From Aquimarina spinulae (GTDB lineage Bacteria; Bacteroidota; Bacteroidia; Flavobacteriales; Flavobacteriaceae), in the NCBI RefSeq assembly GCF_943373825.1, contig NZ_CALSBP010000002.1, positions 3,647,501-3,711,500 of the forward strand: 64,000 bases of DNA. The letters run 5' to 3'. Positions 1 to 64,000 of the stretch are shown piece by piece (position 1 is the first letter of the stretch; each line of letters starts with the position of its first letter). The position numbers and the translations under genes are program-made. The notes beneath the pieces were generated by a model. That model had not been told where the DNA came from. It did no database searches and saw only the letters and a list, made by a program, of their open reading frames with translations.

Positions 1-443
1 TTCCAGAAATGAAAAACCTGGATATCAATATATTGTGCAAAAAGATAAGCCATCATTGATGCAAATACGGCGATTACTGTAGCACCAAAAACCTGATTAA
101 ATATATCGTCATCTATAGGAGACCAAACTGTTGCAGGTACCGAAGCTGATGCATATACAATGAGTAATGAAAAAAAGGATGCAAAAATACCGGCCGTAAC
201 AATTTGATTCGCTTTTCTCTTGCCAAATATTTCACTAATAATATCGGTTATCAAAAAAGTGATAGGATATGGTAGGATTCCTACAGAAATTTCAAAAGTA
301 TATATTCCGAAAAAATCCCAATAAAAGAATTTTTGAAAAATAAGATTAGATACTACTAATGATGATATGAAAAGTGCGCCAAGTATCAGGTATATTCGAT
401 AGGCTACGCGTTTGTTTTTTAAATTCAGAGGAGTTTCTGTCAA
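1..443 (-). CDS. yhhQ: Queuosine precursor transporter, partial (C-terminus outside window)
   Basis: I translated this from the reverse strand; only about the first 147 residues are present and the frame runs off the left edge. It is an integral membrane protein with a hydrophobic first helix (LILGALFISSLVVSNLIF), followed by the family hallmark PYPITFLITDIISEIFGKR, and a second hydrophobic segment. This matches the VUT/YhhQ family, which imports queuosine precursors (preQ0/preQ1) across the inner membrane. No ATG is available; a TTG at 441-443 gives a start (TETPLNLKNKRVAYRIYL) of the right length. It is transcribed divergently from the folK fusion. The family call is firm; the substrate is inferred from the family. 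Confidence 0.8.
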   Translation of the reverse strand, partial: MTETPLNLKNKRVAYRIYLILGALFISSLVVSNLIFQKFFYWDFFGIYTFEISVGILPYPITFLITDIISEIFGKRKANQIVTAGIFASFFSLLIVYASASVPATVWSPIDDDIFNQVFGATVIAVFASMMAYLFAQYIDIQVFHFW

Positions 444-544
444 AATAAAATAATAGTTTACTTAAAAATAAGGCGAAGTGATTTTGTTTTGTTTAATTTG
501 TTCTAAAAATAAGGAGTTCTGATCAGAATATAAAAAATCCAATC

Positions 545-1672
545 TTGAAAACATCCCGTCTGTTACATATTTCGTTAGGAAGTAATATAGGAAATCGTAT
601 GGATTTTCTACAAAATGCTGTTAATGATATATATGAATCGATAGGGGATTTGGTTTCGATTTCTGGGGTGTATCAAACTCCAGCCTGGGGATTTAGTAGT
701 GATGATTTTTATAATGCTTGTATTGCGGTACGTACTTTTCTTTCTGAAAATGAGGTGTTAACAATGCTATTAGAAATTGAAAATTCTCTGGGTAGAAATA
801 GAACAGATGGTAAAGGGTATGAGGCAAGAACGATTGATCTGGATATTATTTTTTCTTCTGAAGGAGATATAGAAACCAAAGACTTGATAGTTCCTCATCC
901 TGCAATGCAGGATCGAAAATTTGTATTAGAGCCGCTAGCAGAGATTGCAGGAGGTATGGTGCATCCAAAATTGAAGCAAACCGTAAAGCAATTGTTAGAT
1001 AGTACTTCAGATGATTCAAAAGTTACTTTGCTTGGTGAGAAAATAGTTAACCCAAAAGAAAAGTATGCCTTGTCCCGCTTTCAATTCCTAACTGTCGAAG
1101 GAAATATTGGAGCTGGTAAGACAAGTTTGGCACAGCTTATAGCTCAAGAGTTTAATGCAAAACTTATTTTGGAACGTTTTGCAGATAATCCTTTTTTACC
1201 AAAATTTTATGAGGATATGGAGCGTTATGCTTTTCCTCTCGAAATGTCTTTTCTGGCAGATCGTTATCAGCGTTTGCAGGATGATATTGCTCAATTTGAT
1301 TTGTTTAAAGATTTTGTAGTTAGTGATTATGATGTATTTAAATCATTGATTTTTGCTAAGGTTACCTTACAATCAGAAGAATTTATGCTGTACAAAAAAG
1401 TATTTGACTTGATGTATAGAAATTTGACTAAACCCGGACTATATGTGTATTTATATCAAGATACAGAACGTCTTTTAGAAAATATCAAAAAAAGAGGAAG
1501 GGATTATGAGCAAAAAATCCCTGCAGATTATCTGGATAAGATCAATAAGGGGTATTTGCAATTTATAAAATCACAACCAGAATTTAATGTAAGGATAATA
1601 GATGTATCTAAACGGGATTTTATAGCAAACCGATCTGATTACATTTCGATTATCGAAGAGATCTCAAAATAA
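545..1672 (+). CDS. folK: Bifunctional HPPK / deoxynucleoside kinase fusion
   Basis: This 375-residue protein has two enzymes in one chain. Residues 6-160 are 6-hydroxymethyl-7,8-dihydropterin pyrophosphokinase (folate pathway), with the SLGSNIGNR start and the RTIDLDII signature at 96-103. Residues 180-375 are a deoxynucleoside kinase, with P-loop EGNIGAGKT at 185-193 and an ERF motif at 210-212, for salvage phosphorylation of deoxynucleosides. The start is TTG; no ATG is near, and HPPK proteins begin just before this point. Two folate/dNTP activities on one polypeptide fit the window's other folate-thymidylate genes (thyA, DHFR). I recall this fusion from other Flavobacteriia. The end lies only 2 bp from the convergent dipeptidase. 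Confidence 0.9.
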   Translation: MKTSRLLHISLGSNIGNRMDFLQNAVNDIYESIGDLVSISGVYQTPAWGFSSDDFYNACIAVRTFLSENEVLTMLLEIENSLGRNRTDGKGYEARTIDLDIIFSSEGDIETKDLIVPHPAMQDRKFVLEPLAEIAGGMVHPKLKQTVKQLLDSTSDDSKVTLLGEKIVNPKEKYALSRFQFLTVEGNIGAGKTSLAQLIAQEFNAKLILERFADNPFLPKFYEDMERYAFPLEMSFLADRYQRLQDDIAQFDLFKDFVVSDYDVFKSLIFAKVTLQSEEFMLYKKVFDLMYRNLTKPGLYVYLYQDTERLLENIKKRGRDYEQKIPADYLDKINKGYLQFIKSQPEFNVRIIDVSKRDFIANRSDYISIIEEISK

Positions 1673-1674
1673 TA

Positions 1675-3003
1675 TTATCCTGCTTGATTTAGCTCTTTTG
1701 CTACTTTCTGCACTTCATCAAGAACACGTAACAGATTCCCACTCCATAACTTTTCGATTTGTTCTTCGGTATATCCCCGTTTTACCAATTCTAGAGTTAC
1801 ATTAAATGTTTCTGAAGCATCGCTCCAACCTTCAATTCCACCGCCTCCATCAAAATCAGAGCTAATCCCTACATGATCAATGCCAATTTTATTAACCATA
1901 TAATCAATATGATTTACAAAATCTACTACATCCACAGCAGGAGGAAGATCATCCATTTTCTTTACTTTTTCCCTTCGAATCGTTAGCATTTTCATGTAAA
2001 AATCATAGTACTTTTCTTTTTCTTCGGTGCCGAGCTTAGTTATTTCTTTACGATCTATCCAGGTTACTCCCATAGAATCGGCAATCTGCTTGGCTATTTC
2101 TACTTCTTTTTCATTTCGTTTTTCAAACTTCTCTGTATTTAGGTAGGAGGTAAAAGCTACGGTTTGAACCACCCCACCATTTTCTTTTAACCATTGCAAT
2201 TGTTCATCATCAAGATTCCTACTATGATCACATAATGCTCTTGCAGAAGAGTGAGAAGCAATGATCGGAGCTTTGGTAAGTTTGATCATTTGTCGCATAG
2301 ATTCTTTAGAAGGGTGAGAAACATCTATCATAATCCCTGTTTTATTCATTTCTGCAATAACTTCTTTCCCTAGATCGCTTAAGCCATTATGCAACCAAAT
2401 ACCATCTGCTTCGCCAGTATTAGAATCACAAAGCTGACTATGCCCATTATGAGAAAGTGACATATATCTGGCACCAAGGTCATGAAACTTCTTTACATTA
2501 CTAATATCCGTTCCTACGGGATATCCATTTTCGATACCAATCATAGCTACTTTCTTTCCTTTTTTATGAATACGACGAACATCATCAGATGTTAAGGCTA
2601 ATTCAATTTGATCCGGTGCAATTTCTTCTGCTAGTTTATGAATAGCCTTAAATTTTGACATTGCAATTTCATATGCTTTTTCATAACCTTTGGTGGTTAG
2701 AGAGTCTTGTCCTGTATAAACAATAAACCAGGCAACATCTAATCCGCCCTTTTTCATTTTTGGCAAAGTGATTTGTGAACTAAGATCTTGAGTGTAATTG
2801 ATAGAGTCTGTAAAGTTTTTTACATTAATATCACAGTGAGTATCCAGAGTAATGACTTTATTATGAATTTCTTTTGCTTTGGCGATAAGTTGATCCTCTG
2901 TAACGGTTGGTTGATCTTCTGTAGAAGTATCTTTTTTCATATTTTCTTGTTTGCATGAAATAAGTAAGAGTACAATAGCAGCAAAAATTGAAAAGTTTTT
3001 CAT
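1675..3003 (-). CDS. Membrane dipeptidase, peptidase family M19, lipoprotein
   Basis: This 442-residue renal-dipeptidase-like zinc enzyme hydrolyses dipeptides. The N-terminus is a lipoprotein signal (FAAIVLLLISC, lipid-acceptor Cys17), so it is probably anchored in the periplasm or outer membrane. Metal ligands typical of M19 are visible: HCD at 56-58, the IENG glutamate near 158, and the two histidine motifs DVSHPS and ASHSSAR; SSDFDGGGG near the C-terminus is also diagnostic. It is a single gene with its own promoter region, converging on folK. Length is normal for the family. Substrate preference cannot be read from the sequence. Confidence 0.9.
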   Translation of the reverse strand: MKNFSIFAAIVLLLISCKQENMKKDTSTEDQPTVTEDQLIAKAKEIHNKVITLDTHCDINVKNFTDSINYTQDLSSQITLPKMKKGGLDVAWFIVYTGQDSLTTKGYEKAYEIAMSKFKAIHKLAEEIAPDQIELALTSDDVRRIHKKGKKVAMIGIENGYPVGTDISNVKKFHDLGARYMSLSHNGHSQLCDSNTGEADGIWLHNGLSDLGKEVIAEMNKTGIMIDVSHPSKESMRQMIKLTKAPIIASHSSARALCDHSRNLDDEQLQWLKENGGVVQTVAFTSYLNTEKFEKRNEKEVEIAKQIADSMGVTWIDRKEITKLGTEEKEKYYDFYMKMLTIRREKVKKMDDLPPAVDVVDFVNHIDYMVNKIGIDHVGISSDFDGGGGIEGWSDASETFNVTLELVKRGYTEEQIEKLWSGNLLRVLDEVQKVAKELNQAG

Positions 3004-3072
3004 AATTAGATGTGATTATGTGTTTTATAGTGTCATAAACTTACAAAACAAATTCCAGATGATATTTTTAGT

Positions 3073-3107
3073 AATAAAAACTGCCCGAAAAAAATTCTCA
3101 GGCAGTT
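3073..3107 (-). terminator. Intrinsic terminator after the metalloprotease gene
   Basis: A 7-bp stem AACTGCC/GGCAGTT (3079-3085 and 3101-3107) is followed on the minus strand by a T-rich run. It sits just past the stop of the metalloprotease gene and before the dipeptidase gene on the same strand. Confidence 0.6.
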
Positions 3108-3138
3108 GGGTTAAATTCAAAAAAAAACTAAACAAATC

Positions 3139-5334
3139 TTATCTTTTGATAAATTTTCGAGTTACTTGTCCTTCTTTATTCTTAATGATTATAAAATAAA
3201 CGCCGTTACTTAGATTACTAACATCGTAAGCTGTAGTTTCGTTGTTAGAATCTACTATATCAATTGTTTTTCCTAGAAAATCTGTAATGGTGATTTGTGT
3301 TTTTCCTCCATTTTTCGAGAATCCAGGATGTTGGATCGATAAAGAACCAGATGTAATAGGGTTGGGGTAGATCGTTATCTTTTGATTTGCTGTATAGATT
3401 TCATTGTCAATGAGATCACTATCCGTAGAACCAGAAGTAATTTTTAAATTATCGATAGCCATATCACTTCTGTAACTAGATCCTGTAGTTCCTTTAAGTT
3501 GCAATTTTATTGTAGATCCACTATAAGCAGATAAGCTTACGGTTTGAGAACTCCAACTATTTCCCTGGTTTCCATTTTTACTCCAGGCAGTGGTCCAGTT
3601 TACACCATCATTGGTAGATACACGCACCTCTAAAGTACCCATATTTGATCCATACATGTGATAATCAAAGCTAAGTTGTACATTTGATTCATTGGTTAAA
3701 TCTACACAAGGGCTTGTTAATAAAGCTACTTTATTAGGATATCCATTTCCGCTACCAGAGGCTTCAGTAAAGATATAATTACTACCGTTAGTTGCAGAAG
3801 ATGGCCCTGTACTAGATGATGGCGTACCATTGCTATCAACTGTCCAGTTTATATTATCACCGGTTTCTTGTGTCCATTCACCAATTCCAGATTCAAAACT
3901 TTCGTTATACGGAAAACTGGTAATCCCGTTACAAGAAGAAGGATTGGTTGTGGTTGTTTTGATTTTGATATTATCAATTGCTATATCACTTCTCCAGCTC
4001 GCTCCTGTTGTTCCTTTAAACTGCAATCTAATCACAGAACCAGAATATCCAGAAAGATTAACAATTGCTTGATTCCAGATGTCTCCTTTAGCTCCGTTTT
4101 GGGACCAAATAGAGGTGTAAGATGTTCCATCATTAGTACTTACCAAAACTTCTATAGTACCTATATCACTTCCTAACATATGGTATCCAAATTCTAAAGA
4201 CATATTGCTAGCCTGACTTAAATCTATACATGGGCTGTTTAATATTGCTGTTTTGTTAGGGCTTCCGGCTGGTGTTACATTTGTAGATGCTTCTGTGTAA
4301 AGGTAGAAAGAACCGTTTTGCGCTGTAGAAGGCCCTGTTCCCGATGAAGGAGTTCCGTTAGAGTCTCTTGTCCATTCGATATCATCCCCTGTGGCATTGG
4401 TCCAATCTCCTAATCCAGATTCAAAACTTTCGCTATACGGAAAATTACTAATAGAGGTACATGCAGGTGGATTTGTTGAGCTGGTTAAATAAGCTCTGTC
4501 TGATTCTAATGACGCCACAATAGCATTTTGTTGTTGACTTGAGAATCCTCCGGTGCGACAACTTTTACGAGTGTAAGACATCACGTTGTTTACATCGGGT
4601 TGATATTGATCTCCATTAGCATCTGTTGCTGTTCCGGTATAATTACAACCAGAATTAACAAGGCCACTAAGTCTTGGATCTGCTGGGGTATCGCAGAAAA
4701 AATCTCCTGCAGAAGAGCAATTTGTTCGTCGCACAAGTTCTCTTCCATTAGATGTAGAATGTGTGTGCAGGATAGAAAAATAATGTCCTAATTCATGGGA
4801 AGAAGTAGAGCCGTTTTGTGAGCAAGAAGCATCTAATATTGCTCGGTTTCCGGTTCCCGGAAATTTAGCAAATCCACAGATGGTAGAACTCCCCGAAGTA
4901 ACTTCAGAAAAGTAAAAAATATTGATAGCCTCTGCAACTTCATATTGTACTAGTTGACTATCATTATTTTTGTTAAAAGAATTATTCCAGCTAGTCTTGT
5001 CAATGTATTTGGTAGGTGCATATTCGTGAAATGAAATATTCATCGGAGCATACGTTGCATTTAGTTCATTCATTACATTTTGAATCTGTGCGCTGGATAC
5101 TGCAGGAGAGCCTCCGCTCGAGTTACGCGAGACATGATGTTGTATTGGTAATGATACAGGTGTTGCTAAAGCCTTACTACCGTTATCAGTAATAGATTTA
5201 AGGCGTTTAAGCATAAAAGTATCGTAGTTTTTAGGCGGTTCTGCACCACAATCTTTTTCTTGAGCAAATCCGAATCGTATTGTTGTTAGCATGGCGAGCG
5301 CGAGAAAAACAACTGCTTGTTTTCTTGATTTCAT
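3139..5334 (-). CDS. Secreted M43-like zinc metalloprotease with two MAM-like domains and T9SS sorting domain
   Basis: This 731-residue exported protease starts with a signal peptide ending near AQ (residues 24-25). The catalytic motif is HELGHYFSILH at 180-190 (ligands H180, H184, H190; base E181) with a Met-turn NNVMSY at 249-254, matching pappalysin/cytophagalysin peptidases (M43). Two repeated jelly-roll modules of about 170 residues follow (approximately 293-460 and 467-635), each with FPYxESFESG and AIDNIKI motifs as in MAM domains. Residues about 655-731 form a type IX secretion sorting domain (IYPNPITSGSL to the KFIKR end). M43 usually has Gly at the eighth position of the zinc motif; here it is Ser187. 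The protein is probably cell-surface or released and degrades extracellular protein. Confidence 0.88.
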   Translation of the reverse strand: MKSRKQAVVFLALAMLTTIRFGFAQEKDCGAEPPKNYDTFMLKRLKSITDNGSKALATPVSLPIQHHVSRNSSGGSPAVSSAQIQNVMNELNATYAPMNISFHEYAPTKYIDKTSWNNSFNKNNDSQLVQYEVAEAINIFYFSEVTSGSSTICGFAKFPGTGNRAILDASCSQNGSTSSHELGHYFSILHTHSTSNGRELVRRTNCSSAGDFFCDTPADPRLSGLVNSGCNYTGTATDANGDQYQPDVNNVMSYTRKSCRTGGFSSQQQNAIVASLESDRAYLTSSTNPPACTSISNFPYSESFESGLGDWTNATGDDIEWTRDSNGTPSSGTGPSTAQNGSFYLYTEASTNVTPAGSPNKTAILNSPCIDLSQASNMSLEFGYHMLGSDIGTIEVLVSTNDGTSYTSIWSQNGAKGDIWNQAIVNLSGYSGSVIRLQFKGTTGASWRSDIAIDNIKIKTTTTNPSSCNGITSFPYNESFESGIGEWTQETGDNINWTVDSNGTPSSSTGPSSATNGSNYIFTEASGSGNGYPNKVALLTSPCVDLTNESNVQLSFDYHMYGSNMGTLEVRVSTNDGVNWTTAWSKNGNQGNSWSSQTVSLSAYSGSTIKLQLKGTTGSSYRSDMAIDNLKITSGSTDSDLIDNEIYTANQKITIYPNPITSGSLSIQHPGFSKNGGKTQITITDFLGKTIDIVDSNNETTAYDVSNLSNGVYFIIIKNKEGQVTRKFIKR

Positions 5335-5509
5335 AAGTTTGAGTTTGGTTATTTGTTAATGTTTTTTAATAGTTCTTATTAATAAAGACGTAAAAAAGCT
5401 AAATAACCCTTATAAAATCATTATTTGTGTTAAAAAGACAAGGATGAAGTGCTGAGGTTTTGTTTCCAAAAAGAAAATGAAACGTATCGTTGTTTTTATC
5501 TAAAATCTT

Positions 5510-6043
5510 CTAAAGCTTATTAAAAATATCCCAGATTACAACTCCTGCACTAACCGAAATATTAAGAGAATGCTTACTACCATATTGAGGAATCTCGATA
5601 ACAGTATCACTTTCTGACACAACTTGCTGTTGGACACCCTTAACTTCATTACCAAAAATGATTGCGTATTTTTGATTACGTTCTGGAATAAAGTCATTTA
5701 ACATAGTTGCATTTTCTGCCTGCTCGATAGATAAAATATTTACATGCTGTGATTTAAGACCCTGTATAAGTTCTAAAGTGTCTTTTTGATATTCCCAATC
5801 TACAGTATCGGTAGCTCCTAGTGCAGTTTTTTGAATATCTTTATGAGGAGGAGTAGCTGTTATACCGCAGAGGTATATTTTTTCTATCAAAAATGCATCT
5901 GCAGTTCTAAATACAGATCCAATATTGTTTAAACTTCGAATGTTATCCAGAATGATAATTAAAGGAGTCTTTTCTGATGCCTTAAATTCTTGTACAGTTT
6001 TGCGATCGAGTTCGTTATTTTTGAGTTTTCTGCTTCCTTCCAT
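5510..6043 (-). CDS. SpoU/TrmH-family RNA 2'-O-methyltransferase
   Basis: This is a 177-residue SPOUT methyltransferase that transfers a methyl group from SAM to a ribose 2'-OH in tRNA or rRNA. The three family motifs are present: NNIGSVFRTADAF, IIFGNEVKGV, and IPQYGSKHSLNISVSAGVVIWD (the last forming the knotted SAM site). The frame is open up to 6142, but I chose the ATG at 6041-6043 (MEGSRKLKNNEL). The longer N-terminus is basic, unlike the family, and would overlap the promoter region. The RNA substrate is not identifiable. It diverges from mutS. Confidence 0.85.
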   Translation of the reverse strand: MEGSRKLKNNELDRKTVQEFKASEKTPLIIILDNIRSLNNIGSVFRTADAFLIEKIYLCGITATPPHKDIQKTALGATDTVDWEYQKDTLELIQGLKSQHVNILSIEQAENATMLNDFIPERNQKYAIIFGNEVKGVQQQVVSESDTVIEIPQYGSKHSLNISVSAGVVIWDIFNKL

Positions 6044-6305
6044 TATCGCAAAAATAGTATTTATCACAAATTCTACGATTGATACTCGATAAAACTTTGA
6101 GAATTCTTTGTGTTTTTTGAAACGAACTTTATGGTTAGACAATCATATATTTAAAACAAATTATGAAGTTCTTTATTCAATGTAGTGTAGGCCTCTTTTT
6201 ATGTTGAGGAAAAATTGTGAATAAAATTGAATAACTCCTAACAGCTATATTTCAAAAAAAATAGAAGAATAGCTACTTTAGCATGATTCATAAAATTATA
6301 CTTCA

Positions 6306-8933
6306 TTGGCAGCAAAAAACGGAAAAAAAGTAACTCCATTAATGAAACAATACAATGCTATTAAGGCTAAGTATCCTGATGCATTATTGTTATTTAGAGT
6401 AGGGGATTTTTATGAAACTTTCGGAGCAGATGCAATTAAAGCTGCGGCTATTTTGAATATTGTTTTAACCAAAAGAGGTAATGGAAGTGAGCAGGAAACA
6501 GCATTGGCTGGGTTTCCGCATCATTCTTTAAATACGTATTTACCAAAATTGGTTAAAGCAGGTGAGCGAGTTGCTATCTGTGACCAGTTAGAAGACCCTA
6601 AACAGACCAAAACTATTGTTAAGCGAGGGGTGACAGAGCTTGTAACTCCAGGAGTTGCTCTTAATGACGAGGTATTACAGAGCAAAACCAATAACTTTTT
6701 ATGTGCGTTGCACTATGGAAAAAAAGAATTAGGAGTAGCATTTCTGGATGTTTCTACAGGAGAATTTCTTACCGCTCAGGGTGATGTAGCGCATATGGAT
6801 AAGTTGATGCAAAACTTTAACCCTAGTGAGGTTCTGATTAGCAAGCCAAAAAAGAAAGATTTTGAACAAGATTTTGGCCATGATTTTCATACATTCTTTA
6901 TGGAAGATTGGGTATTTAAACCTGATTATGCAGATGAGACTGTAAACAAACATTTTGGTACAAAGACATTAAAAGGATTTGGAGTAGATCATTTGCAGGA
7001 AGGTGTTATAGCGGCTGGTGTAATTCTTCATTACCTTGGCGAAACCCAACATCATAAATTAAAACATATTACAGGGATCCAACGTATTGCAGAAGATCAG
7101 TATATCTGGATGGATCGTTTTACGATACGTAATCTTGAGCTATATCATGCCAATGCAGCAAATGCGGTAACTTTACTTGATGTTATAGATAAAACGATCT
7201 CACCTATGGGTGGTCGTACATTAAAACGTTGGTTGGCATTACCACTTAAGAATATTACTGCCATTCAAAAACGTCATGAAGTAGTGCAGTTTTTTTTGAA
7301 TAACACATCATTGCATCAAAAAATTCAGCATCAGATTAAGCAGATAGGAGATATTGAACGATTGATTTCTAAAGTAGCTACCGGAAAAGTAAACCCTCGT
7401 GAGGTTATTCAGCTTAAAAACTCTTTGGAAGCAATTGTACCTATAAAATCACAAGCATCAAATAGTGATAACGAAGCGCTAAAAGTAATAGGAGAAACTC
7501 TTAGTGACTGTGAGCTATTACGCAATAAGATCAAAGAGACTTTAAATGAAGAAGCCCCCGTAAATGTGTTGAAAGGAAACACAATTGCTAATGGATATTT
7601 AGAAGAATTAGATGAGTTAAGGTCTATTGCTTTTTCAGGAAAAGATTATTTGGATAAAATGCTGGAGCGGGAAACTGAAACTACTGGCATTACTTCTTTA
7701 AAAATAGCTTCGAATAATGTATTTGGGTATTATATCGAGGTTCGAAATACCCATAAAGATAAAGTTCCTGATACCTGGATTCGTAAACAAACTCTGGTAA
7801 ATGCAGAACGTTATATCACAGAAGAACTTAAGGAATATGAGGCCAAAATTCTTGGAGCAGAAGAAAAAATTCTGGCGCTAGAACAACAATTATTTGGCGA
7901 CCTTGTACTCTGGATGAGTGAGTATATCAAACCTGTACAGCTAAATGCTACTTTAATAGGGCAACTAGATTGTTTATGTTCTTTTGCTCAGCTTGCTACA
8001 GAAAATCAATATGTACGCCCTCTAATCGATGAGTCGCATGATTTAGAAATTAAAAATGGTCGACATCCTGTGATCGAGAAACAATTGCCGCCAGGTGAGC
8101 AGTATATCGCTAATGATGTTCTGTTGGATAGAGATAATCAACAGATCATTATGATCACGGGCCCTAATATGAGTGGTAAATCTGCAATATTAAGACAGAC
8201 TGCATTAATTGTGTTATTGGCGCAAATGGGATGTTTTGTTCCTGCGGAAGAAGCAAAGATAGGAGTGATCGATAAAATATTTACCAGAGTAGGAGCGAGT
8301 GATAATATCTCTATGGGAGAATCTACATTTATGGTAGAGATGAATGAAACTGCAAGTATCTTAAATAATATATCTGATCGTAGTTTAGTATTATTAGATG
8401 AGATTGGCCGAGGAACCAGCACCTATGATGGAATATCTATTGCCTGGGCAATTAGTGAATTTTTACACGAGTATCCGGCAAGGCCTAAGACCTTATTTGC
8501 TACACATTATCACGAGTTAAATGAGATGTGTGAGACCTTTGGTCGCATTAAAAATTATAATGTATCGGTAAAAGAATTAAAAGACACTGTTCTTTTTTTA
8601 CGTAAACTAGTTCCTGGTGGTAGTGAGCATAGCTTTGGGATTCATGTAGCTAAAATGGCAGGAATGCCTCAGCAAGTTTTGCATAGAGCAAATAAGATGC
8701 TTAAGAAGCTTGAAAAATCGCATAGTAGCGAAGAACTTACCGATAAGATTAAAGGGATGCAGGAAGAAGACAAGGTGCAATTGAGCTTCTTTAATTTGGA
8801 TGATCCTTTATTAGAAGAAATCAAAGAAGAAATTCTGGATATCGATATTGATACGCTTACTCCGGTAGAAGCATTAATGAAGCTTAATGAGATTAAACGT
8901 ATGTTAACCAGGAAGAAAGCATCGCAGGTGTAA
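6306..8933 (+). CDS. mutS: DNA mismatch repair protein MutS
   Basis: This 875-residue MutS recognises mismatches and small loops and recruits MutL. The N-terminal mismatch-binding domain has the conserved Phe-x-Glu in GDFYETF. The connector, lever and clamp regions are of normal length. The C-terminal ATPase has Walker A GPNMSGKS, the STFMVEM segment and Walker [11 protein letters not shown], then an ATHYHEL motif. The start is TTG; translation from it gives [16 protein letters not shown], the usual flavobacterial beginning, and no ATG precedes it in frame. The upstream 160 bp separate it from the divergent methyltransferase gene. It appears intact. Confidence 0.97.
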
Positions 8934-8962
8934 AAAAAAATATTCTTTTTTGTAAAAAGACT

Positions 8963-8991
8963 TTGGTATTACTAGAATTGTTTTAAATTTG
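8963..8991 (+). promoter_or_regulatory. Promoter of the tRNA-Gly/tRNA-Leu operon
   Basis: TTG at 8963-8965, an 18-bp spacer and TAAATTTG at 8984-8991 match the Bacteroidota housekeeping promoter (TTG / TAnnTTTG). Transcription should begin near 8997, about 35 bp before the first tRNA. Confidence 0.75.
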
Positions 8992-9030
8992 CATCCGCAA
9001 TAACGAGTTGCGAAGTTCTTAAAACATACT

Positions 9031-9102
9031 GCGAAAGTAGCTCAGGGGTAGAGCATCACCTTGCCAAGGTGAGGGTCGCGGGTTCAAATCCCGTCTTTCG
9101 CT
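9031..9102 (+). tRNA. tRNA-Gly (anticodon GCC)
   Basis: The sequence folds into a complete 72-nt cloverleaf. The acceptor is GCGAAAG/CTTTCGC, the anticodon stem TCACC/GGTGA has loop TTGCCAA, and the T arm is GCGGG-TTCAAAT-CCCGT. The discriminator base is T at 9102. CCA is not encoded. Confidence 0.95.
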
Positions 9103-9123
9103 CTGAGATAAAATATATACCAA

Positions 9124-9208
9124 GCTGAAGTGGTGGAATTGGTAGACACGTTGGACTTAAAATCCAATGGCCTGTAAGGCCGTGCGGGTTCAAGTCCCGC
9201 CTTCAGTA
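9124..9208 (+). tRNA. tRNA-Leu (anticodon TAA)
   Basis: This 85-nt class II tRNA has a long variable arm (TGGCCTGTAAGGCCG). The acceptor is GCTGAAG/CTTCAGT with discriminator A, the anticodon loop is CTTAAAA, and the T arm is GCGGG-TTCAAGT-CCCGC. It lies 21 bp after tRNA-Gly in the same transcript. Confidence 0.95.
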
Positions 9209-9216
9209 CTTAAGAC

Positions 9217-9250
9217 AACCCTTTGAAAAATCAAAGGGTTTCTTTGTTTT
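9217..9250 (+). terminator. Intrinsic terminator of the tRNA operon
   Basis: A perfect 10-bp stem AACCCTTTGA/TCAAAGGGTT with an AAAA loop is followed by a T-rich tract, 8 bp after tRNA-Leu. Confidence 0.85.
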
Positions 9251-9315
9251 TAGACATCTCTTGCTTTTTTCTTCTTTTAGATTTAAAATCAATAATCTTA
9301 AAGAATGAGCTTTTC

Positions 9316-10560
9316 TTATACATTGGTTAGGAAAATTTTGTCCCACCCTGTTGAATTATTTATTAAGTAATTATTACTAAATTGATATTCAAGTAACACT
9401 AGAGCAGTTCCTGAAACTCCACTAAATAAAGTTGGATCAATCTCTTTCGTAATTAAAAAATAATTTTCATCAAATCCATAAGAAACATAGCCGTAAATTC
9501 CCCTACGTTTATCCTTTAAGGAGCCGTGTAATGTTTTTGTAATCCAATAATCAGTTTTTTTCAAATATTCTTTATTTTTTGTTAACTGAAATAACCTTCC
9601 ATATAAATGAGCGACTCCAGAAGTTCCATTGCAAAATGATGTGTCTATTGCAGAAATTATTTTTTTTTGATAAATATCAGAGCCTTTAAGTGATCTATCT
9701 ATAGTTTTGTTAAGTATCTGTAATCCATAATCAATAATGCTTTTTTCATTAAGAGTATAACCCGCTTTTACCAAAGAAAATCCCATAGTAATATCTCCAT
9801 ATGTCCAAGCAAGTTTTGAATGATCATAACCGTTAATAGGATTAAGATTTTCATCATATAAATGTGAAAACAATTTATTGCCTCCTACAACAGTTAATTC
9901 TTTGATTACATTAATGAGACTAAGAACAATTTCTCTTAAATCAAAAGTAGGATTGAAACGATAAGCAGATGATAAATATGAGATTATACTAGGGATTCCA
10001 TGTGCTAAACCAATATTAATTACTCTATTTGAGGATTTTGAATTAGCATTAATATCGTACTCCGAAAGAGTATCGAACCAAATTTTTCCATACTTTGTTT
10101 TATTAGATAACTTTATCACTTTTTCAACTATTTTTTTTGTCATCTCTTTATTTCCAGATTCCAAAAAATATACCCCATAGCCAATTAAACCATACATTAA
10201 ATCATAATGATCACACTGTAGAGTTAATTCTTTTAGTCTTGAATCAATAGGATATAGCAGTTCGTTTTGCTCCTCGAGGATGCCACAGTTTTCAAGCCAT
10301 TTTAGCGACCATGCTAATCCACAAAGACCATTACTGAAATAATTAGATTGTACAGAGTTTTCTGTTTGTAATATTAACTCTTCGATTAGCCTCCATAATT
10401 CTGTTTGAATCTTTTCTTCATCAGAATATTGTAGATAGTTAGAAAGAAACATTATTTTACCTATCGATCCAAAGTATAATTGGGAATGTTTTTTAAGAAT
10501 ATTTTTTCGGATCAGTAATTCGTTTTTGATACCATCAATAACTGTCTTTAATTCATTCAT
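9316..10560 (-). CDS. LanC-like lanthionine cyclase with altered zinc site
   Basis: This 414-residue protein has the LanC alpha/alpha-toroid motifs: GLAHGIPS (184-191), AWTYGD (251-256), SFCNGTSGVAHLYG (308-321) and a C-terminal FSGVSGTALVLLEY repeat. LanC proteins close thioether rings by adding Cys thiols to dehydrated Ser/Thr using Zn held by Cys, Cys and His. Here the first Cys is Thr253 and the His after the second Cys (C310) is Asn311; I confirmed both codons (ACA, AAT). I start at 10560 (MNELKTV); the upstream in-frame stretch to 10671 is low-complexity and overlaps a hairpin. It lies 174 bp after a lanthipeptide-type precursor on the same strand. No LanB or transporter is visible. It may be impaired or may need a partner. 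Confidence 0.8.
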   Translation of the reverse strand: MNELKTVIDGIKNELLIRKNILKKHSQLYFGSIGKIMFLSNYLQYSDEEKIQTELWRLIEELILQTENSVQSNYFSNGLCGLAWSLKWLENCGILEEQNELLYPIDSRLKELTLQCDHYDLMYGLIGYGVYFLESGNKEMTKKIVEKVIKLSNKTKYGKIWFDTLSEYDINANSKSSNRVINIGLAHGIPSIISYLSSAYRFNPTFDLREIVLSLINVIKELTVVGGNKLFSHLYDENLNPINGYDHSKLAWTYGDITMGFSLVKAGYTLNEKSIIDYGLQILNKTIDRSLKGSDIYQKKIISAIDTSFCNGTSGVAHLYGRLFQLTKNKEYLKKTDYWITKTLHGSLKDKRRGIYGYVSYGFDENYFLITKEIDPTLFSGVSGTALVLLEYQFSNNYLINNSTGWDKIFLTNV

Positions 10561-10676
10561 ATTAAAGTTTGTAACATGATTCTTGAAAATGAATATTCTT
10601 CTCATTAACAGAAATAGAAGAAAATTCTGTTGTATGTAATGAAAAAAATAATAATAAACCTTTTGGTACAATTTTG

Positions 10677-10718
10677 ATATAGGCTATACATCCAAAAAAT
10701 AAGATATATAGCCTATAT
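10677..10718 (-). promoter_or_regulatory. Hairpin between precursor and LanC-like gene (attenuator or processing site)
   Basis: A perfect 12-bp inverted repeat, ATATAGGCTATA (10677-10688) and TATAGCCTATAT (10707-10718), has an 18-nt loop. It sits in the precursor-lanC gap, where a partial terminator would let the precursor be made in excess. The trailing T-run is weak, so processing or pausing is also possible. Confidence 0.55.
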
Positions 10719-10734
10719 TTTTGATAGTTAGAAT

Positions 10735-10911
10735 TTAATTAGGAGGACAACAGGTGTTGCATTTAGAATTACAAGTTTTTTTCTTCCCACATTTATCACC
10801 AAATGAGGTGAAATCTCCCTCTATCGCATCGCCTCCTGCTCGGATATTAAGTAGATGTTTGTCATTTAGTGCAGAAATTGTCTTCTTGTTTAAAACTAGC
10901 TTTTTATTCAT
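10735..10911 (-). CDS. Class I lanthipeptide-type precursor peptide (58 aa)
   Basis: This short gene was read directly from the reverse strand. The leader (residues 1-27) begins MNKKLVLNKKTISAL and ends in the double glycine AGG, like Bacteroidota lanthipeptide or GG-type natural-product precursors. The 31-residue core after Gly27 has five Cys (41, 47, 51, 54, 55) and five Ser/Thr (35, 36, 46, 49, 53), clustered in the tail KKKTCNSKCNTCCPPN. That is the composition needed for thioether rings: Ser/Thr to be dehydrated and Cys to add. The LanC-like gene follows downstream on the same strand. No dehydratase (LanB) or peptidase-exporter is visible, so those activities would have to come from elsewhere. 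The product could instead be disulfide-bridged. Confidence 0.8.
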   Translation of the reverse strand: MNKKLVLNKKTISALNDKHLLNIRAGGDAIEGDFTSFGDKCGKKKTCNSKCNTCCPPN

Positions 10912-11107
10912 GATTTAAAAAATTTTGAATTAAGAGTGTTGCTAAAGTAATGATAATTAGGTAGATATGAACTTCTCCGATCAAAAAAATAAAACTGAAG
11001 ACAGCTTTTTGTTTCAGAAACTTATGGTTTGTTCTTCTTTTAGCATAAAACAAGGGGTGATAGGTGGTGATATAAGGAGTTTTTTCTTCATATAATTTTG
11101 AGTACAT
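10904..11107 (-). CDS. Possible small membrane protein overlapping the precursor start (67 aa)
   Basis: This uncertain open frame has a basic N-terminal half (YAKRRTNHKFLKQK) and a hydrophobic segment of about 29 residues (AVFSFIFLIGEVHIYLIIIT and onward). Its stop codon overlaps the start of the lanthipeptide-type precursor by 8 nt, which would allow translational coupling, and it lies after the FGE-like gene on the same strand. I recognise no family. It could equally be chance coding inside the precursor's promoter region. Confidence 0.25.
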   Translation of the reverse strand: MYSKLYEEKTPYITTYHPLFYAKRRTNHKFLKQKAVFSFIFLIGEVHIYLIIITLATLLIQNFLNHE

Positions 11108-11134
11108 CGCTCTTTATATGCTCATATCTTTACT

Positions 11135-12268
11135 TTATTTTTTCGAAGCATTAACCATATTCAGACTTAGAACCGTTCTAAACCCTAGATGCTCAAGCGA
11201 AGAATCCATACTAGTGGCCATTCGTGCGCTATTACGATAACTGGCACAATAAGAATCATTACATAAAAAAGAACCACCTTTTATGACTTTTTCTCGCAAA
11301 GCAGGATTATTAGGATTATATGGTTTTGCAGCACCCTTGGGATTATGAGTTAACCCTTGTTGTTTTAATTGATTGTAATACGTTGTATTGTACCAATCTT
11401 GTGTCCATTCCCAAACGTTTCCGGCCATATCATATAGGTTGTATGAATTAGGCGGATAGGAACGAACAGGAGCCTTATTTTCATAACCATCTACTTTGGT
11501 GTTTTGTAGTGGAAACTCTCCTTCCCATGTATTGGCATGACTACTTAAATCCTTGATGTCATTTCCCCAGAAAAAAATAGTGTTTTTTTCTTTACCTCGG
11601 GAGGCATATTCCCATTCGGCTTCAGTAGGTAATCTTCTACCTGCCCATTTGCAATATGCCACAGCATCTTCATAAGCAATATGTACAACAGGATATTCGT
11701 CTTTTCCTTCAATAGAACTTTCTGGACCTAAAGGGTGTTTCCAGTTGGCTCCAATCTTCCATAACCACCATTGAGAATAGTCGAAAAGGTTAGGAACACT
11801 CTTTTTTGTTTTTTTGAAAATAAGCGAACCGGGTTGCAATATAGAATCATGAGGTTTAGGAGCGTTGGGAGGTAATTGCTTTTTCATTTCTTCCCAAACA
11901 ATCTCTCGCTCTGCGACTGTTATATAGTTTGTAGCATCAACAAATTTTTTAAATTGTGCATTTGTAACTTCTGTTATATCCATAAAAAAACCATCTACAG
12001 AAACAGGATGAGCAGGGGCTTCATGTTTCATGATCATAGGATCATTTTTTATAGCTCCTTGATTGAAACTTCCTCCAGGAATCCAAACCATTCCTTCTGG
12101 GATTGCCATTCCTTTTGGTAGATCTTTAATGATTTGTGTCTGTTGTTTAGTTGAGGTTTTTTCAACTTTTTTGAGCTCTTGTTCTTTTTTACAACTTGTA
12201 ATTATTGCAAAAAAGATAAGTAGTAGTAGCTCTTTTCTATATCTTTTGCAGTATGTATCCCTATTCAT
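11135..12268 (-). CDS. Formylglycine-generating enzyme-like lipoprotein (SUMF1/FGE-sulfatase family)
   Basis: This 377-residue exported protein has a lipoprotein signal (LLLLIFFAIITSC, Cys26). The FGE-sulfatase fold covers about residues 58-372: IPGGSFNQG, the RRLPTEAEWEYA signature (211-222), NLYDMAGNVWEWTQDW, and GGSFLCNDSYCASYRNSAR. Cys336 and Cys341 occupy the positions of the two active-site cysteines of genuine formylglycine-generating enzymes; most relatives (including gliding lipoproteins) lack them. Genuine FGEs oxidise a sulfatase Cys to formylglycine with copper and oxygen. No sulfatase gene is in the window. It lies 224 bp upstream of the lanthipeptide-type precursor on the same strand; a link is possible but unproven. 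Confidence 0.82.
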   Translation of the reverse strand: MNRDTYCKRYRKELLLLIFFAIITSCKKEQELKKVEKTSTKQQTQIIKDLPKGMAIPEGMVWIPGGSFNQGAIKNDPMIMKHEAPAHPVSVDGFFMDITEVTNAQFKKFVDATNYITVAEREIVWEEMKKQLPPNAPKPHDSILQPGSLIFKKTKKSVPNLFDYSQWWLWKIGANWKHPLGPESSIEGKDEYPVVHIAYEDAVAYCKWAGRRLPTEAEWEYASRGKEKNTIFFWGNDIKDLSSHANTWEGEFPLQNTKVDGYENKAPVRSYPPNSYNLYDMAGNVWEWTQDWYNTTYYNQLKQQGLTHNPKGAAKPYNPNNPALREKVIKGGSFLCNDSYCASYRNSARMATSMDSSLEHLGFRTVLSLNMVNASKK

Positions 12269-12488
12269 GTAGTATTTGTGTTTTTATATCGAAGTTGTTT
12301 TAAGCTGGTGATTCAAATGTAATCTTTTTTAGATCATAAAAAGATAAAGTTTTTGGGATACTCTACAAAACGATAAAAGCTGCTTTTAATCGAAGATCAG
12401 TCTTTTAATTAGGCTGTTTTTCTATTTTTTGAAGTGCATAATTATATTTTAGTATCTAATTCTTAGGGAGTTACTTAAAATATTTCTA

Positions 12489-12710
12489 ATGAAAAAGGAG
12501 CTAGATATTTCAGAGATCCAATTGATTATACGCAATTTAATCGCATTTATAGTGGTAGAAGGCAAAGAGTATGTGAGCGATAAAAAAAAGAAAGCATATG
12601 TAGCGGGATATGTACAGCTTTTGATAAAAACTATTCATCTTATCGATGATCAGGAAGAACTCTCTATAATAGAAGATATTGCAGAAGATATCTCGACTTA
12701 TCTCGAATGA
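12489..12710 (+). CDS. Conserved-looking small protein, function unknown (73 aa)
   Basis: This is a short, acidic, probably all-helical cytoplasmic protein with no signal peptide and no motif I recognise (ISEIQLIIRNLIAFIVVEGK, then a lysine patch DKKKKAY, then an acidic C-terminus IIEDIAEDISTYLE). It is a stand-alone gene with about 220 bp of free sequence upstream and a strong terminator 30 bp downstream, and base usage matches its neighbours. That arrangement supports a real gene, but no function can be assigned. Confidence 0.55.
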   Translation: MKKELDISEIQLIIRNLIAFIVVEGKEYVSDKKKKAYVAGYVQLLIKTIHLIDDQEELSIIEDIAEDISTYLE

Positions 12711-12740
12711 AAAAACACCACTACTGATTTTACTATGATC

Positions 12741-12783
12741 AAAGAGGGCTTTTTTACTGCGTTAAGAAAGCTCTCTTTTTTTT
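12741..12783 (+). terminator. Intrinsic terminator after the 73-aa gene
   Basis: A 12-bp stem (AAAGAGGGCTTT with AAAGCTCTCTTT, one G-T pair) at 12741-12752 and 12767-12778 is followed by a T tract. Confidence 0.75.
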
Positions 12784-12808
12784 AAAGTAGTAATAACTTT
12801 TATATCTT

Positions 12809-13963
12809 ATGCGTTTTAATATCCAAATCTATAGCGCTGTGAACGAACAAGATTATATTGAACGGTTAAAAAACGAAAATAAGTTACTTCAGGATAAGCT
12901 GGATAAAATTAATAAAGGGAAACAGAAAAAAAGAAGATTTAGATGGTGGCTCTTAAAAAAATCCAGTACTCCAATTTTTGGCAATCGACTTAAGAGAAGT
13001 ATTAGTGCTGCTATTAATGAGTATAAAGAATATAAAACAGTTTCTGTAGATACAGTTTCTGATGTATCTTCTAGTGTAATCTGGCGAGTGACAAGAATTG
13101 GATTGTTTGCATTTTTATTTGCCATAGTTCCTTCATTGGTATTGATTTTTCAAACAAAGCTATTGCTAAATCAAAATAAATTAATTACCAGCCAGAATAA
13201 CCTTGTAGAAGCAGACCGAAGATCATCATTGGTATTTGTAATGGGTGATGTTCTTACCGATTTAAATGAGGAATTAAAATATAAAGGTTCTGGTAGTCGT
13301 AATATAAGTAAAACATTAGAAGCTAGAATAGTTGGTTTGTGTATGGCGATGAAACCATATCGCTATATTGATGATGGAGTGTTGATTGATAAACCAATTA
13401 GTCCAGAACGGGGACAACTACTATTTACGCTTTTAAAAAGTGATTTGGGGCTAGAATCTTCACAGGATATTTTAAATTCTGCAGAGTTTAGATATACAAA
13501 TCTTAGAAAGGTTAACCTGGGAAGAGGAGTTAATCTTAAATATGCACGATTAGATTACTCTGATCTAACAGAAGCTCAGATGCCTGCTGCAAATATGGAA
13601 AGCTGTGACCTTAAAGAAGTACGAATGAGTAAAATTAATTTATCAGACGGTAACTTAAAAAGAGTGCGATTGCATAATGCTAATCTACAACGGGCAGAAT
13701 TGTTAAGTGTTGATTTTACAAATGCTAATTTGTATGGAGCAGACCTTAGTGGAGCCGATCTCTCTGAAGCGATATTGTGGGGAACCAAATTAGAAAATGC
13801 AAATTTAACAGATGCCATTTTGGATAATGTTATTGTAGATAGACAAGATTGGATAGCATATATTTCGGATACTTTGGACCTGGAAGGTGCTGGAGATATC
13901 GCAAAAAAATATAGGATTAAAAAACAAGGAAAGAAACAGTTTGTTCTCGTTCCCAAAAAATAA
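12809..13963 (+). CDS. Membrane-anchored pentapeptide-repeat protein
   Basis: This 384-residue protein has an N-terminal coiled coil (about 14-40, IERLKNENKLLQDKLDKI), a basic patch, one or two membrane segments around 97-120 (GLFAFLFAIVPSLVLIF), a linker and a pentapeptide-repeat beta-helix at about 228-350 with A(D/N)LxxA units such as ANLYGADLSGADLSEAIL. Pentapeptide solenoids act in protein-protein contacts or DNA mimicry; the membrane anchor here suggests a scaffold or sensor. It stands alone between a terminator and a convergent gene. Target unknown. Confidence 0.75.
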   Translation: MRFNIQIYSAVNEQDYIERLKNENKLLQDKLDKINKGKQKKRRFRWWLLKKSSTPIFGNRLKRSISAAINEYKEYKTVSVDTVSDVSSSVIWRVTRIGLFAFLFAIVPSLVLIFQTKLLLNQNKLITSQNNLVEADRRSSLVFVMGDVLTDLNEELKYKGSGSRNISKTLEARIVGLCMAMKPYRYIDDGVLIDKPISPERGQLLFTLLKSDLGLESSQDILNSAEFRYTNLRKVNLGRGVNLKYARLDYSDLTEAQMPAANMESCDLKEVRMSKINLSDGNLKRVRLHNANLQRAELLSVDFTNANLYGADLSGADLSEAILWGTKLENANLTDAILDNVIVDRQDWIAYISDTLDLEGAGDIAKKYRIKKQGKKQFVLVPKK

Positions 13964-13965
13964 TA

Positions 13966-14403
13966 CTATTTATCGCTTGTAAAAATTAGGTCATGTACTT
14001 TTTTAACGAGCCAATTTCCTGCCGGAAAATATAATGCAAAGAATAAAGCCATCCCTAAACTGAAGTTTTGAGGGTTAAATATCTTATCTAGGATATTATC
14101 GGGATATGCATAGGATGATTGAAGCCAATACCCTAAAAATTCTAATATTCCCATTGCAACCAATCCATATGCATATTGCTCAAAAGAAGAGTATTGCTTT
14201 AAGATAATCGAAATAGGTACCATATATAAAATGTAACATGTAATTACTTGCCACCAGTATGTAAATCTGGCAATTTCTACTTCTGCTCCAAAACGATTCA
14301 TTCCCATTCCCCATAGGAAATAAATAACAATATACGTTAGGATTAAAGTTTTTGGCACTTCTTTTAGAGTATCTATATGTTTAGATAATATTCTTTTCAT
14401 CAT
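13966..14403 (-). CDS. Small multi-pass membrane protein, unknown function
   Basis: This protein of about 145 residues has four likely transmembrane segments (TLILTYIVIYFLWGMGM; WWQVITCYILYMVPISIIL; YGLVAMGILEFLGYWL; SLGMALFFALYFPAGNWLV). I recognise no named family. I start at the ATG at 14401-14403 (MMKRIL); an upstream in-frame ATG at 14421 is less likely. Its start lies within the end of the methyltransferase gene (about 20 nt overlap, different frame), so the two are co-transcribed and perhaps translationally coupled. That suggests a shared, unidentified lipid or small-molecule pathway. Confidence 0.6.
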   Translation of the reverse strand: MMKRILSKHIDTLKEVPKTLILTYIVIYFLWGMGMNRFGAEVEIARFTYWWQVITCYILYMVPISIILKQYSSFEQYAYGLVAMGILEFLGYWLQSSYAYPDNILDKIFNPQNFSLGMALFFALYFPAGNWLVKKVHDLIFTSDK

Positions 14404-15106
14404 GAAAATATATTTGAGCAATCATACGGAAAAACGGCTTTTTGGTAATACGATGTTTTTCTATTGCACTCTTGCGAATAATTGTTTCTAATTCTTTATT
14501 AGTAAAAGCTCGTTGTATAGCAATCAACCCATCCTTTTTTGCCATATCCGAAACAGGAAGTATAAAACGTATTGTTTTAAATATATGATACGCCATTTTA
14601 CTTCTGTATAATTCACTAAAAATAATATGTTTTACGGTATTAGATTGTAACTTCTTTAAAAAATCGATTAGATTTTCGTTATTAAAATGATACATAAAAT
14701 GGCTGCTGATCAACAAATCACAATCTGGTAACGCAAAATCCTTATCTAGAATATTAGCGGTATTAAAACTAATATGAGTAGGGTCAGGGTTATTTTGCCG
14801 CGCATAAGAAATGCTTTTAGGATTGCCATCAATTCCTGTAAATGTGGTTTTTATTCTATGCTTCTTTAGTATGTTAGAGATATGCATAATACAATCTCCA
14901 CCACCACAACCAATATCAACAATATGAATTCTTTCTATCACAGGTTGCGTTTTACAATAATGCAGTATCGCTTTACTTAATTGTCTGTGATTGCCAAAAT
15001 AAGTATTTATAAATTTTAAGCTGTCTAATGTAGAATTAAGTATTCCTCCTGATAGGGATAAATTGTCTAGTTGCTCAGGTTTATGTAGTCGAACTCTAAG
15101 GTTCAC
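14381..15106 (-). CDS. Class I SAM-dependent methyltransferase
   Basis: This 241-residue soluble enzyme has the Rossmann motif HIVDIGCGGGD (about 61-71), an acidic motif II (TGIDGNPKSI), and motif SSHFMYHF. It resembles UbiE/small-molecule methyltransferases encoded near polyketide or pigment genes in Bacteroidota, but no synthase is in this window. The long N-terminal stretch (LDNLSLSGGILNSTLDSLKFINTYFGNHRQ) is typical of that subgroup. It is the first gene of a two-gene unit with the small membrane protein. The substrate is unknown. Confidence 0.75.
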   Translation of the reverse strand: MNLRVRLHKPEQLDNLSLSGGILNSTLDSLKFINTYFGNHRQLSKAILHYCKTQPVIERIHIVDIGCGGGDCIMHISNILKKHRIKTTFTGIDGNPKSISYARQNNPDPTHISFNTANILDKDFALPDCDLLISSHFMYHFNNENLIDFLKKLQSNTVKHIIFSELYRSKMAYHIFKTIRFILPVSDMAKKDGLIAIQRAFTNKELETIIRKSAIEKHRITKKPFFRMIAQIYFHDEKNII

Positions 15107-15184
15107 AATATTATATTAATTAATGATACAGGTGTTTTTAGTCCTTAGAATAATAATAACTTTACAAAAAAAGATGAAAATACG

Positions 15185-15760
15185 ATGTTTAAAGCCGATA
15201 TTAATGAAATAATTAGGAGGAGACGATCTGTTTTTCCTGCGCAATACAATGGTAAAACTGTATCTAAGGATCTGATTAAGATGTTGTTAGAGAATGCAAA
15301 TTGGGCTCCAACGCATAAACTCACGCAACCCTGGCGTTTTAAGGTGGTAGAAGGAGAAGCCAAAGATCGATTGGGTGCATTTTTATCAGATACATATACC
15401 GATATCACTTCTGATGAAGATTTTTCTCCATTTAAGTATAATAAAATAATCAATAACTGTAAATCTGCCAGTGCGATAGTTGCGATCTGTATGCAACGAG
15501 ATCCCAAGGAACGTGTTCCCGAGTGGGAAGAAGTTGCCTCGACTGCAATGGCAGTACAGAATATGTGGCTGACTTGCACGGCAAACGATATTGGTTGCTA
15601 TTGGAGCAGCCCCAAATTAATCAACTATATGGGTGATTTTTTTGATTTTGAAGAAGGAGAACGATGTCTAGGTTTCTTTTATCTAGGGTATTATGATGAA
15701 GACGAGAAGAATACATCAAAACGAGAACCGGTAGAGAGTAAAGTACAATGGATGGAATAA
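15185..15760 (+). CDS. Nitroreductase-family FMN oxidoreductase
   Basis: This 191-residue flavoenzyme has the family's N-terminal FMN-contact sequence IRRRRSVFPAQY and the ENANWAPTHKLTQPWRF segment, plus AMAVQNMWLTCTANDIGCYW in the middle. Such enzymes reduce nitro compounds, quinones or enals with NAD(P)H. It is monocistronic, diverges from the methyltransferase gene and ends at a bidirectional terminator. Length is normal. The physiological substrate is not predictable. Confidence 0.85.
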   Translation: MFKADINEIIRRRRSVFPAQYNGKTVSKDLIKMLLENANWAPTHKLTQPWRFKVVEGEAKDRLGAFLSDTYTDITSDEDFSPFKYNKIINNCKSASAIVAICMQRDPKERVPEWEEVASTAMAVQNMWLTCTANDIGCYWSSPKLINYMGDFFDFEEGERCLGFFYLGYYDEDEKNTSKREPVESKVQWME

Positions 15761-15790
15761 AAAAACCATCCACATTGTGGATGGTTTTTA
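15760..15790. terminator. Bidirectional terminator
   Basis: A 9-bp perfect stem ACCATCCAC/GTGGATGGT has an A-run on one side and a T-run on the other. It serves the nitroreductase gene (+) and possibly the facing lipoprotein gene (-). Confidence 0.8.
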
Positions 15791-15824
15791 TAAGTCATAC
15801 GACTTATTGTATTTTAAAATATGA

Positions 15825-16265
15825 CTACTGCTGAGTCATTTTTTTAGCAAGTGCTTGCATCTTTTCAGAACTAGCAGTCATATAGTCAGTCCATTTTTTA
15901 ACATCATCACCAGATAATTTTCCAGCAATACCAGCAGCTTCTTCTCCAAGTTTTGATCCTTTTGTAGCAAGTCCAGCAAAAGCAGTCATATCTTTGCTTT
16001 CTACGATTTTTGCATATTCAGCCATATAAGCTTCATATTTTTCAACGTATGCTTTTACTTCCTCGTTGTCAAAATTAGGAACACCGTCAACGGCTTCTTC
16101 TACTTTTTCTGCAACTTCTTCGGCAGCTTCTTCTACTTTTTCTGCAACTTCTTCAACAGCTTCTTCTGCTGTATCAGCTGCTTCTTCAGCTTTATTAGCA
16201 GCATCTTTACAAGAGATTACTGTTAAAAATACTAGAGCTAAAGCTCCTAAAAAAAATTTTTTCAT
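15825..16265 (-). CDS. Ala/Glu-rich coiled-coil lipoprotein
   Basis: This 146-residue protein has a lipoprotein signal (GALALVFLTVISC, Cys19), then about 45 residues of near-perfect EEAAEEVAEKVEEA-type repeats that should form a long acidic helix or coiled coil. A C-terminal helical domain (residues about 65-146) follows. The repeat is also repetitive in DNA (16080-16190). Such small abundant lipoproteins are common in Bacteroidota; function is unknown. A candidate promoter (TAGATTTG on the minus strand at 16302-16309) lies about 40 bp upstream of the ATG, consistent with good expression. Confidence 0.7.
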   Translation of the reverse strand: MKKFFLGALALVFLTVISCKDAANKAEEAADTAEEAVEEVAEKVEEAAEEVAEKVEEAVDGVPNFDNEEVKAYVEKYEAYMAEYAKIVESKDMTAFAGLATKGSKLGEEAAGIAGKLSGDDVKKWTDYMTASSEKMQALAKKMTQQ

Positions 16266-16301
16266 AATAAATAGATATAGTTAATTTTGGTTACTTAACG
16301 C

Positions 16302-16309
16302 CAAATCTA
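16302..16309 (-). promoter_or_regulatory. Putative -7 box for the lipoprotein gene
   Basis: TAGATTTG on the minus strand matches TAnnTTTG, 37 bp upstream of the ATG. No good TTG box stands at the usual distance, so the call is tentative. Confidence 0.4.
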
Positions 16310-16453
16310 ATACTTTATTTTATCTATTCGAAATTTAAGATGGGTAAAAAATACACACTGGTTTTTATTATTTGACAATTACATAGGCCTAAGTGCCTGT
16401 TATACTTGTAAATTAGGTGTTTATATAGGTGAAGATTTCTTAACAATATATTA

Positions 16454-17230
16454 TTATAGGCTACTATTTTTCTCGGTTAAGTATTTCCAGTAGCGTTTTG
16501 GAAGGTGTTGTTTATGTAATTTGTTGTTTTTACGGGATTTTATGTTCACATTATTGTAGTATGTTCCCCATAGTTTTTGAAACTCGGTTTCGTTTTGAGC
16601 AAGTAGTCCTTCTGAAATACGAGTGTTTTTTCTAGAAAGCCCTTCGATAGTTACTGTTTCTACAGTGTTTAGATCATAGTAGATACCATAATTTCTTTTA
16701 ACATCATAGATAACCCATTGCTGATCGGCATAGCGATCCTTAAAATGATGAATGATTAGAGGTAAAACATTAAAATCTGGTTCTACAGTCGCAGTGTATA
16801 TATTATCACTGGTTAATTGAAAACGTACAAAAGCTTCCATTCTGTGCTTTTCCCGACCTACCATTCTCGCAACCTGGCTAATTTTTAAAATATCTTTATT
16901 GCCAAAATCAATATTCCTATTCTCTTTTTTGGTAAAAATATTTTGCATATAGCTCAATAATGTATTTTCTACACCTTTGATTTCACTTAAAAATACTTTA
17001 AAGAAATCCTGTTGTTCATTTCGGGTTGTTTTAGATTTAAACCCTTTCCATACTCTGGATGCTTTATGTTTCTCGGTAATAACCTCTTCTGTTATTGTAA
17101 ATAGTTGAGTGTTGGTTTCTGATTCTTTTCTAATAACGGCATCAGATATTTTTTGATCATATACCATAAAAACACAACTTAAAAATCCTTCAAAACTTCC
17201 ATCATATAGTAATATCGTTTGCGGATTCAT
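16454..17230 (-). CDS. TIGR03915-type DNA metabolism protein (DUF4130)
   Basis: This 258-residue protein matches the family that always accompanies the radical SAM DNA-repair protein. The N-terminus is ILLYDGSFEGFLSCVF, there is a central GREKHRMEAFVRFQ motif, and the C-terminus is LPKRYWKYLTEK. In other bacteria this domain is fused to a uracil-DNA-glycosylase-like domain, so a base-repair role is inferred. It lies 11 bp downstream of the radical SAM gene and is the last gene of the nuclease/radical SAM operon under the operator described at 18912. No biochemical activity is known to me. Confidence 0.82.
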   Translation of the reverse strand: MNPQTILLYDGSFEGFLSCVFMVYDQKISDAVIRKESETNTQLFTITEEVITEKHKASRVWKGFKSKTTRNEQQDFFKVFLSEIKGVENTLLSYMQNIFTKKENRNIDFGNKDILKISQVARMVGREKHRMEAFVRFQLTSDNIYTATVEPDFNVLPLIIHHFKDRYADQQWVIYDVKRNYGIYYDLNTVETVTIEGLSRKNTRISEGLLAQNETEFQKLWGTYYNNVNIKSRKNNKLHKQHLPKRYWKYLTEKNSSL

Positions 17231-17241
17231 AAGTATTAATA

Positions 17242-18504
17242 TTAAGAGAAAAGACTCAACTGTTGATTAAAGTATTTTTTATACTTGCTATTAGAGCTTT
17301 TTAGGATTTTAGCTTTTAATGTATGGGGGTCATGATCTTTGTTATAAAAATCCTTAGAATTACAAGTGATAAAATATTGGGCTCTGTTTAGAGCTATACC
17401 AATGGCTTTAAGATGAGACCAATCTAAATTTCTAAATTTTCTGGCCTGCAGTATTTTAAATACCGATTGCATACCGATACCAGGAACCCGGGCCAATATC
17501 CTTTTATCTGCTTTGTTGATATCAATAGGAAAGAAATGTAGATTACGTAATGCCCAACTTAGCTTTGGATCTATATCCAAGTCCAGATTTTTGTATTTGT
17601 CATTCAATATTTCGTTAACAGAAAATCCATAAAATCTCAATAACCAATCGGTTTGGTAAAGACGGTTTTCTCTAAGGATAGGAACCTCAGTTCCTAAGGA
17701 TGGTAACCGAGAGTCTGTCATAACAGGAATATATCCAGAGTAATATACTCGTCGCATATCAAATTTTTTATAGTAATAGGTTGCAGAATACATGATATCT
17801 CGATCACTCTCACCAGTTGCTCCAATGATCATTTGAGTACTTTGCCCTGCCGGAGCATATTTGGGAGTGTTCTTTATCGTTTTACGCTCTGCTTTATATT
17901 GAATGATTTCATTTTTAACCTTTTGCATAGGTTTTATAAAATCCTCATGTTTTTTATCTGGTGCTAAAAGTTTTAAGCCCGATTTGGTAGGGATTTCAAT
18001 ATTCACACTTAATCGATCTGCATATAATCCTGCCTCTCGCATCAATTCATCACTGGCGCCGGGAATAGATTTAAGATGGATATAACCATTAAAATTCTCT
18101 TCTAACCTGAGTTTTTTTGCCACAGCAACTAATCGCTCCATGGTGAAATCAGAGTTTTTAAATATCCCAGAGCTTAGAAATAGCCCTTCGATATAATTCC
18201 TTCTATAAAAATTAATAGTTAGATCAACTACTTCCTGAATTTTAAAAGCAGCTCTTTTAATATCATTACTTTTTCTGGTAATACAATATGCGCAATCATA
18301 AATGCAATGATTGGTAAGCAAAATTTTTAATAAGGAAACACAGCGTCCATCTTCTGTATAACTATGACAAATTCCGAAACCTGTATTATTCCCTAATCCT
18401 TTTTTGGTATTGGCTCTTTTACCTCCACTACTGGCACATGAAACATCATATTTTGCGGCATCTGCCAAAATGGAGAGTTTTTGACGTATTCGTTCAAACG
18501 ACAT
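17242..18504 (-). CDS. Putative DNA modification/repair radical SAM protein (TIGR03916)
   Basis: This 420-residue enzyme has a radical SAM cluster motif C67-x3-C71-x2-C74 (NHCIYDCAYC), preceded by other cysteines (C23, C46, C55). The C-terminus carries a helix-hairpin-helix element (LARVPGIGMQSVFKILQARK), which binds DNA non-specifically. The family is paired genetically with the TIGR03915 protein just downstream and is thought to act on DNA bases. The ATG overlaps the end of the DUF559 nuclease gene by 11 nt, so the three are one operon. The substrate is unknown; spore photoproduct-like chemistry is one possibility, without direct evidence here. Confidence 0.85.
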   Translation of the reverse strand: MSFERIRQKLSILADAAKYDVSCASSGGKRANTKKGLGNNTGFGICHSYTEDGRCVSLLKILLTNHCIYDCAYCITRKSNDIKRAAFKIQEVVDLTINFYRRNYIEGLFLSSGIFKNSDFTMERLVAVAKKLRLEENFNGYIHLKSIPGASDELMREAGLYADRLSVNIEIPTKSGLKLLAPDKKHEDFIKPMQKVKNEIIQYKAERKTIKNTPKYAPAGQSTQMIIGATGESDRDIMYSATYYYKKFDMRRVYYSGYIPVMTDSRLPSLGTEVPILRENRLYQTDWLLRFYGFSVNEILNDKYKNLDLDIDPKLSWALRNLHFFPIDINKADKRILARVPGIGMQSVFKILQARKFRNLDWSHLKAIGIALNRAQYFITCNSKDFYNKDHDPHTLKAKILKSSNSKYKKYFNQQLSLFS

Positions 18505-18877
18505 AGATGCATTCTGTAGCGGTTTTTATTTGATTTTTTACAGTTCTTATGATTTCTTCTATATCAGTTAATATTTGATAATCTGTGAATCTAAGAACCG
18601 TAATTCCTAGCGAAGAAATAAATAACTTTTTTGGCGCATCTAAGTTGTGGATATCCGAGAACTCGTGTGCATAGCTATCAATTTCAATAGCAATTTTTGA
18701 TGTGCCACAGTAAAAGTCAAAATTGTAATTTTTTACTGTCTTATTTCTAAGAAAATGAAACCCTTTTTCTATGAGTTTTTGATGAAGCTGGTCGATAGAT
18801 GTAATAGAACTATCGAGTGAATGTCTAATGATTTTCTCTGATACTTTTTGGTATAAAGGAATGGTTTGTGAAGACAT
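18494..18877 (-). CDS. DUF559 / Vsr-like PD-(D/E)xK endonuclease domain protein
   Basis: This 127-residue protein has the core VKNYNFDFYC...KIAIEIDSYAHE...LFISSLGITVLRFTDYQIL, matching DUF559 restriction-like folds: Asp of FDF, then E-I-D acid residues and a following His. Such domains cut or nick DNA, as in very-short-patch repair. I start at ATG 18877 (MSSQTIPLYQ). A longer frame from TTG 18907 would begin inside the proposed promoter box. The gene leads the operon with the radical SAM protein, supporting a repair role. Confidence 0.75.
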   Translation of the reverse strand: MSSQTIPLYQKVSEKIIRHSLDSSITSIDQLHQKLIEKGFHFLRNKTVKNYNFDFYCGTSKIAIEIDSYAHEFSDIHNLDAPKKLFISSLGITVLRFTDYQILTDIEEIIRTVKNQIKTATECIYVV

Positions 18878-18904
18878 GGTAGATGTATTTAGTTGTAATT
18901 TTTC

Positions 18905-18912
18905 CAAATTTA
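18905..18912 (-). promoter_or_regulatory. Putative -7 box of the nuclease/radical SAM operon
   Basis: The minus strand reads TAAATTTG, an exact TAnnTTTG match, placing the transcript start near 18900 and the ATG about 23 nt later. No clear TTG box is found at 19 bp. Confidence 0.5.
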
Positions 18913-18926
18913 TGGAATTTTTCCAA
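18912..18926. promoter_or_regulatory. Operator-like palindrome O2 (repressor site on nuclease operon side)
   Basis: ATGGAATTTTTCCAA has arms TGGAA and TTCCA around a 3-bp centre, the same geometry as O1. It abuts the -7 box on its upstream side. Confidence 0.6.
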
Positions 18927-18953
18927 TAATATTAAAATAAAATTATGTTAAAA

Positions 18954-18968
18954 TTGGAAATATTCCAA
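18954..18968. promoter_or_regulatory. Operator-like palindrome O1 overlapping the repressor gene promoter
   Basis: TTGGAAATATTCCAA is a perfect 6+3+6 palindrome. Its first three bases are also the TTG box of the repressor promoter, so binding would block transcription of the repressor gene itself. Centre-to-centre distance to O2 is 42 bp, about four helical turns. Confidence 0.7.
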
Positions 18969-18983
18969 AATCTTGTATCTTTG
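18954..18983 (+). promoter_or_regulatory. Promoter of the LexA-like repressor gene
   Basis: TTG (18954-18956), a 19-bp spacer and TATCTTTG (18976-18983) are a full match to the Bacteroidota consensus, about 63 bp before the ATG. Confidence 0.75.
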
Positions 18984-19046
18984 CTACTAATTATCCCAGG
19001 TCACAGCACCATTTTTATATGATAATACTATTAAAATTTCGATTTT

Positions 19047-19814
19047 ATGGATAATTCAACCAACCAAACCATAAAGCGTTTTAAACAAATTCGCGAGGAA
19101 AACCATTATACCCAATCTGATTTTGCCAAGGTTTTACAGATTAAAAATTCTACAGCAGATATAGAAAGGGGTAAGACTAAGATTTCAGGAAAAGTTGTAG
19201 CCAGATTATTACAGGAGTTTAATGTTAACCCCTTGTGGTTGTTTGGCGAGAGTACTCAAAAGAAAATACAATTACACCTGGGAGACGTATCTCCAAAAGT
19301 AGTGACTATAGATTCTCAGAATAATGAGAATATAGTTTTGGTAAATGTAAAAGCTGCAGCTGGATATCCTCATAATGTTCAGGATTTAGACTGGTATCAA
19401 CAATTACCTGCATTTGATATTCCTTTACCAGAGTATCGAAATGCTACATACCGGGGCTTTCAGGTAGAAGGGGATAGTATGTTACCATTGCTTGAACCCA
19501 AAGAATGGGTGATTGGTAAAGCTGTAAATAACCTTTCTGAAGTAAGTAATAATACAATTTGTGTAATTGTTTTGGAAGATAGTGTAGTGGTAAAGAAAAT
19601 TAGAAAAAATGCTGATGCTTCTATAATAACGCTAATCTCTTTAAATTCTGAATACTTACCTTATACGATTCAAACACATCAAATAGTTGAGCTTTGGGAG
19701 ATAAATAGCAAATTAAGTTTTAATATTGATGCTAATACTGATGCCGCCAGTATGAAACAGCTACAAGAAGCGATGCAGGTATTAACCTCTGAGGTGAGAA
19801 GTTTGAAACACTAG
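19047..19814 (+). CDS. LexA-like XRE/S24 self-cleaving transcriptional repressor
   Basis: This 255-residue protein has an N-terminal XRE helix-turn-helix (about 8-62, QIREENHYTQSDFAKVLQIK) and a C-terminal S24 peptidase domain. The self-cleavage elements are all present: an Ala-Gly bond at 105-106 (VKAAAGYP), the catalytic Ser144 in EGDSMLP, and a Lys at 183/184 (VVVKKIRK). Such proteins cleave themselves when RecA filaments form on damaged DNA, releasing their operons. The gene diverges from a nuclease/radical SAM operon; matching palindromes sit on both promoters, indicating autoregulation and control of the repair genes. It ends 4 nt inside the convergent App1-like gene. Confidence 0.88.
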   Translation: MDNSTNQTIKRFKQIREENHYTQSDFAKVLQIKNSTADIERGKTKISGKVVARLLQEFNVNPLWLFGESTQKKIQLHLGDVSPKVVTIDSQNNENIVLVNVKAAAGYPHNVQDLDWYQQLPAFDIPLPEYRNATYRGFQVEGDSMLPLLEPKEWVIGKAVNNLSEVSNNTICVIVLEDSVVVKKIRKNADASIITLISLNSEYLPYTIQTHQIVELWEINSKLSFNIDANTDAASMKQLQEAMQVLTSEVRSLKH

Positions 19815-20812
19815 TTTATGAATCCAGATTCTTGTGCATGTTTGATAGCTTCATCATAAGAGTGAACAAGTAGAATAGGAGAGACTGTAAAGGAATGTAT
19901 AATCTTTTTAATTCGCTTTTCTTTTCGACGATGTTTTACGTTTCTTAAATAAATAGCCAAAATACGACCGGGATATTGCTCTGCTATTTTGGTATAAATA
20001 TCAGCATCTTTTTCTCCACTATCTCCTATAAGAATAAATTTAAAATGTGGATACATCGTTAAAAGGTTTACAATTTCGGATTGCTTATGCGGAACTTTAG
20101 GTTTTGGTGTTTTATCAAATGGAGTTCTGAAATCTCTAAGTAAAATTGGGCCTTTTGGAAAATGATGCTTATTAAAAAATGCACTTAAATAATCATATAA
20201 ATTCCATGGGCTATTACTCACATAAAAGAAAGGGTTAACAGGTGATCCTTTTGTGCCCAGGTGTAATTTTTTACAAAATTTTACGGTGCCTTCTATTGCA
20301 GTTCTTTTGTCAAAGTTTTTGAAAAGTGTATTCGCAATAACCCTCCATTTAAATAGTGAAGCGACACCTGTATGTATGATAGTGTCATCGATATCACTTA
20401 TAATTGCAAATTCTGCTTGATCTGATGGTACAAGCATTTGGCTTTTAAATATGTTTTTGTTGCTTATTTCTTTATGCGTATTTTCCTTTTTGTAGGATAC
20501 GCTATATGTAATCCAACCATTTTCATCTATATGGTTAGAAAGCGTAGGAATATCTAGTTCTAGATTATAATACCCTTCGAGATCCGTACGTGTTTCTATG
20601 ACTTGTCCATTGGGTAATTTTAATGCTATCGAGATATCCCTAATTTCATCACTTTCAAGCTGCCTGTAGATATTCCTTAACGTTTTAAAAATGCTTTGAT
20701 TTGTGCTAAAATCGATATTTTCATCTTCAAGAGCTCTTCCTGTTGCACGAAAAATAGAATTTGTGCCATAACCAAGATAAGTATTGATACGTAAAGCTTT
20801 TTTCTTAAACAT
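19811..20812 (-). CDS. App1-like phosphatase (DUF2183, phosphatidate phosphatase fold)
   Basis: This 333-residue protein has a HAD-type catalytic motif DIDDT at 140-144 (FAIISDIDDTIIHTG), then FYVSNSPWNLYDYL and FILIGDSGEKDADIY, the three HAD motifs of the DUF2183/App1 family. Yeast App1 dephosphorylates phosphatidic acid; bacterial members are uncharacterised. The N-terminal 130 residues resemble a beta-sandwich (LPNGQVIETRTDLEGYYNLEL). There is no signal peptide. It is separated from hppA upstream on the same strand by a strong terminator. Confidence 0.82.
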   Translation of the reverse strand: MFKKKALRINTYLGYGTNSIFRATGRALEDENIDFSTNQSIFKTLRNIYRQLESDEIRDISIALKLPNGQVIETRTDLEGYYNLELDIPTLSNHIDENGWITYSVSYKKENTHKEISNKNIFKSQMLVPSDQAEFAIISDIDDTIIHTGVASLFKWRVIANTLFKNFDKRTAIEGTVKFCKKLHLGTKGSPVNPFFYVSNSPWNLYDYLSAFFNKHHFPKGPILLRDFRTPFDKTPKPKVPHKQSEIVNLLTMYPHFKFILIGDSGEKDADIYTKIAEQYPGRILAIYLRNVKHRRKEKRIKKIIHSFTVSPILLVHSYDEAIKHAQESGFIN

Positions 20813-20914
20813 GAAAAATATAAATTTTAATAATTTGTATAGTTACGTTTGATGCAATTTTATGTATTAGTCGTATTATTTTATTTTTTTTACTGAGAGA
20901 TATCATAAAAATAA

Positions 20915-20941
20915 ACAACCTCGCCCAAAGAGCGAGGTTGT
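20915..20941 (-). terminator. Intrinsic terminator after hppA
   Basis: A perfect 10-bp GC-containing stem ACAACCTCGC/GCGAGGTTGT with a 7-nt loop lies just past the hppA stop. On the minus strand a T-run follows. Confidence 0.8.
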
Positions 20942-20964
20942 CTTATACATTAATTTTAGGATTC

Positions 20965-23364
20965 TTATTTTATAGAAGCTTTAATTGCTTCAATTTCTGC
21001 TTTTACTTCAGCTTCTGATCCTTTTAATTCTTTTATATCACGTTTTACTTTTCCTTTTTCAGAAGTTTCTATGGTAACCGTAGCAGTTGCTAATTCACCT
21101 TCCATTTTCATACGAACTTCAATTTTCTTTTCAGAATCGTTATTTGCCGATTGTATCACTTCAATATTGTTAAATGCAACAGCAGTTTCAGAAGTATGTC
21201 CCCCTAAAATAGGAGCAATTACTAATCCTATAAGGCATGTTAATTTGATTAAAATGTTCATCGATGGGCCAGAGGTATCTTTAAATGGATCTCCAACAGT
21301 ATCACCTGTTACTGCAGCTTTATGAGCATCAGAACCTTTATATGTCATTTCTCCATTAATCTCTACACCTGCTTCAAATGATTTTTTAGCATTATCCCAA
21401 GCACCACCTGCATTGTTTTGGAAAATAGCCCATAACACACCACTCACTGTAACTCCTGCCATATATCCTCCTAACATTTCTGCAATGGCTTTAGTGTCCA
21501 TTCCAAAAAGCATTGGAATGAAAGCTATTACTAGTGGGAATCCAATAGTCAATAAACCAGGTAACATCATTTCTCTTAAAGATGCTTTAGTAGAAATAGC
21601 TACACATTTATCATATTCAGGTTTTCCTGTTCCTTCCATAATTCCAGCAATATCTTTAAACTGGCGACGTACTTCTTGTACCATTTCCATAGCAGCTTTT
21701 CCTACAGCATTCATTGCTAAAGCAGAGAATACTACTGGCACCATACCTCCAACAAATAACATTGCTAATACAGGTGCTTTGAAAATATTAATTCCGTCAA
21801 TTCCTGTGAAGGTAACATAAGCGGCAAATAAAGCTAAAGATGTTAGTGCAGCAGAAGCAATAGCAAATCCTTTTCCTGTTGCTGCTGTTGTGTTTCCTAC
21901 AGAATCTAGTATATCTGTTCGTTCTCTTACTATTGGTTCCTGTTCGCTCATTTCTGCGATCCCACCAGCATTATCAGATATTGGTCCAAAAGCATCAATA
22001 GCTAATTGCATAGCTGTGGTAGCCATCATCGCAGAGGCTGCTAGTGCAACTCCATAAAATCCTGCAAAGGCATAAGATGCCCAAATAGCTCCTGCAAATA
22101 ATAACACAGAAGGGAATGTAGAAATCATTCCGGTTGCTAAACCAGCAATAATGTTTGTTCCAGCACCTGTACTTGATTGTTGTACAATTTTAAGAATAGG
22201 TGATTTACCTAGTCCAGTATAATATTCGGTTACAGAAGAGATTACTGCTCCAACTAACAAGCCAATTAAAGTTGCATAAAAAACTCTCATTGAAGAAATC
22301 TCTACAAGACCTTCTCCAAAGAATTCCATTTTCATTGTTTCAGGAAGCATCCATTTACATAATGCAAAACAGGCTACTGCTACTAAAATGATTGATGTCC
22401 AGTTACCAATATTAAGTGCTCCCATTACTTGAGCTTCTTTGGCATCATTACTTTTAATTTTGACAAGCATCGTACCTATTACAGAGATGATAATTCCAAC
22501 ACCAGCAATTGCCATAGGCAATAAGATTGGTCCAATACCTCCAAAAAGATCTGTAATAGAACCTCCCATATCTTTGATTACATAGTTACCTAATACCATA
22601 GCAGCAAGGACAGTTGCCACATAAGATCCAAATAAATCTGCACCCATACCAGCAACATCGCCAACATTATCACCAACATTATCAGCAATGGTAGCAGGGT
22701 TACGAGGATCATCTTCTGGGATACCTGCTTCTACTTTACCAACCAAATCTGCTCCTACATCTGCTGCTTTGGTATAAATACCTCCACCAACACGAGCAAA
22801 TAGTGCAATAGACTCTGCTCCTAAAGAAAACCCGGCTAAGGTTTCTAAAACTACAGTCATTTTATCGGCAGAAGTCCATTCACCTCCCATAAAGACGTTA
22901 TAAAATATAATAAAGAAAGTTGTTAATCCTAATACCGCTAATCCTGCAACACCAAGTCCCATTACTGTACCACCACCAAAAGAAATTTTAAGCGCATTTG
23001 GTAAACTAGTACGGGCTGCTTGAGTAGTTCTAACATTTGTCTTGGTAGCGATTTTCATCCCTATGTTTCCTGCAAAGGCAGAGAATACTGCTCCAAAAAT
23101 AAAAGCGATCACAATCAGCCAGTGTGTTGTATCTACTACTATAGAAACTATAAATAATAAAACACTTACTATTACAACGAATATTGCAAGTAATTTGTAT
23201 TCTGCATTTAAGAAAGCTAAAGCACCTTCATAAATATGATCCGAAATTTCTTTCATTTTACCATCACCTGCATCTTGTTTCATTACCCAAGATTTTTTGA
23301 TAAGCATATAAACTAGCCCTAGTAATGCCAAAACAATGGGCATATAAATCATATTCGATTCCAT
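20965..23364 (-). CDS. hppA: Membrane-bound ion-translocating pyrophosphatase, K+-dependent type
   Basis: This 799-residue, roughly 16-helix inner-membrane pump couples PPi hydrolysis to H+ and/or Na+ export. The substrate loop ADVGADLVGKVEAGIPEDD and the NPATIADNVGDNVGD acid cluster are conserved. GNTTAATGKG has Ala where K+-independent enzymes have Lys, indicating the K+-dependent class; Na+ or H+ choice cannot be settled by eye. The last about 75 residues are a soluble acidic extension (EKKIEVRMKMEGELATATVT onward) after the normal pump end. The soluble pyrophosphatase gene lies 1 kb upstream on the same strand, so the cell has both energy-conserving and wasteful routes for PPi. Confidence 0.95.
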   Translation of the reverse strand: MESNMIYMPIVLALLGLVYMLIKKSWVMKQDAGDGKMKEISDHIYEGALAFLNAEYKLLAIFVVIVSVLLFIVSIVVDTTHWLIVIAFIFGAVFSAFAGNIGMKIATKTNVRTTQAARTSLPNALKISFGGGTVMGLGVAGLAVLGLTTFFIIFYNVFMGGEWTSADKMTVVLETLAGFSLGAESIALFARVGGGIYTKAADVGADLVGKVEAGIPEDDPRNPATIADNVGDNVGDVAGMGADLFGSYVATVLAAMVLGNYVIKDMGGSITDLFGGIGPILLPMAIAGVGIIISVIGTMLVKIKSNDAKEAQVMGALNIGNWTSIILVAVACFALCKWMLPETMKMEFFGEGLVEISSMRVFYATLIGLLVGAVISSVTEYYTGLGKSPILKIVQQSSTGAGTNIIAGLATGMISTFPSVLLFAGAIWASYAFAGFYGVALAASAMMATTAMQLAIDAFGPISDNAGGIAEMSEQEPIVRERTDILDSVGNTTAATGKGFAIASAALTSLALFAAYVTFTGIDGINIFKAPVLAMLFVGGMVPVVFSALAMNAVGKAAMEMVQEVRRQFKDIAGIMEGTGKPEYDKCVAISTKASLREMMLPGLLTIGFPLVIAFIPMLFGMDTKAIAEMLGGYMAGVTVSGVLWAIFQNNAGGAWDNAKKSFEAGVEINGEMTYKGSDAHKAAVTGDTVGDPFKDTSGPSMNILIKLTCLIGLVIAPILGGHTSETAVAFNNIEVIQSANNDSEKKIEVRMKMEGELATATVTIETSEKGKVKRDIKELKGSEAEVKAEIEAIKASIK

Positions 23365-23549
23365 TAAGTATATTTTAAGTTAATTAGTCGCTAAAAGTAG
23401 TAAAAATACCCTAAATACGAAAGATAGTTAGAGGGCAATAATTTTAAATAATCGATTGTACGAAAAATGGAAAAAACTACTGTTTTCGGGGAGTAAATTA
23501 TGATAATACTGCCTTATATTGTATAAGTTTTAAAAAAACAGGAAAATAT

Positions 23550-24320
23550 ATGTTTTTATATTTTTACAGAACTGCCTTTCTGATAGTGTTTTATAGTTTG
23601 TTTTTTATAGGTTATACAAATGCTCAATATGCATTCGAGGACTATTCTGCTCCGTCCTATAAAACATATAATAAGTGGGAAGAGTATGATAGAATAGACA
23701 CTAAAGGAACCTATGATTGTACCTTGTCGATAGACGAGTTTTTTGATAATAAAGATGACTTAACTATTCAATTAACTTGGTTTGTTGCCCAAATCGATTT
23801 TGGTTTGATTCGTATTTTTCGAAATAAGAGAGAGATTCAAAAAATAAAACAACCAGGTTCATTTTCTCCCTTAACTATGAAAGGAGGACTTGTTTTGGTG
23901 TCAGATATAAATGGCGATGGATATAAAGATATAAAGCTAATACAGCAAGGCACAGGAAATGGAGTGATGGGTATGCTGGTTAAGGTTTTGTATTTATTTC
24001 AAAAAAGTGATGTATTATTTCAAAAAATATCTTTTGATGATATGACATTTGAAAAACACAGATCAGAAAGAGATGTTGATAATGATGGGAACTACGAAAT
24101 CATAACAATGAATCTGGAACAATCCAATGGACATAGTTATTGGGCTTTTAATGTTTTTGAATATGCCGATGGAAATTTAAGAAATGTAAATGATAAAGTA
24201 GGGTATCCAATGGTTGTCCAATATACATACAAAAGGAATTATGAAATTACTCAGCATATGAGTACGCTTCAAATGAAAAAGTATAAAAGAGAGTTTCCTT
24301 CTGGGTATGATGTAAAATAA
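23550..24320 (+). CDS. Secreted protein with FG-GAP-like calcium motif, unknown function
   Basis: This 256-residue protein begins with a signal peptide (YSLFFIGYTNAQ, cleavage near 25-26). A central stretch VLVSDINGDGYKDIKLI carries the DxNxDGxxD calcium motif of VCBS/FG-GAP repeats, with a second, weaker RDVDNDGNYEIITM. The rest is beta-rich and aromatic. I recognise no named family. It is a single gene between the divergent hppA gene and a bidirectional terminator. Periplasmic or surface location is likely. Confidence 0.65.
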   Translation: MFLYFYRTAFLIVFYSLFFIGYTNAQYAFEDYSAPSYKTYNKWEEYDRIDTKGTYDCTLSIDEFFDNKDDLTIQLTWFVAQIDFGLIRIFRNKREIQKIKQPGSFSPLTMKGGLVLVSDINGDGYKDIKLIQQGTGNGVMGMLVKVLYLFQKSDVLFQKISFDDMTFEKHRSERDVDNDGNYEIITMNLEQSNGHSYWAFNVFEYADGNLRNVNDKVGYPMVVQYTYKRNYEITQHMSTLQMKKYKREFPSGYDVK

Positions 24321-24360
24321 AAAGCATGATGTTTTCTTTACATAGACATCATGCTTTTTT
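24321..24360. terminator. Bidirectional terminator between convergent genes
   Basis: A 12-bp perfect stem AAAGCATGATGT/ACATCATGCTTT (24321-24332, 24346-24357) with a T tract lies between the secreted protein gene and ppa. Confidence 0.85.
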
Positions 24361-24378
24361 AGCCCTTAGGATTGATGT

Positions 24379-24909
24379 TTAGTAAATACTAAATAATCCT
24401 TTTGGTTTATTTTCAAGTTCGTCAAAACGTTTAATACAGGCCTTGATAATATCTTTAGCTTCATCAATATTACCCCATCCACCTACATCAACTTTTTTTC
24501 GTTCTAAATCTTTATATACCTGAAAAAAGTGTTCTATTTCTTTTATTAAATGAGGGTTCATTTCTTTTAAATCTGCCAGTCGACTAGCTATAGGATCAGA
24601 AACGGGGACACAGATGATTTTTTCGTCAGGTCCTTTTTCGTCTGCCATATGAAAAACACCAATAGGTTTAACTTCCATTACACAACCAGGAAATGTTGGT
24701 TCTGTAACTAACACTAAAACATCCAGAGGGTCTCCGTCTAAGGCTAGAGTTTCGGGGATAAATCCATAATCTGCAGGATACATCATAGAGGAAAAGATCA
24801 TACGATCGTATCTGATTTTTTTTATATCAAAATCATACTCGTATTTGTTTCTACTTCCTTTTGGTATTTCAATTAGTACGTCAAAGCTTTCTTTAGTAGC
24901 TGCGCTCAT
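24379..24909 (-). CDS. ppa: Soluble inorganic pyrophosphatase
   Basis: This 176-residue family I pyrophosphatase is cytoplasmic and removes PPi made by biosynthetic reactions using Mg2+. The active-site stretch DGDPLDVLVL is intact, with upstream NKYEYD and YPADYGFIPET. Length is as usual for bacterial enzymes. It is a single gene. Having both this enzyme and the pump gene in one neighbourhood is discussed in the findings. Confidence 0.95.
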   Translation of the reverse strand: MSAATKESFDVLIEIPKGSRNKYEYDFDIKKIRYDRMIFSSMMYPADYGFIPETLALDGDPLDVLVLVTEPTFPGCVMEVKPIGVFHMADEKGPDEKIICVPVSDPIASRLADLKEMNPHLIKEIEHFFQVYKDLERKKVDVGGWGNIDEAKDIIKACIKRFDELENKPKGLFSIY

Positions 24910-25121
24910 AATTACATTCTCTTTTTAATGGGCGGCAAATATAGGTATTACAAGGGGTTAGTTAAAATTTATAAAGAAAAATTATTGCTTTTTTAGTTAA
25001 ATCTTAAAATTGTGATAACCTAAAAGGTTTTTAGATAAAAATACACGGTAACAATACAGAAAAATATAATGATTGTAAGGTGCAAACAATGTTTTGAAAA
25101 ACCGTGATATAGTAATCTTTT

Positions 25122-27620
25122 TTAGAAATAAAACCCAAAAGATCCGGTAACTCCAAATTTACGAGCATCAGGATTGTCAAAATAATTTCCTCTAAAATGA
25201 AAATCTATTCTGAAAATTTTAAAAATATTCCCTACACCCAAACTATACTCCCAATATACTTTATCGTTAGGAGCTCCTACAGATTGTAAAAAGCCTGAAG
25301 CATCGAGTGCTATATTTTCATCAGATAATTCTCCCCAAACACCTCTTATACCGACTAGCTCCCTAAGGTTAAGTTTTCTTAGTAGCGGAATTCTTGAAAA
25401 TATTCTACCATTAAAATTATGTTCTAAGTGAAGAGAAGTATAAGTATCTGTAACAAATTCATAATAGTTTAATAATGGAAAAGTATTATATATAGAAAGA
25501 TAAGTTTGATTTCCTGGGATAACACTTAATAAACCAAGTGGGACTTCGCCAAATGTTTTTCCTATTTCTAATGAGCTGTTTAATACACCAAAACCTCCAA
25601 TGTTCCATGGTTGTTGATAGAAAAATTGTAGTTTTTGATACTCAAAATCACTTTCGATCAAGCCCTTTACACCAACACTATAGTTTAAGAATAAAGTTGA
25701 AAAATCACCATCATTTACAACAATTCTATCTACACCATAACCAGTAGTTTTTCTACCAGGTGTATATGTAATTTGAGTTGCTATTTCGGTTTGTTTGATT
25801 TGAGTTCGCAATTCATTGGTTTCGGGATCAAGAAAATCTAAGCTGAATAAAGAAGGGTCTGCTGGTTTTAAAGTTCTGTATGATCCTGTTATTCCTACTG
25901 TTAAGTTTTTCTTGGGTTCTATTTGCATAGAAAATGCAGACAGATTGATAGATGTAAGCCTATCATTATCTCCGGTAGCGATAACAGAAGAGGAGGCCAG
26001 ACTTCTTCCTTCAACATTATTAGTATTGGTTAGACTGGCGCCAAGTTGCTCTACATCTCGTCGGTTTCCGGCAGCTACGATAAGTCTTGATTTCCGATCC
26101 ACAAGATATTTACCCGAAATTCCATATTTAAACTTATTGTCTTTAAAACCGTAAGCGCCATAACCTTCTATACGCCATCTATCATTAGCAGTAAAATATG
26201 TTCTACCACCTGCTCTAAGCCTAAACCCTTCAATATCATTAAATCCTATAGTATTAAAAAGAGGGCCAAAATCAAAACCATTAAACTCTACATATCCCGA
26301 AGCTAATATGGTCCCTATATTATAGAGTCGTTTAAAAGCTTTTACCGTCTTAAGGGTATCGAGTAGTTTGTATACTTTTTGTTCATCCTTATTCAGTTTT
26401 TCCATTCTGGCATTAGCCCAGAAAGAATCCTCTCTGTTATAGATATCCTGGTCATATGGATCTACCTGACTTTGATAGAATTTTTTATCTTTTTTTATGT
26501 CAAATTTATAATTGTCATATAAAGTTGTTCTTTTACCATATACTCCACGTGATTTTTCTTTCTTACTAAAAGCAAAGTCAGACTGAAAATAATCTTTGGT
26601 AATTAGAAAAATAGAATCATTTAAGACATCGAACTCTTGTTCGATATATAAATCTTTTACCCAGTTAATATTGGCACTTTTTGTAACTTCCAGATTTATT
26701 TCTTTAATGGCCCAGGTAGTATCATTAACCCAAAAATCTCCTTTAAAAGTCAACTCATTTTTTCTTCTGGGGTAATATATAATGTTATAACACCATTTAT
26801 TATCTATATATGCACTATCTGTTAAGACATAGTTATATACACTAATCCCAGTTCGAGATAATGGACTGGTAAAGCTTTTATCAAAGAATTTTAGATAGTT
26901 TTCATAAACGTCATAGTCAGAGTACAAGTCTTTAACAAATGCAATTAAAGTTTGATTATCACTAAATCCAGCATTTTTATTTCCTGCCAATACTTCTTTC
27001 TCTTCATTAATTAAATTATCACCATATACTTTAGAAAGAGCTTCATTAAGAAAAATGGGTAAATAGGTTTTTCCGGTTATTCTCGATGTATCTACATCAT
27101 CAAAAATAAATTCCATACCATTAAAAATCCTACTATTGACCAAAGCACTATCAATAGTATTAAGGTCAAATTCTAATTTTTCATATTTATCATAGGTGTA
27201 TTGTTTAAACTTCTTAACTCCGTTTTCCCGTCGGTTTTTCCAGATTTTTCTTAGAATATCAATCGCGGGATTATTTTTTTTAGAAGTTTTTCCTTTGTAG
27301 ATAACAACTTCATCCAATGCAGCGGCCTCCTCTTCGAGGATGATTTCCATCTTATAGGTAACCCGCTTGGTTAGCTTTATAGTTTTGGTTTTAAAACCAA
27401 TAAAAGAAACTTTAACATTAGAATAATTGTTGTCAGATTCCATATAAAACCTACCGTTTTCATCGGTTATAGTTCCTATTGTAGAATTTGCAAATACAAT
27501 ATTAGCAAAAGGAACAGGTTGCTTATTACTATCATAAACCTGGCCACCAATTTTAGTTTGTGAATAAAGAAATGTACAACTCAATAAAGTAAAAAGTATT
27601 CCTAAAATCAAATGTCTCAT
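25122..27620 (-). CDS. DUF5686 outer-membrane protein with carboxypeptidase-regulatory-like N-terminus
   Basis: This 832-residue exported protein has a signal peptide ending near LYSQ (residue 21), a carboxypeptidase D regulatory-like beta-sandwich at about 24-110 (GGQVYDSNKQPVPFANIVF), then the DUF5686 region, which ends in many amphipathic beta-strands and a C-terminal aromatic (FGFYF), as in outer-membrane barrels. It is probably a surface or transport-associated protein of Bacteroidota; exact role is unknown. It is a single gene following pdhB on the same strand, with a 110-bp gap. Confidence 0.8.
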   Translation of the reverse strand: MRHLILGILFTLLSCTFLYSQTKIGGQVYDSNKQPVPFANIVFANSTIGTITDENGRFYMESDNNYSNVKVSFIGFKTKTIKLTKRVTYKMEIILEEEAAALDEVVIYKGKTSKKNNPAIDILRKIWKNRRENGVKKFKQYTYDKYEKLEFDLNTIDSALVNSRIFNGMEFIFDDVDTSRITGKTYLPIFLNEALSKVYGDNLINEEKEVLAGNKNAGFSDNQTLIAFVKDLYSDYDVYENYLKFFDKSFTSPLSRTGISVYNYVLTDSAYIDNKWCYNIIYYPRRKNELTFKGDFWVNDTTWAIKEINLEVTKSANINWVKDLYIEQEFDVLNDSIFLITKDYFQSDFAFSKKEKSRGVYGKRTTLYDNYKFDIKKDKKFYQSQVDPYDQDIYNREDSFWANARMEKLNKDEQKVYKLLDTLKTVKAFKRLYNIGTILASGYVEFNGFDFGPLFNTIGFNDIEGFRLRAGGRTYFTANDRWRIEGYGAYGFKDNKFKYGISGKYLVDRKSRLIVAAGNRRDVEQLGASLTNTNNVEGRSLASSSVIATGDNDRLTSINLSAFSMQIEPKKNLTVGITGSYRTLKPADPSLFSLDFLDPETNELRTQIKQTEIATQITYTPGRKTTGYGVDRIVVNDGDFSTLFLNYSVGVKGLIESDFEYQKLQFFYQQPWNIGGFGVLNSSLEIGKTFGEVPLGLLSVIPGNQTYLSIYNTFPLLNYYEFVTDTYTSLHLEHNFNGRIFSRIPLLRKLNLRELVGIRGVWGELSDENIALDASGFLQSVGAPNDKVYWEYSLGVGNIFKIFRIDFHFRGNYFDNPDARKFGVTGSFGFYF

Positions 27621-27737
27621 CTAATACTATATAAGATTAATACTTGCAATAATTAGTGGATCACCTCAATTTTTGGGCCATTTTTATATTTGATGATGTT
27701 CCGAAAACTGATGAAACGCAAAATAAAGGAGTTCATT

Positions 27738-28715
27738 TTATTTATACATTACTTTTTTAACAGCTTTAACAACATCTTTACTATTAGGCAACCATTCTTC
27801 TAATAGTTGTGGAGAATATGGAGTTGGTGTATCTGCGGTGTTGATTTTTAAGATAGGTGCATCCAAGTAGTCGAAAATATTAGATTGTACCTGATATGTG
27901 ATTTCTGAAGAGATATTAGCTAAAGGCCAAGCTTCCTCAAGAATAATTAGTCGATTTGTTTTTTTAACAGAAGTAAATATAGCGTCAAGATCTAGAGGGC
28001 GAACAGTTCTTAGGTCTATAATCTCACAAGAGATATTTTCTTTAGCGAGTTCATCTGCTGCTTTATACGCTTCTTTAATAATTTTTCCAAATGAAACAAT
28101 AGTAACATCGTTACCTTCTCTCTTTGTTTCCGCTACTCCAAGAGGAATGGTAAACTCACCTTCTGGTACCTCGCCTTTATCGCCATACATTTGTTCACTT
28201 TCCATGAAGATAACAGGATCGTTATCTCTGATGGCAGATTTTAATAATCCTTTTGCATCTTTTGGATTTGAAGGAACCACTACTTTTAATCCTGGTGTGT
28301 TGGCAAACCAATTTTCAAAAGCTTGTGAGTGTGTAGCACCCAATTGACCTGCAGAAGCAGTAGGGCCTCTAAAAACAATAGGAATATTAAATTGACCACC
28401 ACTCATTTGGCGCATTTTTGCAGCGTTGTTAATGATTTGATCTATTCCTACTAATGAAAAATTAAACGTCATGAATTCGATAATGGGTCTATTACCATTC
28501 ATAGCACTACCAACACCAATACCTGAAAAACCTAACTCAGAGATAGGAGTGTCAAGAACCCGATCCGGACCAAACTCGTCCAGCATGCCTTTACTTGCTT
28601 TATACGCTCCGTTATATTCTGCAACCTCTTCACCCATTAAATATATGGATTCATCTCGTCGCATTTCTTCAGTCATTGCTTCGCAAATCGCTTCTCTGAA
28701 TTGTATGGTCTTCAT
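27738..28715 (-). CDS. pdhB: Pyruvate dehydrogenase E1 component subunit beta
   Basis: This 325-residue transketolase-like subunit pairs with E1 alpha to decarboxylate pyruvate with thiamine diphosphate. It begins MKTIQFREAICEAMTEEM and has the diagnostic GEEVAEYNGAYKASKGM and DTPISELGFSGIGVGSAM stretches, plus HSQAFENWFANTPGLKVV. An in-frame ATG 30 nt upstream (28745) is less likely because the added residues are not family-like (STKNNKNKH). The alpha subunit gene is not adjacent, so the two subunits are encoded apart. It diverges from etfB. Confidence 0.93.
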   Translation of the reverse strand: MKTIQFREAICEAMTEEMRRDESIYLMGEEVAEYNGAYKASKGMLDEFGPDRVLDTPISELGFSGIGVGSAMNGNRPIIEFMTFNFSLVGIDQIINNAAKMRQMSGGQFNIPIVFRGPTASAGQLGATHSQAFENWFANTPGLKVVVPSNPKDAKGLLKSAIRDNDPVIFMESEQMYGDKGEVPEGEFTIPLGVAETKREGNDVTIVSFGKIIKEAYKAADELAKENISCEIIDLRTVRPLDLDAIFTSVKKTNRLIILEEAWPLANISSEITYQVQSNIFDYLDAPILKINTADTPTPYSPQLLEEWLPNSKDVVKAVKKVMYK

Positions 28716-28977
28716 GTGCTTGTTTTTATTATTTTTAGTCGACACCGTTTATTTTTAGAATTAAAATGATTAATAAATGTAATCGTAATAATCATTTTAA
28801 TTATTCAGATTTTATTTGAAAAAAATATTTTGTGCCATAACGAAGGCAAAAGTAGCAATTAAAACCCTTTGATAGGGGGAGAATATTGAAAAAATTTATT
28901 ATGCACGCATAGTAAATTATACTTTTTATTTGTACCTTCGCTTTTATTATTAAATTCTCAAAAAATACATATATAAA

Positions 28978-29724
28978 ATGAAGATATTAGTTTGTATTAG
29001 CCATGTGCCAGACACAACTTCCAAAATTAATTTTACGGATGGAGATACTAAGTTTGATACCAATGGAGTGCAATTTGTGATTAATCCTAATGATGAGTTT
29101 GGGTTAACTCGTGCAATGTGGTTTAAAGAAAAGCAGGGAGCATCTGTAGATGTTGCAAACGTTGGTGGTCCCGAGACAGAACCTACTTTACGTAAGGCCT
29201 TGGCGATTGGTGCAGATAATGCAATTAGAGTAAATACCGAAGCTACAGATGGTTTTTATGTTGCTCGACAATTGGCAAAAGTTATACAGGACGGTGGTTA
29301 TGATCTTGTTATTGCCGGTAGAGAGTCTATTGACTATAATGGTGGTATGGTGCCAGGAATGATTTCTGCTCTTACAGGTGCTAATTTTGTAAATACTTGC
29401 ATCGGTTTAGAAGTCGAAGGAGATACAGCAACAGTAATACGCGAAATTGATGGAGGGAAAGAAACTTCTACGACTAAATTACCTTTAATTGTTGGAGGAC
29501 AAAAAGGATTGGTAGAAGAAAGTGATTTACGTATTCCGAATATGAGAGGAATTATGATGGCTCGTAAAAAACCACTTACTGTAGTAGAGCCAATTGAAGC
29601 AAATCAAGAAACAAAAGCTGTTCAGTTTCAAAAACCAACTCCAAAAGGAGAAGTAACATTGGTAGATCCGGATAATGTGGATCAATTGGTTGCATTATTG
29701 CATAACGAGGCTAAGGTGATTTAA
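28978..29724 (+). CDS. etfB: Electron transfer flavoprotein subunit beta
   Basis: This 248-residue subunit binds AMP and shuttles electrons with EtfA from acyl-CoA and similar dehydrogenases to the quinone pool. ILVCISHVPDTTSKI starts the protein, and AGRESIDYNGGMVPGMISALTG and KKPLTVVEP fit the EtfB family. It is first of a two-gene operon with etfA 95 bp downstream. Length is normal; no oddities. Confidence 0.94.
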   Translation: MKILVCISHVPDTTSKINFTDGDTKFDTNGVQFVINPNDEFGLTRAMWFKEKQGASVDVANVGGPETEPTLRKALAIGADNAIRVNTEATDGFYVARQLAKVIQDGGYDLVIAGRESIDYNGGMVPGMISALTGANFVNTCIGLEVEGDTATVIREIDGGKETSTTKLPLIVGGQKGLVEESDLRIPNMRGIMMARKKPLTVVEPIEANQETKAVQFQKPTPKGEVTLVDPDNVDQLVALLHNEAKVI

Positions 29725-29819
29725 TTGAAAACGAAGTCATTCTGAACTCTTTTAAAAAATTAACAAAACAATCAAACAGTTCCTGAAAACATGCTCAGGA
29801 AAAATTAAACAAAATTTTT

Positions 29820-30788
29820 ATGTCAATTTTAGTATATACAGAAAGTGAAGGCCAAAAATTTAAAAAAGCCGCTTTCGAAGTGGCATCTTATGCAAAAGAA
29901 GTTGCTGCTATGCTTGGTACAACTGTAACCGCTGTAAGTATTAATGGAGGGGATAGTAGCGAATTAGGAGCGTATGGAGTAGATAAAGTTTTAGAGATAA
30001 AAAATGATAAACTATCTACATTTAATGCAAAAGCATATGCAGATGCAATAAAACAAGCAGCAGTACAAGAAGATGCAAAGGTTGTTGTGGTGAGTTCTAC
30101 AGCAGATAGCAAATTTTTGGCACCTTTACTAGCGGTACACCTTAATGCCGGATATGCTTCTAATGTTGTAGGATTGCCAGAGCGCGCTTCTCCTTTTAAA
30201 GTGAAACGTACCGCATTTACCAATAAAGCATTTAATGTTACAGAAATACCAACAGATGTTAAAGTAATTGGTTTGTCTAATAATGCTTTTGGTCTTAAAG
30301 AAAATGCTGGATCTGCAGCTTCTGAGACTTTTGAACCATCACTTTCTGATGGTGATTTTGGAGTACAGGTAACCGCTGTAGATAAAGCTACAGATAAAGT
30401 TTCTATTGCAGATGCAGAAATTGTAGTATCAGGAGGACGTGGGTTAAAAGGTCCCGAAAATTGGGGAATGATAGAAGAGCTTGCAGATGTGCTTGGCGCA
30501 GCTACAGCATGTTCAAAACCAGTAAGTGATATGGGATGGAGACCTCATAGTGAACATGTAGGACAAACCGGAAAACCAGTTGCGTCTAATCTGTATATTG
30601 CTATTGGAGTTTCTGGAGCCATTCAACACTTGGCAGGAATTAATGCCAGTAAAGTAAAAGTGGTAATTAATAATGATCCTGAGGCCCCTTTCTTTAAAGC
30701 TGCGGACTACGGAATAGTGGGAGATGCTTTTGAAGTAGTACCAAAACTTATTGAAAAATTAAAAGAATTTAAGTCGAATAACGCATAA
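29820..30788 (+). CDS. etfA: Electron transfer flavoprotein subunit alpha
   Basis: This 322-residue FAD-binding partner of EtfB has the C-terminal FAD site: SGGRGLKGPENWG, DMGWRPHSEHVGQTGKPVA, and IGVSGAIQHLAGI. The N-terminal domain provides the AMP/partner surface. It receives electrons from fatty-acid beta-oxidation dehydrogenases and passes them to ETF-quinone oxidoreductase. A strong terminator follows at 30814, closing the etfBA operon. Confidence 0.94.
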   Translation: MSILVYTESEGQKFKKAAFEVASYAKEVAAMLGTTVTAVSINGGDSSELGAYGVDKVLEIKNDKLSTFNAKAYADAIKQAAVQEDAKVVVVSSTADSKFLAPLLAVHLNAGYASNVVGLPERASPFKVKRTAFTNKAFNVTEIPTDVKVIGLSNNAFGLKENAGSAASETFEPSLSDGDFGVQVTAVDKATDKVSIADAEIVVSGGRGLKGPENWGMIEELADVLGAATACSKPVSDMGWRPHSEHVGQTGKPVASNLYIAIGVSGAIQHLAGINASKVKVVINNDPEAPFFKAADYGIVGDAFEVVPKLIEKLKEFKSNNA

Positions 30789-30813
30789 TTTTCATAAATT
30801 GTGCCCAATTAGG

Positions 30814-30862
30814 GGTTGTTTGAACCTACGTAGAAGTCCGCATGTTCAAACAACCTTTTTTT
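30814..30862 (+). terminator. Intrinsic terminator of etfBA
   Basis: A perfect 12-bp stem GGTTGTTTGAAC/GTTCAAACAACC (30814-30825, 30844-30855) is followed by seven T. It shows that an upstream ATG at 30842 lies in the hairpin and is not the next gene's start. Confidence 0.9.
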
Positions 30863-30874
30863 ATTGAGAGCAAT

Positions 30875-31492
30875 ATGAGTTTAGTTCGACTGAACATAAA
30901 AGGAATATCATACAGTCAAACCCAAAATGGTGCTTATGCGCTAATTTTAAGTGAGGTGGATGGAGAAAGAAAGTTACCAATTGTTATAGGTGCTTTTGAG
31001 GCACAATCTATAGCTATTGCTTTAGAAAAGGAAATCAAACCACCTAGACCACTTACCCATGATCTTTTTAAGAATTTTGCAGATCGGTTTGATATTATAG
31101 TAAAGCAAGTAATTATTCATAAACTGGTAGACGGTGTCTTTTATTCCAGTGTTATTTGTGAACGCGATAAAATTGAAGAAATTATAGATGCCAGAACAAG
31201 CGATGCAATTGCATTAGCACTACGATTTCAAGCTCCTATATTTACCTATAAAAATATTTTGGATCAGGCTGGTATATATCTTAAAGTAAATCCTAAAAAG
31301 GATGATGAGACCGATCCCGAAAACCTCTTAGTAGATGAATTGGTTTCTGATGATGTTGAAATGGTAGGTAAAGAAACAAGTTATAAAGACTTATCTATTG
31401 AAGAACTCAATCGAATGCTTGATCAGGCAGTTACTAATGAAGACTATGAATTAGCAGCAAGGATTCGCGATGAAATTTCTAAACGAGGCTAA
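30875..31492 (+). CDS. Bifunctional nuclease (DUF151) with C-terminal UVR motif
   Basis: This 205-residue protein from ATG 30875 (MSLVRLNIKGISY) has the BFN/DUF151 domain (GEVDGERKLPIVIGAFEAQSIAI-like stretch, SDAIALALRFQAPIF) and ends in a UvrB/UvrC interaction motif (LNRMLDQAVTNEDYELAARI). The family was described as a dual DNase/RNase in plants and bacteria; the UVR tail suggests interaction with repair or stress proteins. It follows the etfA terminator and precedes the nucleoside transporter gene with a 51-bp gap, so the last two may be co-transcribed. Confidence 0.85.
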   Translation: MSLVRLNIKGISYSQTQNGAYALILSEVDGERKLPIVIGAFEAQSIAIALEKEIKPPRPLTHDLFKNFADRFDIIVKQVIIHKLVDGVFYSSVICERDKIEEIIDARTSDAIALALRFQAPIFTYKNILDQAGIYLKVNPKKDDETDPENLLVDELVSDDVEMVGKETSYKDLSIEELNRMLDQAVTNEDYELAARIRDEISKRG

Positions 31493-31543
31493 TTTATATG
31501 TTAGGGTAAAAGATCTAATCTATTTTAAATGAGTTCAATTTAT

Positions 31544-33244
31544 ATGAAGAAAGGAGTACTTACTTTTCTATTATCTCTATTTGTTTTCACTATATTATCA
31601 GCACAATCCATAGAGAAAAAATGGGCTTTAGAAGAAGTTAATGGAGATACAGAAGAAACTTTTACCGTTAAAAAGGGAGATTATCTTTCATTAAAACAAG
31701 GCCAGTTTTCATATGCTTTTAATGGTGCTTCAGAAACACTACAAGGAGATTACTTACAACAAAATAATATTCTTTTACTTTTTCCTGAGACAGCTCAGGA
31801 TTCTCTAATACGTTATAAGGTAACTACTTTAACGGATTCTACATTAGTGGTTACAAAAAAAGGAATTACATATGCTCTTACTGCTCAAAAAGGAACAGAA
31901 CAAGTAACTCCTGTAACAGAAGTTAATCAACTTATACCTAATCAAGGATTTTCATTTAATAGTTTATGGAGAGGTGTTTTAGGAATGATAGTACTTCTGG
32001 TTATTGCCTACTTGTTTAGTAATAATAAAAAAGCAATCAATTGGAAAACTGTAGGAATAGGCCTCGGTGCTCAATTATTATTAGCTTTTGGAGTGTTGAA
32101 AGTAAGTTTTGTACAGAAAACCTTTGAGTTTGTAGGAAAGTTATTTGTTCTAATACTTGATTTTACCAGGGCAGGGAGTGAGTTTTTACTTGGGGATATG
32201 ATGAATGTAGATAGTTTTGGATTTATCTTTTTGTTTCAGGTATTACCAACTATTATCTTCTTTTCGGCCTTAACATCTGTATTGTTTTATCTGGGAGTTA
32301 TTCAGATTGTTGTAAAAGGTATGGCATGGATTTTAACAAAATTAATGGGTATTTCTGGAGCAGAAAGTCTAAGCGTTGCTGGTAATATCTTTTTAGGCCA
32401 AACAGAAGCTCCTTTGATGATCAAAGCATATTTAGAACGTATGACACGTTCAGAAATTCTTTTGGTGATGATTGGAGGAATGGCCACTGTAGCCGGTGGC
32501 GTTTTGGCTGCATATATAGGTTTTTTGGGAGGAGATGATCCTGTGTTAAGATTAGAATTTGCTAAGCACTTATTAGCTGCATCTGTAATGGCTGCTCCTG
32601 GAGCTATAGTGATTTCTAAATTACTATACCCTCAACAAGAACCTATTGATACCGATGTAAAAGTATCAACAGATAAAATAGGATCTAATATCCTTGATGC
32701 AATTGCTAACGGTACTACCGAAGGTCTTAAATTAGCAGCAAATGTAGGAGCAATGCTCCTTGTGTTTATTGCATTTATAGCAATGATAAATTATGGGTTT
32801 GGAAAATTTGGAGAGTTAACAGGTCTTGATCAATTCTTGGCTAATAACACTCCTTATGATAAGCTTTCATTAGAAGCGATTTTGGGAACCGTATTCGCAC
32901 CTTTAATGTGGTTGATTGGAGTTGCCAAAGAGGATATGATGCTAATGGGACAATTATTAGGAATTAAATTGGCAGCAAGCGAGTTTGTAGGGTATATACA
33001 ATTAGCAGATTTAAAAAACCCAGCCAGTGCTCTACATTTTACCTATAATAAATCTGTGATCATGGCGACTTATATGCTATGTGGTTTTGCAAATTTTGCT
33101 TCAATCGGAATACAAATCGGAGGTATAGGTTCGTTGGCACCTGGTCAACGAAAAACATTATCTGAATTCGGTATGAAAGCACTGATCGGAGGCACCATAG
33201 CATCCCTATTATCTGCTACAATTGCAGGAATGATAATAGGATAA
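31544..33244 (+). CDS. CNT-family nucleoside transporter with N-terminal periplasmic lipocalin-like domain
   Basis: This is an inner-membrane concentrative nucleoside symporter. The CNT core from about residue 140 has the substrate-site motif GNIFLGQTEAPLMIKAYL and the C-terminal FANFASIGIQIGGIGSLAPGQR. Before it stands an extra region of about 120 residues: a signal-like helix (GVLTFLLSLFVFTILSAQ) and a beta-rich lipocalin-type domain (KKWALEEVNGDTEETFTVKK), presumably periplasmic. I choose ATG 31544 over 31529 because the signal then starts MKKG. It is upstream of thyA, in line with nucleoside salvage for thymidylate supply. Confidence 0.85.
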   Translation: MKKGVLTFLLSLFVFTILSAQSIEKKWALEEVNGDTEETFTVKKGDYLSLKQGQFSYAFNGASETLQGDYLQQNNILLLFPETAQDSLIRYKVTTLTDSTLVVTKKGITYALTAQKGTEQVTPVTEVNQLIPNQGFSFNSLWRGVLGMIVLLVIAYLFSNNKKAINWKTVGIGLGAQLLLAFGVLKVSFVQKTFEFVGKLFVLILDFTRAGSEFLLGDMMNVDSFGFIFLFQVLPTIIFFSALTSVLFYLGVIQIVVKGMAWILTKLMGISGAESLSVAGNIFLGQTEAPLMIKAYLERMTRSEILLVMIGGMATVAGGVLAAYIGFLGGDDPVLRLEFAKHLLAASVMAAPGAIVISKLLYPQQEPIDTDVKVSTDKIGSNILDAIANGTTEGLKLAANVGAMLLVFIAFIAMINYGFGKFGELTGLDQFLANNTPYDKLSLEAILGTVFAPLMWLIGVAKEDMMLMGQLLGIKLAASEFVGYIQLADLKNPASALHFTYNKSVIMATYMLCGFANFASIGIQIGGIGSLAPGQRKTLSEFGMKALIGGTIASLLSATIAGMIIG

Positions 33245-33331
33245 TAGTTTATTCATAATGTATTGTTAAAAACTATTGTACAACAATCCTTAAATCAATA
33301 AATTAAAGAGTACCTCGTATGCTATTTTTTG

Positions 33332-33339
33332 TATATTTG
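33332..33339 (+). promoter_or_regulatory. Putative -7 box upstream of thyA
   Basis: TATATTTG matches TAnnTTTG, 48 bp before the thyA ATG. No TTG box is found at the usual distance, so the call is tentative. Confidence 0.4.
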
Positions 33340-33386
33340 GAAAGCACTTTTAACTTTAAAGATTAACATAAACTGTAAGAGAGAAT

Positions 33387-34211
33387 ATGAGGCAATATCT
33401 TGATCTTGTGAATCATGTAATTGAAAATGGAAATGCAAAAGAAGATCGAACTGGCACAGGTACAAAAAGCGTTTTTGGTTACCAAATGCGTTTTGATCTT
33501 AGTGAAGGATTCCCTATGGTCACTACCAAAAAACTACATCTAAAATCTATAGTCCACGAATTATTATGGTTTTTGAAAGGAGATACCAATATAGGGTATC
33601 TTCAGGAGAATGGCGTTCGTATCTGGAACGAATGGGCTGATGATAATGGAGATTTAGGCCCTGTATATGGTCATCAATGGCGTAATTGGGATAATAATGA
33701 AATCGACCAGATCAAAGAAATAGTAGAGACGCTTAAAAGCAATCCCGATAGTAGGCGTATGTTGGTATCTGCTTGGAACCCAAGTGTTCTTCCAGATACA
33801 TCAAAGTCTTTTTCAGAAAATGTGGCTAACGGTAAGGCGGCATTACCTCCCTGTCATGCTTTTTTTCAATTTTATGTTGCTAATGGTAAACTGTCGTGTC
33901 AACTGTATCAACGTAGTGCAGATGTTTTTTTAGGGGTGCCATTTAATATAGCTTCTTATGCTTTGTTTACCATGATGATGGCACAGGTTTGTGGCTATGA
34001 AGCAGGTGAGTTTATACATACTTTTGGAGATGCACATATCTATAACAATCATAAAGAACAACTAGAGCTTCAGCTATCTAGAACACCTCGAAAATTACCC
34101 AAAATGATACTTAATCCAGAGGTGAAAGATATTTTTGGCTTCGTTTTTGATGATTTCAAGTTAGTAGACTATGATCCGCACTCGCATATAAAGGGAAGGG
34201 TTGCAGTTTAA
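33387..34211 (+). CDS. thyA: Thymidylate synthase
   Basis: This 274-residue ThyA converts dUMP to dTMP using methylene-tetrahydrofolate, producing dihydrofolate for DHFR. Signature sites are ATG-proximal [33 protein letters not shown] (phosphate loop), catalytic Cys in [12 protein letters not shown] and the [18 protein letters not shown] binding region. The C-terminus is [10 protein letters not shown], the usual flexible end. Length is normal for the short form. The DHFR fusion gene lies 4.6 kb downstream. Confidence 0.97.
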
Positions 34212-34234
34212 GCCCAAATTTTAAATGAACTACG

Positions 34235-34660
34235 ATGAAAAAAACATTACTTATTTTAACACTTTTGCTTTCGGGAATTTCCTTTTCCCAGGATGCAATA
34301 ATTTTATCGCAGGAAAATGCGAATGAAAAAGGAATCACACCACTGTGGCCAAAATGTGATCGGTCAAGACAAACCCCCGCACAATGTTTTGATCAAAAAT
34401 TGAGAAATCATATTATTCAAAATTTTGAGTACCCAGAGATTGCTATGAACGAAGGATTAAGTGGTACAGTAACAGTAGAGTTTATTATAAATAAAAAAGG
34501 AAAAGTAGAAGTCCTTGAAGTTACAGGAGCACATAGATATTTACAAAGAGAAGCTATTAGAATTATTAGAGCTATCCCTAAGATGAAACCAGGTAAATGG
34601 GGAGAGAAACCAATAGCTGTAGCTTATACTGTTCCAATTACGTTTAGAAAACCACAGTAA
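34235..34660 (+). CDS. Periplasmic TonB C-terminal-domain protein
   Basis: This 141-residue protein has a signal peptide (TLLILTLLLSGISFSQ) and a TonB C-terminal domain at about 65-141: NFEYPEIAMNEGLSGTVTVEFIINKKGKVEVLEVTG, ending VAYTVPITFRKPQ. Unlike TonB itself it has no proline-rich linker or retained anchor, so it is likely a soluble periplasmic relative. Such stand-alone domains are common in Bacteroidota with unknown partners. It is 23 bp after thyA and may be co-transcribed; the next hairpin at 34738 could end this transcript. Confidence 0.75.
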   Translation: MKKTLLILTLLLSGISFSQDAIILSQENANEKGITPLWPKCDRSRQTPAQCFDQKLRNHIIQNFEYPEIAMNEGLSGTVTVEFIINKKGKVEVLEVTGAHRYLQREAIRIIRAIPKMKPGKWGEKPIAVAYTVPITFRKPQ

Positions 34661-34730
34661 TATAGAGGTTGACATTCTAATTTTAACATTGGATTAACCT
34701 TGTTATAGGATAAAAAATAATAAAAATCAG

Positions 34731-34770
34731 TAAATTTGAGTGTATACGTAAGTCGTATACACTCTTTTTT
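34731..34770 (+). terminator. Terminator hairpin ending at the egtB start codon, overlapping a promoter-like box
   Basis: A perfect 11-bp stem GAGTGTATACG/CGTATACACTC (34738-34764) with loop TAAGT is followed by six T directly before the egtB ATG (34771). TAAATTTG at 34731-34738 overlaps the first base of the stem. A transcript starting about 5 nt later would lack part of the 5' arm and escape termination, while readthrough from upstream would be stopped. Confidence 0.65.
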
Positions 34771-35943
34771 ATGATCATTATAGATAATTTAATAACTTCC
34801 TTTTTAAGAACCCGATCAGATACCGAAGAAATTTGTGCACCTCTCCAGATTGAAGATTATGTGATCCAACCTATTGTAGATGTTTCACCTCCAAAATGGC
34901 ATTTAGGGCATACTACCTGGTTTTTTGAAGAATTCATTCTGTCAAAATATGTATCAGGTTTTAAACGATTTCATCCAGAGTATGCCTATGTTTTTAATAG
35001 TTATTATGAAAGCGTAGGAAAACGAGTAATCCGTACCGATAGAGGAAATCTTTCTAGACCAACCGTAAGTGAGGTATACGAATATAGAGATTATATTACC
35101 TCGCACTTACAGACTTTTTTAGAAGAAAATGATGACCCAAAAATCAGAGAGTTGGTAGAGATTGGGATTCATCATGAAAAACAACATCAGGAATTATTGA
35201 TTACTGACATAAAATTTATATTAGGAAATAACCCGTTGTTTCCTAAGTACAATGATACGTTTTCTGAAAACACTAGTTTTGATGATGATCAAACTTCTGG
35301 ATATAGTACGGTAAAAGAAGGTATATATGAAATTGGGTATGAGGGAAATGAGTTTTGTTATGACAATGAACTTGGCAGACATAAGGTATTTCTAAGAGAA
35401 TACACCATTGCAAATACACTTGTAACTAATAAAGAATATCTTGAGTTTATAGAGGATAAAGGATATAAAAACAGTCTGTTATGGCATGCAGAAGCTTGGG
35501 ATTGGATACATAAAGATAATATCAAAGCTCCATTATATTGGCATAAAATAGATGAACAATACCATCAGTATACCTTACAGGGATTAAAAACAGTGGATTA
35601 CACAGCTCCAGTCACTCATATTTCATTCTATGAAGCATTTGCTTTTGCTCAATGGAAAGGAGAGCGCTTACCAACCGAATTTGAATGGGAAACTGCTCAG
35701 TCTCTTTTCAAATGGGGAATACGATGGGAATGGACAGAAAGTGCATACTCACCTTATCCAAACTACAAAAAAGCTCCCGGGGCATTAGGGGAGTACAACG
35801 GAAAATTTATGGTAAATCAAAAGGTGCTACGAGGAGGATCTGTAGCTACACCACGAAACCATACAAGACCAACATATCGTAATTTTTTTCACCCAAACCT
35901 TAGATGGCAATTTACAGGATTGCGATTAGTGAAGGATAAATAA
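34771..35943 (+). CDS. egtB: EgtB-like sulfoxide synthase (ergothioneine biosynthesis)
   Basis: This 390-residue non-haem iron enzyme has an N-terminal DinB-like four-helix domain with the iron-binding histidines of WHLGHT (44/47) and HHEKQHQE (134-139). A C-terminal FGE-sulfatase-like domain follows (APVTHISFYEAFAFAQWKGERLPTEFEWE, RGGSVATPRNHTRPTYRNFF). EgtB joins hercynine to gamma-glutamylcysteine or cysteine through a C-S bond with oxygen. The egtD gene follows 15 bp downstream, supporting the call; sulfur donor is not predictable here. Length is slightly below the usual 430. The start lies directly at the T tract of a hairpin. Confidence 0.88.
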   Translation: MIIIDNLITSFLRTRSDTEEICAPLQIEDYVIQPIVDVSPPKWHLGHTTWFFEEFILSKYVSGFKRFHPEYAYVFNSYYESVGKRVIRTDRGNLSRPTVSEVYEYRDYITSHLQTFLEENDDPKIRELVEIGIHHEKQHQELLITDIKFILGNNPLFPKYNDTFSENTSFDDDQTSGYSTVKEGIYEIGYEGNEFCYDNELGRHKVFLREYTIANTLVTNKEYLEFIEDKGYKNSLLWHAEAWDWIHKDNIKAPLYWHKIDEQYHQYTLQGLKTVDYTAPVTHISFYEAFAFAQWKGERLPTEFEWETAQSLFKWGIRWEWTESAYSPYPNYKKAPGALGEYNGKFMVNQKVLRGGSVATPRNHTRPTYRNFFHPNLRWQFTGLRLVKDK

Positions 35944-35958
35944 CTCTATTTTTTTTAC

Positions 35959-36933
35959 ATGAATTCTAAAGATCAAAAAGTACTGGTTTCTACTTTCGAG
36001 AAAGAAGTATGCGAAGGTTTAACTGCGTTTCCCAAATACCTGTCATCCAAATTTTTTTATGACGAAATTGGAGACGAACTCTTTCAGCAGATAATGGCAT
36101 TGCCAGAATATTATCTTACACGAGCAGAGTATGAAATTTTTGCAACTCACAAATCCGATATTATTCAAAAATTCGATACCAATAAAGAAGGTTTTGACTT
36201 AATAGAATTGGGAGCAGGAGATGGGAAAAAAACAAAAGTGTTATTACAAGAATTACTAAATCAAAACTACGATTTTACATATAGCCCTATTGATATTAGC
36301 GAAAATGCTATTGATGGATTGGTGAAAAACTTAAACCAGGAAATGCCAGAAGTTATGGTTCAAGGGCAAATAGGTGAGTATTTTGAAGTCTTAGATCGAT
36401 TAAAACATATAAGCGATCGTAAAAAAGTAATCATGGTTCTAGGGTCTAATATTGGGAATCTATTGCACGCCAGAGCTATTCAGTTTTTGAAAAAATTATA
36501 TAATGCAATGCATACTGGTGATTTGCTTTTTATAGGATTTGACCAAAAAAAACATCCTCAGAAAGTTTTAGATGCATATAACGACAAATCTGGAGTAACA
36601 GCAGCTTTTAATAAGAATGTTTTAGCAAGAATTAATAAAGAACTTAATGGGAATTTTGATCTGGATAAGTTTATGCATTGGGAGACATATGATCCCGAAA
36701 ATGGAACCGCTAAAAGTTATTTGGTGAGCAAAGAAAAACAAACTGTCGATATCGATAGTTTGTCGTTGCAAGTTCACTTCGAAGCCTGGGAGAGTATTCA
36801 TACCGAGATTTCTCAGAAATATGATGATGATATTGTAAAGTGGCTGGCAAAAGAATCTGGTTTGAAAATTGTGAAATCTTTTTCGGATCAGAATAACGAT
36901 TACAAAGATTATCTAATTACAAAAGAAGAATAA
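35959..36933 (+). CDS. egtD: L-histidine N-alpha-methyltransferase EgtD
   Basis: This 324-residue SAM-dependent enzyme trimethylates histidine to hercynine, the first step of ergothioneine synthesis. It has the family start SSKFFYDEIGDELFQQIMALPEYYLTR, the SAM motif DLIELGAGDGKKTKVLL and SNIGNLLHARAIQFLKK. It is in the operon with egtB and a DUF427 gene. Together they allow hercynine formation and the C-S bond step; the last step (C-S lyase EgtE) would need another PLP enzyme, for which a candidate lies 0.8 kb further on. Confidence 0.93.
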   Translation: MNSKDQKVLVSTFEKEVCEGLTAFPKYLSSKFFYDEIGDELFQQIMALPEYYLTRAEYEIFATHKSDIIQKFDTNKEGFDLIELGAGDGKKTKVLLQELLNQNYDFTYSPIDISENAIDGLVKNLNQEMPEVMVQGQIGEYFEVLDRLKHISDRKKVIMVLGSNIGNLLHARAIQFLKKLYNAMHTGDLLFIGFDQKKHPQKVLDAYNDKSGVTAAFNKNVLARINKELNGNFDLDKFMHWETYDPENGTAKSYLVSKEKQTVDIDSLSLQVHFEAWESIHTEISQKYDDDIVKWLAKESGLKIVKSFSDQNNDYKDYLITKEE

Positions 36934-36954
36934 AAAACAAAAAACACCCAGAAT

Positions 36955-37236
36955 ATGAAAGCAATTTGGAATGGACAGGTATTAGCAGAAAGTAATGATA
37001 CTAAAGTGATAGAGAATAATCACTATTTCCCCCCCGAAGCAATAAAAAAAGAATTTTTTAAATCCAGTGATACACATACTAATTGCCCTTGGAAAGGAGT
37101 AGCATCGTATTATACGATCGAGGTAGATGGAAAAGAAAATAAAGATGCGGCATGGTATTACCCAAATACTAGTGATCTGGCAAAGCAAATCAAAGGATAT
37201 GTTGCTTTTTGGAAAGGTGTTGAAGTTGTGGATTAA
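36955..37236 (+). CDS. DUF427 domain protein
   Basis: This 93-residue soluble protein matches DUF427: KAIWNGQVLAES, NHYFPPEAIKKEFF, HTNCPWKGVASYY and AWYYPN, ending AFWKGVEV. It contains one conserved Cys in NCPWKG. The family is often near redox or ergothioneine-type genes, but the activity is not established. It is 21 bp after egtD, so it belongs to the same transcript. Confidence 0.85.
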   Translation: MKAIWNGQVLAESNDTKVIENNHYFPPEAIKKEFFKSSDTHTNCPWKGVASYYTIEVDGKENKDAAWYYPNTSDLAKQIKGYVAFWKGVEVVD

Positions 37237-37279
37237 CACTTTTCAACACCTTGTATAAATTTATAGAGTTATAAATCAA

Positions 37280-37576
37280 TTATACGACAAGTAAACTATT
37301 GTCTGCAGCTGCAAAATCGTTCCACTGATATCCGTCAGCTTCGATCTCGTTTGTCCATTCACCATCTACAACATATTTAAATTCAAATTTGTTGTCTTTA
37401 GGAAGATCAATGGTTCCTTTAAAGTTTCCGTTTTTTAACTTTTTCAAAATGGTAGCTTCTGTATTCCATTCATTAAATTCTCCGGCTACGCTTACATTAT
37501 TTGCTTCTTTCGCAGGAACGATAAAAGTAACTTTACAAATAGGTTTAGATTTTAAGTATTGCTTAGTAATCGCCAT
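37280..37576 (-). CDS. Isolated AMPK1-type glycogen-binding (CBM48-like) domain protein
   Basis: This 98-residue protein is a single early-set carbohydrate-binding module: VTFIVPAKEANNVSVAGEFNEWNTEATILKK, then FKGTIDLPKDNKFEFKYVVDGEW and the tail WNDFAAADNSLLVV. CBM48/AMPK1 domains bind glycogen or alpha-glucans; as a stand-alone cytoplasmic protein it could target or regulate a glycogen enzyme. It is monocistronic and faces the egt operon. No catalytic residues are expected. Confidence 0.8.
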   Translation of the reverse strand: MAITKQYLKSKPICKVTFIVPAKEANNVSVAGEFNEWNTEATILKKLKNGNFKGTIDLPKDNKFEFKYVVDGEWTNEIEADGYQWNDFAAADNSLLVV

Positions 37577-37697
37577 AATTTATATACTATTAAATATTGG
37601 TTAATAAATTTATAACTAAGTTACTATAAAACAATAAAAACGAAAAGAGGGAAACGTCAGATTATCAGTAATTTAATCAACACTTAACAATAAGATA

Positions 37698-38780
37698 TTA
37701 ACGATAACGATGTAGTACATCAATTAATTTTTCTATATCCTCTTTGGTATTATAAAAATGAAGACTAATTCGAATCCCTGGTCCTCGAAGAGAAGTAATT
37801 ATATGATGTTTTTTTAAATGTGCATGTAATTTCTGATCCCCCTTTATATTAAAAATTGTACTATGTCTTTGGCGTTTTACCACATTTTCTTCTAATACAT
37901 TTAGTTTGGCAAATTCTGATTTTGCATAATCACTTAATGTGTTCATATGTTCTTCAATAGTTGCAATGCTTATTTTGTTTAAAAAATTTAGAGAGTATTG
38001 TAGGCTTCCAAAATTGAAGGTGTCTAGATGACCACATTCAAATCTTGCTTGCAAACTTGTGTATGATGGATCATAATTGGTTTTAGCAGCAGCATCGATA
38101 TATGAAGAAGGTGTAATCTGATCTAATACTTTATGGTTAAACAACATAAATCCATTACCATACCCGCCCAGTAACCATTTATAACCACTACATCCCAAAA
38201 TATCAATCCCCGAAGCATTAAAATCGAAAGCCCTGGTGCCACAAAACTGTGTAGCATCAGCAATAAAAAGTATATCAGGATGTTTGGCTTTTAATTGGGT
38301 AAGGAAATCAAGATCTATTGCAATACCATTAATGTATTGTACCAGGCTAAATGCAAAAATATCAGGCTTATGTTTTTGTATGGCATTTTCAATATTTTGT
38401 TCTACTGTAGCATCTATTGTTGCGTAACAAACATTAAATCCTTTACTGGTGACAGCAAAGTTAATAGAAGGATAGTCTTCATCCAGCATTAAGACCTTTT
38501 TATTTTTATCTAACCCGCTCAATATTGTATTGAAGCCTAGAGAAAAATTAGGAGTTAATACTACATTGTCATCAGAGCTTCCAAAAAATGTTGCAATAGT
38601 TTTGCGCACACTATTTAAAAAATTCTGTTGATGATCTCTAAACAGACTTCCGCCAATAAGAAAATCTAAATCATGTTCCTGTCTAAAATCTAAAAGCGAA
38701 TCATAAAGTAATCCAGAAGATGCTGTGTTGAGATAGGTATTGTTAGATAAAACAGGAAATTCTTTTCTTAAATTCTTCAT
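37698..38780 (-). CDS. Class V PLP-dependent aminotransferase-like enzyme (possible EgtE-type C-S lyase)
   Basis: This 360-residue fold-type I PLP enzyme has Schiff-base Lys201 in ILGCSGYKWLLGGYGNGF, with the PLP-phosphate region TPNFSLGFNTIL and IADATQFCGT. The short, cysteine-desulfurase-like chain lacks a mobile Cys loop typical of sulfur-transfer desulfurases, which suggests a lyase or isomerase. It lies 460 bp beyond the egtB-egtD-DUF427 operon, on the other strand. Mycobacterial EgtE, which cleaves the hercynylcysteine sulfoxide, belongs to this class; a role here is inference only. Confidence 0.78.
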   Translation of the reverse strand: MKNLRKEFPVLSNNTYLNTASSGLLYDSLLDFRQEHDLDFLIGGSLFRDHQQNFLNSVRKTIATFFGSSDDNVVLTPNFSLGFNTILSGLDKNKKVLMLDEDYPSINFAVTSKGFNVCYATIDATVEQNIENAIQKHKPDIFAFSLVQYINGIAIDLDFLTQLKAKHPDILFIADATQFCGTRAFDFNASGIDILGCSGYKWLLGGYGNGFMLFNHKVLDQITPSSYIDAAAKTNYDPSYTSLQARFECGHLDTFNFGSLQYSLNFLNKISIATIEEHMNTLSDYAKSEFAKLNVLEENVVKRQRHSTIFNIKGDQKLHAHLKKHHIITSLRGPGIRISLHFYNTKEDIEKLIDVLHRYR

Positions 38781-38845
38781 AAGTAATTTTAGTGCTTTTT
38801 GGTAAAAACTATATCTTTACTTGCCGGTACTAAGTTAGCATTAAT

Positions 38846-39784
38846 ATGTTTTCAAAAAAGAAAGAAACAATACAAATTGACCCACAGCAGCGTGAGTTAT
38901 ATGAGCATGCACGTAAGCGCGTTATTCAGAAAAAAAGATTATTTCAACATTTCATCATTTTTTTAGTTGGTTCTGTGTTTTTTGCGATTCTTAACCTGGC
39001 ATTTGGTTACGGAAAAGAAGTTACATTATTTGGGATAGACTGGTATATTATAGCAATACTATGCTGGGCATTCCTTTTGGTAGTACATTTTTGTAATGTA
39101 TGGTTGTTTAGTACATTTATGGGGCAAGAGTGGGCAGATCGCCAGATGGAGCGTTTAATTACCAAACAAAAAGAAGAAATTGCTTTACTTCAGAAAGATG
39201 TAGATTTAATGTACCCCAAAGAAGAATTGGTTAAAAAGAAAGAAGGATTTATAAAAGGAAAAACATCAGAGATTGTGGGAGAGTTAAAAGAAACAAAGAG
39301 TGTGATTACAATGATTGCTGCGGCTGGAGAAAATAATGCCTTAGGTAAAGATAATGACCTGGTTTGGCATTTACCAGATGATTTTAAGCGGTTTAAAAAA
39401 CTAACGACTGGTCATCATATTATCATGGGGCGTAAAACTTTTGAAACTTTTCCTAAATTACTCCCTAATCGTGTGCATATTGTAATCACCAGAAATACAA
39501 ACTATCAGGCAGAAGGTGTAATAGTAGTACATAATATACAAGATGCTTTAGAGATAGCCAAAGGAGATACACAACCTTTTATTATAGGAGGTGGTGAGAT
39601 TTATACTATGGGGATGGATCATGCAGATTGTATTGAATTAACCAGAGTACATGAATCTTTTGAAGCAGATGCTTTTTTTCCTGAAATTGATACCAAAATC
39701 TGGAAATTAGAGAAAGAAGAATTTCATGATATAGACGAAAAGCATAAGTATCCATTTACGTATTTGACGTATATCAAAAAATAA
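38846..39784 (+). CDS. folA: 2TM membrane domain fused to dihydrofolate reductase
   Basis: This 312-residue protein is a membrane-anchored DHFR. Residues about 1-100 are a 2TM domain (helices near 38-56 and 67-92 after a helical ARKRVIQKKRLFQHF), residues 100-145 a charged coiled-coil-like linker, and 150-312 a DHFR with the substrate motif AAAGENNALGKDNDLVWHLPDDF and cofactor site HHIIMGRKTFETF. DHFR regenerates tetrahydrofolate after ThyA. Usually the 2TM protein and DHFR are separate neighbouring genes. The reading frame is continuous, so this is a true fusion. Its stop overlaps the next gene's start by one base. Confidence 0.9.
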   Translation: MFSKKKETIQIDPQQRELYEHARKRVIQKKRLFQHFIIFLVGSVFFAILNLAFGYGKEVTLFGIDWYIIAILCWAFLLVVHFCNVWLFSTFMGQEWADRQMERLITKQKEEIALLQKDVDLMYPKEELVKKKEGFIKGKTSEIVGELKETKSVITMIAAAGENNALGKDNDLVWHLPDDFKRFKKLTTGHHIIMGRKTFETFPKLLPNRVHIVITRNTNYQAEGVIVVHNIQDALEIAKGDTQPFIIGGGEIYTMGMDHADCIELTRVHESFEADAFFPEIDTKIWKLEKEEFHDIDEKHKYPFTYLTYIKK

Positions 39785-40635
39785 TGCGCTCTTTAAAGCT
39801 TACATCTCATTTTGAAGAATTACTTTCAGAAAATATAATAGCGATACAGCCATTATCAGGAGGAGATATTAATGACGTCTGTCTTATACACACAAATCAA
39901 CAAAAATTTGTTGCCAAAGTTAATAGTGCTTCAGAATTTCCTGGGATGTTTGAGGCAGAAGTCAAAGGTCTTGAAAAACTTAAAGATTCAAACACATTTA
40001 CCATACCAGATATTATTCATTTTGGTGAATCTGATGATGTTGCTTTTTTGATATTAGAATATATTGATTCTGGAAAACAAGCAGATACTTTTTGGGAAAT
40101 ATTTGGAGAACAACTAGCGGGCCTACACCAACAAAATGATTCTTATTTTGGTTTCGAAAATGACAATTATATCGGGAGTTTACCACAGTATAATACTGTA
40201 TGTGATTCTACATACCAATTCTATGTGACCCAGCGACTACAACCACAATTTGAATTGGCGCGACAAAATGGTTTCTTATTCTCAGATGTAGATACATTTT
40301 ATAATATGCTTAAAGATGAAATACCAGACGAAAAACCAAGCCTGATTCATGGTGATTTATGGAGTGGTAATTTTATGATTGACATGCAAGGATATCCTTG
40401 TCTTATCGATCCGGCAGTTGCATACGCACCCAGAGAAATGGATATAGGTATGATGCATCTTTTTGGAGGTTTTAATTCTAGCGTATTTGATATCTACAAT
40501 GAAGTTTTTCCGCTTGTAGAGAATTGGAAAGATCGATTATCGATTTGGCAATTATATTACCTTTTGGTTCACCTTAATCTATTTGGGAGTTCATATTACA
40601 ATAAGGTAAAAAGTATTGTAAAGCGGTATTCGTAA
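39784..40635 (+). CDS. Fructosamine kinase / aminoglycoside phosphotransferase-like kinase
   Basis: This 283-residue protein kinase-like enzyme has the APH-fold catalytic motif LIHGDLWSGNFM and the metal-binding IDPAVAYAPREMDIGMM, with N-terminal nucleotide region PLSGGDINDVCLI. This pattern is characteristic of fructosamine-3-kinases, which repair glycated amines. It is translationally coupled to the DHFR fusion (1-nt overlap). The substrate is inferred from family only. Confidence 0.83.
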   Translation: MRSLKLTSHFEELLSENIIAIQPLSGGDINDVCLIHTNQQKFVAKVNSASEFPGMFEAEVKGLEKLKDSNTFTIPDIIHFGESDDVAFLILEYIDSGKQADTFWEIFGEQLAGLHQQNDSYFGFENDNYIGSLPQYNTVCDSTYQFYVTQRLQPQFELARQNGFLFSDVDTFYNMLKDEIPDEKPSLIHGDLWSGNFMIDMQGYPCLIDPAVAYAPREMDIGMMHLFGGFNSSVFDIYNEVFPLVENWKDRLSIWQLYYLLVHLNLFGSSYYNKVKSIVKRYS

Positions 40636-40702
40636 TAAACTCACCTTACTTTTTTTTAGACGGTTATATAAATTAGGTATAAACAATTTGAATTATTTTT
40701 TT

Positions 40703-40739
40703 CAGTTCCGAAAAATGAAACTGAGATGTTCTATTATTG
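40703..40739 (+). promoter_or_regulatory. Repeated palindrome/promoter module, copy 1
   Basis: CAGTTCCG, five A, TGAAACTG, then TATTATTG at 40732-40739. The distance from TTCCG to TATTATTG is exactly 21 bp, as in three other copies in this window. It lies 88 bp before the outer-membrane protein gene. Confidence 0.6.
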
Positions 40740-40826
40740 CATATAATATTACATTTTGATCTATATAGTCTCTTACGATTAAAAAAAACGTAAACCATTA
40801 CCTAACTTATAATTAACTAGTTTAAA

Positions 40827-42044
40827 ATGAAAAAACAACTATTATTTCTTTTAACCATTATTGTTAATATCAATTGCTATTCACAAATTTCTTTTCAAAA
40901 AGGATATTATATCGATAATTCTGGCCAAAAAATTGATTGCCAAATTAAAAATATTGATTGGAAAAATAACCCAACCGAATTCGAATATAGATTATCAGAA
41001 GATACAGAACACAAGAAAATCACTATCAAATCTGTTAAAGAGTTTGGGGTTTATGATATATTAAAATATCGTAGACATGTAGTTATGATTGAGAGATCAA
41101 GCAATGCAATGAACAAGTTGAGTACTAGTGGAAATTTTACATTTAAGGAGGAAGAACTTTTTTTAAAGGTAGTAATAGAAGGAAAAGCTAGTTTGTACTC
41201 ATTTGAAGATAAAAACTTGTCAAAGTTTTTTTATAGCGTAGATAATTCTGAAGTTAAGCAATTAATATTTAAAAAATACTTGACCCCAGAAAACAAAATA
41301 AATATAAACAATAGATACAGACAGCAGTTATGGAGTGATTTAAAATGCAAAGGCATTTCAATGAACACTTTTAAAAATGTGGATTATTATAAAAATGAAC
41401 TAAAAGTTCTTTTTGAGAAATACAATAAATGTAACAATTCAGAATCTATCAATTTTGAAAACAAACAGAAAAGAGATTTGTTTAATTTAACCGTTAGACT
41501 TGGTTTAAATAGTTCTTCTCTATCCATACGCAATGATGCTTTGTTTTCATCATATAATATGGATTTTGACAATAAATTGGGATTTAGGCTTGGAGTTGAA
41601 GCTGAATTCATTTTACCATTTAACAAAAACAAATGGGCCGTACTGGTTGAACCAAAATATCAATATTATAAATCAGAAAACGAAAGAATTTTAAACCCGA
41701 ATACTGTTATTGAGCGAACAGAACAGATTAAGGTGGATTACAAGTCTCTAGAAATACCTGTTGGAATTAGACATTATATGTTTTTAAGCGAAAACTCAAA
41801 ATTATTTATCAATAGCTCTTTTGCATTTGTTTTGAATCTAAACTCAAATATTACTTTTGAACACAGCGAAGATTTAGATATTCAGGCAGGAAGCAATTTA
41901 ACTTTTGGTTTAGGGTACAAATATAATGATAAATATAGTTTGGAATGTAGATATGGATTAAGTCATGATATCTTAAATGATTATGCAGATTGGAGCTCTG
42001 ATTATAAAACACTGTCTATAATCTTTGGGTATTCTATATTTTAA
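40827..42044 (+). CDS. Outer-membrane beta-barrel protein (PorT/OmpW-like)
   Basis: This 405-residue exported protein begins with a signal peptide (LLFLLTIIVNINCYSQ). The N-terminal half (22-200) is a globular beta/alpha domain; the C-terminal half (215-405) has alternating amphipathic strands with final aromatic FGYSIF, as in outer-membrane beta-barrels of the PorT kind. I do not recognise a specific family. It is the first gene after the repeated promoter module copy 1. The C-terminal repeats VRLGLNSSSLSIR, LRLGVEAEF- and FGLGYKYNDKYSLE-like segments support a small barrel. Confidence 0.65.
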   Translation: MKKQLLFLLTIIVNINCYSQISFQKGYYIDNSGQKIDCQIKNIDWKNNPTEFEYRLSEDTEHKKITIKSVKEFGVYDILKYRRHVVMIERSSNAMNKLSTSGNFTFKEEELFLKVVIEGKASLYSFEDKNLSKFFYSVDNSEVKQLIFKKYLTPENKININNRYRQQLWSDLKCKGISMNTFKNVDYYKNELKVLFEKYNKCNNSESINFENKQKRDLFNLTVRLGLNSSSLSIRNDALFSSYNMDFDNKLGFRLGVEAEFILPFNKNKWAVLVEPKYQYYKSENERILNPNTVIERTEQIKVDYKSLEIPVGIRHYMFLSENSKLFINSSFAFVLNLNSNITFEHSEDLDIQAGSNLTFGLGYKYNDKYSLECRYGLSHDILNDYADWSSDYKTLSIIFGYSIF

Positions 42045-42059
42045 ATAAGACAACTTGTT

Positions 42060-42183
42060 GCGTTAGGGATAGTAGTAGAAATCCCGAGTATTGTCTTTTT
42101 AAGCTATGATACTGAGCTTGGCGAAGTGTTGTCTAGGGGTAGATCATGCGAGGAATTGTAGCGAATAGCCCGCCCGAACGCCC
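42060..42183 (+). ncRNA. Structured RNA candidate, Flavo-1-like
   Basis: The region begins GCGTTAGGGATAG and ends GTAGCGAATAGCCCG then AACGC, with terminal GCGTT/AACGC pairing. I recall this conserved pattern (GCGTTAGGG ... AATCCC ... GCGAATAGCCCG) from flavobacterial intergenic elements named Flavo-1. A nested TTGTCTT/AAGACAA pair begins outside the left boundary. The assignment is from memory and not checked; a promoter box for fabD follows at 42222. Confidence 0.5.
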
Positions 42184-42221
42184 AAAACAAAAATTCTAGT
42201 TACTCGTACCAACTTTATCCT

Positions 42222-42229
42222 TACTTTTG
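42222..42229 (+). promoter_or_regulatory. Putative -7 box of fabD
   Basis: TACTTTTG matches TAnnTTTG, 27 bp before the fabD ATG; no clear TTG box at the standard distance. Confidence 0.4.
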
Positions 42230-42255
42230 TCAAAATTTTAAATATACAGTATCAT

Positions 42256-43137
42256 ATGAACGCATATGTATTTCCTGGTCAAGGAGCTCAATTTTCAGGA
42301 ATGGGTCTTGATCTATATGAAAACTCAGACATCGCTAAAGAACTTTTTGATAAAGCAAATGATATCTTAGGGTTTGAGATTACCAAAATTATGTTTGAAG
42401 GTACGGCAGATGAGTTAAAACAAACTAAAGTAACACAACCTGCTATCTTTTTACATTCTGTTATCTTAAGCAAAGTATTAGGAGATAGTTTTAAACCAGA
42501 TATGGTTGCAGGACATTCTTTAGGTGAATTTTCTGCTTTAGTTGCTAACGGAACTCTTAATTTTGAAGATGCATTGCGATTGGTATCTAAACGAGCGATG
42601 GCTATGCAAAAAGCGTGTGAGTTGAAACCATCTACAATGGCAGCTGTTTTAGGATTAGAAGATGAGGTAGTAGAGCAGGGGTGCGAAGAAATAGATGGGA
42701 TTGTAGTAGCAGCAAATTATAATTGCCCTGGGCAATTAGTAATCTCTGGCGAAGTAGAAGCTATCGAAAAAGCATGTGAATTGATGAAAGAAAAAGGAGC
42801 CCGAAGAGCATTGGTATTACCAGTAGGAGGAGCATTTCATTCGCCATTAATGGAACCTGCCAGAGAAGAATTGGCAGCAGCGATTGAAGCGACTACTTTT
42901 AATACCCCCAATTGCCCTGTGTATCAAAATGTGACGACAGAAGCGGTTACAGATCCAGAAGAAATTAAAAAGAACTTGATCGCACAGCTTACGGCACCTG
43001 TAAAATGGACGCAAAGTGTGCAAAATATGATCAAAGATGGCGCAACATCATTTACAGAAGTTGGGCCAGGAAAAGTATTATCAGGATTGGTGAAAAAAGT
43101 AGATCGATCTATGGAAACTATTTCTGCTTCGATTTAA
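42256..43137 (+). CDS. fabD: Malonyl-CoA:ACP transacylase
   Basis: This 293-residue enzyme loads malonyl onto acyl carrier protein for fatty-acid synthesis. The nucleophile Ser88 lies in AGHSLGEFSAL, the oxyanion motif FPGQGAQFSGMG is at the N-terminus, and the catalytic His is in GGAFHSPLM. Length and start are normal. A strong terminator follows, so it is a single gene with its own promoter downstream of the RNA candidate. It is intact. Confidence 0.95.
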   Translation: MNAYVFPGQGAQFSGMGLDLYENSDIAKELFDKANDILGFEITKIMFEGTADELKQTKVTQPAIFLHSVILSKVLGDSFKPDMVAGHSLGEFSALVANGTLNFEDALRLVSKRAMAMQKACELKPSTMAAVLGLEDEVVEQGCEEIDGIVVAANYNCPGQLVISGEVEAIEKACELMKEKGARRALVLPVGGAFHSPLMEPAREELAAAIEATTFNTPNCPVYQNVTTEAVTDPEEIKKNLIAQLTAPVKWTQSVQNMIKDGATSFTEVGPGKVLSGLVKKVDRSMETISASI

Positions 43138-43160
43138 GAAATATCAATAATTATAGTATA

Positions 43161-43214
43161 AACCTCGCAGGAGATGCTACACTAAGTTCGGCATTAGTCT
43201 GTGAGGTTTTTTTT
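43161..43214 (+). terminator. Intrinsic terminator after fabD
   Basis: A stem of AACCTCGCAG with CTGTGAGGTT (43161-43170, 43199-43208) is followed by T tract. It ends before the convergent esterase gene. Confidence 0.75.
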
Positions 43215-43235
43215 ATGATCGATATGTGCTGTTTA

Positions 43236-44513
43236 CTACTTTTCGTTTTTAAGATCTAATAGGTCTTTTTCATATTCTTCTAACCTCCAGTCAGCATTTT
43301 TTTTGCCGAGTCGAATAGCACGTTGGTAATACATTATAGCTTCTTTTTTGTTTTTTAAAGCACGATAAACATCGCCTAATCCATTAACCGGGCGTGCCGC
43401 ATTAGGGGATTTATTAGTGAAAAAAGTATACAACTCTTTTGCTTTCTCTGGCTGGTTGTGTTTCATATAAAATGCTGCAAAGACACATCCCCAGTTTGTT
43501 CTTAGGTTTTCAAGAAAACCGTTAGGTTTAAACTGATTTATAAAAGTGTCAAATGCAGTATAATTGTCTTCATCAGAAGCTTTTTTGACGAGATTCCACA
43601 TAGTACCCTGAGCGACTTTTTCGGGAAAACCAAACTGTACGGCTCTCTTTTTATAATAGGTAATCACATTATCCATTCCGCCTAATTTTTTGTATTCTTC
43701 TAAGGAGTTGAACCGAAGTTCTGGATAATTATGAAAATATTGCTTTATACCATGATAAAGGGTGTGGTATGAGGTAGAGCGATGTTCTTCGTTCTGCAGA
43801 TAGGTATACTCCCATCTCAATGTATTTGGAGCTTCTGATTCTAGTTTGTTTTTAAGGTATTCGGCGCCTTTTGTTACGACACCTTCATGGGTACTGGAAG
43901 TAAAAAACAGGAAAGTTTCGAGCTTTTTCTTTGCGCTAAGGATACTATCCAGAGATTTCATTCTGTTTGCAGATATCGGTAAGCTGGTATCATAAATGGG
44001 AAAAGGACTTGCGGCCAGGTATCCGTTAAATAACTCAGGGTTTTTGGCCATCGTTTCAATAACAAAGCCCCCGGCATATTCCCACCCGAATAGTAATCGC
44101 TCTCCAGATGTTTTAAATTCCTGATCTACATAAGGAATAAGTTCTTGAGCTATAAAACTTAAAAAGGTTTTTGCTCCAGAACTAAAATGACCAAATCGCT
44201 TGGGGTACGTATTTGTGATACCTACTATAATATGTTCTGGAGTGAGTTTAAATTTTTTAAAGGATTGTGATACACTTATAGCATGAAGAAAAAGCCGTTG
44301 CCCGTCTAATACATAAATTACAGGGTATTTTTTTGAAGAATCATTATAATCTTCGGGTAGGAAAATTTGAATTTTTCTTTCTTCATCTAATATTTTAGAA
44401 GGAATCACAATGTTCTTCCCTATAGTATTTTCTGTTATTTGGATTTGTGCAAATGAAAAACAGAAGATAAAACTAAATAGAATACATAATAAAAATAGAT
44501 GTTTAATATTCAT
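43236..44513 (-). CDS. Esterase-fold/TPR protein, nucleophile replaced
   Basis: This 425-residue exported alpha/beta-hydrolase of the IroE/Fes-type esterase family has signal peptide SFIFCFSFAQ, the EDYNDSSKKYPVIYVLDG strand, and a C-terminal TPR-like helical region (about 335-425). The nucleophile elbow should read G-x-S-x-G; here it is GWEYAGG with Glu145 at the serine position (codon GAA checked). A hydrolytic role is therefore doubtful; a binding function is likely. It shares overall layout with the esterase gene just upstream (44769), which keeps Ser171. Confidence 0.75.
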   Translation of the reverse strand: MNIKHLFLLCILFSFIFCFSFAQIQITENTIGKNIVIPSKILDEERKIQIFLPEDYNDSSKKYPVIYVLDGQRLFLHAISVSQSFKKFKLTPEHIIVGITNTYPKRFGHFSSGAKTFLSFIAQELIPYVDQEFKTSGERLLFGWEYAGGFVIETMAKNPELFNGYLAASPFPIYDTSLPISANRMKSLDSILSAKKKLETFLFFTSSTHEGVVTKGAEYLKNKLESEAPNTLRWEYTYLQNEEHRSTSYHTLYHGIKQYFHNYPELRFNSLEEYKKLGGMDNVITYYKKRAVQFGFPEKVAQGTMWNLVKKASDEDNYTAFDTFINQFKPNGFLENLRTNWGCVFAAFYMKHNQPEKAKELYTFFTNKSPNAARPVNGLGDVYRALKNKKEAIMYYQRAIRLGKKNADWRLEEYEKDLLDLKNEK

Positions 44514-44581
44514 AGCAATACAATGTATAAAATGATAGAAATTAACCTGTTGCGCATTTTGATATTTTTGAATCCCAAATT

Positions 44582-44725
44582 CGTCAATTCGAGTGCTTCG
44601 ACCATAGGAAGAAGTGTATCGAGAATAGGATTTGGGATCAAAAAAGCTATTCTAGATAGTCCTGCTGAGCTAGGTCGAAGTGCAATTTTTCTTCGTTTCA
44701 CTATGAAAAACCACTCGAATTGACG
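44582..44725. repeat. 144-bp MITE-like element with 14-bp perfect terminal inverted repeats
   Basis: The ends are CGTCAATTCGAGTG (44582-44595) and CACTCGAATTGACG (44712-44725). Inner segments CTTCGACC and GGTCGAAG also pair. This matches the dispersed palindromic elements frequent in Flavobacteriia, which carry no genes. A T-run follows the right end. It occupies the gap between the two esterase-like genes. Confidence 0.75.
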
Positions 44726-44768
44726 CTTTTTTTATAGTATTAATCTTAAAATGCACAACGGGTATAAA

Positions 44769-46061
44769 TTATCGTTTACCTTGTTTCTCAAGTTTGGTTT
44801 TGATTTTAGCTAATTGCTCTTCATACTCAGATAAATATTCGTTATCATATTCCTGAGCAAGTTGTATCGCCTTTTGCTGTGCTTCAAGAGCAGCATTAAG
44901 TTGATTATCTTTTTCTAACGCTTCAGATAGACTGCTATATGCCCAGGGAGATTGGGGACGATACTGTATTCGTCGTTTAAAAACCTCTATAGATTCTTTA
45001 ACTCTTCCATCATCTAGTAATTTTTTACCGATAAATCGTAAAGAATTTACACTATTCCATCGTTCAGCTTTTGGTAAAATAGAAAAGCCATATGTTGTTG
45101 ATAGCTTTTGGTGATAAACATCAATATTCTTTAAAGCATTACCTGGTTGTTTTATGATATCTCTAAATTTTGGAGACCATTTTTCTTTCGGAAAAATCAT
45201 TTCTATCGAAGAAAGCAGTGCTTTTGTGATACATGCGTAATGATCTTCATTAGGAATCACTTCAACTTTTAGGTTTAAGTTTTTTGAAGTAAATGGAGAT
45301 AATCGTTTTTTCAACTCCTCCATGTTTTTGATATAGGATTTGTTTTTACTAATATCATTTTCAGAGGCACCCAAATAGAATTGTGCTTTACGATTGGGGT
45401 TTTTAACAAAACTTTCTTCAAAAGCGTCTATGAAGGTGGTGTTGGACTGATAGCCCATACCAATCATATCTGCTGTGGCAACAGTAATATGTGCCTGAAA
45501 CAGATCTGGTTCCTTTGCAAATGTGTGTAGTGGATATACACTACTTCCTGATACTCCAATGATCATTCTGTAATCAGCAGCGCGATATTGTTCTTTTAAA
45601 TACGGAAATAGTTCTTCTTTAAGGTGTTTTGTGAATTTATCTGGATCGGCATTAAATTCAAGTTTCTCTCTGTTTCCCCACATGCCATTATTATATACAT
45701 TAGGAGCATAATGTGTTTCTTCTTCAAAACTAATAACAATAGCTTCGGGCATTCGAGTAACAGAACTTAGATGTCGTATAACTCCAGATATCATTTGAAA
45801 AAATTTAACACCATGAGAACCGCTTATCATCACTACAGGATACGTATGATCTTTTGATGCTACATGAAAGCTTTCTGGAACGTAAATATTCATTACTCTA
45901 TTTTCATCCAATATCTTAGAATGAAAAGTAATCTTTTCTGCATAAGTGATAGGGGAAGAGGAGATTTTGGATAACGAAGATTCATGAGATTGTTGCGCTT
46001 TCCCGGTAAAAATAAATGTAAATAAAAGAATTGTAATTATAGAGAAACGGTTCGTTTTCAT
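44769..46061 (-). CDS. Esterase-fold/TPR protein (IroE-like), serine retained
   Basis: This 430-residue exported protein has signal peptide TILLFTFIFTGKAQ and an alpha/beta-hydrolase esterase domain (about 45-300): NIYVPESFHVASKDHTYPVVMISG, elbow IIGVSGSSVY with Ser171, and EDHYACI for the catalytic His. A C-terminal TPR-like helical hairpin region (about 330-425) has SLRFIGKKLLDDGRVKESIEVFKRR. It resembles siderophore or small-ester hydrolases. It is a paralogue of the 43236 gene and lies on the same strand, separated by a palindromic element. Confidence 0.75.
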   Translation of the reverse strand: MKTNRFSIITILLFTFIFTGKAQQSHESSLSKISSSPITYAEKITFHSKILDENRVMNIYVPESFHVASKDHTYPVVMISGSHGVKFFQMISGVIRHLSSVTRMPEAIVISFEEETHYAPNVYNNGMWGNREKLEFNADPDKFTKHLKEELFPYLKEQYRAADYRMIIGVSGSSVYPLHTFAKEPDLFQAHITVATADMIGMGYQSNTTFIDAFEESFVKNPNRKAQFYLGASENDISKNKSYIKNMEELKKRLSPFTSKNLNLKVEVIPNEDHYACITKALLSSIEMIFPKEKWSPKFRDIIKQPGNALKNIDVYHQKLSTTYGFSILPKAERWNSVNSLRFIGKKLLDDGRVKESIEVFKRRIQYRPQSPWAYSSLSEALEKDNQLNAALEAQQKAIQLAQEYDNEYLSEYEEQLAKIKTKLEKQGKR

Positions 46062-46133
46062 AATGTGCTTGATGAGGATTTTTATTAATAATTGATTTGT
46101 TTTTCATGCCATACCATAATGGTCGATTTATGA

Positions 46134-46898
46134 TTACCAATATTCTTCGATATAGTAGATTTTATCTTTTCTAAATTTTATAAGTGTCATTGTACTCTTG
46201 GTTTCATTCTCTTGTAATTCTTCTATAACAATAGCATTCAATCCAATAATCATATTTACGATTTTGCTTTTTGGAAAATCATTATATCTACCTTTTTTTA
46301 AGAATTTTACGGTATTGTTATAAAGCAATTCTCTTGAATATATACCGCCATAACCTGGGTGGTTATATTCAAAATCTGAGGTGTAAAAACGATATAAAAA
46401 GTCTACATCTGCTACTGTAGATCCTTTTTTAAAGACTTTTTGATGAGCATCTTTATATTTTTTGAAAACTGATTTTAATTCTTTTTTAGATAAAGGTTTA
46501 ATTTTTTCGTATTCGGCTGCTACAATATCTGTGACTTCTTTCCACCTTGGGTCGGTATATAGAGATTTTAAATCACTATCATTTGTTAGTTGCTTATAGT
46601 TAGAAAACTTTCCTTCTTTTGCTATTTTAAGTAATTGTAGAAATGCAGCATCTGATTCTTTTGCCAATGCCCAGGCGCATGCTGCATTAAATCGATTAGA
46701 AATTTCTTTGTCAGACATATTTGGTTGATTGCCTAATACAGCGAATGCTTCTGTGTATTTTTGTCCCGATGTATGAAATTCTTTAGATTGGTATAACCTC
46801 CAGGCTTCTTTTAATAATTTAGAATACGATTCGTTTTCTTGCCCAAATCCCTGGGACATTAAAAAACTCATCAACATAACTACAATTTTACTTCTCAT
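46134..46898 (-). CDS. Secreted protein with TPR-like region and NTF2/DUF4440-like domain
   Basis: This 254-residue exported protein has a signal peptide (KIVVMLMSFLMSQGFGQ). Residues about 25-130 are helical repeats (LLKEAWRLYQSKEFHTSGQKYTEAFAVLG, AACAWALAKESDAAFLQLLKIAKEG) like the start of esterase-TPR proteins. Residues 145-254 resemble an NTF2-like domain (DVDFLYRFYTSDFEYNHPGYGGIYSRE and IVIEELQENETKSTMTLIKF). The role is unknown; it stands between the two-component genes and the esterases on one strand. Confidence 0.6.
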   Translation of the reverse strand: MRSKIVVMLMSFLMSQGFGQENESYSKLLKEAWRLYQSKEFHTSGQKYTEAFAVLGNQPNMSDKEISNRFNAACAWALAKESDAAFLQLLKIAKEGKFSNYKQLTNDSDLKSLYTDPRWKEVTDIVAAEYEKIKPLSKKELKSVFKKYKDAHQKVFKKGSTVADVDFLYRFYTSDFEYNHPGYGGIYSRELLYNNTVKFLKKGRYNDFPKSKIVNMIIGLNAIVIEELQENETKSTMTLIKFRKDKIYYIEEYW

Positions 46899-47027
46899 GT
46901 TTTTAGTAATAACCTGAGTTAAATATAGTGTGTAGTTAAAAAACTAATCTTAAAATAGTGATGAATTAGGGTAAAAAAACAGTAAAGCGTTTCTTTTTAT
47001 CGTTGAAGAATTAAAGTAAGTACTTGC

Positions 47028-47795
47028 TTAAAATTGCACCCATTTTCTGAATGCAGAAGTAGTACTCGAACTAGTGATTACACTTTGCTCAACTCCATCA
47101 AGAATAATTAACAATCTGTTTTTACTATGACTGTCCATTGCTTTGATGTGATTGATATTCACCATTTGACTTCTGTTAATTCTGAAGAAAACTTTTGAGT
47201 CTAGCTGATCGGTTAGAGTACCTATTTTTTGCGTTGCTCTATGTATATTGCCTTTTGTATCTGTAATCTTACAAAAATCTCCATACGCTTCAATTAGGGA
47301 TATTGTATTGGTATCGATTAACTTGATCCCATTTCCTTTTTTAATCACAAAACGTTTTAGGAACTGTCTTTTTTCGGGAGTCATTAATTCTTTAAGTTCT
47401 TTAAAAACATTTTTGTCTACCGAAGGCGTATTTTTTGGTAATGCAATAAGTGTTTCATATTTGCGAAGTGCTTCAGAAAGCTCTTCTTTCGAATAGGGTT
47501 TTAGAATATATGCAATGCCATTAGTTTTAAAAGCATCTAATAGAAACGTATCATAAGCAGTACAAAAGATAATAGGAGAAGATATTGGCATTTGATCAAA
47601 GAGATCAAATGCATTACCGTCTAATAATTGAATATCTGAAAGGATTAAATCATACTGGTGTTTAGATAACAAAGCTGTGGCCTCATTTACTGATCTGGAC
47701 CAATCCAAAGTAAGATCTGACTCAAAATACTCAGTAAGATATAGTTCAAGTTTTTCATAAGCCGGAATTTCATCTTCTAAAATCAGAATATGCAT
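47028..47795 (-). CDS. LytTR-family response regulator
   Basis: This 255-residue DNA-binding regulator has a receiver domain with phosphoacceptor Asp54 (DLILSDIQLLDG) and a C-terminal LytTR domain at about 145-255 (KGNGIKLIDTNTISLIEAYGDFCKI, FRINRSQMVNINHIK). It is partnered by the histidine kinase encoded 18 bp upstream. LytTR regulators in Bacteroidota often control nearby secreted proteins, so the downstream NTF2-like and esterase genes are candidate targets. Confidence 0.9.
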   Translation of the reverse strand: MHILILEDEIPAYEKLELYLTEYFESDLTLDWSRSVNEATALLSKHQYDLILSDIQLLDGNAFDLFDQMPISSPIIFCTAYDTFLLDAFKTNGIAYILKPYSKEELSEALRKYETLIALPKNTPSVDKNVFKELKELMTPEKRQFLKRFVIKKGNGIKLIDTNTISLIEAYGDFCKITDTKGNIHRATQKIGTLTDQLDSKVFFRINRSQMVNINHIKAMDSHSKNRLLIILDGVEQSVITSSSTTSAFRKWVQF

Positions 47796-47813
47796 GGGAT
47801 CAACGATGTGGTT

Positions 47814-48821
47814 TTAGTCTTTTAATGTTAAAAGTGGTAGCGAAACAGTAAAATACGCTTTATTTTCTTCAATAGCTACTTCTCTATCAGAAAGCAAAAC
47901 ATACCGTTTTTTTATGTTCTGTAGACCACTTCCCGAAGAAAGGTTCGTTTCTATGGTGTTCGAAGTATTGTTTTTTACCAGAATATTATCTTCGGTAATT
48001 GTGATTTGTGTAGTAATGATTTGATCATTCGTCGGTTTATTGTGTTTCACAACATTTTCAATAACGGTCTGTAATGCACCAGTAGGTAAATACTTGTCTT
48101 TTGGTAAGTTGGTTTCTGGTATTTTAAATTCATAAGAATGTCCAAATCGTGTTTTGATAAGAAAGAAGTAGTTTTCGGCTAATTTTATTTCCTCTTTCAA
48201 AGAGACAACCTCCTGATCCTTGGTTTGGATTAGGTAGCGATATAATGCAGCTAATCGGGCAGTATACACTTTTGCTTTTTGAGGAGAAGAATCAATAAGC
48301 GCATCCATAGTATTTAGGCTATTAAACAAAAAATGAGGATCAAACTGTGATCGTAATAATTTAAGCTCTGTTTCTCGTTGTTCTTTTTCAATCTGATTAA
48401 CTTTTATAAAGTTTTCATAGTACTTTTTGCCTAATAATAGTCCTAATGGTATGGCAATATCTACCGCAGAATTATAGTAACTTTTAAATAATAAAAGAGG
48501 ATGCATATTAGAAAAAGTAAGTGGATTACCTGAGGACCAAAACTCAAGAAGAAGAGACCCAAATCCAACTAAAATAACACTTGCAAGTGCCAGCATAAAA
48601 AACAGAAGATATTTTTTGTTTTTAACCAGTAATTCTGTGATAAGATACTTAAAAAGAAATAGTAGAATACTAGTTTTTACCCAAAACAGAGGCATGTTTA
48701 CCAGATATTGTAATAATGCCATGTCCAAAATATAGTATCGAGCCATATCCCAGAGGGTAGCCAGAACAAAATAAAAAACCAGAAGTTTATAATCTGATGT
48801 ATTAAGCTTTAAATATGTCAT
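47814..48821 (-). CDS. LytS-type sensor histidine kinase
   Basis: This 335-residue sensor has four probable transmembrane helices in residues 10-130 (no large extracellular domain), then a coiled-coil and the His-kinase motif FDPHFLFNSLN with phospho-His163. An HATPase-like region lies at 225-330 (ALQTVIENVVKHN, GSGLQNIKKRY). It phosphorylates the adjacent LytTR regulator. The signal is unknown; the membrane part could sense envelope state or a small molecule. Confidence 0.88.
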   Translation of the reverse strand: MTYLKLNTSDYKLLVFYFVLATLWDMARYYILDMALLQYLVNMPLFWVKTSILLFLFKYLITELLVKNKKYLLFFMLALASVILVGFGSLLLEFWSSGNPLTFSNMHPLLLFKSYYNSAVDIAIPLGLLLGKKYYENFIKVNQIEKEQRETELKLLRSQFDPHFLFNSLNTMDALIDSSPQKAKVYTARLAALYRYLIQTKDQEVVSLKEEIKLAENYFFLIKTRFGHSYEFKIPETNLPKDKYLPTGALQTVIENVVKHNKPTNDQIITTQITITEDNILVKNNTSNTIETNLSSGSGLQNIKKRYVLLSDREVAIEENKAYFTVSLPLLTLKD

Positions 48822-48881
48822 AGATTACAAAGATAGTATTCAAACCAAATAGGAGATTTTTACTTTTTGATTTTACATTTG

Positions 48882-49517
48882 TTATTTCGCTTTTGCGAAA
48901 GCAATTTTTACAGCTAATCCTGTTAGTACAGAAGCCATAAACCATTTTTGAACCCTTACCCATACTGGATTTTTTGCAAACCAACCCGCCATTTTTGCTG
49001 CCGAAATAACAATAAGAAAATTGATTGAAAAACTAATAATAATCTGCATCATCCCTAATTGAAAACTTTGTCCCAAAATTGATCCGTATTCTGGTTTGAT
49101 GAATTGAGGGAAAAAGGATAAATAAAACAATGCCATTTTAGGATTGAGTACATTGGTAAGAAGCCCAATATTAAATAATTTAAAAGGCTTGTCTTTTGTT
49201 AAAGAACGATCGGCATCAAAGATTTTAGTGCCACCAGATCTAATCGTATTATAGGCTAAGTATAATAAATAACCAACTCCGAGGAATTTAACAATCACAA
49301 AAGCATAGGGTACTGCAAAAAAGATGGCAGTTAACCCAAAGGATACCATAAGAATGTGAAACAAAAATCCGCAGATAACTCCAAAAAGCGAAATGATTCC
49401 CGCCTGTCTCCCCTGGGATAAGGATCTAGAAATAAGATAGATCATATTAGGTCCGGGAGATAGTACCATTATTAGTGAGGCGAGAGCAAATACAAGAAAT
49501 TCGTGGATAGGAATCAT
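48882..49517 (-). CDS. LysE/RhtB-family amino-acid exporter
   Basis: This 211-residue inner-membrane protein has six hydrophobic segments and the family signature ALASLIMVLSPGPNMIYLISRSLSQGRQAG, with conserved GxxxG-type helix 1 and TNVLNPKMALFYLSFFPQF in the middle. LysE-type carriers export amino acids such as lysine, arginine or homoserine lactones. It is a single gene upstream of the two-component pair on the same strand; a link to them is not shown. Substrate unknown. Confidence 0.88.
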   Translation of the reverse strand: MIPIHEFLVFALASLIMVLSPGPNMIYLISRSLSQGRQAGIISLFGVICGFLFHILMVSFGLTAIFFAVPYAFVIVKFLGVGYLLYLAYNTIRSGGTKIFDADRSLTKDKPFKLFNIGLLTNVLNPKMALFYLSFFPQFIKPEYGSILGQSFQLGMMQIIISFSINFLIVISAAKMAGWFAKNPVWVRVQKWFMASVLTGLAVKIAFAKAK

Positions 49518-49793
49518 ATATTTTAATTACGGGTTTATAGGGTAAAAGTATTGTTTTTTTCTAAGTTAAGAATCCTATTATGTTGTATTGACACTTAATT
49601 TGTATTTGTCGAATGTAAAATCCTTATGGTATTATAATTTATTAAATGTAACTGGTTTACAGATATCTGTATTTCTCCCTTACGGAAAAACCATAATTTC
49701 GCTTTGATTACGATATTAAAACCGTAAAGAATACTATTTAGAAAACCAACTTTTCATGTTTCGTAGTACAGTGTACATTTTTAATCTATAGTT

Positions 49794-50066
49794 ATGAATT
49801 TGATGGTAAAGCAAATACGATTGATAGAGCGAGTTGATCAACTTATTCGTCTGCAAGCTACGGGCTCACCAGAAGAACTGATCTCTAAATTAGGCATCTC
49901 AAAAACCAAATTATACCGCATTATTAATACGATGAAAACTTTAAATGCTCCTATCGAGTATGATATCACGCTACAAAGTTTTGTGTATGCCGAACCGGTA
50001 GGATTTACTTTTGGATTCTATACAAAAAATCAAAAAGCAAAAATCCTTAATGGTTTTGGGAGATAA
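49794..50066 (+). CDS. Small HTH protein (DeoR/HTH_11-like)
   Basis: This 90-residue protein has a winged-helix-type N-terminal HTH (residues about 8-50: LIERVDQLIRLQATGSPEELISKLGISKTKLYRIINTMK) and a C-terminal extension with IEYDITLQSFVYAEPVGFTFGFY. It could be a DNA-binding regulator. Part of it (residues 54-88) is duplicated as a broken copy at 51256. Repeated promoter module copy 2 lies 91 bp downstream of its stop, so the two may act together. Binding site and role are unknown. Confidence 0.7.
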   Translation: MNLMVKQIRLIERVDQLIRLQATGSPEELISKLGISKTKLYRIINTMKTLNAPIEYDITLQSFVYAEPVGFTFGFYTKNQKAKILNGFGR

Positions 50067-50157
50067 CCAGAAGTATAGATTATATAAAACTAAATACTAC
50101 ATATGAGGCCCAAAATCATAAATCTACCCCCTCATTTCTTAAAAAAAAACATTTTTC

Positions 50158-50194
50158 CAGTTCCGTTTTTCAGAACTGGGATGTCTTATCATTA
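50158..50194 (+). promoter_or_regulatory. Repeated palindrome/promoter module, copy 2
   Basis: CAGTTCCG, TTTTT, CAGAACTG, then TATCATTA at 50187-50194. The 21-bp spacing is kept; the stem is kept as CCAGTTC/GAACTGG although the loop changed. It is 78 bp before the 50272 ATG. Confidence 0.55.
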
Positions 50195-50271
50195 TACACA
50201 ATTTGTTTATTAACTAGGATGTATTGTAAAATTTTATAGCATGCAATAGATCACAAAATCATTAATATACT

Positions 50272-50973
50272 ATGTCTAAAGAAAATTATGATGTAAAATT
50301 AGCTGTATTAGAAACACTACCACAAGAAGAAATAAAGGCACCTACACTTCCCGTTGATGTATTTATTCAAGAAGCCGAAAACTTGTACGTATGGACAGAG
50401 GAAGACAAAGAAATATTACTAGCCAAAGGGTTGGATTGGAAGATGTTTGTAGAGGATTTACCTATTAGAACTGGAGCCTGTCGATATGCACAGGCCATGT
50501 GGATGAAAGAACGATATAGCCAGGAAGAAGCCTCCAAAGTTTGGAAAGAAAAATCTCCTAAAGCATACGAGTTTAGAAATGATTTGCTTGCCGATTTGCG
50601 CTTTACGTTTCGCAAGAGACCAGACCTTATCACTCGTGTACGAGCTATTGCAGATGGAGAAGGGGATGCAGATATGATCCAGGATTTGATGGATATTAGT
50701 GTACTGGGTAAAGCCAATGTGCCAGAACTCGAAAAAAAGAAATACGATCTTCGAAACTTAGAACTGGCCGCACAGAAATCAGATACTCTGGCCGAATTAC
50801 TGGCCAAAGCTAACGGAACTACTTTAGATAATTCTAAAGCCAAAGAAATCAGGGATAGAGCCTTTACTCATCTTAAAGAGGCTGTAGATGAAGTTCGGGA
50901 TACTGGGAAATATGCTTTTAGAAAAGACCCCGAGCGTTATAAAGGATATATTAGTCAATATAAACGTAGATAA
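50272..50973 (+). CDS. Helical cytoplasmic protein, unknown family
   Basis: This 233-residue protein has no signal peptide or transmembrane segment and is rich in charged helices (VWTEEDKEILLAKGLDWKMF; ACRYAQAMWMKERYSQEEA; AHLKEAVDEVRD-type tail). I do not recognise it. It follows promoter module copy 2 and ends just before an 85-nt long hairpin at 50978. It appears a genuine gene by codon usage. No function can be given. Confidence 0.65.
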   Translation: MSKENYDVKLAVLETLPQEEIKAPTLPVDVFIQEAENLYVWTEEDKEILLAKGLDWKMFVEDLPIRTGACRYAQAMWMKERYSQEEASKVWKEKSPKAYEFRNDLLADLRFTFRKRPDLITRVRAIADGEGDADMIQDLMDISVLGKANVPELEKKKYDLRNLELAAQKSDTLAELLAKANGTTLDNSKAKEIRDRAFTHLKEAVDEVRDTGKYAFRKDPERYKGYISQYKRR

Positions 50974-50977
50974 TCGA

Positions 50978-51062
50978 GAGCTATAACTAGCCCGCGCCTA
51001 AGCTTAAGGTTTCTGTGCAATCATGGAGCCTGATCATACTGCGCGGGTTGGTTTTATAGCTC
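50978..51062. repeat. Large imperfect hairpin directly after the 50272 gene
   Basis: Outer stem GAGCTATAA/TTATAGCTC (50978-50986, 51054-51062) and inner stem CCCGCGC/GCGCGGG (50991-50997, 51041-51047) enclose about 43 nt. It lacks a T tract, so it is not a standard terminator; it may be a mobile palindromic repeat or mRNA-stabilising structure. Confidence 0.55.
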
Positions 51063-51080
51063 TGGGGAGAGCAGTCGGTA

Positions 51081-51200
51081 TACCGATGGTCGATATAATT
51101 AGTGCGAGGAAAAACACAATGATGTGACGAAGATATATAATGTGCCGATGATCGATAAAAATGTTGTGAGGATGATGTTACTTATACCGATGGTTAATAC
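51081..51200. repeat. Three degenerate copies of an ACCGATGGTCGATA-like motif
   Basis: Similar segments begin at about 51083 (ACCGATGGTCGATATAAT), 51145 (GCCGATGATCGATAAAAAT) and 51187 (ACCGATGGTTAATAC), spaced 62 and 42 bp. Each is followed by GTG-AGG or TTGTGG-like bases. No gene is visible. This is part of a 0.7-kb gene-poor stretch (50974-51675) that also holds the hairpin, a broken HTH copy and promoter module copy 3. Confidence 0.4.
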
Positions 51201-51255
51201 ATACCAATTGTGGATACTGTTTTTATTGTAATAAAAGGAAATGTATTCATTTACA

Positions 51256-51360
51256 TATGAGTATGACATCACGGTACAAAGTTTTGTATACGCTGAGCTC
51301 GTTGATTTTACTTTTGGATTCTATACAAAAGATCGAAAAACAAATATTCTTAACCCTTTT
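51256..51360 (+). pseudogene. Partial duplicate of the small HTH gene
   Basis: The reading frame from 51241 has YEYDITVQSFVYAELVDF and FTFGFYTKDRKTNILN, matching residues 54-88 of the 49794 protein (IEYDITLQSFVYAEPVGF, FTFGFYTKNQKAKILN). The HTH half is missing, and the frame continues into unrelated sequence and module copy 3. It looks like a decayed tandem copy of a unit made of the HTH gene plus the promoter module. Confidence 0.7.
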
Positions 51361-51457
51361 ATAGGCTGGCTAAGAGAACGGTTAATCCAAACCAAATATC
51401 AGATACCTAAAACCTCTTCGAATTTATTTTTAAAAAAACTTTCATTTTTTTTTTTCT

Positions 51458-51494
51458 CAGTCCCGAAAAACGAAACTGGGATGCTTTAATATTG
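51458..51494 (+). promoter_or_regulatory. Repeated palindrome/promoter module, copy 3
   Basis: CAGTCCCG, five A, CGAAACTG, then TAATATTG at 51487-51494; spacing of 21 bp is kept. It stands 182 bp before the RHS-locus ATG at 51676. Confidence 0.6.
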
Positions 51495-51675
51495 CATTGG
51501 GAATACGATTAAAAACACAAAAAACAAGTTCATTTATAATGCTTTACCTATGTTTTTAGATGCTTGCTAAAGATGACTTCACCAGTATAGAGTTTCTGGT
51601 TTGTTTTCATAGTTGGTTAGGAGTTTACTAAGGGGTAAGCAATTGAACAATTCAATCCTTACAAAAATTACTTTT

Positions 51676-54600
51676 ATGAAAAAACAACTTTTATTCTTTG
51701 TTTTTATGCTGAGTGCTGTGATGGTGGGTCAGGAGTTACCAGATCTGGCTCCTCCTACTCCAGAGGTAGCCGCTATGGGTAAATATCTTGATGTGCCAGT
51801 GAGTCTTTTTACAGGCACTCCTAATATTTCGATTCCACTGGCCAGTATCTCCGAGGGCATGCTGAGTGCTTCGGTCTCTGTGAGTTATCATGCTTCAGGG
51901 ATTAGAGTAGGTGAGATGGCCTCCCGAGTGGGATTAGGCTGGTCACTTCATGGCGGAGGTATGATCTCCCGCCAGGTTCGCGGTATTGCCGATGACCACA
52001 CCGAAGGCTTTATTAATACCAGTAACACAATTGATCATTATTTTGCCCAGGATGCCAATGGGCGAGCACAATTATTTCAATCCGCCTTATCAGACAACCA
52101 GGATTTTGAATCAGATGTCTACCATATCAATGTCGCCGGGTTGTCAGGCAAGTTCTTTTTTAATCAGAACGGTACTATCGTTATGCATCAAAAGAGTGAT
52201 TTAAAGATTGTGGCGCTTCGTGATGGGATTACCATTTCAGGATGGCAGGTGACCACCCCAGAAGGAGTGCTCTATAGTTTTGGAGTCATTCCGGGAACTA
52301 CTCAACAGGTAGCTGAAATCAAGGAGACCCGTTTTTTTTCGCAAGCAACTAATTTACCTTCAAGAATTATAGAACATACTACGGGATGGTACTTAACTCA
52401 GATTTCTGATTATCGTGGGAATCAAATCAATTTTAACTATACCAAGGGGACTCAACAGATTACCTATTGGAATATAACGGGGCAAAGTAAAAATTTAATA
52501 GGAGTTGGATCATCGTGTAGTAGCAGTACTGCAGAGCCTGTTTCTTTGACAGAAGATAAGTATACCCCTACCTATTTATCATCTATCACGACTACTCAAG
52601 GTAGTATTGTTTTAGAATATAATGATACCCGTATAGATCTTAAAAATGACAAAGCGCTTACCGGGGTCAAACTGTTAGATAGCAACAATGCTACTATTGA
52701 TCGATATGTGTTGGAACAAGGATATTTTACTTCTGCTGGGGGTATGGAGCATTTATTGAATTATGGCGATACAGATCAGCGTACCAAGCGTCTTTATCTT
52801 AAAACCATCACCCAACAAAAAGGTAGTACAGACAATAAAGTTCATCGTTTTACCTATAACCAGGCCCATCAATTGCCAGAGCGTTTTTCGTTTTCACAGG
52901 ATTTATGGGGGTATTATAACGGAGTCAATAATGCTAAACTATATCCTGGTATTGTGTATGTTCCTTATACTTCTGCTGTAGAGGTAGCAGGAGCAGATAG
53001 AACCGTAAGCGAATTGCATACCAAGGCCTTATTGTTAGAAGAGATTGTTTATCCAACAGGAGGAAAAAGCAAGTTTATTTTTGAATCCAATACCTTATCA
53101 GGGAATCAAGATTTTTTTATAGGAACCAAAATGGTAGACCAACAAATCCCAGGAGCCCAGTTGCATAACGATGCTTCACAACCCGGGGCTACTTTTTCTA
53201 CCACCTTTACCCTTAGTGAATCTACTGATGCCTATTATAGTGTAGAGGCAGAAACCTCTTGTCAATACAGTAACAACGATTGTCCGGCGATACGTTTATA
53301 TAAAGACGATGCTATTATCACGACTTTTAATACCGCCAATGAGACTGGTATTGAGGGTTTATCTGCTGGTAGCTATACTATAAAAATTGAAAATGGTCCA
53401 TTTCAAACGGGGAATACTGTGAGTATTGCTTTTACTCAAAAAATAGCCATTAATGCAAGCCAGGCTAATGAAGCAATAGTTGGAGGCTTACGGATAAAAG
53501 AAATCCAGTTTATGGATTATGATGATACCATGATCAATAGTAAGCAATATAACTATCAAAAGTTTGATGATGCTACAGTATCTAGTGGAAGGTCTTTAAA
53601 CCCTCCAGTTTTTGTATCGCGTAGGATCCCTTTTAGTGACTGTAGCCAGGATGTTTTACGATCAAATTCAATTTTTCCACTCAATGGTCAAGGTGGTTCT
53701 CATGTAAATTATACAAATGTTACCGAATATAATCAGGGTCAAGAAAATGGAAAAACCCAGTACATCTATAGCTACAGTGCAGATGGGAGTATTAATGCTA
53801 CTAATGTATTTGATGGTATTGGTAATTTGATGGTTCCTGCAACAGATTATTCACATCGTAGAGGGCAGTTATTAGAAGAGAAACAGTATCGATATGAGAA
53901 ATCAACAGATAAGTTTACCATAGTTGAAGCCACAAAAACGATCTATACTCCTACCGATGATTTACGAACACAAAACCTGATGATGGGTAAGGTTGGAGAT
54001 CTTAATGAACATGCAAGATATGATAACATCAGTGAACGCTATTTACCCTCTGGTAGAGAACAAACAACATATTATCCATCGGGAGCTGTAAAAACGACGA
54101 CTCAGTATACTTATGATATAGGGTATCAGGGGAGAACCATCCCTATAGCAACTACCACTACCAATAGCTTTGGAGAGATGATAACCTCTAAACGTTTTTT
54201 TGCAGATGATGTAACCTCTGCTACCGCTCTTGGAGCACCTCTTACTACCGAGGAGTACACCGCAATAGGTACTCTTAAAAAGAGTAGTGGTCATCGTATA
54301 GGAGAGCCTATCCAGCAAGAAACCTGGGTAGGGGATCAACAAGTAAGTGTACAACGTACGACATATAAGGTTTGGAATGGTATGACCTTACCCAAGGCGA
54401 TTCAAGCCTCTAAATCAGGAGGGGCCCTGGAAGATCGTATCGAATACCTGTCTTATGATGCCAAAGGGAATCCCTTAGAGGTAAAACAATCAGAGGGGAG
54501 TCACCTTATTTATATCTGGGGGTATCAGGATAGTTTCCCTATTGCCAAGGTTGTAAAATCCAGTTATACGGGTATGCCAGCAGCAGTAACGAGTTTGATT

Positions 54601-54870
54601 GATCAGTTAAAAACGGTTTCAAACAGTGAAGATAGTACCGCAAAAGAGCAAAACATGCGAGATCTGGTGGTTCAGCTTCGGGCACATTCTTATTTTGCTG
54701 GTGCACAAATCACTTCCTATACCTATGATCCACTGATAGGGGTAACCTCTGTTACCGATCCCAAAGGATATACTATGCATTATAGCTATGATACCTTTAA
54801 TAGATTGGAATATGTAAAGGATGATGCCGGGAAGCTGATTTCAGAGAACAAATACGGGTATAAAAAATAA
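51676..54870 (+). CDS. Secreted RHS/YD-repeat-associated protein (first gene of RHS locus)
   Basis: This protein of about 1064 residues starts at ATG 51676 with signal peptide MKKQLLFFVFMLSAVMVGQ; an upstream ATG (51613) would add a non-signal extension. The N-terminal SpvB/TcdB-like start PVSLFTGTPNISIPLASI and YHASGIRVGEMASRVGLGWSLHGGG is typical of the secreted first partner of two-gene Bacteroidota RHS loci. YD-repeat pieces (SYTYDPLIGVTSVTDPKGYTMHYSYDTFNRL) appear at the C-terminus. It is probably exported as a delivery shell component. The next gene begins 8 bp downstream. Confidence 0.8.
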   Translation: MKKQLLFFVFMLSAVMVGQELPDLAPPTPEVAAMGKYLDVPVSLFTGTPNISIPLASISEGMLSASVSVSYHASGIRVGEMASRVGLGWSLHGGGMISRQVRGIADDHTEGFINTSNTIDHYFAQDANGRAQLFQSALSDNQDFESDVYHINVAGLSGKFFFNQNGTIVMHQKSDLKIVALRDGITISGWQVTTPEGVLYSFGVIPGTTQQVAEIKETRFFSQATNLPSRIIEHTTGWYLTQISDYRGNQINFNYTKGTQQITYWNITGQSKNLIGVGSSCSSSTAEPVSLTEDKYTPTYLSSITTTQGSIVLEYNDTRIDLKNDKALTGVKLLDSNNATIDRYVLEQGYFTSAGGMEHLLNYGDTDQRTKRLYLKTITQQKGSTDNKVHRFTYNQAHQLPERFSFSQDLWGYYNGVNNAKLYPGIVYVPYTSAVEVAGADRTVSELHTKALLLEEIVYPTGGKSKFIFESNTLSGNQDFFIGTKMVDQQIPGAQLHNDASQPGATFSTTFTLSESTDAYYSVEAETSCQYSNNDCPAIRLYKDDAIITTFNTANETGIEGLSAGSYTIKIENGPFQTGNTVSIAFTQKIAINASQANEAIVGGLRIKEIQFMDYDDTMINSKQYNYQKFDDATVSSGRSLNPPVFVSRRIPFSDCSQDVLRSNSIFPLNGQGGSHVNYTNVTEYNQGQENGKTQYIYSYSADGSINATNVFDGIGNLMVPATDYSHRRGQLLEEKQYRYEKSTDKFTIVEATKTIYTPTDDLRTQNLMMGKVGDLNEHARYDNISERYLPSGREQTTYYPSGAVKTTTQYTYDIGYQGRTIPIATTTTNSFGEMITSKRFFADDVTSATALGAPLTTEEYTAIGTLKKSSGHRIGEPIQQETWVGDQQVSVQRTTYKVWNGMTLPKAIQASKSGGALEDRIEYLSYDAKGNPLEVKQSEGSHLIYIWGYQDSFPIAKVVKSSYTGMPAAVTSLIDQLKTVSNSEDSTAKEQNMRDLVVQLRAHSYFAGAQITSYTYDPLIGVTSVTDPKGYTMHYSYDTFNRLEYVKDDAGKLISENKYGYKK

Positions 54871-54878
54871 GGAAAACA

Positions 54879-56504
54879 ATGAGAAATACTAAGATACAAC
54901 AGTATATAATTTTGCTTGTCCTAATGATGAGCAGTACAATGATGTTCTCTCAATTAGGAGATTGTGGTATTACTTCTTACCGTGATGCCGATGGTGATGG
55001 TTGGGGAGATTATAACAACAAAACCTGTCAGCTTACTATTCCCAGTGGATATGTTTCTAAATACGGAGATATTAATGACAATAATCAATGGATTACCAAT
55101 ATCCCACCTAAGAACTTTTATAGAGATGCCGATGGAGATGGTTGGGGTAATCCCAATATAGTAACCTATCGTAGTGTACAGCCTTCAGGTTATGTGACCA
55201 ATAATAGTGATCGTGATGACAGTACCAGTTTGATTACCAATATTGCACCTCGACATTTTTATAGAGATGGCGATGGCGATGGATATGGTCATCCTGGTAT
55301 AAGCACCTATCGCAGTGTACAACCCTCTGGATATGTAACCAATAGTAGTGATTGTAATGATGGCAGCAGTGCCATACATCCTAATACAGTATGGTATAAG
55401 GATAGTGATGGTGATGGTTTTGCGATTGCAACAAAAAAGCAATGTAGCAACCCCGGAGCAGGATATACCCTTAGTGTGCTTCCGGTTACCGATTGTCATG
55501 ATGGCGATAGTAGTTTAAACCCCAATACGATTTGGTATCCTGATGGTGATAGTGATGGCTGGGGAACGGCCTCTGATTTGGGAGCGGTAAAGAGACAATG
55601 TAGCCAACCAACCGGTTATACACAAAAGGTAGGAGATTGTAATGATAATAACATTAATATCCACCCCGAAACCGTTTGGTATAAGAATAGTGATGGTGAT
55701 GGCTTTGCCAGTACCTCTAAGGTGCAATGTACCAATCCGGGAGCAGAGTATACTTATGAAGAATTACCTCTGGGGGATTGTGATGATAGTGATGCTGCTA
55801 TCCATCCTAATACAGTTTGGTATAAGAATAGTGATGGGGATGGTTTTGCCAGTACCTCTAAGGTACAATGTAGTAATCCTGGAGCTGGTTATAGCTTAAC
55901 GGTAAAACCATTGGGGGATTGTGATGATAGTAATGCAGCGATTCATCCTAATACAGTTTGGTATAAGAATAGTGATGGCGATGGTTTTGCCAGTACGACC
56001 AAAACCCAATGTGCTCACCCAGGTAGCGGCTATAGTTTAACGGTAAAACCACTGGGAGATTGTGATGATGGTAGTGCTGCCATCCACCCTAATACGGTTT
56101 GGTATGCAGATACCGATGGTGATGGTTTTGGAGACCCTAATGTTTTAAAACAACAGTGTATCCAACCTGCGGGGTATGTATTGAATAATAATGATCAATG
56201 TCCAGAAAAATCAGGACCCCAACAAGGCTGTATTTTTATTCCTCATCAGCTTCATCTCTCTAATGAGAATTATGTGTTTACCCGGGTGTATCAAAAGCCA
56301 ATGACCTCACCAGACCAGATACATTATAATAAAGATGTGATAGAGAGTGTCACCTATTTTGATGGATTGGGTAGAACAAAACAACAAATAGCGATCAAAG
56401 CTTCACCCGATGGTAAGGATATTGTAACTCACATCGGGTATGATGAGTATGGCAGGCAAGACAAACAATACCTGCCTTTTGAGTCGAATACTAGCTGTGG
56501 GTAG
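54879..56504 (+). CDS. RHS-locus second gene, 5' part: MopE-like calcium repeats plus DUF6443-like start (frameshifted end)
   Basis: This 541-residue open frame has a signal peptide (LVLMMSSTMMFSQ), then about nine repeats of about 43 residues (DGDGWGN, NPNTVWYKNSDGDGFAS, DCDDS.AAIHPNT) like MopE metal-binding or thrombospondin-type calcium motifs. It continues with the conserved start of the RHS-toxin module (NYVFTRVYQKPMTSPDQIHYNKDVIESVTYFDGLGRTKQQI). It stops at 56502-56504 because of a frame change; the intact version would continue into the RHS core at 57002. The surface repeats could bind Ca2+ for folding after export. Confidence 0.7.
   Translation: MRNTKIQQYIILLVLMMSSTMMFSQLGDCGITSYRDADGDGWGDYNNKTCQLTIPSGYVSKYGDINDNNQWITNIPPKNFYRDADGDGWGNPNIVTYRSVQPSGYVTNNSDRDDSTSLITNIAPRHFYRDGDGDGYGHPGISTYRSVQPSGYVTNSSDCNDGSSAIHPNTVWYKDSDGDGFAIATKKQCSNPGAGYTLSVLPVTDCHDGDSSLNPNTIWYPDGDSDGWGTASDLGAVKRQCSQPTGYTQKVGDCNDNNINIHPETVWYKNSDGDGFASTSKVQCTNPGAEYTYEELPLGDCDDSDAAIHPNTVWYKNSDGDGFASTSKVQCSNPGAGYSLTVKPLGDCDDSNAAIHPNTVWYKNSDGDGFASTTKTQCAHPGSGYSLTVKPLGDCDDGSAAIHPNTVWYADTDGDGFGDPNVLKQQCIQPAGYVLNNNDQCPEKSGPQQGCIFIPHQLHLSNENYVFTRVYQKPMTSPDQIHYNKDVIESVTYFDGLGRTKQQIAIKASPDGKDIVTHIGYDEYGRQDKQYLPFESNTSCG
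54985..56190 (+). repeat. Tandem calcium-motif coding repeats, about 130-bp period
   Basis: The DNA repeats GTTTGGTATAAGAATAGTG-GATGGTTTTGCCAGTAC-type units, especially between 55370 and 56130, where three copies are nearly identical. These encode DxDGDGF and DCDD motifs. High identity makes slippage, copy-number change and misassembly likely. Confidence 0.75.
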
Positions 56505-57001
56505 TTATAAAGATGTTGATATTGTTAACGATATTAACCAGTATTATGAAACTAAGTACGCCTGATGATTTTATCGGAGTAGCAAAAGGATCATGAAGGA
56601 TTTTAATGCCTATTCAGAAAGTGTGTTTGAAGCTTCTCCTCTTAACAGAGTAGTAGAACAGGGAGCTCCGGGTAAGGATTGGAAAGGCTAATAAAGATAG
56701 TGACTACAGATCATACGATTAAATTTAATTGGGATACCAATATCGGCTAATGAAGTGGTTACTTTTAAGGTAAATTTTGCCAACCCATGGTGATACAGAA
56801 ACCCCAGCCTTAGTACAAGATGGTTTTTACCCTGCCAATCAGTTGTATGTTACCATCACCAAAGATGAGAACTGGACTGCGACAGATGGTCAATAATCCA
56901 TACGACCAAAGAGTACAAGGATAAACAAGGTAGAGTGATCTTAAAAAGAACCGTATGCTGTTGGGGCGCCGAGCGTAGTCGAGGCGCATGACACCTATTA
57001 T
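56505..57001 (+). pseudogene. RHS core segment broken by nine frame changes
   Basis: The three frames alternately encode clear RHS sequence: SYKDVDIVNDINQYYETKY, PDDFIGVAKGS, MKDFNAYSESVFEASPLNR, DHTIKFNWDTNI, ANEVVTFKVNFANP, GDTETPALVQDGFYPANQ, HTTKEYKDKQGRVILKRT, YAVGAPSVVEAHDTYYVYD. Frame switches occur near 56503, 56561, 56593, 56687, 56709, 56746, 56789, 56896 and 56954, most being +1. The rest of the gene is intact on both sides. A REP-like segment GCGCCGAGCGTAGTCGAGGC lies at 56966. Confidence 0.75.
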
Positions 57002-59743
57002 GTGTATGATAGATTTGGGAATTTAACCTATGTAATCCCTCCTAAAGTAACTACAAATGACGGTGTATCAGAGAGTGAGTTATCTGAATTGTGTTATCAA
57101 TACAAATATGATAATCGTAATAGGCTTATCGAAAAGAAGATCCCTGGTAAGGATTGGGAGTATATTGTGTATAATAAACTAGACCAACCTATTCTTACTC
57201 AAGATGCCAGTTTAAGAAAAGCAATGACAGGTAAGGCGTGGGATCAATGGTTGTTTACTAAATACGATGGCTTTGGTAGAGTGGTGTATACAGGAACCGT
57301 TATAAACGGAGCTAATAGAAAGGTTATTCAGAATAACGTGAATAATGCTACAACTCCACAGTATGAGTCTAAACTAGATTCTCCTATTACTATTGGTGGT
57401 ACAACTGTTTATTATTCTAAAGATGCATATCCAACAAGTATCTATAAGGTGTTTACCATCAATTATTACGATGATTATACTTTTGATCTTGCAGGACTAA
57501 CCAATCCCGGTACCGTATATGGTGAGACTGTTCTTAACCATACAAAATCTCTACCCACAGGAAGTAAAGTACGGGTACTAGACACCAATGACTGGATTAC
57601 TACGGTTACCAGGTATGACAATAAAGCAAGGCCTATATATATCGCTAGTAAAAATGAATATTTAAACACTACAGACGTTATAGAAACCAAGTTGGATTTT
57701 ATAGGTAAGGTAGAAGAAACTACTACTAGACACAAGAAAGGTAATAATGCTGAAATTGTTACCATAGATACATTTACCTATGATGATATGGGTAGGCTGT
57801 TGATACAAACCCAAAAGATCAATACTCAAGCAGTTGAAACTATTGTTGAAAATACCTATGATGCCTTAGGGCAATTAGAACGTAAGAAAACAGGAGGAGG
57901 ATTACAAGAGGTGGATTATACCTATAATGTACGAGGTTGGCTTACCAAAATCAATGATCCTAATACTACTCTTGGCAACAAGCTTTTTGCTTTTAAAATT
58001 AATTATAATACACCGCAACATGGAGCTACGGCATTGTTTAATGGTAATATCTCTGAAACTACATGGAAAACTGCCAATGATAACGTAGAGCGACATTACA
58101 AATACAGTTATGATGCTTTAAATCGAATTACCGATGCAAATTATAATAGTCAGGATAATAGCGAGCAGGATTGGTTTAGGGTTTTTGGGATTACCTATGA
58201 TAAGAACGGTAACCTAAAATCACTAAAAAGACATAAAAAAGGAAGCCTTAATCAAAGTGTAGCCTTAGATTACCTATCCTATACTTATGATTCTGGAAAT
58301 AAACTCTTAACTGTAGAAGAACAAATTGATGGGGCCAGTGGGTTTGAAGATGGTACCAATACCAATGATGATTATACTTATGATCCCAATGGCAACATGA
58401 CTATAGATCAAAACAAGGGGATTACAGGGATCACCTATAATCATTTAAATCTCCCCAAAACAGTAACTGTAAATAATGCTTCTCATACCGGAAATATTAC
58501 CTATATTTACGATGCCACTGGGGTAAAACTAAAAAAGATTACCACAGAGGGAAGTTCATCAACAACAGAGTATGCTGGTAATTATGTGTATAAGAATGGT
58601 ACGTTAGAATTTTTTAATCATGCAGAAGGTATTGTAGAACATGAAGCAGATGGATATAAATATGTATATCAGTTTAAGGATCATTTAGGTAACATTAGGC
58701 TATCCTATAAAGATGCTGATAAGAATGGTACTATAACGCAAAGTGAGATTATTGAAGAGAAAAATTATTATCCCTTTGGACTACAACATAAAGGGTATAA
58801 CAACACCATTACTGGTAGGGAACATCCATATAAATTTAATGGTATTGAGCACGAGCAAAGTTTAGGTCTTGATCTTTACGAAATGCCACTGCGTCAATAC
58901 GATCCTGCAATAGCTCGTTGGACTTCGATTGACCCTATTACGCATCATTGGCAGTCTACTTATAGTGCTTTTGATGGAAATCCAGTTTTTTGGGCTGATC
59001 CTTCTGGCGCAAGTGTTGAACAAACTGAGAATGGAACAACATATACTGGTGAAAATGCTAAAGTTGAATTTCTTAATTTAAGGAATCAATATGGTGATTC
59101 TGGAGGAACTGATCCCAAGAAGAAGAAGAAAAAGAAAAGCCAAAAGAAGGATGTAAAGGACATGAATGCTGGAGAGTTTTATGGGATGGCATACAATGGT
59201 GCATCTAGAACAGCGTTTTTAAATGGAAACGACCCATATAACCCTACAGAGGCTGATATTGCTCAAAATGAAAGAGAAAAAGCTGATGCTGCGGGAGAAC
59301 TAATTTTATTTGTTGTTGGAGAATGGGCTGTTGTTAAAGTATTGCAGGGAAGTGCTTGGATTTATCGAGCAATTAGAGTAAAAAACGCTGTAAATATAAC
59401 AAGAGCAGTTGGAGCTGCTCCTAGAGGTTTTTCAAAAGTTGTATCTACTGTGTACTCTTCCAAGGCATTAGGTGGCTTAAGAAGTACTGAATTGGGAGCA
59501 CAGGCTTTTGATAAAGTGAATGATATAATGAGAGCAATGCAAAATGGAGATCCGTGGCTTTATAATGAACCTATCTTTACATATTTATATAGGGGACAAA
59601 AATATATTTTAGATGGACATCACAGAGTGTCAGCTGCTAAAAAATTAAATTCATCATTAGAGGTTATAGAGTTGCCTTATGATAAAGCATATCAATTATT
59701 TAAAAGTAAGGTAGATGATATTCATAGAGGGTTATTTGATTAA
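57002..59743 (+). CDS. RHS polymorphic toxin, 3' part with ParB-like C-terminal toxin domain
   Basis: This 913-residue open frame (GTG start at 57002 is only formal) is the main RHS core with many YD repeats, ending in DPAIARWTSIDPI and GNPVFWADPSGA. A lysine-rich linker (DPKKKKKKKSQKKD) and helical region follow. The last about 46 residues carry YILDGHHRVSAAKKL (DGHHR at 871-875), the ParB/Srx-like nuclease or ATP-binding motif used in polymorphic toxins (Tox-ParB-like). Delivery would be contact-dependent, with autoproteolytic release. The immunity gene follows 3 bp later. The core is cut off from its signal peptide by the frame changes upstream, so the toxin is not made as drawn unless those are errors. 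Confidence 0.75.
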   Translation: MYDRFGNLTYVIPPKVTTNDGVSESELSELCYQYKYDNRNRLIEKKIPGKDWEYIVYNKLDQPILTQDASLRKAMTGKAWDQWLFTKYDGFGRVVYTGTVINGANRKVIQNNVNNATTPQYESKLDSPITIGGTTVYYSKDAYPTSIYKVFTINYYDDYTFDLAGLTNPGTVYGETVLNHTKSLPTGSKVRVLDTNDWITTVTRYDNKARPIYIASKNEYLNTTDVIETKLDFIGKVEETTTRHKKGNNAEIVTIDTFTYDDMGRLLIQTQKINTQAVETIVENTYDALGQLERKKTGGGLQEVDYTYNVRGWLTKINDPNTTLGNKLFAFKINYNTPQHGATALFNGNISETTWKTANDNVERHYKYSYDALNRITDANYNSQDNSEQDWFRVFGITYDKNGNLKSLKRHKKGSLNQSVALDYLSYTYDSGNKLLTVEEQIDGASGFEDGTNTNDDYTYDPNGNMTIDQNKGITGITYNHLNLPKTVTVNNASHTGNITYIYDATGVKLKKITTEGSSSTTEYAGNYVYKNGTLEFFNHAEGIVEHEADGYKYVYQFKDHLGNIRLSYKDADKNGTITQSEIIEEKNYYPFGLQHKGYNNTITGREHPYKFNGIEHEQSLGLDLYEMPLRQYDPAIARWTSIDPITHHWQSTYSAFDGNPVFWADPSGASVEQTENGTTYTGENAKVEFLNLRNQYGDSGGTDPKKKKKKKSQKKDVKDMNAGEFYGMAYNGASRTAFLNGNDPYNPTEADIAQNEREKADAAGELILFVVGEWAVVKVLQGSAWIYRAIRVKNAVNITRAVGAAPRGFSKVVSTVYSSKALGGLRSTELGAQAFDKVNDIMRAMQNGDPWLYNEPIFTYLYRGQKYILDGHHRVSAAKKLNSSLEVIELPYDKAYQLFKSKVDDIHRGLFD

Positions 59744-59746
59744 ATT

Positions 59747-60175
59747 ATGGTAGAAGAATTAAAAAAGTATGTAGATTTTATAAGAGAGTTTGAAAATTCA
59801 CTTACTAGTGAGTTCGATATTAATGGTAATATTTGGAATAGATCTGGTAAAGATTTTCCTAAATCTGGAAAAGTTAAGGATTATCAATATAAATTTCATG
59901 GAGCAGGATGTGAGGTAATAAAGAATGATATTATTTGTGAATATGATATAGCACCGTTAAATGGTCGTGATATTAAATTCTCACCATGGAAATTTTCAAA
60001 ATTTATAGAAAGCCACCCAGATTTAAATATTATAAATAGACATGATCTAGAATTAGGTTTGTTATTTCTTGTAAATGAAAAGAAAATATCTAAGTTAATT
60101 ATAGATGGGATTGAGACGGGAGTTTATGAAGTTATACCGAGCTCGGTAATAGGCCCCGATAGCGCAGATTTGTAA
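59747..60175 (+). CDS. Immunity protein candidate, DUF6896-like
   Basis: This 142-residue soluble protein has YKFHGAGCEV, then CEYDIAPLNGRDIKFSPWKF, matching the FHGxGC...D-F/I-x-P-x-GR-D-x-F-x-x-W pattern of DUF6896, a family I associate with polymorphic-toxin immunity. It begins 3 bp after the RHS toxin stop, as cognate immunity genes do, and should neutralise the ParB-like tip in the cytoplasm. The end of the gene runs into the repeated junction sequence (60181). Confidence 0.75.
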   Translation: MVEELKKYVDFIREFENSLTSEFDINGNIWNRSGKDFPKSGKVKDYQYKFHGAGCEVIKNDIICEYDIAPLNGRDIKFSPWKFSKFIESHPDLNIINRHDLELGLLFLVNEKKISKLIIDGIETGVYEVIPSSVIGPDSADL

Positions 60176-60180
60176 TCCGT

Positions 60181-60199
60181 GGTAATGGGTCAAACTGGT
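60181..60199. repeat. Toxin-cassette junction repeat, copy 1
   Basis: GGTAATGGGTCAAACTGGT starts 6 bp after the immunity gene stop. A near-identical copy (GGTAATAAGTCAAACTGGT) lies at 63980, 11 bp after another candidate immunity gene, and a shorter form (GATAATAAGTCAAA) at 63272. Confidence 0.6.
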
Positions 60200-60245
60200 G
60201 CTTTTGAGAAAAAGCATTCTAAAATTTGATTACCAAATTATAAGT

Positions 60246-60279
60246 AAAAAAGAGTTGTATTTCTACAACTCTTTTTTTT
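60246..60279 (+). terminator. Intrinsic terminator after toxin-immunity pair
   Basis: A 9-bp perfect stem AGAGTTGTA/TACAACTCT (60251-60259, 60264-60272) is followed by a T tract. Confidence 0.85.
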
Positions 60280-60365
60280 ATGCATAAAAGTGAGCTAAGA
60301 AAACAGTTTTCTAGTCTGCCAGAAGGGAGAAAAAGAACAATACAACCCCTATTAAAACCAAATCT

Positions 60366-60815
60366 ATGCGAACAAACAACATTTCTGAGATACAGATTAG
60401 CTACTCATCTCATATTGCTAAAAAACACAGAATAAAAATTAAGAGTTCTACAGATGCTTACAATGTATTTATTAATTCTTGGGATCAGAAAACTATAGGA
60501 CTACAAGAAGAATTTAAGATTCTACTCTTAAATAACACAAACGAAGTATTAGGAGTACAAAATCTATCAAAAGGAGGGATTAGTGGTACTTATGTAGATG
60601 TAAAGCTATTATTTGCTACAGCTTTAAAAGTATGTGCTAGTGATGTTATTATAGCTCATAATCATCCCTCTGGCACTCTAATACCAAGTGATTCAGATAT
60701 TAGACTAACTAAGAAAATTAAAGAATCAGGTAACCTATTAGATATTAATTTACTAGATCATTTGATTATCACAAAAGATGGATTTTATAGTTTGGTAGAT
60801 CATTGCAAGTTTTAA
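60366..60815 (+). CDS. RadC-family JAB-domain protein
   Basis: This 149-residue protein is the RadC C-terminal JAMM metalloprotease-like domain: VIIAHNHPSGTLIPSDSDIRLTKKI (H-x-H ... S-x-x-D ligands), then LLDHLIITKDGFYSLVDH. It lacks the N-terminal HhH region of full RadC, as is common in proteins carried by mobile elements. The function of RadC-like domains is not settled. It converges with an XRE-type gene (4-nt overlap). Confidence 0.85.
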   Translation: MRTNNISEIQISYSSHIAKKHRIKIKSSTDAYNVFINSWDQKTIGLQEEFKILLLNNTNEVLGVQNLSKGGISGTYVDVKLLFATALKVCASDVIIAHNHPSGTLIPSDSDIRLTKKIKESGNLLDINLLDHLIITKDGFYSLVDHCKF

Positions 60816-61042
60816 TCGTTATCAAAATCAAACAACTCAGTAATATGAATTTTCAGGGCTTTAGATAGAGCTCTCATTGTAGATAGAGTAGTATTTACTT
60901 CTCCTCTTTCTATTCTTCCTACCTGACTAATGGGAATATCAGCATCATTAGCTAGGCGTTCTTGAGAAAGCTTATTCTTCTTTCTCAAACTTCGTAAATG
61001 CTTTCCAAAAGCAATGATATAATTATGATCTTTAACCTTCAC
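60812..61042 (-). CDS. XRE-family HTH regulator (76 aa)
   Basis: This is a compact HTH_3 protein: YIIAFGKHLRSLRKKNKLSQERLANDADIPISQVGRIERGE. It contains little beyond the DNA-binding domain. Such proteins control nearby mobile-element or toxin genes. It faces the RadC gene and diverges from the AraC-type gene. Confidence 0.85.
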   Translation of the reverse strand: MKVKDHNYIIAFGKHLRSLRKKNKLSQERLANDADIPISQVGRIERGEVNTTLSTMRALSKALKIHITELFDFDND

Positions 61043-61136
61043 AGGCTAAAATTGCGTAAACCTTCAAAATAAAAACAACGCATATATGCGCTATTTTATA
61101 AATTTAAAATTTATATTTGAAGAAATTTAAACGAAA

Positions 61137-61625
61137 ATGAAAAATGAAGACGCTAATATTAATACATTCTATTGGGAGGGGAGAGTATATAGGTATAAGC
61201 TGGTAAAAGCAATACTGCTGGATGAAATTTCATTTCAGGATGGATATAAAAAACTAAATTCTACTACAGTAGATGAGTATACAGAGGATCATCCGGTATT
61301 TAAGAGGTGTAAAGATCTAATTGAGAAAGAACAGATCTACAGAAAACAAAAACTAACCCTGGATATATTAGCCAAAAAACTAAAAACAAACAGAACTACA
61401 CTTTCTGCGGTAATAAACCAGGTGTCACAACAAAGGTTTACAGATTTTATTAATACATACCGGGTAAAAGAAGCCAAAACATTACTAGGCAATCCAGATT
61501 TTGATAAATATAAAATCTCTGCGATTGGGTATGAGGTAGGATTTAGTCATGTAAGTACATTTTATAACGTTTTTAAAAAACATACAGGGGTTACACCAAC
61601 GACATATAGGCAAAGTTTACGGTAA
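61137..61625 (+). CDS. AraC-type HTH regulator
   Basis: This 162-residue regulator has a C-terminal AraC double HTH at about 55-160: LTLDILAKKLKTNRTTLSAVINQ, FTDFINTYRVKEAKTLL, ISAIGYEVGFSHVSTFYNVFKKHTGVTPTTYR. The N-terminal 50 residues are not a recognised ligand domain. Promoter module copy 4 lies about 50 bp downstream of its stop, before the RDD gene. It may control that module, but this is inference. Confidence 0.88.
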   Translation: MKNEDANINTFYWEGRVYRYKLVKAILLDEISFQDGYKKLNSTTVDEYTEDHPVFKRCKDLIEKEQIYRKQKLTLDILAKKLKTNRTTLSAVINQVSQQRFTDFINTYRVKEAKTLLGNPDFDKYKISAIGYEVGFSHVSTFYNVFKKHTGVTPTTYRQSLR

Positions 61626-61676
61626 TATTTGCATGTAGAGCCACCAGTAATCATTTTTAATAGGTTAAAAATTTAT

Positions 61677-61713
61677 CAGTTCCGAAAAATGAAACTGGCG
61701 GGACGTATTATTG
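61677..61713 (+). promoter_or_regulatory. Repeated palindrome/promoter module, copy 4
   Basis: CAGTTCCG, five A, TGAAACTG, then TATTATTG at 61706-61713, spacing 21 bp, 28 bp before the RDD-family gene. Confidence 0.6.
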
Positions 61714-61741
61714 TAGCATCAAACAATAATTAGATACCGTT

Positions 61742-62320
61742 ATGACCAGACAAGAATATTTACAATTTTGTAAAATCTGTACAAATCAAAAATTTGACTC
61801 AAAACAAGGGATAGTTTGCAGATTAACCGATGCAATTGCAAATTTTGAAGATACCTGCACTACATTTGAAGAAGACCCGATACTGGCAGAAAAAGAAAAG
61901 CAACTTACGATAACAAGAACAGTAGTGGGTAAAGAAGCGAGCCAGGGAAAAAGATTTACCAACTATATCCTGGATTCTATATGTATTTTGGTATTTGGTT
62001 TTGTGTTTGGTATTGTCGTAGCCTTTATTTTTCCGTCTATGTTATCGATTTTAGAAACAGATAGCCGAATTATAGACTACGGGTTAGGTTTTATATTAGG
62101 AATGATTTATTATTCTTTTTTTGAAATAACCACAGGTAGAACGATTGGTAAGTTGATTACAGGAACAAAAGTAGTTGATGAGTATGGAAATAACCCTGAC
62201 ATGCAAACTATATTAGTACGTAGTCTATGCAGGCATATTCCTTTTAATGCGTTTTCGTTTTTGGGTGACGGTTCGGGCTGGCATGATACACTGTCTAAAA
62301 CAAAAGTAATAGAAGTATAA
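61742..62320 (+). CDS. RDD-family membrane protein with N-terminal Cys cluster
   Basis: This 192-residue protein has an N-terminal segment with four or five cysteines (C10, C13, C26, C39: FCKICT, VCRLTD, DTCTTF), possibly a metal-binding site. A membrane RDD domain follows (about 65-190) with three helices and the charged RDD motif region FTNYILDSICILVFGF and TTGRTIGKLITGTKVVDEYG. RDD proteins are putative transporters. It is preceded by promoter module copy 4 and ends 70 bp before a small membrane gene. Confidence 0.78.
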   Translation: MTRQEYLQFCKICTNQKFDSKQGIVCRLTDAIANFEDTCTTFEEDPILAEKEKQLTITRTVVGKEASQGKRFTNYILDSICILVFGFVFGIVVAFIFPSMLSILETDSRIIDYGLGFILGMIYYSFFEITTGRTIGKLITGTKVVDEYGNNPDMQTILVRSLCRHIPFNAFSFLGDGSGWHDTLSKTKVIEV

Positions 62321-62393
62321 ATAAACGACTTTGATTATTTAAATAGGGTTAGATAAAAATAGGTGAAATGATACTAATAAATTATTCGTTGTT

Positions 62394-62855
62394 ATGATTA
62401 AAAAAATAGGTTTTGGGATCGTTTTTTCTTTACTAGGTATGGTGATTGCTCTTTTTTTGACTTCATTTTTTAGAAACCAGATTCAGTTATTGTTTCAACT
62501 AACAACTAATGATAGGATTCAATATTTTGGAAAAGGTTTTTATCTTTTTTTGAGTACTATATATTACATAAGTTTTACAATTGCAATAGTAGTGTTAGGT
62601 ATGGCTAATCTAACATTGAATTTTAAGTTGATACTAAAAAATGTGTTGATATGGATAGGAATATTTACCATCACATTGGTCATCATTTGTGCAATTAATG
62701 CCAATTTCAAAATAATAGCATGCACGACTTGTGATGATGGAATACTTAGTATGCATCATAATGCAATTAATTACGGAATAATTCTGAGTATAAGTGCAGT
62801 TTTTGCATCAATCCCGAGTATATTAAAAATCTCAAAACAAAAAAAGAGTAATTAA
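62394..62855 (+). CDS. Four-helix membrane protein, unknown
   Basis: This 153-residue protein has four hydrophobic helices (FGIVFSLLGMVIALFLTSFF; TIYYISFTIAIVVLGMANL; VLIWIGIFTITLVIICAI; IILSISAVFASIPSIL) and a Cys pair CTTCDDG in a loop. No family is recognised. It is 70 bp after the RDD gene and 1 bp before a lipoprotein gene, so the three could form one transcript. As genes of this size and hydrophobicity often give immunity to membrane-active toxins, an immunity role is possible but unproven. Confidence 0.55.
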   Translation: MIKKIGFGIVFSLLGMVIALFLTSFFRNQIQLLFQLTTNDRIQYFGKGFYLFLSTIYYISFTIAIVVLGMANLTLNFKLILKNVLIWIGIFTITLVIICAINANFKIIACTTCDDGILSMHHNAINYGIILSISAVFASIPSILKISKQKKSN

Positions 62856-62856
62856 A

Positions 62857-63276
62857 ATGCGGAAATATAATTTTTTTGTAATGATTATAATTATTTCTAT
62901 GACGATTATAAGTTGTAATAATTGTAATGAAATTCAAGGAATAGAGATTCCAGAACTTTTAAATAGACAAATAGATGATTCATATTGTGATACACTAGAT
63001 AAAGCAATTAAATTAGATAAAGAAGCAATAATTAAAATTTCAACTTATAAAATTTCGGATGCAGGAGGATATGAGCATGGTTATGTTTTAATTCGTTTAA
63101 TCGAAAAGATTGGAGAGCAGGAATATTTAAGAGCAATTGAAAACCTATCGTTAGAAGAAAAAAAATCTATTGAATCATATTTGTGGGCAGGTTTAGGTTA
63201 TGGAGTAAATAAAATATATAAAACTAAAAAACTAAATGAAGTTTTACCTCTATTAGCAGAATTATTAAAACGATAA
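62857..63276 (+). CDS. Small lipoprotein, possible immunity protein
   Basis: This 139-residue protein has a lipoprotein signal (MIIIISMTIISCNN) and a helical body (LLNRQIDDSYCDTLDKAIKL, LIEKIGEQEYLRAIENLSLEEKK). No family is recognised. It ends at 63276, directly before a short form of the cassette junction repeat and the remnant of a toxin tip. That position resembles an immunity gene at the end of a toxin cassette. Evidence is contextual only. Confidence 0.55.
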   Translation: MRKYNFFVMIIIISMTIISCNNCNEIQGIEIPELLNRQIDDSYCDTLDKAIKLDKEAIIKISTYKISDAGGYEHGYVLIRLIEKIGEQEYLRAIENLSLEEKKSIESYLWAGLGYGVNKIYKTKKLNEVLPLLAELLKR

Positions 63277-63279
63277 TAA

Positions 63280-63478
63280 GTCAAATCCGCGCCATCGGGT
63301 GAAGAACCTAAGAATAGTGTTTTAGGTTATGATTTAAAAGGAGATAAATTGAGAAAGGTACTATAAAGAACATTATGATAAAAGATCCGGAAAAGAAAAA
63401 GAAAGAATTCAAGCATTTAACAGATTCATTGAAAAAATGAAACGTCAATTTGAAAACGCACCAAAAAAGACAAATTAA
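63280..63478 (+). pseudogene. Remnant of a polymorphic-toxin C-terminal tip (frameshifted)
   Basis: The first frame (63280-63366) reads VKSAPSGEEPKNSVLGYDLK then GDKLRKVL before a stop. The next frame (63365-63478) continues EHYDKRSGKEKERIQAFNRF then IEKMKRQFENAPKKTN and stops 2 bp before the next ATG. Together this looks like the end of an RHS toxin with a one-base frameshift near 63364. No RHS core is attached. Confidence 0.6.
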
Positions 63479-63480
63479 TT

Positions 63481-63969
63481 ATGAAAAAAATAGTTATAAT
63501 AATTATAATTCTACCCTTTCTTAGGTATTTTCCATTAAATTTTAATGAATCATTAAACGATTTTTTTGTTAATAACTCTTTCTATTTATCAATTATAGCA
63601 ATATTCGCACTAACAATTTTTGCTTTTAAGATCAGAAAAAGAATTACTTATATTAGCTTAGGAGTAGTTTTATTTCAAATAGTATTAGGTAATCAAATTC
63701 AAAACATTTGCAATTATACAGTTATCGAAATCAATAAAGGGAAACAAGTAAAGGATTTTAACAATCCATTTTTAGGAATGAAAATGAAACTAGGAGAAAA
63801 TAACGCTGTTTTCTATTATGAAAATTATTTCTCCTCATACAAATCGTTGTTATTTGAAAAATCGCACGGCATAAAAGATGAAGACTTAAAAAATGATGAA
63901 TTAAATTTTGAACTAACCGATGTTATTAAGGTATATAATAATGATTGGTATTTAATAAGAGTAGATTGA
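63481..63969 (+). CDS. Membrane protein, candidate immunity gene for the orphan tip
   Basis: This 162-residue protein has three N-terminal hydrophobic helices (KIVIIIIILPFLRYF, FYLSIIAIFALTIFAFKI, ISLGVVLFQIVLG) and a soluble C-terminal part (VIEINKGKQVKDFNNPFLGM). It starts 2 bp after the toxin-tip remnant and is followed within 11 bp by a copy of the cassette junction repeat. That gives it the position of a cognate immunity gene. Its family is not recognised. Confidence 0.55.
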   Translation: MKKIVIIIIILPFLRYFPLNFNESLNDFFVNNSFYLSIIAIFALTIFAFKIRKRITYISLGVVLFQIVLGNQIQNICNYTVIEINKGKQVKDFNNPFLGMKMKLGENNAVFYYENYFSSYKSLLFEKSHGIKDEDLKNDELNFELTDVIKVYNNDWYLIRVD

Positions 63970-63979
63970 AGGTAGTGTC

Positions 63980-63998
63980 GGTAATAAGTCAAACTGGT
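63980..63998. repeat. Toxin-cassette junction repeat, copy 2
   Basis: GGTAATAAGTCAAACTGGT matches the 60181 copy at 17 of 19 positions. It lies just after the immunity candidate stop and at the window end, so another cassette probably follows. Confidence 0.6.
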
Positions 63999-64000
63999 AA

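Follow-up and report, generated by a model that had tools for sequence, protein, structure and literature searches.

A predicted non-canonical SOS repressor of Aquimarina and its conserved operators in a divergent repair promoter

The repressor gene and the divergent promoter region

In the window, by which we mean the whole 64,000-nucleotide stretch of the Aquimarina spinulae genome that was analysed (contig NZ_CALSBP010000002.1, forward-strand positions 3,647,501 to 3,711,500), the open reading frame (ORF) list and the Pfam matches define a gene for an S24 repressor of 255 amino acids on the plus strand (19047..19814). The protein contains HTH_3/HTH_19 within residues 10-66 and Peptidase_S24 at residues 102-210, with a PF01381 score of 36.5 bits for a cut-off of 23. 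The LexA winged-HTH DNA-binding family was absent among its Pfam matches, and in this respect the protein differs from canonical LexA. The Ala-Gly bond, Ser and Lys of LexA-type proteins, which an earlier reading of the sequence alone (the sequence-only reading) had ascribed to the repressor, were found as Ala105-Gly106, Ser144 and Lys183 and are invariant in all 81 sequences aligned. The repressor is 100% identical to a protein of Aquimarina sp. AU58 (locus L050), and the genome (G000) comprises 6.24 Mb.

Confidence in the structural model of the repressor is low (mean pLDDT 62.6, and below 50 for residues 77-132). Helices are the sole secondary-structure elements predicted in residues 3-66, giving an all-helical N-terminus, and an extra C-terminal helix is modelled at residues 233-254, where block confidence is 52-61. 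The fold matches of the model were LexA, UmuD' and phage repressors, with TM-scores that were low over the whole chain and good for the C-terminal domain, which mainly carries the matches. The N-terminus matched PezA/DicA/RstR-type repressors, every one far under the curated cut-off, and a PDB sequence search with the repressor yielded PezA as the sole match (E 0.0038). Downstream, an APP1_cat (phosphatidate phosphatase) gene (19811-20812) is convergent with the repressor gene, the ends of the two overlapping by 4 bases, and all 47 Aquimarina-type loci have a homologue of this gene downstream of the repressor.

On the opposite strand, a divergent operon starts with the gene of a 127-amino-acid DUF559 protein (18494..18877, minus strand, ATG at 18877), defined by the ORF list, Pfam and the fold search (PF04480, 52.5 bits for a cut-off of 20.6). 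The end of this gene is overlapped by that of a 420-amino-acid radical SAM protein of family TIGR03916 (rSAM_link_UDG; 17242..18504, minus strand; 669.9 bits, cut-off 343.5), which is followed by the gene of a 258-amino-acid putative DNA repair protein of family TIGR03915 (DUF4130; 16454..17230, minus strand; 273.1 bits, cut-off 112.25). We take the TIGR03915-TIGR03916 pair to be the one designated COG1573-COG4277, in agreement with the family names. The DUF559 protein may have a PD-(D/E)XK/Vsr-like fold; its best fold matches were 3hrl, a putative endonuclease, and I-Bth0305I (E 0.003-0.008), and Vsr itself was matched only at an E value above 1. Asp54 of the DUF559 protein, presumably the catalytic Asp, is present in the window and in 34 of the 46 orthologues and is replaced by Asn in 11 and by His in one, so that some DUF559 copies may not be nucleases.

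Two palindromes lie between the repressor gene and the DUF559/radical-SAM/TIGR03915 operon, 42 bp apart as the sequence-only reading had described them. The putative operator O1 (18954..18968), TTGGAAATATTCCAA, is an exact palindrome with core GGA at 18956-18958 and TCC at 18964-18966, and the putative operator O2 (18912..18926), ATGGAATTTTTCCAA, has one outer mismatch and an exact core (18914-18924). The overlap of O1 with the TTG box of the repressor promoter was also recovered, as this promoter, TTG-N19-TATCTTTG (18954..18983, plus strand; -33 element at 18954-18956, -7 box at 18976-18983), starts with the first base of O1, the outer TTG of which doubles as its -33 element. Likewise, O2 was found to abut TAAATTTG, the -7 box of the promoter that serves the leftward DUF559 operon, which reads from 18912 to 18905 on the minus strand (18905..18912 by sequence and alignment) and which we regard as a good -7 box of the Bacteroidetes type. 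Given the ATG at 18877, the leftward 5'UTR would be about 20 bases long. The leftward -7 box lies between O2 and a degenerate third site, the candidate operator O3 (18893..18907), TTGTAATTTTTCCAA, with core GTA at 18895-18897 and TCC at 18903-18905, located 19 bp away from O2, where the leftward transcript is expected to start. The two sites proposed earlier are both real, but there are three in all, as O3 had been missed.

Conservation of the operators and of the degenerate third site

Pattern counts alone were rejected as evidence, as the 15-mer with mismatches occurs at chance level both in the window and in the genome. In the window, the full pattern with up to two mismatches was found 8 times versus a shuffle mean of 7.6. 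Genome-wide, there are 3 exact copies of the 15-mer versus 2 for the reversed control, one of the three falling inside a 424-amino-acid ORF (C3:364060); at the one-mismatch level 36 places were found versus 43 for the control, which is no enrichment, and single GGAANNNTTCC sites are hardly enriched (108 versus 95). Apart from C3:533403, these 36 places comprise 3 window sites, 25 places in ORFs, one of which, at dinB, is actually upstream of the likely start, and 7 intergenic places. Five of the 7 intergenic places belong to the operator pairs described below or to their genes (two in L016, one in L017 and two in L018), and another is L007. L025, between the genes of a DUF1028 protein and of DXP synthase, was dropped as an operator because it has no partner site.

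By contrast with the pattern counts, the clustering and the conservation of the sites place the observation beyond chance. Two GGAANNNTTCC sites are present in the intergenic region 18878-19046, a number reached by none of 20,000 dinucleotide shuffles. The 260 bp upstream of the repressor gene were then scanned for GGA-N5-TCC in an ortholog set made of the best 80 of 474 relatives. The sequence-only reading had named the conservation of the palindromes upstream of orthologous genes as one of the points on which it would stand or fall, and on this one it stood: at least one site was found in 80/80 loci and at least two in 78/80, L112 and L116 having a single one. In 200 shuffles of the 80 upstream regions the maxima were 7 loci with at least one site and 1 with at least two, and in the 260 bp after the repressor gene, used as a control, the corresponding numbers were 1/80 and 0/80. 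The palindromes are therefore real and beyond chance.

In an alignment of the window and 47 Aquimarina-type loci (L050-L096), the GGA-N5-TCC core of O1 is present in all 47 loci, and the start-to-start distance between O1 and O2 is 42 bp in 44 of them, 41 bp in two and 40 bp in one. The repressor promoter TTG-N19-TAnnTTTG is found in 45/47 loci, the other two having TCG variants, and the leftward TAnnTTTG box occupies the same place in all 47. Conservation amounts to 1.74-1.88 bits per column for O1, O2 and O3 (1.88 for O3), to 1.35 for the O1-O2 spacer and to 0.88 for the 5'UTR of the repressor gene.

The weakest step of the interpretation concerns O3, which we read as a weakened operator of a dinB-like design placed at the repair operon. 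Its GTA-N5-TCC is found in 47/47 loci, and GTA and TCC are invariant although the five bases between them differ from ATTTT in four loci. The promoters of dinB that have an operator pair show the same layout in 20 of 21 cases, with two intact GGA-N5-TCC sites 19 bp apart and the -7 box in the middle. The rival explanation, which we hold to be the less probable of the two but take seriously, is that O3 is not an operator and that its conservation merely reflects the -7 box and the transcription start of the DUF559 promoter. The -7 box does explain the 18905-18912 part of the conservation, and GGA is altered to GTA in every locus; the variable inner bases between invariant ends and the dinB layout argue against this explanation. 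As substitutions in either dyad abolish binding in the Salegentibacter relative studied, according to the published account (PMC8565304), O3 probably binds the repressor only with the help of O2, or not at all.

The genes facing the repressor vary among loci. DUF559 is the divergent neighbour in 46 of the 47 Aquimarina-type loci, the 47th (L088) having merely 313 bases upstream. No match to the radical SAM gene was found in the available flank of L064, L065, L084, L092, L093 and L096, where DUF559 and the operators stay. In L066 and L072 the radical SAM matches are short, with a TIGR03915 match nearby and DUF559 and the operators intact. Among the 33 outgroup loci (L097-L129), a repair-type divergent neighbour is present in 17, namely the radical SAM gene itself in two (L121, L128), a TIGR03915-like gene in 12 (all three scanned exceeded the cut-off for TIGR03915) and a dinB-like gene in three (the one scanned was IMS). 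Five Salinimicrobium loci have another divergent ORF, a Na/H exchanger in the one scanned, four outgroup loci have a small lipoprotein-like divergent ORF, and in seven no divergent ORF of 80 amino acids was found within 450 bp. The partner of the repressor thus changes; it is often a repair gene, without this being a rule.

Operator pairs outside the window and their spacing

That the repressor has a regulon, as predicted from the sequence, is indicated by operator pairs upstream of further genes outside the window. The pair pattern GGAANNNTTCC-N4..34-GGAANNNTTCC was searched, with a reversed control, in 37 genomes of the genus drawn from a larger group. It gave 139 pairs versus 2 for the control, a few of the listed places (e.g. 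G028:C6) resembling repeats; at least one pair was found in 32 of the 37 genomes and none in five. The A. spinulae genome itself has 5 pairs versus 0 for the control. Besides O1/O2 in the window, which serve the repressor and DUF559 genes, they lie upstream of the gene of an IMS polymerase of the polymerase IV type, with dnaE adjoining (C2:540919/540938), of a PA0069-family radical SAM gene (C2:3065995/3066016), of a TIR_2 gene (C2:3096335/3096356) and of a gene for a 112-amino-acid protein without Pfam family (C2:2348812/2348843). With the looser pattern GGA-N5-TCC-N0..30-GGA-N5-TCC, 12 pairs versus 5 for the control were counted in the same genome, of which 4 are operators named here and 8 are others.

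The expectation that the motif would occur near the promoters of SOS genes was borne out for dinB, the promoter of which has a pair, but not for recA, since the 300 bp upstream of recA in this genome contain no GGA-N5-TCC. In five other genomes of the genus, a pair precedes a long exonuclease ORF (L281-L285; five of the ten stretches picked from the listed pairs), and both of the two such ORFs scanned carry RNase_T and GIY-YIG domains; no operator pair of this exonuclease type was found in the A. spinulae genome. A second S24 repressor (L037; C2:1565873-1566571; 25% identical) was considered as a competing regulator and set aside, because neither GGA-N5-TCC nor CTAA-N5-TTAG was found in the 250 bp upstream of its gene.

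The TIR_2-domain protein of 328 amino acids with an operator pair (C2:3096445-3097428; L018:3946-4932; orthologues in L130-L156) has a gene match in 28 of the 37 genomes. Its Glu84 is invariant in the 28 sequences compared and, we assume, corresponds to the catalytic Glu of TIR NADases, and its PADLOC matches, to PDC-S66, ThsB and bSEFIR, are partial. Of the 30 loci of the PA0069-type radical SAM gene, 17 also contain the TIR gene, and in many species the two genes diverge from a single shared operator pair. In G017, the TIR gene (C23:817215-818198, minus strand), a pair (818280-818311) and the radical SAM gene (818352-819422, plus strand) follow in this order, so that both divergent genes can be served by a single pair. 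In A. spinulae, about 30 kb separate the TIR gene from the PA0069-type radical SAM gene, and each has a pair of its own. The 112-amino-acid gene (C2:2348308-2348646; L016:2509-2847) has its two operators at a 31-bp spacing, and a TAnnTTTG box lies between both operators in most loci with the pair. Two further small proteins of 107 and 125 amino acids, encoded in two other genomes of the genus (L286:2084-2407 and L289:2081-2458), each have a 31-bp operator pair; they are 40% identical to one another over 100 residues and have no Pfam family.

The spacing within a pair is largely fixed for each gene, and the distances between operator and start codon vary far more. For the TIR gene, 29 of 30 rows have 21 bp and the remaining one is a 50% paralogue; two rows are fragments of a single gene. 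For the PA0069-type radical SAM gene it is 21 bp in 28 of 30, the others being a single-site row and a piece of a split gene. The 112-amino-acid gene has 31 bp in 25 of 30 rows, 21 bp in one, a single site in one and no site in three, which are extra copies in genomes whose other copy has the pair. The dinB spacing is 19 bp in 21 of 30 rows; the nine rows without a pair in 400 bp are three distant homologues (35-36%) and six diverged copies (64-67%). In three genomes with diverged copies (G017, G022 and G032), a pair is found about 1.45 kb upstream, possibly where a longer operon begins. For the exonuclease the spacing is 20 bp in four cases and 18 bp in one. A test of the six promoter families with spacings of 42, 21, 31, 19, 20 and 31 bp for a common helical phase (R 0.92, approximate p 0.006) gave a result that is suggestive only, because these families were picked after inspection of the data and because the spacings of the outgroup repressor loci, mostly 18-23 bp, spread wider. 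The fixed spacings per gene (19, 21, 31 and 42 bp) point to a possible cooperative binding on the same face of the DNA.

Interpretation and comparison with known systems

Taken as a whole, the gene at 19047-19814 very probably encodes the SOS master repressor of this Aquimarina genome, a non-canonical LexA of the GGA-N5-TCC group. A repressor dimer on O1 would cover the -33 element of its own promoter and thereby ensure autorepression, while repressor bound to O2, probably aided by the weak O3, would flank the -7 box of the DUF559-radical SAM-TIGR03915 operon. Once DNA is damaged, RecA filaments would induce the Ser144/Lys183 dyad to cut the Ala105-Gly106 bond, and the repressor gene, the repair operon and the polymerase IV-dnaE, PA0069-type, TIR and 112-amino-acid targets would be released together. 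The sites, the promoter-like sequences, the residues, their conservation and the distant operator pairs were obtained directly, whereas we infer binding, cleavage and induction in this organism and the parts played by O3 and the fixed spacings.

The conserved operators, the distant pairs and a homologous system inducible by mitomycin according to its published description (PMC8565304) support the SOS-like repressor proposed from the sequence. It is very unlikely that the same operators and repressor respond to an inducer other than RecA and DNA damage, such as another stress or a ligand: recA is outside the regulon by motif and the assignment in Aquimarina is made from sequence, but Ala-Gly, Ser and Lys are invariant, repair and translesion genes are among the targets, and the homologous regulon is reported to be mitomycin-inducible (PMC8565304). 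Similarly improbable is a phage-derived repressor, prophage-like or toxin-antitoxin-like, whose control is limited to its own gene and the divergent neighbour and which has no SOS regulon. The PezA/DicA/RstR-like N-terminus with its sub-cut-off matches and a divergent layout resembling phage switches might suggest it; against it stand the four more operator pairs kept genus-wide at fixed spacings and the absence of phage genes among the ORFs listed at 14-25 kb, as judged by inspection and, for five of these ORFs, by their families.

Beyond the SOS master repressor itself, we propose only tentatively, and with more doubt than belief, a CI-like cooperative operator grammar (dimers paired on one helix face at spacings of 19-21, 31 or 42 bp, and a weak third site at the repair operon) combined with a TIR/DUF559 effector arm. 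If it were true, DNA damage would switch on repair together with a TIR-type defence or a self-limiting response. The analysis supports, from raw sequence, a phage-type SOS repressor in a large marine genus and provides a precise promoter map. It also raises the questions of whether the repair operon owes its threshold of induction to O3, whether the spacings reflect cooperative binding, and why a TIR gene is kept under such operators, often facing a radical SAM enzyme.

Contrary to the sequence-only reading, SOS control in this group of bacteria is not poorly described, since two groups of non-canonical LexA of Bacteroidetes were described in 2021, of which the GGA-N5-TCC group is found mainly in Flavobacteriaceae (PMC8565304). 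According to this description, binding to GGA-N5-TCC and induction of the targets by mitomycin C were shown in Salegentibacter agarivorans, in which recA was not induced (PMC8565304). The repressor of L107 (Salegentibacter tibetensis), a congener of the species with the tested protein WP_075324850.1, is 64% identical to that of the window. The targets predicted in the published work are DinB-dnaE, an SplB-like radical SAM protein, COG1573-COG4277, a GIY-YIG exonuclease and the repressor itself (PMC8565304), and this published regulon matches the genes found here, the exonuclease in relatives only, which argues for the master-repressor reading. The control of a radical SAM repair enzyme, proposed in the sequence-only reading, had already been predicted there if COG1573-COG4277 is equated, as assumed above, with the operon of the window (PMC8565304).

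Literature searches on GGA-N5-TCC or COG4277 with LexA and on non-canonical LexA in Flavobacter retrieved PMC8565304 alone; those on Aquimarina SOS/LexA and on TIR-SOS-LexA, in mostly non-subscription literature, retrieved no apparently related paper, and nothing was found in the searched literature under the names TIGR03916 and PA0069. The words 'Aquimarina', 'DUF559', 'TIR' and 'cooperativ' are absent from the main text of PMC8565304. A degenerate third operator, fixed pair spacings and a TIR gene were not found in the mostly non-subscription literature searched, the spacing having been checked in PMC8565304 alone.

Like the GGA-N5-TCC group as described, the window repressor has an S24 domain, a CI-like HTH, the Ala-Gly, Ser and Lys residues and an extra C-terminal helix, and its operators are found at its own gene, at dinB-dnaE, at an splB-like radical SAM gene, at an operon of the COG1573-COG4277 type (by the equivalence assumed above) and, in relatives, at an exonuclease/GIY-YIG gene (PMC8565304). 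It departs from that description, as far as its main text goes, by the third degenerate operator, the fixed pair spacings and the DUF559 and TIR genes (PMC8565304). With canonical LexA of E. coli it shares the S24 domain and the autocleavage residues, and it resembles an autoregulated SOS repressor, but it has HTH_3/HTH_19 instead of the LexA winged HTH. Like phage CI (lambda, 186), it combines an all-helical N-terminus and an S24 C-terminus with several operators in a divergent promoter region, whereas its predicted operators also stand beside repair genes scattered across the chromosome. A Vsr-like DUF559 protein, VsrA of Caulobacter, is reported as SOS-induced (PMC12907096), and here too a DUF559 gene, possibly Vsr-like, is under predicted damage control; however, the bacterial group and the LexA are different, the DUF559 gene of the window is divergent from that of the repressor, and 12 of the 46 DUF559 orthologues have Asn or His in place of the presumed catalytic Asp. 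The core switch is thus not new, and the extensions to it (O3, the spacings, the TIR gene and the DUF559 gene) are moderately new.
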